DNA of 37,940 bases from Parachlorella kessleri (lineage: Eukaryota > Chlorophyta > Trebouxiophyceae > Chlorellales > Chlorellaceae). The number at the start of each line of letters is the position of its first letter. The stretch's first letter is position 1. The position numbers and the translations under genes are program-made. The stretch spans positions 1 through 37,940 of the forward strand of contig BBXU01001741.1 of NCBI GenBank assembly GCA_001598975.1, in the 5' to 3' direction. The notes under the pieces were generated by a model. The model saw only the letters and a program-made list of their open reading frames with translations. It was not told where the DNA came from and did not search any database. Positions 1 to 37,940 of the stretch are shown here, piece by piece.

Positions 1-3000
1 CCCCCCCCCCGCTCCCCACCCACCCTGCGCCTTGCTGCTCCGCTCCTTCGCCTCCGCAGCAGAGGGAGAGAAGGGGGTCTTCTTGGAGCGCTTGCGCTTC
101 TGCCGGCCGCCCTCCTCTTCCTCGGCTGCTTTCCCGTGGCCCTTGCGTGGCTTCTTCTTGCTAGGAGTGCCCTTGCCATTGCCGCGGTCATCGCTGCCGC
201 CAGGCTTGCGGCCCCCGCCCCCGCCGCTGCCACCTGCAACCATTGCAATGCGTCGGAAACTGACAAAATCACAAAGCTCAAACAGTAAGCATCATGCTAT
301 ATGAGGTGTTTGCGCGCCAAGGACTAGATTGCAAGAACATAGACACGTCAAGCTGGTATTGATCTAACAAAGGAGGGCAGGGTCGGCTTTGACTTACTCC
401 CAATGTCAGTAAGGCAAAGCGGGCATGTAGCGAGGCGCTTGTAGCTTCACCCCATATATCAGGGTAAAAACAAAGTAGGGCACACATCTTCTCACGGCAT
501 CTGCCTACCTGCAGCACTGCCGCCTCTTCTGCCCGTTCCCCCGCCAGCGCCGTTACCACTGCTGCTGCGCTTCCTTCCGGTGCCGCTGTCTCGTCTGCTG
601 CTGCCATCCCCCTTCTGCTGTCTGCCGCCGCCGCCACCCTTGCCATTGTCGCCTTCTCTCGAGGCGACATCCACACCCCTGGGAAGCTCCACATGCATCC
701 CATCAGAGGAAGCATCGGGCAGCTCATCAGCCACGGCATCAGCAGGCTCGCTATCCGCCCCACTCTCGCTGCCACTCTCACCACTGCTAGCAGCGCCACT
801 ACTTTGCTGCCCCTGACCGCTGCCACGACTGCCCCCTTCCGCATCGCTGCGGTCATCCCCACCGCTACCGCTGTCGTCGCCGCTGCTGTCACCAGGGGAG
901 CCGGGCTGCAAAAACAAGCTGCCCCGCCGCCTCTTCCTGCCCGCCAGCAGCTGATCTCGCCTCCCCAGCCGGCCCACACCTGGCGAGCAGCGGGGAACCC
1001 GCAACGGCTGTAGTTGTTGCTGCGGCTCCTGCTTCTCGGTATGCTCTTGAGCCTGCGCCACCATGGCAGCTACCAATGCCTGCTGCACATCAGAGGCCTG
1101 AAGCGGAGGAGGCTCTTGTTGGTGTTGCTGCTCTGGATGCGGCTCCAGCTGTTGCTGCTGCTTCTGCCCCTGCTGCTGCTGCCCCGGTTGCTGGCCCCCT
1201 GCATGCTGCGTCAAAGCTCCTGTGGGAGCCTCGCCGCTGGTGGCAACAAGGGCCGGGCTCTGCCCCTCAGTTAGCCTGTCCAAAGCAGCACCAGCGCCGG
1301 AGCCATCAGCTGTGCCAAGTGCAGGCACGGGCTGCCCCGCCTGGGGTATTGCAGCGGAGGCTGCTGGAGGCTGCTGCGGCTGCGGCACAGGATGTGGAGG
1401 GAGCGGTGCTGCTGCAGGTACTGCTGCTCCTGCAACTAGTGGGCCGCGTGGCCCGGCAGACTGCGCAGGCATCAGCACAACTTCCTGCTGCCACAATCCT
1501 GCAGCTGACTTCACGGCCTGCTGCTGTGGCGCCAGCGGTTGCCCTGCACCGCCACTGGGGTGCCCCAACGGAGCCGGCTGCAGCGGCAACGGGCCCAGCT
1601 GCACATGAGCGGGCGCTAGCGGGAAGCTGACGTGCCCTGTGGGCTGCTCGATCTCCGGTGACAAAAAGGCGGCAGGTTGAGCAGCTGGCTGAGGTGAGGG
1701 CGGAAACTGCATACACCAAAAGAGGGATGCCATGGTGACAGTGGACTACGTCAATATATAAGCAATGGCATTATGCTGCTGCTGTGGAGAAGCCTTGCAG
1801 CGTGACCACTTGTCAGGAATACCCCATTTCACGCTGCTAGCCCTGGCACCAGCCTGCGAGCCCTTGCCATCGACCTCCACCCACAAATGTACTTTAAAAC
1901 CCTAGAGCAGCAACATTAAGCACCACAGCCTGTACGAGCCCTTGCTCTCGACCTTAACCCACAAATGTACTTTAAAACCCTAGAGCAGCAGCAACATTTA
2001 GCACCACAGCCTCACCTGCGGGGCGCCATTCAGCGGTGGAAGGAAGCCGAACGCTTGCGGCACGCCAAGCACCAGCGGGGCCCTCCCAGCGCCCACATGC
2101 AGCATGCTGCCAGCCATGGCAGGCATGCCGCCGCCCCCCACCAACGCCAGCGCAGCAGCCTTCTTCATCAGCTGAGGCGAAGTGACAGGCTGCTGCAGGG
2201 TGCTTTGGTGACCGGTGGTGATGCTGCCAGCGTGCCCAGCAGAGCCGCCGCCCTTGCCATGGCCATTGGTGCGGCCTGGGGAGCGGGGGGCCGGGGCATC
2301 AGTTCCAAGACCCAGCATCTCTGCCACCTTGATCATCGATTTGCACCGCTTGCCGCCGGGGGCATAGTAGTACGCGTCGATGCCGCCTGTGGCACGGGCA
2401 GCACAAGGGATAACAGAACCTCTGGACTGAGAGGGAATGCTATATGGGTCCAGCGGGCGCATGACCATTCCCAATGTTGAGCCAGTACCACCAAGGAGCA
2501 CGGAGGGCAATATGGAAACATCATTTGACAACACAAAGGCTACCTTTTGGTAAACACATCCTGGGCAGTGTGGAGGCAAGGATGCACAAGGACGCACCTG
2601 CCGACACCCCAGACTTCCTGACAGAGGCCTTGACGCTCCAGCCAGGCGGCAACTCATGGCCCAGGTTGCTGCACGCACGCATAACCATAACATGTGAAGC
2701 CGTCAAAGGCAGACAAGGTAGAGAAAACCGCGGGGAAAAGAACTGGCGAACGGGTTCGCAACTCCGCCTGTTCTCACTGCCCTTGCAGTCTGTCCAAACG
2801 GCTAAGAAGACTCCAGCCGCTCAAGTTTACAAGGGAGAGCTGCAAGCGCCCCACCCCTGGCAAGGCCTCTGCCAGACATTGCCAGGGCATGGCACCCGCC
2901 TAACATCCAAGGCCACGGCACTGCTCATAAGGATCATGTTGCAGACATCAACATCCAATTGAAGGTCATATTGCCAGGCTCTCTCACTTGACATAGCGCC

Positions 3001-5697
3001 GGAGCCGCTCCATGAGCGCTGCCTCCACCTCCTCAGGGCTCTTCCCCCGCAGAGACTCCACACTGGGCCGGGGAGGGCGCAGCAGACCACCACCGACGCT
3101 GCCCCCACTGCTCCCGCCCAACTGCGGTCGATCTCGCTGTTGCACTTGCTGTGTTAGGTGGTGGTGGTGGTGGTGGTGCTGCTGCTGGGGCTGATATCCC
3201 CGCTGCTGCTGCTGCTGCTTCTGACTTGGCTGGTAGTGAGGGCAGTAGGGCTGGCTTAAAATGGGTGGGGGTGCATTCGGGAGACCCAGCAGAGCATCTG
3301 CCACACTCTCGTCCAGCCCTGCAATCACTGGAACATGCATGTCACAATGCGCAGCCACCAGACCCAGCAAAAAATACAGAACTCTGCATTCCTGGACAGT
3401 CCAGTAGCGCGGCACTAAACACTCACCCGCCTCGCCTTCCAGTTCCCTGCTGGAAATTTCTCCACTGACGTCTCGCACCGGGCTATGTAACAGTTTATGC
3501 ACCGCCAGCCAGCCCACCAGTCAGGCACCCTACCCTCCTTCCTAGCGATCGCCGAGCCGAAGTCCTTGGCTACCCTAACCCTTACCTGATAGCCAGGATG
3601 CCGGGGACTCAGCCCTCAAGGGCGCCTCACTGCCACTGTCAGCGGTTTCTGCGCCATCGACATCCATAGGCTGCCTTGCGTCCTCTTCACAAGCCATCCC
3701 GGGCTCTGCTGGAGGGTTTGCTGTAGCTGTCCCAGCTGCAGCAGCACCGTCCCGCTGCTGCTTCCTGCGACGGCTGCCCATTGGGGGGCTACTGCTGCCA
3801 AGGCTGTCGCCGCTGCCGGGCGCACCACCGGTCCGCGCCTGCTGAGTACCCAGTGCCACACTAGGCGTTGCAACAAAGCCTAGCTGCGCCTGCTCTGCCT
3901 GCTCCTCCTTCTTCAGAAAGCCGGCAGCAGGGCAGGCAGTTGGCAGCCCTACGCTAGGCCGCAGCGAGGACAGCAGGGCCAGCGGCTGCCTTACAGCTGC
4001 CTGTTCGGACTTGACTATGGGCACAGTGATCAGCGCCACAGGGGCCGGGTGCTCTGCCAGGCCAACGCCCTGCTGAGCCGTAAGCTGCTTTGCAGGCTCT
4101 GCCACGCTGGGGCCTTCCAGCATGCTGAGCTTCAGCCGCACTGGCTGAGCCTCATCTTCCTCATCCTCATTAAGCTCCAACTCCACTGACACCCGTTGTT
4201 TATCATTTGCTGCTGAGAGGGAGCCAGGTGGCAGCTCAAAGTTCATGACCAGCTGGGGCTCACCTGCAAGGCAGCAGAATTGCGGGACAAGCGTAAGTGG
4301 TGCTGGACCGACCAAGTATCATAATCACGTACGGCTGGCATATACATGCACCTGCTCCTACACCCACTCCACAGGATCCCACTCAACAGAATCCCCAGCT
4401 AGGCATGATATCCATGAACTTGGGCTGAAGATGCAAACCCCACAACACCAAAACCTCTAACATAGATCCATGCATGTTCCCTAGGACATCATGGCACCAA
4501 GCGCAGGTGGTATGGGGGGGACAAGCAAGCTCCCTAACCACCCGGCTCACTGTGTACTCTCTGCAGCGGCATGGCCACTGGTGGAGCCGGTTCTGCAACA
4601 ACCGTGCTGTCTTTTCGGGCAACGCCGCCCCGCTCTAGCAGCACTTCCAAGGCCACCGCGATTGCTGGGTTGCGAATGTTGGTCTGGCCCTTCCAGGTCA
4701 GGCGGCCCTGGTACCTGCAGGATCCATAAGGCGCCGCCGGAGCAGGTCAGCATGACCCAGTGGGTGGATGTGGCAGTGGGAGACAAAGTGTATGGCAGTT
4801 ACCCAGCAAGATGTTGCGCTTCAAACAAGTTTCCATATTCATCCCTGGTGAAATGATTCCAGCCGTCAGGCACTTGCCACGAATACTTGCACCAGGACCT
4901 GCCACATTTCAGTCTTGGTGACAGAGTTGCAATTTCAGTGACACCAACAGCGACAGTCACCCACCCAGCCTTCGCTTCATCGCACGTCGCTGCCCTGCTC
5001 TGCTGCGCCCCAGCTGTCCTCTCACCTGCCCTCCAGATCGCCGTCTGGCATAGACATGAGCAGCTCCGCCAGGTCAGGCACCGTCAGCTCGCTGTTCCAG
5101 GGAGCGCTGGGCTTGTGCACAGGCCCACGTGGCACCGGAGGTGGCAGCTCCCGCCGTGGCTTGCGGGTGTTGTGGGCCGAACCCCCTCCGTTAGTGCCGT
5201 CAGCTTGGCTGCTGCCGCGGGGTGCTGGGGGCGGGGCTGCTTCCAGCAGACCCAGGCCGCGGGCAACCTGCAAAGAGAGAGGAAGAAGATCGATTCCCAG
5301 AACATACAAATATAGTGTCAGTGTTCCCTGGTTCTTGATAGACCCTTGCAAAGCCCCTCCCCGGCCATCGCAGCGCCCCTAGTATTCCAAAGCGTCCCCT
5401 GGACGTTAGCCCAGGCATGAACGCCCATCGTGTGGCCAGCCCATCACCCCAACTGGGCGGCTGACTTACAAGGCTTGCCACTTGCAGCGCCAGCCGGCTG
5501 CAGCCACTCACCGCGACCTTGGAGCGGTACACCTCTCCCCCCGGCGCCCTAAACCACATGTCCACCGAGCCAGACCGCGACCCGGTCTCCCTCATCTGCG
5601 CCTTGCAGTGCCACTCGCCATCCAGCTTGCCTCCAAGTCCCTCTATGTACTCCCGCAGCTTGACCAGGCAATCCGCCGCTAAAGCCTGCACGCACAT
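1..5697 (-). CDS. Double methyl-CpG-binding-domain nuclear protein (3' end beyond window)
   Basis: Nine exons on the minus strand: 5697-5512, 5267-5026, 4714-4551, 4263-3586, 3318-2988, 2668-2598, 2386-2016, 1706-509 and 233 to the window edge. All junctions are GT-AG and phases agree, giving at least 1158 residues. Two MBD folds are visible. The first (about residues 20-75, exons 1-2) has GEWHCKAQMRETG, VDMWFRAPGG and YRSKVAVARGLG. The second (about 536-585, exons 6-7) has ELPPGWSVKASVRKSG joined by splicing to IDAYYYAPGGKRCKS. MBDs bind methylated CpG in DNA; the conserved Asp and first Arg are present in both, but the Arg of the usual FRSK motif is Lys in the second. The rest is low complexity: acidic EDEEDE, Gln and His runs (about 3150-3230), Ser/Gly/Asp-rich tracts, and basic KKKPRK and KRKRSKK signals near the edge, implying a nuclear location. 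The ATG at 5697 is the likely start, but the same place (TGCAG at 5690-5686) could be a splice acceptor, so an upstream exon is possible. Function beyond DNA reading is unknown. Confidence 0.82.
1850..2012. repeat. Imperfect tandem repeat in MBD-gene intron
   Basis: Two units of about 76 and 81 bp, each running from cagcct through ACAAATGTACTTTAAAACCC to the next cagcct (starts at 1850, 1926 and 2007). The second unit runs right up to the 5' splice site of the intron at 2015-1707. The units differ at a few bases and by a small insertion. Confidence 0.85.
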
Positions 5698-7489
5698 TGG
5701 TAGCAGGACCGCTCACTTGTTGCCCAGACAACTTGTCTAGACACCATGCCAACATCCGCAGACACAGCACAGGTTCTGTTCATACTCCCGGCAAAACCGC
5801 TGCTCCAGATTACAAAAGGTACGCCATGATGCTGATTCCAGCTCAGAGTGCTAAGCTAAATAGTACATAAAAACTGCTAAATGCCCTTTCAAGGTGAGGA
5901 CGGCGCACCGACGCCATGGCTGCTGCACGGTCTAAGTTGGAGGCCTGCTAACAATGCTTTTGGGTCCTCTCAGCTCCTGAGGAGGCTACATCCGCGCACA
6001 AGCCGTGCCTAGCGTGTTCACCCTGCAGGAGATACTGTGAGTATAAGTGAGGCTGGAGCTGGCCAAGCGAGCCCATTTACACCAGCAAACGTAAAGCAAG
6101 CAGCCCCCGGATGCTGCAAGGGCATCAGCTCCTTTGGCAACGCTAGGCAGAGGGTCTGCCACGTGGACATCCAGCTTTCCTGCCGCACCATAACAGGCTG
6201 CGAGAGGTCAAGGCGCGGCTAGGCACCAACGTTCATGACTAGGCAGAAGTGTCACAGCAGTCCTCCCTAACGACACCTGCAGCTGTCCCAGTGCTGCCCC
6301 AGTGGTTATGAACCAGCCTCAAGGCCTTGCAGGCAACAGAAAGCAGGTTTTGGGCTGTCGCTGGCCTCCCGCCTGCCCACCGCCCCGCCGCCTTGGCCGC
6401 AGCTGCCCCTGGCTGCTGCCCTGCTCACCAAGCGAAGCCCAAGTCGCCTTTACGCGGCCCTTAGGTAATAGATGGTCTCCTACGGTCCCGGCCGGGCCAC
6501 AGGGCGCCCGTCTAGGCAGCGGACAAAGTCAAGCTGCGCTGCAGCTGTACTCCTCTCGGCAGGGAGGTCCCGCAGTCGGTATCTGGACTAAGATCACACC
6601 AGAAAGGGCTGACAGCTCACAGCCAGTGTGAAATAAGCTGCACAGAGCAGAGATTCCAACGTCCGACTCCCAGGGGGTAGTCATCTGCTGGGGAACACGT
6701 CCTTAATCTTGTGCCCTGGGTTCAGCATTTAAATTTACCTGGGGATCAGCTGCATAAGAGGCAGTTTGGAGCCGAGACGAATTCCATGATGCGTACTTGG
6801 CGTGGAGATTTGTGTACTGCAAACATGTATTAGGGGGCGTTGAGTCGATGGGGGCATGGTCGCAAGTTCTGATCGAGTGCGTCAGCTGCTTTGCGTTTTT
6901 GCCTTCCACCCCAAGTTGTAGGTTATAGCAGGGCTGCGCCCCTGTTTTTGCGCCAGCGGAACCACACCATGTACCCTTGACACTGATTAGAGTCTTGGCA
7001 AGCCGCCAGAGTGACATTTCTCAGTGGTGCAAGACGTGCAACAGCCCCTTTTGTGCTGGCAGCAGTCAGCCACGTTACAGATGGGTTGAGGGCCAGCAGA
7101 ACCGCCGTGGTAGAACTGCACTGTTGTTGGTCTGGAGCTCACAGCCTGACAAGCAGCACACGACAACACCTTGGGTGCTCCCCACACGACCACCAGGCAG
7201 TGATGCTGTCACCGCCCTGGCTTCACAGGTGCCACACCAAGCAGAGGTTAAAAGAGGCGAGGGTGGACATCGGCAGCCACTGCCATGACGGCCATGATCG
7301 CCAGCGACATGGGATACCTGCAGCACCGTGGCGTGTAGTGGGGGCTTGCGTCGTCAACACTTTATACAAGCATATACAAACTCGTGCTAGCGTGCTGACC
7401 TGCCACGTGCATGCCAGTGGCCCTGAACAGGAATTTACCCCCCACCTTTGCCCCTCAGCCCTTTGCATCTCACTTCAATGTATACTGTC
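5698..7489. other. Gene-poor spacer upstream of the MBD gene
   Basis: No exon chain with matching phases or recognisable domain was found on either strand. Open frames here, such as 6302-6631 (plus) and 7017-6703 (minus), are low-complexity or featureless. The stretch should hold the 5' UTR and promoter of the minus-strand MBD gene, and possibly an undetected first exon of it. Nothing else can be supported. Confidence 0.5.
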
Positions 7490-8086
7490 TCAGCAGCAGC
7501 TGGTTTGAAGGCCAAGTCAGATGTAAAGCTCTGCTTTGACGGCCGTGCAGGAGCAGCAGCTGTAGGCGGCGGCCATGCAGAAGCAGCAGGAGCAGCCAGC
7601 ATGCCTGGGCCCTGCGATTATCTCTGTTTAACTAAAGTAGACTGGTAGTCAGAGCTTGTGGTGACTGGCATCGACTGATGGAAACTGAGAATGACACATG
7701 GGAGTTTGGGACCGGTATTGGTTAACATTCTAGACATACACACATTGCCACCGACCCATCGCCTTGATGCTGTCGGTTACTTCTGATAGGGAACATGACG
7801 CAAGACTGACTGGACCAGAGCCCAAGCAAGACCCAGAGCGTAACTGCCTTCCGCCCTGTCGGTCCAGATAGCCACTAGTTCTCCTCTCTTTGCACTGCCT
7901 GCATTTTTAGAAAGAACTGCCACCATTCACAAGAGCACTCTGCTGTCACTTGCCTTTTTTTTTAAACATCAACACGTCATACAACCTCCATGCTGGGCGT
8001 GCTGGCTTGCTTCATGCATATTAACTTACTAGTGCTGCTTCCAACGCCTGCTTTTATGAGTGAGGAAGAAGGAATTTTGGAGCATC

Positions 8087-11000
8087 ATGCTGCCAGCAGA
8101 CTTGGACTTCTGGACAGACAACAGCCGTGTCCCTCTCCTCAAGCTGGTGGCTCACGTGAAACTGGAGGCTGAGGCGGTCAGGTAACTCCTTGAACTTTCA
8201 CACGTGTGTGTAAAACAAACGCGCTGGGCCGCGCTCTTTGGGCCGCTGCCATTGCTTCCTTGGCTGCAATTTTGTCAAGCTGCCTGTGCCTGCAGCTGCA
8301 GAACCGAGGCTGCCATCCCAGCGAACCTCTGTGCCATCATTGGGGACTTGTCGCGTGCTCTCAGCCACCACAGCAAAACCCAGACACTTAGCGCAGTTCT
8401 GGCTCGGTGGCGCTGCTTTCAGCTGGGTACAGACTTGCAGCAGATATTCTGCAAAGGCAGCCTTCTGACATGCATTTGCACTACTGAGGCCATCAAGCAC
8501 CAGCACACACAGTTGCTGCCTTCCTTGTGGGTATTGGTGCGCTGGCAGACGCCCTGCCTGGGGCAACTGTTGACTATGCTGCACTGAAAAGGTTGGCACA
8601 TGTGCTGGACTGTGCCCTAGCTGAAGCAGAGGGCAGCCGTGAAGACCAGGGAGGTGAGAATTGCTACTGGATTTTGTTAGATATGCGGTATTATAGCGCA
8701 GAGAGGCAGAGGCGGCGCCAGGGCAGGCGCTGGGACTGGGAGTGAGTTGTAAGCATGATAATGCCTATCGTGGCGCAGGCATGAATGGCTGTTGACCATT
8801 GCAACAATGCTCACTGGCTGCGTCCGTACTTGCACTGAAAAACCGTGACTCTTTCGCCGTATGGGTGGAGCATGACGAAAGCAATAAGCTGACCTGCAGG
8901 GGCGGCCAATCTGCCAGTACTGCACCTCGTCCGCCTTAACTTTGTTACCATGGCTGGCATCATCATGGTCACCATGAACGGAGCAGAGCCGTGGGACCTG
9001 GCTCCAGCAAGCCCCGCCCTGGAACCGCTGCTACACCTGGCCCTGGGAGAGTTCAATGTAGCGTGCCGGCTGGCGACAGAACAGCGCACCAGCCTGCCTC
9101 AAGAGCATGCATGGCAGGCAGGAGTACCCCAGCTCAAAGGGGCACATGATAGGGCATGTTGTGCTGCCCTGCTGATTGAAGCCTTGCTGCCAATAGCAAC
9201 AGCTGCAGCTACCAAGGGCCACCTCAAGCTTGCAGCGATTGAAAGTCCCTACACCAGACCTTATCCAGGTGCGAGATAGACACCTGGTAGTGCACTGGCC
9301 AAATCGTGCTGCCGGGACGTGGGCGCCATGTTGAGCAGTAGGGGTTGTGTTTGCTGGGTAGTTCCCGGGAGGTGCCTGAACATCCCAGCCCCCAGGCCAG
9401 TTTATTGGGTAGGATAGCGGCAACTCCAATGCAGCGTATCCTGTAGTACCAAATGCTCCGGAGCTACACCAAAGTGCTGACCTATTGATCCTGGCTGCCG
9501 CAGTTGTTGGACAACTATGCTTACCTTGCCAGCCACCCCAGCAGCTCACACTTCAAGCTGCTCCACCTGGCAGTGTTTGGCCTCACTGGGCTGCTACTGT
9601 TGCAGCATAGATTGCTGTACCACACGTTGGTTACAAGCCCAAGCAAGGGGCATGAGCCAGCCATCATGGCGGCTTTGGAGCAGAGGATGTGGTGGGTGAG
9701 TGCAGGGGCAGCGTTTGCCAGAGTCCTGCATGCCGCAGCAGATGCGGCTGCCGACAGCGCCGGACATGGTCACGCCAATGAGACAGTAGTCGAGGCACTG
9801 CAGGGCCTCGACACCGCCCTTGGGCTCATTAGCGCCGTCTTTATTTGCTTTAAGACAGGCAGGGTCATAATCCAAGGCTGTCCAAGCCAGCTCCCAACAT
9901 TCGCCCAGCTGCCTGGCGTGGTAAAGCTTCTTCTGGAAGTTGCAGAGCTGCTGCTGCGGCTGACAGCCAAGCGACCAGCCCTGGACAAACTGGTTGATAC
10001 CAGTGAGCCTGCAGGAAGGTATAAAAAAGCGTCGCCTGCGCTTCTTTTGAAAGTTGCGTCCATGCTGGTTTTCGACCTGGGATGCCTGCCCTCACCCCAC
10101 CTTGACCAGCATTCAGAGCTCACAGGGCAGCTTTGGGTTGGAACTCAGAGCAACGCCAGCGTGAGTAGCAGTGCCAGCAGCAAGGACAATGCCTGTGGCA
10201 GAGCCGAACCCAGCTTTGGGGTTCCAACAGCAGAAGCTCTCCGGCGGAGGGTGGCCAGCCTTTCATGCACAGCAGCTAAGCTGGGGCGCTGCCTACCTGC
10301 CATGCCAGCAGTGAGTTCTGGTGAAGATTCTGAGATTTGCGGCAGGGATGGGAACTATGCGTTCCTGCTCGAGACTCTGACAGCGCATTGTTGTCAGGCT
10401 CTAGCCCTCGATCCATCCCCTGTAAGGGTCCGTGGCCCGCGGCGCTACCTAACTCAACACCTGCGGCATACGGGCTTCCTGGCCTTTGTATGCCTGCCAG
10501 CTCTAGCACAGGCTCATGGAGACCTTGTTTTCAAGGAGTTGGACAAGTTTCTAGGGAACAGGGGCATCACCGACTCAGTTGGCTGCCTATTGGTTGAGGT
10601 AAGCTACGGCATGTTTCATACTGCACGGGTACTGCCTGTGCCATTTTAGTGAATCGCGCCAACCCCATGCCTGGCAATAACAACCTTGTGGACAAGCCGT
10701 ACCATAATGTGTCTGAGCGCATGCCAGCTTTGTGAGCAGCAATACTTGCTATCAATAACGTGCTCATGGGGCCTCCATGCGAAATGCTTCCTGAAGTATG
10801 TCACCAACCCTGCCCACCATCACACTGCCAGGCCATCCTGTGCTCCGCAGGTGAGCCACCTTCGGCTGCTGAACGATGCTGAGAGGGGAGGTGGACTGGG
10901 CCCGCTGCTGAAGCACTACTTGGGCAACCTGCCGGTACGCTTCATTATGTTCCAGTTGGCTTATGCCAAGTTGGCCATAGCAACGCGTAATGAAACGTGT

Positions 11001-13039
11001 CCGCATAGGTGGGAGTTGCTTTTCTTTCTGCATACTAGCTTGGGCATGTCTCTAACCCTTGTGTATATACAAATATGTGCTTGCACTGATCTCTTTTTTA
11101 ATGAGAGTCAATGCCCACTGCAAACTGCACTGGTCGTGGTCGTGGACCTTAAACACGATTGGTTATGGACTGTGTGGTGCTGGGAGCGAGTTGAGTTTAC
11201 TCCTCCTGTGTGCACTGGGGCTCCCTAATCCCACTCCCCATGTGCACTGGTTGGACGGGTTTTGGGAGTTTCCCGTCTGACACCCATGCACCCCAGCCCC
11301 AGATCGAACCCCAGCCGATATACTAGCTGGGCGGCTTGGAGTAGGCGCCCAAGTTGAGGATTCAAGTCTCCATATCCATGAAAGCGAGGGCTAGCGGGCC
11401 ATGTGATGAAGGGGTGGCGGCCAGCTAGCAGCGCTCGAGTGGTGCATGCCATCAAACCGGTCACTGTCAGTGTGTCAATCCTAGCTGTGATTTCAAGACC
11501 CAAGGTCGTTCCATTGTGGTGGGGATCCAGTGGTTCAGCCTGCAGCAAACGGTAGTGACTGCCTGCCTAGTAGCAGCCTGGTTGAGACTTCATTTCTAGG
11601 TGTGACAAGATTGTGACTGACCCGCAAGGGTGGTGGAAAGCTGTAAGACTAGACTAGACTAGCAAACTGCACATGAGATCAGTGCATGCGATCTTATCCT
11701 CATCCCAACATGCGCACCCCGATGTTTGCAGGCTCTTGTGAAAGTGGATGAAGCGGTGACCCTCCTGCTGCTGCTGTCCATACTACTCACAGCTGAGCAC
11801 GCGGAGGGCCTGGCAGTGGCGCTCGTCAAGGGCGGCCTGTTACAGGCTGCTGCAGAACACTCTGCTGTATTGCTTAAAGGCAGAAGCCGTGAGCCCCAGA
11901 AGATGGAGGTAAGCATCACTTGTTATCCTCTCCTTGATAGCCCATTACATCACACGGACGTGCCTGTCAGTGGTGCTCATCGCCATGCAGACTTAGGGTG
12001 GCAAAGGCTACCTAACCTGGTTTTATTGCTGAGACAGCAGCATGCCTCGCTTATGGCAAGATCAGCACGGCGTATGAGCATGCAAAACCACAGAACTCCC
12101 AACAGCATACAGCTCGCTACAGCACACAACTGCGCGTGCAGCACCTGGAGAGCTGCTCTGCCTAGTCGCATGTCCAACTCCCCACTGACTTCTTTGCAGG
12201 GCACATCCTGGGTCTTTCTCACAGCAGGAGCAGTACTTACAAAGGCTGTCTGCTCGATGCTGGACAAGCGTGCCTCCACCGGACTGCTGGCCACCTTCTC
12301 AACACTGCTGGGGGACGTGCCGTCAATGGATGCCAGTACGGACGTCGGCTTGGAGGAGCTACACACCATCCGCAATGGGTCTAGTAATGGGTCTATAAGC
12401 GGCCCGCGGGGCCCATGGGTGGTCAAGTTCTACAGCAAGCAGGCCTGGGAGCAGCTGTGCAGCGAGGTGATCCCCACCGTACTAGAAACCTGTGGCGAGG
12501 TTATCTCAAGCAGCCAGCAGGAGCAGAAGGCGGGCATGTTCAATGATGTGGCTGTGTCGGCTTGGACCTGCTGCAACCCCGGGTGCACCAACATGGCAGG
12601 CCAGCAGGAGGTCTCCCTGGCGCTCAGCAGGTGCAAGGGGTGCGGGGAGGCGCGCTATTGTAGCAAGTGAGTTACTGATGAGTTGGTGGACTTTCTAGCC
12701 AAGCTTGCTGCTGGGGATGCCTTGCAACGGGGGATGTGGGCATGTGTGCCTTAATGTCCATTACCTATCTGCCATGGGCTCAAAATCAGATTTGCCATAT
12801 GCACTATATGCTAGGGACTGCCTGCTGCCGCTACGCACCTACTTGCACATGCGGCCTTCCTGCGGCTTTGCTTCAAAAAGTGTGATCTTTAGGTTGTCCT
12901 CAAATAGGCACAGTGAAGAAATGTAGCAGACCGGCTGGTTAGGAAAAAGATTCCCCTCACACCTGACTGCAGGCAGTGCCAGCGGCAGGACTGGCGTCGG
13001 CACAAGGCCATCTGCCAGGCCATCAAGGAGCTCAAGTAG
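8087..13039 (+). pseudogene. MYND zinc-finger protein, copy 1, frameshifted in exons 2 and 3
   Basis: Eight exons defined by comparison with copy 2: 8087-8181, 8302-8653, 8900-9268, 9504-10598, 10851-10934, 11732-11908, 12200-12666, 12973-13039; about 900 codons. The C-terminus is a MYND finger (CNPGC, CKGC, ARYCSK, then spliced to QCQRQDWRRHKAIC), a zinc module that usually binds Pro-rich partners. The body is helical and Leu/Ala-rich with no domain I recognise. Relative to copy 2, one C is missing in exon 2 (CAGCCA read as CAGCA, near 8494-8500), which leads to TGA at 8585. One extra A lies in exon 3 (CTCAAGCTTG, near 9226). Exons 4-8 are fully open, with 365 codons in exon 4 alone. The ATG at 8087 aligns with the copy 2 start. 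It is either a recent pseudogene or real sequence with two assembly indels; the open 3' half argues for young decay. Confidence 0.75.
10935..11731 (+). other. Long intron 5 of MYND copy 1
   Basis: This 797-bp intron is the largest in the gene (GTACGC at its start, TTTGCAG at its end). It holds a short ACTAG-type microsatellite at about 11647-11662. The corresponding intron in copy 2 (16568-16840) is only 273 bp, so copy 1 gained, or copy 2 lost, about 500 bp. No gene was recognised inside. Confidence 0.6.
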
Positions 13040-13715
13040 CCAAGCACCTGCCTGAGTCAGTACGACTTGCTTTGGGTCTGCGGAGATGGGCTGCCGTCTA
13101 CGGCAGCTGGTTTGAAGGCCAAGTCAGACGTAGCAACCTGGTTGGGCTGCCATGTAGCAGCAGAAGGAGTGTGGCGACCATGCATGAGCAGCATGAGAAG
13201 GCAGCATGCCTGGGCCCTGCATCATGAAGTCAGAGCTTGTGGTAATTGGCATCCGCTGATGGGAAGTGAGCAACGCCCTGGAGACGCCGGGACAGCTGAT
13301 AGTTACATTGGACATGCACACATTGCATGGAAGATCTTCTCCTCTAGAGGGGGCATGCGCATGACCAGGCGCCTGCTACATCAGAAGTCAGGCATAACCA
13401 GGAGCATAAGTGCATCCAGCCCTGATAGTAGTACGATTTGCACTGCCTGCCACTATCTACTAGTACTGCGGCCATCCTGCCAGTACAACTTGTAGATATG
13501 GTGTATTGAATACACCATACCTCGAGGGGCTAGCTCTGTTCGCATTTGCTGCCACCATCAACGAAAGCACTCTCCTGTCACCTGCAAATAGCAACACGCC
13601 AGACTTGAACCTCCATGCTGGGCATGCTGGCTTGCTTCTTGCAAATAACCTACTGTTTCCTGTCCAACGCAATGTTTGGCTGCCTGCCAGTGAAGAAGAA
13701 AGACGTGGAAGCACT

Positions 13716-16700
13716 ATGACGCCAAGGGACTCGGACTACTTCAAGTCGGACTTTCTGACAGGCGTCAACACCGTTTCTCTCCATGCGCTGGTGACCTACG
13801 TTCAACTGGAGGCAGAAGCGGCCAGGTAGCTCCCTGAGCTCGCACAAACCCCGCCCTTGGCTCTGCTCCCTTGCTGCCTCAGCGGCAACTTTCAAGCTGC
13901 TGTGCCTGCAGAGCCGAGTCTGCCCTCCCTGAAAGCCTCGGTGCAGTTATTGGGCACTTGTCCCACGCTATAAGCCACCATAGTCGCAACAAAGCGCTTG
14001 AGGCCATCCTGGCTCGAAGCGCTGCTCCTGGCCTCGAGCTGGCCGCAGACTTGCAGCAAATATTCTGCGAAGGCAGCCTTCTGACACGCATTTGCACCGC
14101 TGAGGCCATCAGACACCAGCCACACACAGTGGGTGCCTTCCTTGATGGCATTGGAGCGCTGGCAGGCGCCTTGCCAAGGGCAACTGTGGACTACGCGGCA
14201 CTGACCAGCTTGGCGCATGCACTGGACTGTGCCCTGGCTGAAGCAGAGGGCAGTGAACAACAGGGAGGTGAGGAATCATTTGTTTTCTACTGTGTTTTGT
14301 GGATACGGGGCAAACTAGGGCAGGGAGGGGCCCCGGCTAAGCTGGGAATGACACTAAACAGTGGACATGATAGCAGGTATACGTATCACAGTGAAGTATG
14401 GCTAGCTTCTAGCTGTGCACTGGCTGCATCCGCATTCACACCGCAGTGGTGTGCCTCCTTTGTCACATCGGTGGAACATGACGAGACCACCCAGCCTGGT
14501 GTGCAGGGGCAGCAGAGCTCCCGGGGTTGCATCTCGTCCGCCTAACTTTTGTTAGCATGGCTGGCGTCATCCTGTCCACTGTCGAACATGCAAGGCTGTG
14601 GGGTCTGGGTCCGGCAAGCACTACCCTGGAAGTGTTGCTGCACCTGGCCATGGGCGAGCTCAGCGCAGCGTGCCAGCTGGTGACAGAGCAGCGCAGCAGC
14701 TTGGGACAAGTTTGGCAGGCAGCCCTACCCCAGCTTGATGTATCCGAGGTGGCACATGGTAGGGCACTCTGCGCCACCCGGCTTATGCGAGCACTTTTGC
14801 CACTGGCAAGGGTTGCAGCTACCATGGGCTACCTCAGCTTGCAGCGTTTGGTAGCCTCTACACCAGACCTCATCCAGGTGCGGGACGGAGTTTTACTGCT
14901 GAGCTGGTCAGATTTCTACGTTGCCACGATAAGATCTAGCTTGCTGGGTGCGAAGTCGGCAGAACGGGTTGTGTAGCTAATATATTCTGGAAGGTGCTTT
15001 CGTACCCCAGCATCCAAGCAGTTCTCGCAAGTATATGATTCCAAGAAACTCTGCACTTGCACATGCAGCATACATTGTGGGATTGCGATTACTCAGGAGC
15101 TACACCATATGTGCCGCCATCAAGGCATACTCATGCTGGCTGTTGCAGTACTTGGAGATTGATGCCTACCAAGCCAGCCAACCTAGCAGCCCGCACTCCA
15201 AGCTGCTTCACCTGGCAGTGTTTGGTCTCAGGGAGGCACTGCTGTTACAGCATTGTGTGCTGTACCACAAGGTCGTTGTACAACCATGCACGGCGTAGAT
15301 GCCAGCCATCATGGTCGCTCTGCAGCAGAGGATGCGGTGGGTCAGTGCAGCGGCAGCGTTTGCCAAAGTGCTGCATGCTGCAGCAGATGCGGCTGCCGGC
15401 AGCGCCAGCTGTGGTCTGGAAACCGACACGGTAGGCGAGGCAGTGCACGGCCTCGACACCGCCCTTGTGCTTGTTAGGGACGTCTTCTGCATCTGCTTTG
15501 GGACAGGCGGAAGGATAACGCAAGGCTGCTTAGGTGAGCGCCCAGCCTTCGCAGCTACATGGCGCGGTGGACCTTCTTCTGGATTTGGCAGAGCTGCTGC
15601 TGCGGCTGACAGCAAAGCGCCCAGCCCTTGATAGGCTACTGCATGCCAGTAAGCCTGCAGACAGGTGCCACAAAGCCTCTCCTGCGCTTATCCTGACAGT
15701 TGTGGCCATGCTGGTTAGTGACGTTGGATGCCTGCCCTCACTCCACCGTGAACAGCTCTTTGAGCAGACTGTGCGGCTTGGGGGTGGCATTGCCAGCAGA
15801 AGAGGCAATGCCAGCTTTTCCAGTGGCAGGTGCAGCTCCAGTCTCGGGCTTCCAGCAGCAGAAGCGTTCATGCGGAGGGTGGCCAACCTGTCATGCACAG
15901 CAGCTAAGCTGGGCCGCTGCCTGCCTGATATGCCGGCAGAAAGTGCTGGCCCAGATTGCGGGACGCAGGGAAGGGATGGAAGCTTCGTGCTCCTGTTAGA
16001 GGTTCTCACGGCGCTTGGCTGTCGGGCATTAGCGCTCAATCTTGTCCTGGCAGAAGCCCCTGGACCACAGCACGGCCTCACACAACGCCTGCGGCACATG
16101 GGCTTCCTGGCCTTTGTTTGCTTGCCAGCTCTAGCACAGGCTCACGGAGACCTCGGGTTCCAGGAGAGTGCCATATTTTTTGGGCACAGGGATATCACCA
16201 GCTCAGTCGGCCAGTTGCTAATTAAGGTAAGGTACCAGCCGCTTGATCGGGTGCCTTGTGTAAGGATCATATGTTGGGGACCACCTGCCAACCCTATGAC
16301 TGTCAGGGCATGGTATAAGGATGAAGGGTGCCATGCGTGCCAATGCGCAGCACATTGTAAGCAGCAGCAGCAGCTTAACTAGCTACTTAACAACTTGCTC
16401 ACTCCTCCGAAGTACAAGTCACACGAATACTTCATCCATTCCCGCTGCAAACTCTCGTCTGAATTGGTCCCCTGTGCTGGTAGGTGAGCCACCTGCAGCT
16501 GTTGAATGACGCTGTGAGGGGAGGTGGTCTGAGCCCACTGCTGAGCCACTTTTTGTACAACATGCTGGTAAGCTCCCTTGCGCTCCTGGTGCCTTCTGAT
16601 TCTACAACTTTCTGACATAGTGCCAAGCAAAAACCCATGACTGCCATAGAAAGGGCAGTGTAAGAAATGGTAGCATTCCCAACCATTCCTGCGTGCGGCT

Positions 16701-18156
16701 TGGGCGTTGTCCACACTTTGGCGTTTGCGCATGCATCTTCGTATTCATGATCAGTGGGAAATCAATGCTTGCAGCTGACCTGCAAACAGAATCGGCGTAT
16801 GCGCTTGTAATCACCCACGTGCACCTCTAGGTGCATGCAGGTTCTTGCAAAAGGGGACGAGGCAGTGACCCTCCTGCTTCTGCTGTCCATACTACTTACA
16901 GCTGAGCACGCCGAGGGTTTGGCAGTGGCCGTTGTCAAGGGCGGCCTGCTGCAAGCTGTGGCAGAGCACTCTGCCAGTTTGGTTGGAGGCAGGCGCCGTA
17001 AGTCCCGGAAGCTGGAGGTAAGCAGTAAAAGGTTCTGACTCAGGCGAACGTTGTATTTTGACCCCCTTACGGCACCCTGGACATGGCTACCAGTGAAGTT
17101 GAATGTCCCGGGGCAAAAACCAGAATGGCAGAGGTTGGATTTCGGTTGGGCATGTGAATGACCGAATCTAACATGCATTATATTGCTAGCAGCACAGCAT
17201 CATGTCCTGCTGATGGCCATGTCAGCAAAATGTATCAAGAGAGAGACCAAATAACTCCCTCTAGTACATCATCTGCAGCACCTGAGTGGCCAAGTGCAAA
17301 CCTATAGACTACAGTGCTCTGCAGGGCACATCCTGGGACCTCCTCACAGCAGGGGCAGCGCTTATCGCGGTTGTCTGCACAGTGCTGGACGAGAATGCCT
17401 CCACCAGGCTGCAGGCCACCTTCTCCACACTGCTGGAGGACGTGCCGTCTATGAAGGCCTGTACAAACATCTCACTAGAGGCGTTGCACACGTCGGTTCT
17501 GAACGGGTCTAGCACATGCCCAGTAGGTGTGCCGCAGGGCCCCTGGGTTGCCAGGTTCCATTGCGAGCAGGCCTGGGCACAGGTGTGCAGCAAGGTTGCA
17601 CCAACCCTGCTAGACACCTGCGATAAGGTGACCTCAGACAGCCAGCACCAGAAGGAGGAGGGCATCTTCCATGATGTGGCGGGTTCGGCTGCAACCCGGG
17701 CTGCACCAACATGGCAGGCCTGCAGGAGGCCTCCCTGGCACTGAGCAAGTGCACGGGGTGCGGGGAAGCGCGCTATTGCAGCAAGTGAGTTACTGATGGA
17801 GTCGGTCGACTTTCTAGCCAAGTTTGCTGCAGGGGATGCCTTGAAACGGGGGATGTGGGCACTTGCGCCTTACTGTCCATCATCTATCTCTTATAGGCTC
17901 AACATCAGGTTGGCCAGATGCACTGTATGCATGCGACTGCCTGCTGCTACTACACACCTACCTGGGCCCATGGCCTTCCTGCGGACTTGCTTCCTCCAAA
18001 GTCTCTGTTACAGGTGTCCCCAAGCAGGCACAGGAATGCATGTAGAACATCGGCTGGTTTTACAGGATACACCTTGCATCCGACTGCAGGCAGTGCCAGC
18101 GGCAGGACTGGCGGCGGCACAAGGCCATCTGCCAGGCCATCAAGGAGCTCAAGTAG
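13716..18156 (+). pseudogene. MYND zinc-finger protein, copy 2, disrupted in exons 4 and 7
   Basis: Exons match copy 1: 13716-13825, 13912-14267, 14507-14877, 15149-16226, 16484-16567, 16841-17017, 17325-17784, 18090-18156. Exons 1-3 are open and in phase, exactly where copy 1 is broken. Exon 4 has an in-frame TAG at 15296-15298 where copy 1 reads CAT GAG, and lacks two bases near 15553. Exon 7 lacks ten bases between 17690 and 17691, at the first zinc-ligand cysteines of the MYND finger. The finger itself (CNPGC, CTGC, ARYCSK, then QCQRQDWRRHKAIC) survives in the shifted frame. The helix-core LLLLLSILLTAEHAEGLAV in exon 6 is identical in both copies. Three separate lesions make this copy non-functional as a full-length protein; a truncated N-terminal product of about 330 residues remains possible. 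Confidence 0.8.
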
Positions 18157-18179
18157 CCAAGCACCTGCTGGGTCGCTTA

Positions 18180-18812
18180 GACATGCTTGGGGAATAAGTG
18201 GTGGGCTCAACAGCATCTTCCCGACAAGTGCACTATGGACCTTTATGGTGTACTGTGGGGCTTGCTGGGACGTCTTTATGCATTTGTCAACCAGCTCCAC
18301 GCATGGCTGCTTTTGGCAGTTGTGCCTAGGCACTGGTGGCCCCCCGCATTGCGCCAGCAATCGCTTTCACTTTTCATGGTGAGGTGCATGTCCTGGATTA
18401 GCAAGAAAATCTTGGCTGGATAACTTGCTGTTCACTCCCATGTTAAGTGTCACTGGGCTATAGCTGTCACCCTCCCCTGCTCATCTAGCCATCACCGACT
18501 CCCAACCGCATCTGCCAATGTCAGTGAAGTAAAGCCACATCATACAGTTACAGACACATTCGCATGCCCTCTGAGAGGTATTGGGTACTCCTGCCGGCCT
18601 GCTGAAGGAGCATATGTGAGGCATTGTGACACATTCGCAACCGGCGTACATACCACAGGAGCAAATGACAGTAACCAAACCTTCTACTGAGCAAGTCAAG
18701 ATGGCCAGCCCCGCAGTCAGTCAGTCAGTCAGTCAGGACACTGGTTTCGTCCGCACAGGCACAGATGGCAAGGACCACCACTGACATGCTTGGGGAATAA
18801 GTGATGGGCTCA
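18180..18812. repeat. Dispersed direct repeat pair
   Basis: GACATGCTTGGGGAATAAGT, followed by G(G/A)TGGGCTCA, occurs at 18180 and again at 18783, 603 bp apart, in the same orientation. The first copy starts shortly after the end of the duplicated MYND unit. Confidence 0.7.
18714..18736. repeat. CAGT tetranucleotide microsatellite
   Basis: About five to six CAGT units are seen in intergenic DNA, followed by CAGGACACTGG. Confidence 0.85.
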
Positions 18813-19049
18813 CCACTGCCACGCGCCACGTCTAGCCCAACACCGGCAGGAAGCTGAGCTAATGGGCGATGCCACTACACGGGAACCCCAAGGCATGAGA
18901 GCAATGAAGAGAACGGTTGAGGCTGCATTCCAGGACCTACAATATTGTGCAGCCATGCCTAATGATTTCTCATTGCCTCAGCCCAGGCTACGCCTGTGCT
19001 GTAGACATGCGATCATAACACAGACCTGCCGAGCGTCCAAGCAACGCCG

Positions 19050-22000
19050 TCAGTGCTCCACCTGCTGCAGCCTACGCAGCTCCACCATGAGGTCAAACTC
19101 CTTGTCACTCAGCTCCACCAGCCGCCGCTCAAGCTCCACACGCCGAGCCAAGTCCTCATCTGCAGCAGGCAGCGAAGCAAGTATACCAGACCAGTGCCTC
19201 ACCACTTCACGAGCAGGTGGCCCTGGCGCGCAAGCAAGCAAGCCACAACATACTCACGTAAGCCATTTACGTACTTTTAAACAGTTATGCCAAAGGCACA
19301 GACAGCTGGCCTTGAGGAACAACGCCGTTGAGGCAACTCACCAAGTAAGGCAAATGGAAGCGATATCCCCAATCAATTACGTAGCTAGCACATGATAAGC
19401 CATCGCCAGCTTACCAAATACACCTGCTAATCCCTCAGGCATGAAGCTGCACTTTCAATGCACCCGTCCCCGCCACCTTGGCAGTCACTAACCTGTTAGG
19501 CCTGGGGCCTCCAGTTGTGTGATCTCAGCTTCGAGCAGCTGCTCCCGCCGCTCCAGCACCCCTAGCATCTCATTCAGCTCCTCCTCAAAGGCTAGCTGCA
19601 TGGGCAAGTCGGCAAGCGCTTGGGTATGCAACTGTCAAACCACGACCACCAGCAGGCTGTCCTCTTCCAAGAGGGGCCCAGGTGCAGGGCCCCGCAAGAC
19701 TGCGGACCGCTATGCTGCTGTGCTGGGGTTCATGATATGGACATGTCCCATCCCAGCCTCCGAATCGCGTCGTGCCACATCAACACTTTCATAGTTCCGC
19801 ACCTGCAGCCGCTGTGCCAGCCATGCCGGGTCGAAGGGCGCCGTCTGCGGCACCGGCTGCGCCGCGGCCATCGACTTGCGCTTTTTGCTGGGGAGGCCAG
19901 GGTGCAGCAGCGGTGCTGGCGGTGGCGGTGACGAGAGTGTGGGGCGCTCCCACTGCCGCCGAGAGCCGGGCATGGTGAGAATGTCAATCTTCTCGCACAG
20001 CACATAGTCATCCTGCGGTGATGAAATCCAGCATTTTACGGCAGCTATTCGGAGTGCACAAGTGCAAAGTTACAAGCCAGGGCTACAAACTCAAACGGTA
20101 CAGCAGCATAGGCAACTAACAGCAGCAGCGGAATGTGCTGACCATGTCGTTTCCTTGCCGAGGTTCAGTCACATGCCCACACTGCTGGCCCAATCCCTAT
20201 GTGGCGTTTATGCGCTTTTTGCAATGCTGCCTTCCCGGCCATCACCAGCCAAAGGCTTGCCGTCTGGACCACTTCTCTGCTTCAACCTACATTTCCTGAA
20301 GAGTATTCAAGTCTGGCCACATCTACACCTCAACTCACAGGGTTGATAAACTTGTAGTCAGACTCCATAGTCTCCTGCAGCCCTGACTCAGGATCCTGGT
20401 TGGGGTCGTACAAGATTGTGTACGTATCCATCTCTGCAGGAGAAACATAACCACGCACCTCGGTCAGCCAGGGAGCCACAATTGTTCATCATAGCCTGGC
20501 CCAGCAGTGGCTATACAGGAAGCTCTTTCTCTTTGATGCAGCGCCAAGTGGAGTGTGAGGTGCACCAACATAGGATGCTTGCGATAGACATCACAGATGG
20601 CTCCGGGACAGCGCTTTGCCGCAGGTACTTCACTTTTGACAAGGTTTCAGTGTGGATTCCAGATGGGGTGTTGCACCGGAGCAACAGCTTCAACGAGAGG
20701 AGCGAGTCCCACCTGCGTCATAGTCATACACCACGCCCTCCACCCAGGGCGGACTCTCGGATGGCCACAGTCGCCTGCATAGTAGAAGAAGCGACAGGGG
20801 GGGACGCTGTGAGACCGACTAGAAGACATGGCAGGGGTAAGTGGGCACAACAGCAGACCACCAGCCTTTCCATGTCCACTAGCCCGCCATTGCTGCAGAC
20901 CTGCCTCCGATTGCACCGCCTCCCAGCAACTTTGGAAGGCTGGCAATGGGCACCACCTTGCCAGTACAACATCAGCAACCTACTCATACCATTTCAGCCC
21001 AGCGCCAAAAGCACCAAGACAGCATTCTAACTGAATCGGCATAATGTTTTGTGTCTCACCAGACTCGCTTGCCCAGGTACCCGCGCGGGTCGCTCGCGCC
21101 CGTCAGGCTGGAGCTGCGTGGCCGCTGCCGCTGCCGCGTGCTGGCCGCCCGCACTGCAGACATAAGTTTAGAGGGTTGCCAGGGAGCTCCATTGCACGGT
21201 TCCCTTACATAGCTTCTGCTGTGGGGGTCACATTGCCTTGGCCAAGTAGTATTATATGAAAATGCGTGCAGCTCACCACAAGCCCCCATAAGCCTAGCCA
21301 AATGCTTAGGGCTCCCACCAGCCTCCTTGGCCTCACCAAAGCCGCCGTCACCTGCTCCCAAGTCGCCTGGAGAGCCCAGACCAGGTGCCCCCGGTCGCAC
21401 AGACGCCCGCCGCGCCAGACTCGGCTGGCTGAGCAACCCTCCGCTAGCCCTGCGCAGCAAACAAGGTGGCACTGCACTTTGCTACCAAGGGTCAGTGGGA
21501 GCCCTCCGCTCGCTCCGTTCTGCCCCAACCGAAGACCCTGGCAAGGACTTGTCCAGGGACACTGTTTAGCCAGATGTCGGCCGTTCCTCCTACGACCATT
21601 TCCCGCTGCCCAGGAGGCCTTCGGGTATTAAGGCAAGCAGCTTGCGCTGCCTGTCCATGGAGCAGCGGCCAGCAAGCTGCCTGCCCTCCATCTCGAGGCC
21701 AACAAAGCATGCCCCTGCCTCTTTGGTGCAGGCTTCGCAGCCTGCGCCCCCGCTTTGGTACTGCGGCCGGCACGCGTCGGCCGGCTCTCTACAGTCAGCT
21801 GGCCAGGCTCCTCCACCTCTGACCTTGAAGGATCTGAAGCCTGCCTAGACACTGGCAGGTCTTTGCACTAGAAGGGCAGGGTGCTCAGACGGCCTGCCAT
21901 TGCAGGCAGCCGACTGCACTGCCAATCGGAGTTTCTGTGGGCTTTTGGCGAGACGAAGCCTGTGCCATGAATCACGTGTTTTAAGAGAACCAAACTACCA

Positions 22001-22596
22001 TGTGTGCAGCCACCTGACCCAAGCAGGGCGGGGCTCTCCTACAGGGACAACACTGTGACACATGTTGGCACCGCGCATACTCTCAACTCACCCTTGCAGC
22101 GACGGTGCGGCCGCCAGTGAGGGCGCTGGTAGCGAGCCCATCTTGAAGGGCCGTGCGCGGCTAGGCCGGGAAGTCAGCGCCCTTCCCTCCCGAATTGCTT
22201 GTAGCTCTGTGTCTGACTTCAGCTGCCGCAGAACCTCCTGCAGCTTAGACCAGAAACCTTACCCTCCGGTTGCTGCGCGCACGCCCTAACCCTGCCGGCC
22301 CAAGTGCGTTATAAGAGGGACCAAGCCTGCACAGGCTCAGCGCACCATGTGGGCGTCGTTATCGATGTTCCACAGCGCCCTCAGCTTGGTCATGACCTCC
22401 TCCTTGTCCTGCAAGCAAGCACAAGAGCGCGTTGAGCGAGGGGCTGGAGGCCAGCACTGCAAGCTGGGGCGAGCCGCCCGCTGGCAAGGAACACCCCGCC
22501 GCTTACCCATTCGTCAACAGGACCGGCCATGAAGGCCTTAAGCGCTGTGGAGTAGGCATACAACTCAAGTTCCCGCAGGGCTGTTTGTGCATCCAT
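19050..22596 (-). CDS. EML: EMSY-LIKE chromatin reader (ENT + Tudor/Agenet + coiled coil)
   Basis: Ten exons: 22596-22507, 22408-22346, 22237-22092, 21449-21277, 21153-21060, 20774-20713, 20433-20339, 20012-19803, 19631-19493, 19159-19050. Lengths sum to 1182 nt with all phases matching, giving 393 residues with ATG at 22596 and TGA at 19052-19050. The N-terminal ENT domain (about 1-75) reads LRELELYAYSTALKAF, DKEEVMTKLRALWNI and EVLRQLKSDTELQAIR. A Ser/Pro/Gly linker follows. The Tudor/Agenet fold (about 180-241) reads GYLGKRVWRLWP, WVEGVVYDYD and YTILYD. A KKRK nuclear signal lies in exon 8. The C-terminus is a charged coiled coil (LERREQLLEAEITQLE, LERRLVELSDKEF). This domain order is that of plant EMSY-LIKE proteins, which read histone marks in immunity and development genes. 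The protein is presumed nuclear. The Tudor aromatic cage cannot be judged from sequence alone. Confidence 0.85.
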
Positions 22597-23382
22597 TTCA
22601 CGGCCGACCTCAGCTGCCCTGCATGCTCAGCAGCTATCCTCAATACTCGTAGATGCTCAGTTCGTTACTGATAGTGGAGCTACCAAATTTGCACGGCGGG
22701 AAGTGAGCGCCAGGTTGGAGCCTTGGACTGTGAAAGAGTTTGTCGGCATTCCTCTGCCTCACCCGTTTTTGTGTCGGTTGGGGTGGAGTGGCAGCCCTAC
22801 GTACGCTAATGATCTGGAAGCCCTGGTGAAGGAGGTGCTTACGCACGGACTGACCTCTGCCTATTACAGTCAGGCTAGGTTTCTTACAGCGTCCGCAGAC
22901 CGCCTTACAACCAGCAGAGCGTGTGCTAAGAACGCCCTCCTCTGCCAAGGGAATCTAAGAGTGGAATTCCAGGCATGATCACAGGGCCTATTACAAGAAT
23001 TAGGTCAACTGGATCAAGTGGTACTTGTAGATAAATCAAGGGGACGTGTTTTTCAGCTGTCAGTATTCTGAAGGGCTTTCAAGCTCAAGAGCGCTGGCTG
23101 CTGGAGAGTGCCAGTGCCATGGCTGACGCCTTGCCCTACCTGTTCGATCGCCTCATTTACAGCCAAGATCTTGCAATATCCAGCCGGCTATAAGCACTAC
23201 ACAAGAGATTGATAAGAGATGCTGACGATGGCTGTCGAGATGAACAAGATTCGAGATGCCGGGGAATGTCGCGACGTGGCTCGAGTTGCGGTTTGTTTTG
23301 CTCACTTGAGCTTAGCAAAACATTTCTTCGCACAGCAATAGCAGCGTGAAAGGACCACTGACAACCAAGGCCCCCACCAAAG
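22597..23382. promoter_or_regulatory. Divergent intergenic region between EML and the stress-protein gene
   Basis: These 786 bp separate the start codons of two divergently transcribed genes, so both promoters must lie here or nearby. A TATA-like CTATAAG is seen at about 23187-23193, some 190 bp before the plus-strand ATG. The open frame 22703-22978 on the plus strand has no recognisable domain and is not called. Confidence 0.45.
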
Positions 23383-25535
23383 ATGGCAAACGGCTCGGAG
23401 GCACGGCCGGCGCGGACTGTTCTGCTGCCAGTCGATAGCACCGGGGTAAGGTGGAGCACGAGAGGGCTTGCAAACTGGCATGCTGCTCCGCTGTGGGTTT
23501 TGCCTATGGGCCTGTCCCTTTACCCCGTGCCACGCCTCAGACCGCTTCAGTCCTGCTCCCAGCTTCAGTTCACAGGAAGAGCTGCACAGGACCCATGACT
23601 TAGTGCTAGTGGGGCAGCAGGGTTCCCCACCCCCCTCCCTCAAGTCGTCCTCACTGGGTGTGAAAGTGTTGTTGGGGGACTGTGGACCTGCGTAGTAAAT
23701 GTATGGTGATAGAAGGTTGGGGTTGGCTGGGAACTGTGGTACACGGCACAGTTCCACCCTTCTCACCTGGCCCACAGGTATCGTTGATTGACACCTCTAA
23801 GACAGCGGTGTATCCTCCTTGGGGTATGCAGGTGAATGAAAAGCTGGTGAACTGGGCAGTTGAGAACTGCAAGGGTGACGTCGTGCATGTTCTGCACGTG
23901 CTGCCCATCGAGCTAGCGTCTGTAGGGGACAAGATGCCCGGCATTGCCTTCCCCATGATCGACGTGCCCGAGGCCGAGATTGTAAGTTTTTGTTAGTGGA
24001 GCCCCTGCGCGCTTGCAGCCTTACCGGAAAGTTCACTGTGTGTGCAACACCTTGCACCTGCACTTTCTGGTGTAATTATGATTCAAGCTGGGCCCTATGG
24101 AATACCGCCCACCGCTTCACCGCACACAGGGGGGGCACAGCAGATTGGTTGTAGGGGTTGTAGCTTGCCTCTCTCGTGGGGCATTCACAGTAGCATACTC
24201 GGGTGACGCTTCTACGCAAACTGGACTGGCATACCAAGCGGCTGTCCATATGGTGGCTGGCTTGGTGCAGAACCCTGCCTTGATGGCCCTCTTGAAGGAC
24301 AACGTGTTGCGCCACCTGGAGGCAGCAGGCATCGAGTATAAGGTGGGTGGCTGGTGGGGCAGTGGGTAGGGGTGCTGTGCGTGTGGTGGGATTGGGTATA
24401 GGTAGAGGCCAGGATCGGGCGGGTCTTGCACTGGAAACTGGGAGGTCAGTCTTAGTAGAAGCCCGTGCCAGCCTCCTTGCCTTTTGCGAGCACATGCAGT
24501 CCATCTGTGAACTCCTAGCAATTGCGCGGCTGTGGGATATTTTGCATCATGACACCTGGACAGCTTTGAGGGTACCTGCCTGGTATGTTGACTGGGGCAC
24601 TCCCTACACCCTGGCACCTCGAAGTCTTCCACCGCCTGTGTGCCCAGCAGGTGCATGTGGTGAAATTCCTGGCTTCTAAGAATGTTCCACTTGTGTGCCC
24701 AGCAGGTGCATGTGGTGAAATTCCTGGCTTCTAAGAATGTTCCACTTGTGTGCCCAGCAGGTGCATGTGGTGAAGTACCTGACCGACAACAGCTCCATAG
24801 GCGAGGTCGTCTGCAACTTTGCTGCTGAACTCAAGGTGATGGCGGGAGTCCAGCTAGTGGACAGCTTTGGTCTTGCTCTCTCCGTTGCAGGCCGCCGTCA
24901 CGCTGCCCTGCTCGGTTGCGTTCCTCTGGAAAGCCACCCTGGCTCGCCACCTGCCGGGCTCTTGCTCACAGTGAGTAGTCATCTCCTTGGTCTGTGTGAG
25001 CCCACACGCTCCCCTGGCGAAATGCTTCTGCTGCAGGCGAACATCGTGGCCATGTGTCAGCACCAGCGCGGGGCTATCGCCAGCCTCTTCTTGGGCAGTG
25101 CCACCAAGTAAGACCAATCTGTCTATCAGCACCCTTGCTGGATGAGTGTCTATTTGTCTGCCTGTGCTTGTGTGAGTTCGCTGCACACATTCCCCCGCAT
25201 GCAGTCTTGTGGGGTCAGAGGGCCCCTTTGCTGTGAGGAGAGTCATCCTATCCAGTGTGGCTAGGTGATTTGCAGATGCTGACTAGGAGCCCATTAGTGG
25301 ATGGCAGGGACAGACACATTGCCGGCACGGCCGCATTGAGAGGAGAGGAGCCTTTGCAGGTCCCGTTCTGCCAGTAGCAGTGGCGCTGGCATGTCATGTG
25401 CGCTTCCATGGTTACGGGCCCTTGACTAATTGCTGTTCGTTTGTTTTGTGTCTGCTCCTCACGCACAGCCAACCTGCTGCCCTCTGCAGATACTGCCAGG
25501 AGCACTGCACGTCGGAAGTGGTAACAGTGTGTTAG
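23383..25535 (+). CDS. Universal stress protein (UspA-fold)
   Basis: Exons: 23383-23445, 23832-23981, about 24130-24342, 24761-24835, 25037-25107 and 25490-25535 (TAG), giving about 205 residues. The Usp alpha/beta order is clear: strand 1 RTVLLPVDSTG, helix NEKLVNWAVENC, strand VVHVLHVLP, long helix with LLKDNVLRHLEAAGIEYK, strand VHVVKYL, then ANIVAMCQHQRGAIASLFLGSATKYC. The G-2x-G-9x-G(S/T) nucleotide loop is degenerate: both first glycines are replaced (C-Q-H-Q) and only the final GS remains, so ATP binding is doubtful. The left edge of exon 3 is uncertain. The donor after GAGATT is phase 0, but the most natural acceptor (TTCACAG at about 24190) would be phase 1; the phase-0 acceptor used here (CACACAG, ending 24129) adds an odd Gly/Val stretch. 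The region 24899-24970 is open but treated as intron because skipping it restores the family sequence. Confidence 0.7.
24637..24778 (+). repeat. 55-bp tandem repeat covering a splice acceptor
   Basis: The unit begins GTGCATGTGGTGAA at 24651, 24706 and 24761, each preceded by GTGTGCCCAGCAG. Two units are complete and the third runs into the true exon. The spacing is exactly 55 bp each time, and the repeated copies look identical. Every unit carries the same CAG-GTG acceptor. Because 55 is not a multiple of three, only the third acceptor gives the full Usp frame. Confidence 0.95.
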
Positions 25536-27005
25536 AGAGAGGAGCAGAGTGTTGGATGAGGCCCTGTGGACGAGGGGGTCCTGAGCAGGATAAGGCAAAA
25601 CCAAAGAAGACGACAGTGAATGATACAGACGATGGTCTGCCGTCCTCAGCGTGAGGAAGCTACATGACAGAGGGGAAGCAATGCGACAGACTGGTCACGG
25701 CACATACCGTAACGATTGACGGCGCGGCGGGTGGTAGCGTGACTTTGTCAGCTTGACTTGGTGCAGGGGGTTGCCGGCAGTGGGATAGGGCTTTGACACT
25801 TTGACTGTGTCGCCGTCCGCGGCTTTTGAGATGTGAAGGTGACATGGACTATGGGGAGGACTTGTGTAGCCTTGGCCAGTCAGCGTGGCCGAATACGCAA
25901 GTGTCTGAGCCAGTGGTTCTCCCCAGGCCATTTAATTGGAGGGACGCTGGGGACTGAAAGTTCATTTCGCAAGTGGGGCTTAGTGTGTCTGATGCGGGCC
26001 ATGCATGATGTCTGGTTGATAGCCAACTTGCAAGTTTTCTCTCTGGTGAGGTTAGCTTTCTGCGTTACTGTGGGGCCCGAAAGCGTCTGAGTTCCCAAAC
26101 CACTGGAGGCCGGGGTTTTTGAGGGGCACCCTCCTCCTGCTCTGTAGCATTGCTTACGATTTGTTACCCATAGACAAGCGCGTGTGGTGGTTGAGCTATA
26201 TGTGCACGATTGGCTGGGATCAAGGGGATAACATCTCTTCGTTCACCTACTAGGCATTTTGTGATCGGCTGTTGCTTAACACTATGTTATACTTACTCCA
26301 GACCATACCCTACCTGGGGAGAGACCTACTGGCTTAGGCAAGGCCCAGGAGCAAAGTTCCATCCAGCCCCTGGTGATCCTAGCTCAGGTGGCCCGCAGGG
26401 TTGCACTGCCTGCCGCCATCAACAAATGTTCTCACTGCATCCCACCCATGTCAGTACACTTCCCCCTAAGGCCTGCCTCTGTTTGCACCCGCCACCGGTA
26501 AAAAATCTTCTCACTTGGCCACGATCCAGAACATACCTGCATCCAGCCCTCTCAGCACAGCACACCCCTATCTACATTCTGTCCACGCTACCTGCCGCTA
26601 CCAACAACCCCCCACCATCGTGGGTTGGGTTCAACAAGGGATGGGGTCTGAACTAGTCAGGAGATAAGTGCCCGGGTCGGACAAGCCCCACCTTGGGAAA
26701 ATATCGTACAAATACAAAATATCGTACAAATCTGTTTGGAGGCTCTGCAACCAACCGCAACACGGCTGCAACTCTGTCATGCCGAAAAGGTCAACACACT
26801 TGTTTCCACTGCTGTGTTGAGCCCTGCAAGCTCAGCAACTCACACTAGCATACTAACAACTAGATTGGGGCATTCACAGGGTGATGCCCCACATCCAGAC
26901 CTGCCAGCTCACAGCTACCTACTCTCTCCTTGCATGACCTCCCGCCCTCAAAAAATGCAAGGCATGTGGAGACCCTTCCCAAGGTTCGCGGCACCCTGCA
27001 TCTCC
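25536..27005. other. Convergent intergenic region
   Basis: This lies between the 3' ends of the stress-protein gene (plus) and the BASS gene (minus). Several medium open frames exist (for example 26210-26656 plus) but they have no domain, no exon partners and Pro/Cys-rich filler composition. The only clear feature is an 18-bp tandem repeat at 26698-26731. Confidence 0.55.
26698..26731. repeat. AT-rich 18-bp tandem duplication
   Basis: AAAATATCGTACAAAT occurs at 26698 and again at 26716, separated by AC. It is AT-rich compared with its surroundings. Confidence 0.85.
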
Positions 27006-30000
27006 CTAGGCCGTGCTGGTGTCCTTGATGGGTATGAGGCGCCATACCACCGCCAGCGCAGCCCCCATCCACACCATGAACACAATGGACACCTGCAAGC
27101 GCCAGAGCAGTCAGCATCCCTCAGTCTTGCCTAAGATGAAGTCCTGGCCTACATTATGGCTGAGACCCAAAGCATACCTTGCATGCCACCATGTGCGAGC
27201 CGGCATGGCACCCTTACAGACCGCAGAACCTGCCACCTTGACCAAGTTTATGCGCTCTCACTTGCCCACGATTTTCTATTGCCAATACAAAACGCCCCAG
27301 CAGGTGACCCATGAACGCAACTCGCCCACAGTGGCAGATATTCGCTAGCACCGCTCAAGCGCGACAGTCCACACATGCTGTTGCACCAGCAGACAAACAA
27401 TTTCTCCCAGCCCCCTCCCTTGACAAGGTGGTGTGAAAGGCACAGCCCCAGAACAACCCAATCGGAACACGAACTTCCAAAGCTACCTACCGCGCTGGGG
27501 ACCGCCACCAGCACGTCCTTGAAGTGGTGCGTGGACAGCGCAAAGCCCATGGCCGCTGACTGCATGCCCGTCTCTATGGAGACTGTGCGCGACACCCGCT
27601 CGCTAAAGTTCAGCAGGCGCGGCAGGACATAGCCCAGCAGGTAACCAAAGCCGTGGAGCAGGGCCACTGGCAGGCAAGCGGCAAGGCCATTGCTCCTACA
27701 GAGGGGCAGGCGTGGCAGCAACAGTTGCGGTGGGTGTACAGAGGTAATGTTGGGGAGTGTGGGGGAGGTGAAGAAGATGGTGCAAAGGTGAGGCTCAGCT
27801 TCAAAGGGATGTGTTGCTGGCCTGCAAATCGTCTTGCTGCTTGATAAAAGAGGAGCGAAGGAGCTTGCAGACTTAGCGCTTTACAACAGCCGCATTAGGC
27901 ACTCTAGGCACTTGAGCACTGAGCATTTGCATGGGTGTTTGACTCTCGAGGGTCGAGCGTGAGCGGGACTCCTGAACGCACTCACTTGAGGACGTCCACC
28001 ACAGTCGCCACAGGCACAGCGCACAGCACCACCGTCAGCGCGAGCGCCACGAGCGGCAGGGCTGGCCGTATCCGGTCGATCTGCTTGTGGAAAGCCTCGT
28101 TGAGGACCACACCCAGCAGCGTGGGGATCAGCACCAGATTCACGGTGGACTTGGCCAGATCCTGCAATGTGAGGACGGACATAACAAGGCTCCCTGGAAC
28201 CACCTGTTATGGGTTGCTTTCTAATTGATTACAGATCACACGGGGAGCACATGCCTCACTCCCAAGTGCGGCGCAGCTCCTGGAGCCTGCCATCTCACCT
28301 TCTCTGCCACCTGACTTTGCAAAGGTAGCGCCAGGACAGGCAGGGCTATGCACCTGTCAAAGGGCGGCCCGTCAGCATACAGCAGTGGTGCTGGGACCCA
28401 GCCCCGGGCCTTGCCTTAAAGCGGAAGCAGAAGAAAAGGCCTGGTGCACCAGACTCCCGGCAGGTCTTGCTGAGAGCCATGACATCCCATGCAGGGCCAG
28501 CCAGGCCAGCTGACACCCAGGCAGTCCAAGCTTGGCTTACCAGGGCGTTGATGGGGATGATGGCCCCTGCCAGGATGCTGGTCAGGGTGGGCGTCATGAT
28601 GGAGGCCGCCAAGGTGGAGGCTGTGGTCATCAGCACCGACAGGGCCACATCACCATGTGCCACATACGTGGCAACGTTGGAGGCCTGCAGTGGGAGAGGT
28701 GTGCCGTCAATGCATCAGGAAGCCTAGGCAAGCATTTCGGTCATTAGCTGTCAAATGTGTGTGAGAAACGCGCTGGGAAGTGAAACAAATAAAGCCATCC
28801 CTGCCAAATCGTACAGTAACCCATGCCTATAATCAGGCCTGTTAGTGCCTCTGGAAGATCTGGCAGAAGCATGCCACCCATTTGTCCACGCTTTGCTCAA
28901 CACCCGCCAGCATCTCATAGCAAGAACACTGTCATGGAGCCCCACTCACTTGTCCTCCCGGGCAGCAGCCCAGCAGTATGAGCCCCACACTGAAAGCCGG
29001 GCTGAGGTGGAGCACCCGCGAGATGCCCACCGCCAGCAGCGGCAGTACGCTGTACTGACACAGGAAGCCCAGCAGAATAGGCACAGGGTTGGCCGCGCAC
29101 TGCAGGAGGCAGCCATCCAACATCAAGATTGAGACAACGCTGCGTGATAGACAGCAGAGGAAATAGACCAGTGACCATGCGGACCAGCAGCGCAGTGGCT
29201 TGGACAGCACGCCACAACACTGCTTTGTTGCCCTCGACAGTAGTAGTGCTGGTGTGTAATCTCTGCCCTGCCATCTTCTGGTAAGACTTCATACCAGTCC
29301 CTACACCCCAGCAATGCCTGCACACCCCTGTGAGGGCAGCCTGCTGACACTCACAGCAACAGCCCAGCTAGCTAAACTGCAAGCCTTCCTACCCCACCTT
29401 TCGAAAATCCTCTGTGGATAGACTGAGGCCCATGGCAAGCATGAGCAGCTGCACCCCTTGCTCAAATTTGGGGCCGGAAATCCAGTTGAGCGTGGAGGGA
29501 TAGAAGAATGCGGTAGCACCAGATATGAGCGCCTGCGTGCACATGCCGGCAGGCAGAGTAGTGAGGGCAAGCCCAGCCACGAGCAGTGCAGGACATACGT
29601 AGGGCTCAAAAACGACTAAGAGGTACACTTCCCAAGTAGTGTTAGTACCCTCCCAAGCCTTGAGGCTCACCCAGACGGGGAAGAGCATGGTCAGGACATC
29701 TGCCAGCCTCTCCAGCCTGCCTTGGGCTGGTGAGGGAGGGATGGCAGGGCTGCCAGACGCGGCTGCCTGGCATATAGGTGGTCCCCTATTCACTCTGCAG
29801 AAGCAAGCCTGCGAGGGTTAGGTCATCTGCACAAGGGCACGGAGTGCCAGGCCTGGTGGACAGCGAGCAAGTGTGGCTCCCTACCGGGAAGGCGCATGTC
29901 GTGGTTGCTGTTGTTTCCAGTGGTTGCATGTTTGCCTTGGTACACAGCCACGAACGAATGGCTTGCACGAAGTCCGATACAGCCTACAAGGAATAGCCTG

Positions 30001-30036
30001 CGGTGCCAAATTGAACAGCACCTGACTCGTCAACAT
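27006..30036 (-). CDS. BASS: Plastid BASS-family (bile acid:sodium symporter-like) transporter
   Basis: Eight exons: 30036-29885, 29794-29671, 29532-29398, 29099-28950, 28684-28541, 28161-27986, 27695-27491, 27092-27006 (TAG). All phases fit and the CDS is 1173 nt, 390 residues. Residues 1 to about 60 have Arg, Ser, Gln and Pro but almost no acidic residues, as expected of a chloroplast transit peptide. The membrane core follows the plant BASS1/BASS2 pattern: [43 protein letters not shown] spliced to [54 protein letters not shown] and VAVPSAV. The GCCPGG loop and the Glu and Gln of IETGMQ match the sodium-site motifs of bacterial homologues. BASS2 imports pyruvate with sodium into plastids and BASS1 has other substrates; the sequence alone does not settle which this is. 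Intron 1 is only 90 bp. The gene diverges from the fasciclin gene, with 648 bp between start codons. Confidence 0.88.
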
Positions 30037-30684
30037 ATTGGCAGTCCACTTCAGGAGAGGTATGTGGCAGTGGGCGCGTAATGGACAGCAGGTGCGGTAA
30101 AGAACCGTTTAAGAAGACCGTGTGTGATCGATCACGCATGACTCCTCCATGAGTCAGCCCGCGGCCTCAGGCTTTCCCCCTCTTTTCTTTCTCTGAAACT
30201 ACAACCCCACCTGTAGAATCCCTTTGTTAAGTCGAGGCTGGAAAGACATGGTCCACCTACGTGCAGTGCGACACTCGGAGGGCCAACAGGGCCAACAGAG
30301 CTTTCCAGGGTCAGTGAGTAACCGGTCCTTACGGTGACGAGCCTCAATAATCAAAGAACCCCATCCAATTAAGCTGACTTTTGGATCATAGCGCTGGATG
30401 CATGCATGGGAGCCTCGTTTGGTAGCGCGCAAGCGCGTCCATGGAACTTGCGCCTCACTATTTCTGAGCAGTTGCCCTCCGAACTGCCACATCTCAGATT
30501 TATTGCACAAGCCAGTGCACTGTGCAACCAATGTGAGCCACACTACGGAACCGGCGGGTGTCATGGGCGGGTAACCTGCTGCACTGGAAGCTGCTGGAGA
30601 AACTATGCCTTGGACACCCTATAAAGAACGACATGGATAAGGGTGGCCTAGCATGTTGTCTCCACCATCGCCATTGACTGCAAC
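30037..30684. promoter_or_regulatory. Shared divergent promoter region of BASS and fasciclin genes
   Basis: 648 bp lie between the two start codons. A TATAAA at 30620-30625, 60 bp before the fasciclin ATG, is a good TATA-box candidate. Open frames on the minus strand (30564-30199, 30347-30132) were tested as alternative first exons of the transporter and fit less well than 30036-29885. Confidence 0.45.
30620..30625 (+). promoter_or_regulatory. TATA box candidate for the fasciclin gene
   Basis: TATAAA in the context CACCCTATAAAGAACG, 60 bp upstream of the ATG at 30685. The position fits a short 5' UTR. Confidence 0.45.
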
Positions 30685-32274
30685 ATGCACAAGCAGCCGA
30701 ACATGAAACCCATGCTGCTAACGGTGGGACTACTGCTTCTGTACTGCGTGCAAGCAGCCCCCCCTCCCCCACCACCTGCAGCCCCCGCTGGCCCATCTAC
30801 GGCATGCAAGACGCCCTTCCAGGCAAGGAAATGCAATGGCCAAGGCTATCAGGTGCTGAACGTGCTCTCACCCGGGCTGGCAGTCCCACATGATAGAGCA
30901 GCTTCATGAAACCCTGTCAGGCACAGCCGTGGGGGCCCTCCAGCAGCCAGCAGCTGCTGAGAGAGTGCAACAGCAAGCACCTGCGCATGCTGCAGGTGCT
31001 CCAGGCGGATCCTGACATGTCTACCCTGGTTAACCTCATCAACGCCACCAACACTCAGATTGATTTCAACAGCGCTAGTGCCAACCTGACCATCTTTGCT
31101 CCCAATGATGAGTAAGTTGGCTTGTATCCCAGGGGCCCTCTTCAAGGGTTGGCCGCCTTACGGTGATCTGGTGCATCGCACATCAGCCAACCAGATGCTA
31201 GTCTCCAGTGCCGCATGCCATGCGTGAGACTACGACACAAGCCGGCTGACAGCACAGTGCGCCCCTCTACCCTTTTCAGAGCCTGGGTAGCGTTGCTGAA
31301 GGACTGGAAGTCAAACCAGCGGGAGCTGCTGGCCAACAAGTCTGTGACCCAGGCCATTCTGATGTACCATGTCATCAACAGCTCGGCCATCCACGCTCGA
31401 GACCTCACCAAGGGACAAGACTTCAATACATCCCAGGTGAGCGCGCTGCACCGGTGCACACTCTCATGCAAAGGCACACGAATCAGGCCCGTGGGCTCGC
31501 TTACCCGCTCCAGGCCTTCCATGCAACATGGCCGCACTTGACGAAGTTTCAGGTGTTGGCCAGCAAGAGCCAACCTGTCATGATGCCTACATCTCTCACT
31601 AGGCACTGATGTTGACTTGCAGAGCCAGCCTGTCAGGGTGACCACAAATGAGATCAAGGCGAATGATCCCAAGTACGCTGCCTGCAACGGGCTGAAGGTG
31701 AGCTGGGCATCTGAGGAGCCTGGATCATACGTGGTGGCGGCTCACAAGCACCTCGATGCTCTGTTGGGGCTCTGGCTTCCTCCTCAGTGTCCTGAAGGCT
31801 CTCCCTGTGCTATAGCACTGATGCCAGCAGTTGATGGGCACACGGCCTCTAAAATCATGGTCCTGGCAATAGCCGTCGCATGCAGGTGGCGCTGGGCAGC
31901 TTCCAGAAGACTGAAAGCGAGATCGTGCATTGCGATATACCATCATGCCAGGCAAGGGGTGCAGAGCGCCAGTCTTTGCTCAGCTGCATGTGGCCCCTGC
32001 AAGCAGCTCGCAGCAGGACCGCTTCCAAACACTACGTGACATGCGGCATGCGGCATGGGTATGAAAGTGTGCACCTGCTACTGCGTCTTGAGGCGCCACA
32101 TTGCGGCCTGTGGGGTGAATTCACTTCTTCGAAGTAGCAAATCCCCTAGTCTGAGAGGTCGAGCTCACCTTGCTGCAGGCCCTAGTTCACATCATAAACT
32201 ATCCACTGGTGCCGAACGACCCTGCCATCAAGGAGGCCTTCAAAGATGCCAAGCTGAGCAGCAAGTTGCCCTAG
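30685..32274 (+). CDS. Secreted single-domain fasciclin (FAS1) protein
   Basis: Exons: 30685-30852, 30954-31111 (or 30996-31111), 31280-31436, 31623-31697, 31886-31951, 32179-32274 (TAG at 32272); 239 residues, or 225 with the shorter exon 2. Residues about 8-25 form a hydrophobic signal peptide (MLLTVGLLLLYCVQA), followed by a Pro/Ala stretch. One FAS1 domain follows: VLQADPDMSTLVNLINA, NLTIFAPNDEAWVALL (the H1 box FAPND), ILMYHVINSS (the YH box), then VALGSFQKTESEIVHCDIPSCQ and ALVHIINYPLVP (the H2 region). FAS1 proteins work in adhesion at the cell surface or matrix. There is no hydrophobic C-terminus, so no GPI anchor signal is evident. Intron 5 starts with GC (CAG-GCAAGG) instead of GT and ends CTGCAG, a GC-AG intron. 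The two exon 2 starts are both in frame, so the choice between them is open. Confidence 0.8.
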
Positions 32275-32354
32275 ACTTCATGAGGCATCTCCTTTGGAAG
32301 GGTCCTATGCCTTGGTCATGGCTGTATGAGCGACAGGGCGCAGAGCTGTGCAGG

Positions 32355-32386
32355 CATGCCTAGGCATGGCTGCGTAGGCATGCCTA
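32355..32386. repeat. Paired GCATGC/CCTAGG palindromes
   Basis: CATGCCTAGGCATG (32355-32368) and TAGGCATGCCTA (32375-32386) are both perfect palindromes made of the same two half-sites. They could form a small hairpin about 80-110 bp after the fasciclin stop codon. Confidence 0.7.
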
Positions 32387-32990
32387 GGTTACATCAGGTG
32401 CTGCGTACAGTCTCATTGCAGCTGAGTTCATGGTCGGAAATGGTAGAATGCAGCCCAGAAGGCCAGCATGCATGTTACACACCATGAGCTAAGCTATGGG
32501 TAGGCTTGTGCAACGATTGTCCAGCCCAACCATGCCGAAACAACATAGGAAGCTGCAACTCCCAGATAGAAATACTGAGGGGCCGTGTTGCTTGGGTGTT
32601 GTATAGAGACAATCAGTAGCTGCCGGGTTCACTGCAATTTCTACCCTAGTCACACCCCATTTGCAATCTGGCGGTTTGCAAGGTGCAGAAAAGGTTGCAA
32701 AGAAGGCACCGGAGCTCGTATCGAGAGCAGTCTGGTAACAAGGACCGCGGTTGATGCTTGCGTCAGCCATGAGCCAGCGTGCGGCCCTTTGGTAGCATTC
32801 CTAGCTGCCAGCAGCGAGAAGCGCTACCCAGCTCAGACTTCCCTCCCCGGCCTCGAGGCCTCTAAGCAAGTCTCCTAGGTTCAGGCCTCACGCCGCCCCT
32901 AACAGCCACGCCAACCCAGCCGGTGATTACCCAGGGAAGCCCACACCATGCACCTATAACGCCGGCGCGCTCGTTGCCTTCTGACAGCCC

Positions 32991-32995
32991 ATATG
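32991..32995. repeat. Target-site duplication of DNA transposon, left
   Basis: ATATG immediately before CACTATG; it matches ATATG at 37933-37937 immediately after the right terminus. Confidence 0.75.
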
Positions 32996-33033
32996 CACTA
33001 TGAACGGCCGCCTAACAAATTACCCGTTTAGGG
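32996..33033 (+). repeat. Left terminal inverted repeat
   Basis: Heptamer CACTATG, 12 bp AACGGCCGCCTA, then ACAAATTAC and CCGTTTAGGG. It pairs with 37932-37895 on the minus strand. Confidence 0.85.
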
Positions 33034-33232
33034 GACTTAGGATTTTCGAGCAAAATGCTGCACGGCCACCATGGTAAACTACCCGATTTTTCCTCATAAG
33101 CCCCACATCTAACTTTACAGATGCCTTTGGCACATATAAATTGTAGAAATTGTAGATTCTGCCTGCTTTTTGACGCAGCTGGCACCCGCCACACTGCTGT
33201 CTGACCCCTTCTTGTCACTTGCATTTCCATCT

Positions 33233-33237
33233 TAAAT
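33233..33237. repeat. Target-site duplication of LTR element, left
   Basis: TAAAT directly before the 5' LTR, equal to 37353-37357. Confidence 0.9.
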
Positions 33238-33420
33238 TGTAGAAGGAGATTCCATCAAATCCCCGATTCGTGCTTTCTTGTAGATTTTCCCTGTCTGTAT
33301 GGTACTTAGTGTGTTGTCCATACTGTATCGAGGTCTGGAGGAGTGTATCTTGGCAGCAGTATCGAGGTGTAACAGGTCTCTGATCACGAAGTCGAGTCAG
33401 TGATTACCAGAGCTCCTACA
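33238..33420 (+). repeat. 5' LTR
   Basis: 183 bp, TGTAGAAGG to AGCTCCTACA. It differs from the 3' LTR only at 33379-33380 (TC versus GT). The repeat end TGTAGAA also occurs just after a TAAAT in the host element at 33137-33148. Confidence 0.95.
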
Positions 33421-33423
33421 TTT

Positions 33424-33439
33424 TGGTGTCGACAGCAGG
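33424..33439 (+). other. Candidate primer-binding site
   Basis: TGGTGTCGACAGCAGG lies three bases after the 5' LTR and begins TGG, which would pair with the CCA end of a tRNA. The tRNA was not identified. The site ends directly at the gag ATG. Confidence 0.5.
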
Positions 33440-33703
33440 ATGGAGGAAGCTCCCAAGCGCTGTGCATGGTGTAAGGGGCCACACCACTTTATGACTTGTG
33501 GCCGCCTGCCTGAGAACGCAAGGAAGGCAGTGGATAAGGACCCTGGGTTTAAGGGTTGCTTTTACTGCCTCTCCACTGAGCATGTTGTGGAGGACTGCGA
33601 TACCCGTGCACCGAATGATGTGACGGACCTGAAAGCGCTGCTGAAAGGAGTGGCACTCTCAGGCACTCTCAGGGACCTCCGAGTGTGCTGTTGTCTGAGC
33701 TAG
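33440..33703 (+). pseudogene. Gag remnant: nucleocapsid zinc knuckles only
   Basis: 87 codons starting 20 bp after the 5' LTR. Two Cys/His clusters are seen: CAWCKGPHHFMTC, an irregular knuckle, and CFYCLSTEHVVEDC, a standard CX2CX4HX4C knuckle. Knuckles bind the element RNA. A normal gag would have several hundred residues of matrix and capsid before them; here none is present, so an internal deletion from the leader to the nucleocapsid is likely. The frame then ends and pol continues in another frame, with an overlap of about 19 bp and a small repeat (GGCACTCTCA twice at about 33653-33672). Confidence 0.75.
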
Positions 33704-34185
33704 CAGTGCCACCAGGTGCAGATGAGCGCAACGTGGAGATTGCGCCACAAGCAGCTGAAGCTTACCTGGCACAGTTTGCAGACAGGCTGGTGGACAGTGT
33801 GCCATCACTGCCACCTCATCGTGGTGACATGGACTTCGAGTTCGATCTCATCCCTGGTGCTGAACCACCACAAGCTAAGCCTTACAGGCTGTCAGCTGTG
33901 GAGATCGCAGAGCTGCGCAAACAGCTGGCTGAGCTGGAAGCCAAAGGGTTCATCTATCCCTGTCACAGCCCTTACAGTTCGCCTGTTCTGTTTGTCAGGA
34001 AGAAGCCTTTGCCAACCCCTCAAGCTGCTGTGGGTTCTGCTGCCGCTGTGCAGCAGGAAGCTCCTAAGCCAGGAGGATTCCGGTTGTGCATTGACTATCG
34101 CGCTCTCAATCGAGCCTGCAGAACGTGCAAGTGGCCGGTGAAGAAGAAGAAGAAGAAGAAGAAAACTCGACAAGGAGTGACTTAG
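33685..34185 (+). pseudogene. Reverse transcriptase, N-terminal part
   Basis: Typical Ty3/gypsy pre-RT and RT fingers: SLPPHRGDMDFEFDLIPGA, KPYRLSAVEIAELRKQL, GFIYPCHSPYSSPVLFVRKK and GFRLCIDYRALN. There is no aspartic protease before it. After DYRALN the sequence leaves the family: a GAA/AAG triplet run (34139-34162) codes for lysines and a TAG follows at 34183-34185. The palm segment that should follow resumes only at about 34265 in another frame. Confidence 0.85.
34139..34162 (+). repeat. AAG triplet tract inside the reverse transcriptase
   Basis: About eight AAG/GAA units in a row, followed by roughly 100 bp of sequence unlike RT (34163-34265). This foreign-looking patch replaces the usual short link between DYRALN and the palm. 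Confidence 0.8.
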
Positions 34186-34264
34186 TTCGATCAGTACAAA
34201 GTGTACCGCTACACAATTGCACCGAAAGGAGGAATCGGTAACCCTAATAACCCCCCAATGACCG

Positions 34265-34592
34265 GTGCCTAACCCACTGACTTGCTTGGAAGCAGTAGCG
34301 GGAAAGGTCTGGTACTCGCGCCTTGATATGGCATCAGGGTATCACCAGCTCAGGATTGTAAATGGGCATGAAAAGTATACTGCGATGGTGACCCCGATTG
34401 GCCAGTTCTGTTGGCGTTGTTTGCCATTTGGCGTGGCTTCTGCGCCTGCACACTTTTGCTCTGTGCTGTCTCGTTGTTTGCAAGGTATGGAGGACGAAGT
34501 GACTGTGTTCTTTGATGACATCGCGATTCATACGATGACCCTGGAGCGCCACAAGGAAGTTTTAGCTGAGGTCTTCCGGCAGCCTGCGCGAG
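34265..34592 (+). pseudogene. Reverse transcriptase, palm with active site
   Basis: The family sequence resumes with VWYSRLDMASGYHQLRI, FCWRCLPFGVASAPAHF and VTVFFDDIAIH. FDDI at about 34509-34520 is the catalytic Asp pair (equivalent to YVDD). After HKEVLAEVFRQ the frame shifts near 34580-34592, and the family sequence (LREYGFYAKRSKCEFF) goes on in the next frame. Confidence 0.85.
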
Positions 34593-35546
34593 TATGGTTT
34601 CTATGCCAAGCGCAGCAAGTGTGAGTTCTTCAAGCACAGGATTCAGTTTCTGGGGCATGTAGTGTCTGTTGATGGCATTTCTGTAGAGCAGTCCAAGGTG
34701 AAGGTGATCCGGGAGTGGCAGCGCCCTAGTAGTGCTTCCCACGTCCGCAGCTTCCTGTCCGCTGTGGGCTGGTATCGCCGGTTCATGAAAGGGTTCCAAG
34801 GTATAGCAGTGCCATTGAACGCGCTGCTATGCAAGGATACTCCGTTCATCTGGACGCAGGACTGTGAAGAAGCATTTGAGCGCTTCAAGGAGGCGCTCTG
34901 TACCGCACCTGTGTTGCGGCAGCCGGACTTCACTAAGCCAATGGTGGTGCATTGTGATGCTTCCGATCTGGCTACAGGTGCAGTACTCATGCAGGACTTT
35001 GGGCCAGGCTTGCAGCCTCTTGCTTATGACAGCAAGGCTTTGTCTAAGTCGCAGCGCAATTGGTCCACTCATGACAAGGAGATGTACGCTGTGATGCGTG
35101 CGCTGGAAGTGTGGAATGTGTATCTGCGTGATTGCCCGACGACTATTCATTCTGATCATCATTCGCTGCAGTATTTCCTACGCAAGGACATTCCATTTGT
35201 CCCACGCCAGATCCGCTGGATGGAGAAGCTGGCTATGTATCCCAATGTACAGATTGTTTATGTGAAAGGTGCGGCCATTGTGGTTGCTGATGCTCTGAGC
35301 CGGCATGCGTTGAACCTTGCTGTTGCTCAGCTGACAGGTGTCGCCCTGGACGAGCTCTGGCCATCGGAGCAGTTAGCGGCTAATATAGCTGCGATGCAAG
35401 CTGAAATTGTGCCCACAGTGCTTCGCAGTGAGGACGTACTGCGGACCCAGGGATTGCATTCCCAAAGCCGTGCTGACTATGTCCGTGCTTATGTTGCTGA
35501 TTCTCTTGCAGCGGAGGCCCGATTGTCGCTTAAAGAACGACCCTGA
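34590..35546 (+). pseudogene. Reverse transcriptase thumb and RNase H
   Basis: RT thumb motifs FLGHVVSVDGI, VRSFLSAVGWYRRFMKGF and FIWTQDCEEAFERFKEAL come first. RNase H follows, with MVVHCDASDLATGAVLMQ (first catalytic Asp), YDSKALSKSQRNWSTHDKE (Glu), TIHSDHHSLQY (Asp) and VVADALSRH. The frame ends with TGA at 35544, while the integrase is read in the next frame from about 35530. Confidence 0.88.
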
Positions 35547-37038
35547 CACTATGTGGCGTGAGCAGCAGGGGCTGCTCTTCCGGAGGGAGAGAGAGGGAGA
35601 AGACTTCAAACTTTACGTTCCCTTGGCAGCTGGCCATGACAGTGCCCAACAAAATCGCCTTCGGATGGCTGTGATGAGTGAGTGCCACAATACGCCCTAT
35701 GCTGGTCACTTAGGCCGCGATCGCACGCTGGATAAAATCCGCCGCAACTTCTGGTGGCCTGGGTTGATCGGTGAAGTGACGGAGTTTGTGCGCACCTGTG
35801 AGGTTTGCCAGCAGACTAAGAGCCGGAACTACTTCCCTCTTGGAGAGTTGCGACCCTTGCCTGTACCGTCAAGGCCGTGGGCGACTGTGGGTATGGATTT
35901 CATTGGGCCTTTGCCAACTACTATCCATGGCAAGGATGGGATTATGGTTGTTACTGATCACTATACTAAGATGTGCCACTTTGTTGCCATTGAGATGACT
36001 TACACTGCGCCGCAGATTGCACGACTGTTTGCCCATTGTGTGTACAGGCTGCACGGCATGCCCACAACCATTGTGAGCGACAGGGACCCAAAGTTCACCT
36101 CCAGCTTCTGGAGAAACTTGTATCTGGTGCTGGGGACTAAGCTGGCGATGTCTACAGCTTACCATCCAGCCACTGACGGCCAGACAGAGCGTATGAACAG
36201 CGTGCTGGAGGAGATGCTAAGGGCCTTTGTAAATGAGAAACATTCTCAGCATGCTATGTGGGATGAGCTGCTGTGGGCGGCCGAGTTTGCATACAATGAT
36301 GCTGTGCATGCCAGTACTAAGCAGACGCCTTTCTACCTGAATTACGGGTTCCATCCACACACGCCTGCCAGCTTGTTGGCAGCCCAGCCGGCTAGTGGGA
36401 CGACTAACCCAGCTGCTGATGCCCATTTGGAAGAGATTCATGAAGCCTTGGCTGTAGCCAGAAGGGAGCTGGCGCGGGCCAAGCTGACCCAGAAGGAGTA
36501 TGCTGACAAGCGACGAACCAAGTACACCTTCAAGGTGGGTGACAAAGTTATGGTGGACACCCAGTGGATTGATGCAGCTCGGGCAGGCCGGACCCGTACT
36601 AAGCTGGATTTGCGTGCTGTTGGACCCTTGACCATTACTAAGGTCATCTCGCCGAATGCTGTGAAGCTGAACTTACCTGACTCATGGGGTATTCACCCTG
36701 TCATCAACATCAGCCGCTTAAGGCCTTACTTCAGCGGTGAGGAGCGTTTCCCAGGCCGACCCAGCCCACAGGCCATCAACTTGGTGGAGCCAGCACCCCC
36801 CAGGGATCTCCGGGAGGTGGACAGTATTGTGGGAGCTCGCAGAGGCGAAGGCCGTGTGCGGCAGTTGCTTGTGCGCTGGAAAGGTTTGGGCTTTGAGTAT
36901 GATGAGTATGTTGATGAGACTGAGCTGCTAGGCATCTTGGAGAAGCAGTTTGATGTTTCTGGCAAGAGAGCTATGACTGAGATGCGGAGGCTCAAGGCTA
37001 AGCTGTTTAAGGAGATCAAGTCTTTTGCCGATTACTGA
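35530..37038 (+). CDS. Integrase with C-terminal chromodomain
   Basis: One intact frame of about 500 codons ending TGA at 37036-37038. The zinc-binding HHCC domain has HNTPYAGH and CEVCQQTK. The DDE core has MDFIGPLPTT, IVSDRDPKF and GQTERMNSVLEE, so all three catalytic acids are present. A GPF/Y-type module follows (DLRAVGPLTITKVI, INISRLRPYF), then a chromodomain (VDSIVGARRGEGRVRQLL, VRWKGLGFEYDEYV). The chromodomain may steer integration to marked chromatin, as shown for other chromoviruses. The open frame extends upstream to 35407, but the first 40 or so codons are out of the family frame. Confidence 0.9.
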   Translation, partial: LKNDPDTMWREQQGLLFRREREGEDFKLYVPLAAGHDSAQQNRLRMAVMSECHNTPYAGHLGRDRTLDKIRRNFWWPGLIGEVTEFVRTCEVCQQTKSRNYFPLGELRPLPVPSRPWATVGMDFIGPLPTTIHGKDGIMVVTDHYTKMCHFVAIEMTYTAPQIARLFAHCVYRLHGMPTTIVSDRDPKFTSSFWRNLYLVLGTKLAMSTAYHPATDGQTERMNSVLEEMLRAFVNEKHSQHAMWDELLWAAEFAYNDAVHASTKQTPFYLNYGFHPHTPASLLAAQPASGTTNPAADAHLEEIHEALAVARRELARAKLTQKEYADKRRTKYTFKVGDKVMVDTQWIDAARAGRTRTKLDLRAVGPLTITKVISPNAVKLNLPDSWGIHPVINISRLRPYFSGEERFPGRPSPQAINLVEPAPPRDLREVDSIVGARRGEGRVRQLLVRWKGLGFEYDEYVDETELLGILEKQFDVSGKRAMTEMRRLKAKLFKEIKSFADY

Positions 37039-37153
37039 CCCTACGCCTCCACTCCAACATTTCCCACACCCTACAACCCATCCTATCTTACTATGCTTGC
37101 TATGTGTGGTTGTGCCTTGTGTTTTGAGTTGTAGGCTTGAGGTCAAGCCTTTT

Positions 37154-37165
37154 GAGAGGAGGAGG
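37154..37165 (+). other. Polypurine tract
   Basis: GAGAGGAGGAGG just before the 3' LTR, the normal place for plus-strand priming in LTR elements. Confidence 0.65.
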
Positions 37166-37169
37166 CTGT

Positions 37170-37352
37170 TGTAGAAGGAGATTCCATCAAATCCCCGATT
37201 CGTGCTTTCTTGTAGATTTTCCCTGTCTGTATGGTACTTAGTGTGTTGTCCATACTGTATCGAGGTCTGGAGGAGTGTATCTTGGCAGCAGTATCGAGGT
37301 GTAACAGGTCGTTGATCACGAAGTCGAGTCAGTGATTACCAGAGCTCCTACA
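37170..37352 (+). repeat. 3' LTR
   Basis: 183 bp, identical to the 5' LTR apart from two adjacent bases at 37311-37312. The TAAAT duplication follows it directly. Confidence 0.95.
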
Positions 37353-37357
37353 TAAAT
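37353..37357. repeat. Target-site duplication of LTR element, right
   Basis: TAAAT directly after the 3' LTR, equal to 33233-33237. Confidence 0.9.
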
Positions 37358-37894
37358 AAGCTGTTAACCGGCGGTACAGGGCTTGCGTCGCCACAAAAAG
37401 CAGCTCGATGCACCGTCGATCTGCGCGCCAATGTTTGCCCAAACCACTGCACGAAAGTTGCTCGGCCCTGAGAGAAAAACTTTCGTTAACATCGGAGGAA
37501 ACGAATGCCGCTATCCCGGCGCGCTGAGGAGGGCGGGGGGAGGACAGCAAGGCCAAAGTGTGCAAAACAGCTGTTTCTCCCGCTTGTTTTCGCGTTTCCT
37601 GAACCAAAACACCCCCATGAATGCCCCCTTTGAGGGCGGCATCCTCTAGAGTTTGGTCCTAGGAACCCACTGACCCGTCGGGGACCCTCCCGGAAGCAGT
37701 AGGCGCTGCAAACATTGGCGCGCCAGTAACGATCTGGACTTTGTATGGGGCCCCATACATTTCTGCCATCTAGTGCCTGGCACAGCTCCCTGGCATGTGC
37801 ATGGTAGAGCCCAGGCTTTTGGCCCAAGGTGGCCCACCCATAGGTAAGTCTTTGGACAAAGTTTGGGGCAAAAGTAAAGTTTCCCATACAAACT
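37358..37894. other. Inner right arm of the DNA transposon
   Basis: About 540 bp between the LTR element and the right inverted repeat. The open frames seen here, such as 37383-37649 (plus) and 37887-37486 (minus), show no transposase or other domain. It probably is the remnant body of a non-autonomous element. Confidence 0.5.
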
Positions 37895-37932
37895 CCCTAA
37901 ACGGCTTTTTTGTTAGGCGGCCGTTCATAGTG
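37895..37932 (-). repeat. Right terminal inverted repeat
   Basis: Read on the minus strand: CACTATG, 12 bp AACGGCCGCCTA, then ACAAAAAAG and CCGTTTAGGG. It differs from the left repeat at three positions, all in or next to the A-rich patch. Confidence 0.85.
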
Positions 37933-37937
37933 ATATG
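37933..37937. repeat. Target-site duplication of DNA transposon, right
   Basis: ATATG directly after CATAGTG; partner of 32991-32995. Confidence 0.75.
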
Positions 37938-37940
37938 GTG

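Follow-up and report, generated by a model that had tools for sequence, protein, structure and literature searches.

Transib termini are given as CACWATG. Transposition by RAG, ProtoRAG and Transib leads to 5-bp target-site duplications (PMC8289069, PMC7204232, both in excerpt), and the excerpted text of PMC8289069 describes these duplications as GC-biased in all three. In the same excerpt, all aligned lancelet ProtoRAG ends carry the heptamer CACTATG; ProtoRAG ends are described as asymmetric with a conserved GCCATCTTG, and Transib ends as symmetric inverted repeats that start with a heptamer-like CAC. Resemblance to the nonamer is said there to be slight or lacking in most Transibs, and RSS-like spacing is therefore not a Transib trait. 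The parts of PMC7204232 used here place published Transibs in protostomes, cnidarians, fungi and echinoderms, and no report of a green algal Transib was found in titles and abstract openings of the open-access literature.

The lineages of the CMCT clade (CACTA/EnSpm, Mirage, Chapaev, Transib and kin) mostly have CA..TG ends and 2-5-bp duplications, and Plavaka is placed with them, its fungal members having TGT..ACA or CATCA..TGATG ends and 2-3-bp duplications (PMC12730594, in excerpt). CACTA elements are described, in the excerpted PMC10741241, by a CACTA..TAGTG motif, inverted repeats mostly below 50 bp and 3-bp duplications.

The element considered here lies in the window, that is, the whole stretch of DNA that was analysed (37,940 nucleotides), which is the whole of contig C959 and ends at base 37940. 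One protein of the window matches a Parachlorella kessleri protein at 99% identity over 44%, in agreement with the green algal host proposed in the earlier note. Ends, duplications and nested arrangement are directly observed; the most probable reading of them, put at roughly 0.6, is that a 721-bp element is a non-autonomous cut-and-paste transposon of the CMCT clade, with a 5-bp stagger, in a Parachlorella-like alga.

Nested structure and ends

The 4,937-bp interval bounded by the ends consists of three nested elements and is mostly LTR retroelement, the DNA transposon itself being 721 bp. The left part of the transposon (32996-33141, + strand) closes with TAAAT (33137-33141), the original target of the LTR element, and its right part (37358-37932, +) follows the right TAAAT duplication (37353-37357, +). 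Genome matches to this right part (E ≤10) cover the end only and lie in C254 and in the left end; an 18-base match internal to the element is the one addition. The inserted Ty3/gypsy-type LTR retroelement (33238-37352, +) has an interrupted reading frame and two LTRs (33238-33420 and 37170-37352) that differ at 2 of 183 bases; its RVT_1, RT_RNaseH_2, RT_RNaseH, Integrase_H2C2 and SH3_Tf2-1 domains score over the cut-off, and its integrase core and chromodomain below it. At 33156-33237 (+) stands a 5'-truncated non-LTR retrotransposon or SINE copy whose terminal TAAAT opens the repeated target AAATTGTAGA, and the segment before it (33142-33155, +), which reads TAAATTGTAGAAATTGTAG, probably represents the start of the original LTR plus filler at the 5' junction of this insert. 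The copy has at least 41 other matches of 94-100% identity (with 40 of 616 first-look candidates scored), and of 9 other copies that were read, 7 show direct repeats at their borders (up to 70 bases upstream). The transposon itself shows no recognisable transposase, and the interval described in the earlier note is three elements and not one.

Both termini start with CACTATG, as the earlier note had it and as reading and a script agree. The left terminal inverted repeat (32996-33033, +) begins CACTATGAACGGCCGCCTAACAAA, and the reverse complement of the right one (37895-37932, - strand), taken from 37932, has the same first 24 bases by both methods. The two 38-bp repeats agree at 35 positions (92% by BLAST), and a scripted comparison of the first 40 positions likewise finds 35 in agreement. 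These ends are denoted CACTATGAACGG ends. When 100 first-order resamplings of the window were searched for inverted pairs 60-8000 bp apart with an exact 12-base seed, the best pair reached 21/24, compared with 24/24 for the real pair, and 9 resamplings contained any pair of at least 20/24. The right end has the layout CACTATG-12 bp-ACAAAAAAG, which resembles the RSS nonamer at 7 of 9 positions, and the left end does so at 6 of 9 with the same spacing; scores of at least 7/9 and at least 6/9 occur at 0.13% and 0.92% of window positions, respectively, for a likeness that was spotted after the fact.

The termini are flanked by ATATG at 32991-32995 (+) and 37933-37937 (+), which bears out the perfect 5-bp duplication described earlier, at one site and with one G/C in five. 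The right copy belongs to the final 8 bases of the contig and stops 3 bases before its end at 37940, where the assembly is least trustworthy. Two random window positions share a 5-bp flank with a frequency of 0.0014 (400,000 draws), and among CACWATG pairs 50-15,000 bp apart in the window only the 32996/37932 pair has a 5-bp repeat. A 3-bp duplication is absent from the element borders (left ATG, right ATA), as are duplications of 2 and 4 bp.

As a CMCT element, the transposon would have depended on a DDE transposase supplied in trans that binds the 38-bp ends and presumably cuts next to the CAC of the heptamer. Transposases of this clade carry C(2)C and H(3-4)H motifs between the second D and the E. 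Insertion at a 5-bp staggered cut would then have duplicated ATATG. The LTR retroelement inserted into the transposon later, duplicating TAAAT, and the truncated non-LTR copy probably landed on the left border of the LTR after that.

Copies of the ends and transposase searches

Genome searches with the ends, including the check for 38-bp ends suggested in the earlier note, yielded no second complete copy, and hence no other site at which the 5 bp can be read and no full-length relative; the length of the duplication accordingly rests on one site. What was found is a single end at C254:1359 (87% over 52-53 bp) and a degenerate double end at C511:20817/20840 (22/24 in a 24-base search), so that the end sequence does occur at other places. 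The stretches examined near these two showed no partner end bordered by a 4-9-bp duplication, apart from two ACTG-flanked matches at C254, which were rejected as unlike the end family of the element. With as many as 3 mismatches allowed, a 22-base end pattern matched the genome 16 times and its reversed control 17 times, and only matches with few mismatches are therefore meaningful; for a 15-base pattern with as many as 2 mismatches, the counts were 58 and, for its control, 144. Among those 58 there is no inverted pair on one contig besides the window's own. Of the 30 that were extended, C254 alone, apart from the two window ends, continued in a family-like manner, agreeing at 18 of 25 further bases, whereas no other exceeded 12; for C511:20840, the extension took the neighbouring position 20817. 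A survey of TIR elements in 75 stretches of the genome (277,538 bases with overlaps) passed only the 721-bp element, once a shifted register of it and a CTG-repeat match had been set aside. Matches to the ends in viral contigs (8 and 14 stretches) agree at no more than 11 of 25 further bases and were taken as chance. Neither a full-length relative with an EnSpm/CACTA transposase nor copies with 2-4-bp duplications, the contrary outcomes named beforehand, were seen.

A RAG1/Transib DDE core, which the earlier note had proposed to look for, was not found with the RAG1 family PF12940, an insect Transib protein or a Transib profile. PF12940, for which one of two insect Transibs scores above the cut-off, had no genome match at E ≤10 and none in its control genomes; the insect protein (P0058) likewise had no match in the genome. 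Both searches ran with no positive control genome, and neither these nor the profile searches prove absence. The profile, built from 17 sequences out of 120 proteins listed of 1,183 matches, gave only insignificant scores on the window and three contig stretches (best E 2.4) and nothing at E ≤5 on 75 genome stretches (277,538 bases with overlaps). It matched neither the six-frame translation of 32996-33237 nor the remaining residual transposon DNA. Transib relatives were confirmed neither in viral contigs (104 pattern stretches) nor in genome contigs (37), and there was thus no real Transib DNA as a yardstick. The ORFs scanned within 33440-37038 for a hidden transposase are either parts of the LTR retroelement or without any match (5 ORFs). 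Outside that element, three ORFs that lie entirely or in part in the residual DNA match no Pfam family at E ≤0.1.

No transposase was found at any place carrying these ends. Of CMCT-clade transposases, a single one was seen, encoded by a Plavaka-like gene on C1489 (PF18759, E 9.4e-7, over the cut-off; 1 of 14 control genomes also matched, below it), and no ends like those of the 721-bp element were found around it. A 14-bp inverted pair there, beginning CACTGACAG and located at 5545 and 15485, was discarded, with unmatched flanks and one arm inside the presumed gene, and none of 29 further weak pairs (best 12/16 with 4 bp) is convincing. For the C1489 protein, from roughly joined exons, the top 7,996 candidates by number of shared words included no match at E ≤0.001. 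The EnSpm family PF02992, used to look for a tnp2-type transposase, had no match in the genome, with control genomes again silent.

Assignment of the element

The CA..TG ends and the duplication length of the 721-bp element lie within the CMCT range. Its ends also conform to the CACTA/EnSpm pattern (CACTA..TAGTG or CACTG..CAGTG), with an inverted repeat below 50 bp, but the duplication is 5 bp at its single site and not the 3 bp described in the excerpted PMC10741241. CACTATG at both ends fits CACWATG, and together with the 5-bp duplication, present at one site, it fits Transib/RAG-like elements better than CACTA; no other known family suits the ends as well as Transib/RAG-like. CACTA and Transib are set apart here solely by the duplication length of one site. 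The element shares the exact terminal heptamer and the 5-bp duplication with lancelet ProtoRAG and RAG-like elements (PMC8289069, in excerpt); however, GCCATCTTG is absent from 40-46 bases of each end, and RAG1L and RAG2L genes are absent from the 721 bp. With Transib it shares CAC ends, symmetric inverted repeats and a 5-bp duplication, and it differs in its algal host, its AT-rich duplication and the lack of a detected transposase, the last two of which count against a Transib/RAG-like reading, although the GC bias that ATATG departs from is a population trait of sites and not a defining requirement. The Transib-like signature claimed earlier is thus upheld for the ends and the duplication, and membership in Transib is not established, as neither a second copy nor a Transib/RAG1 transposase was found.

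A narrower form of the CMCT reading, which takes a share of its probability and is tentative, holds that the element was moved by a true Transib transposase, one whose DDE core is RAG1-like and which green algae encode or once encoded. The heptamer, the duplication and the nonamer-like positions at both ends favour it; the silent RAG1, insect Transib and profile searches weigh against it, as does the duplication not being GC-rich, and the RSS-like spacing is no Transib trait and was noticed afterwards. The balance is roughly even between a true Transib and an algal CMCT enzyme, so far undescribed, that cuts with a 5-bp stagger. It is unlikely that the element is CACTA/EnSpm or Plavaka-like, with a true 3-bp (or 2-bp) duplication that has mutated and a coincidental 5-bp match, even though the green alga Auxenochlorella is reported to have EnSpm-Plavaka elements (PMC12636532, in excerpt) and a Plavaka-like gene is present in this genome. 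Such an origin needs the chance match and, at that one site, a mutated flank as well, the C1489 gene lacks such ends, PF02992 is silent (as in the controls), and the end motifs and 2-3-bp duplications described for fungal Plavaka are not matched.

CACTATG ends are not known as a hAT signature, which counts against a non-CMCT element such as one of the hAT5 group. That origin is very unlikely, although hAT families with 5-bp duplications exist (PMC12730594, excerpted, citing Repbase reports). An artefact of assembly or chance, bringing ends of unrelated families together at a contig end, is barely credible: the right end and duplication do occupy the last 46 bases, but the inverted repeats match, ATATG matches and the TAAAT duplication of the nested LTR element is consistent.

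Implications for the RAG1-related family

If the transposase behind the CMCT element is a Transib, the RAG1-related family reaches the green lineage, which bears on its age and the extent of its horizontal spread, called uncertain in the excerpted PMC7204232. If instead an algal CMCT enzyme produces 5-bp duplications with CACTATG ends, Transib must not be called in algae or plants from this end signature by itself. A bolder and highly speculative proposal is that a transposase of the RAG/Transib lineage exists, or existed until recently, in green algae and acts on symmetric 12-RSS-like ends (CACTATG, 12-bp spacer, A-rich ACAAAAAAG). RAG-type recombination would then extend outside animals and fungi, and the heptamer-spacer-nonamer layout could predate RAG2-bearing elements or have arisen apart from them.

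Terminal signature and true extent

The inverted-repeat ends of the DNA transposon, at 32996 and 37932, are identical over their first 24 of 24 bases and agree at 35 of 40 overall, and a BLAST alignment of the two ends against each other covers 38 bp at 92%. The CACTATG termini and flanking 5-bp duplication described in the earlier note are indeed present, with ATATG immediately outside both ends (by reading and by a script check). Among 100 resamplings of the window, the best inverted pair reached 21/24 versus 24/24 for the real pair, and the chance background of a 5-bp flank match is 0.0014. This is a real non-autonomous cut-and-paste element. Most of the 32996-37932 interval is foreign to it: without both retroelement insertions, the transposon comes to 146 + 575 = 721 bp by arithmetic. 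The contig stops 8 bases past the transposon (37933-37940), and the assembly thus broke at the edge of the element.

Genome searches with the left end, the right part, the left interior and the end patterns found no second complete copy. A single family end lies at C254:1359 on another contig (87% over 52-53 bp), immediately downstream of a gene that, judged from its ORF, we take to resemble SF3A1. Two family-like ends, detected by pattern, lie head to tail and 23 bp apart at C511:20817 and 20840 (L011/L012, in a stretch to about 20885). This short stretch has CTAGTCAC direct repeats on either side and an inverted CTATGAAC partner, and is possibly a degenerate remnant. In the stretches read around the C254 and C511 sites, no partner end flanked by a 5-bp duplication was found at either. 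The evidence for 5 bp thus comes from a single site at a contig end.

Placement among transposon groups

Most lineages of the CACTA/EnSpm-Mirage-Chapaev-Transib (CMCT) clade and its kin are described as sharing CA..TG ends, with duplications of 2-5 bp (PMC12730594). CACTA elements have CACTA..TAGTG ends, as here, but are described with 3-bp duplications (PMC10741241) rather than 5 bp. Duplications of 5 bp, as in the window transposon, are attributed to Transib, RAG and RAG-like elements (PMC7204232), and the ends of the lancelet element ProtoRAG start with exactly the same CACTATG (PMC8289069). On its ends alone, the window transposon groups with Transib/RAG-like elements. Against this placement, ATATG is rich in A and T, while duplications of the Transib/RAG/ProtoRAG type are said to be biased towards GC (PMC8289069).

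The transposase searches also count against it. The RAG1 family model, which scores one of two insect Transibs over cut-off, had no match in this genome and was silent in the control genomes too; a genome search with the other insect Transib protein, which that model scores below cut-off, gave no match. A 17-member Transib profile produced insignificant scores in the window and three contig stretches (best E 2.4), and nothing at E<=5 in 75 stretches of this genome (277,538 bases with overlaps). The sole CMCT transposase detected in searches of this genome is a Plavaka-like gene on the minus strand at C1489:3585-8139 (L031; extent from an ORF reading), matched by PF18759 at 7198-7599 (E 9.4e-7) and 6617-6751 (3.5e-4), a model to which one of the 14 control genomes also gave a match, short of the cut-off. 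No CACTATG-type ends were detected around this gene, and a query of its roughly joined exons had no relatives at E<=0.001 among the 7,996 candidates compared. EnSpm-Plavaka elements have been reported from the green alga Auxenochlorella, in a paper whose main text gives no duplication length (PMC12636532). Of the Transib-like element in a green alga that had been proposed, the end signature and the algal host stand, while the searches run found no Transib transposase; the element may be called Transib-like by signature, not by proof.

A bolder reading concerns the recombination signal (RSS) of the RAG system. In the right end, CACTATG is followed after 12 bp by ACAAAAAAG, which matches the RSS nonamer (PMC8289069) at 7/9, and the left end matches at 6/9 at the same spacing; Transib ends are described there as having little or no nonamer similarity. 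This layout was spotted in hindsight and the two ends that show it are not independent of each other; an RSS-like arrangement is retained solely as a speculative lead.

Nested retroelements

The LTR retroelement at 33238-37352 is flanked by a TAAAT duplication and is young, with 2 differing bases between its 183-bp LTRs (TGTAGA...CCTACA). Models for reverse transcriptase, RNase H, the integrase zinc-binding domain and a Tf2-1-type SH3 domain hit its ORFs above cut-off, and those for integrase core and chromodomain do so below cut-off; the element is therefore of Ty3/gypsy type and perhaps chromodomain-bearing. Its reading frame is interrupted. A GAAGAAG-rich stretch with TAACCCTAATAACCCCCC lies within it near 34141-34265.

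Directly before the LTR element, at 33156-33237, sits one copy of an abundant repeat that has 41 other matches (40 scored among 616 first-look candidates). All nine other copies read end in CATCTT followed by AAA. In seven of the nine, the bases after CATCTT recur up to 70 bases upstream at varying distances, as with 5'-truncated non-LTR copies, and the target duplications start with AAA; the remaining two of the nine, L060 and L064, have no such repeat visible within the part printed. The segment represents the 3' terminus of this abundant family, a non-LTR retrotransposon or a SINE, which ends in CATCTT. At the window copy the repeated target is AAATTGTAGA, which includes the first bases of the LTR. 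The DNA transposon is older than both retroelement copies within 32996-37932, and we infer that the LTR element inserted next and the non-LTR copy last.

Host genome

The genome comprises 50.86 Mb in 1,642 contigs, of which the window is one (C959) in its entirety. Its green algal origin is borne out by the ORF at 9504-10649, which is 99% identical across 44% of its length to a protein of Parachlorella kessleri, a chlorophyte of the class Trebouxiophyceae; this is one of two among the matches listed, both from P. kessleri. By eye, the ORFs at 9504-10649 and 15534-16382 look alike and are apparently paralogues. The second P. kessleri protein among the matches listed contains PF01753, the MYND zinc finger.
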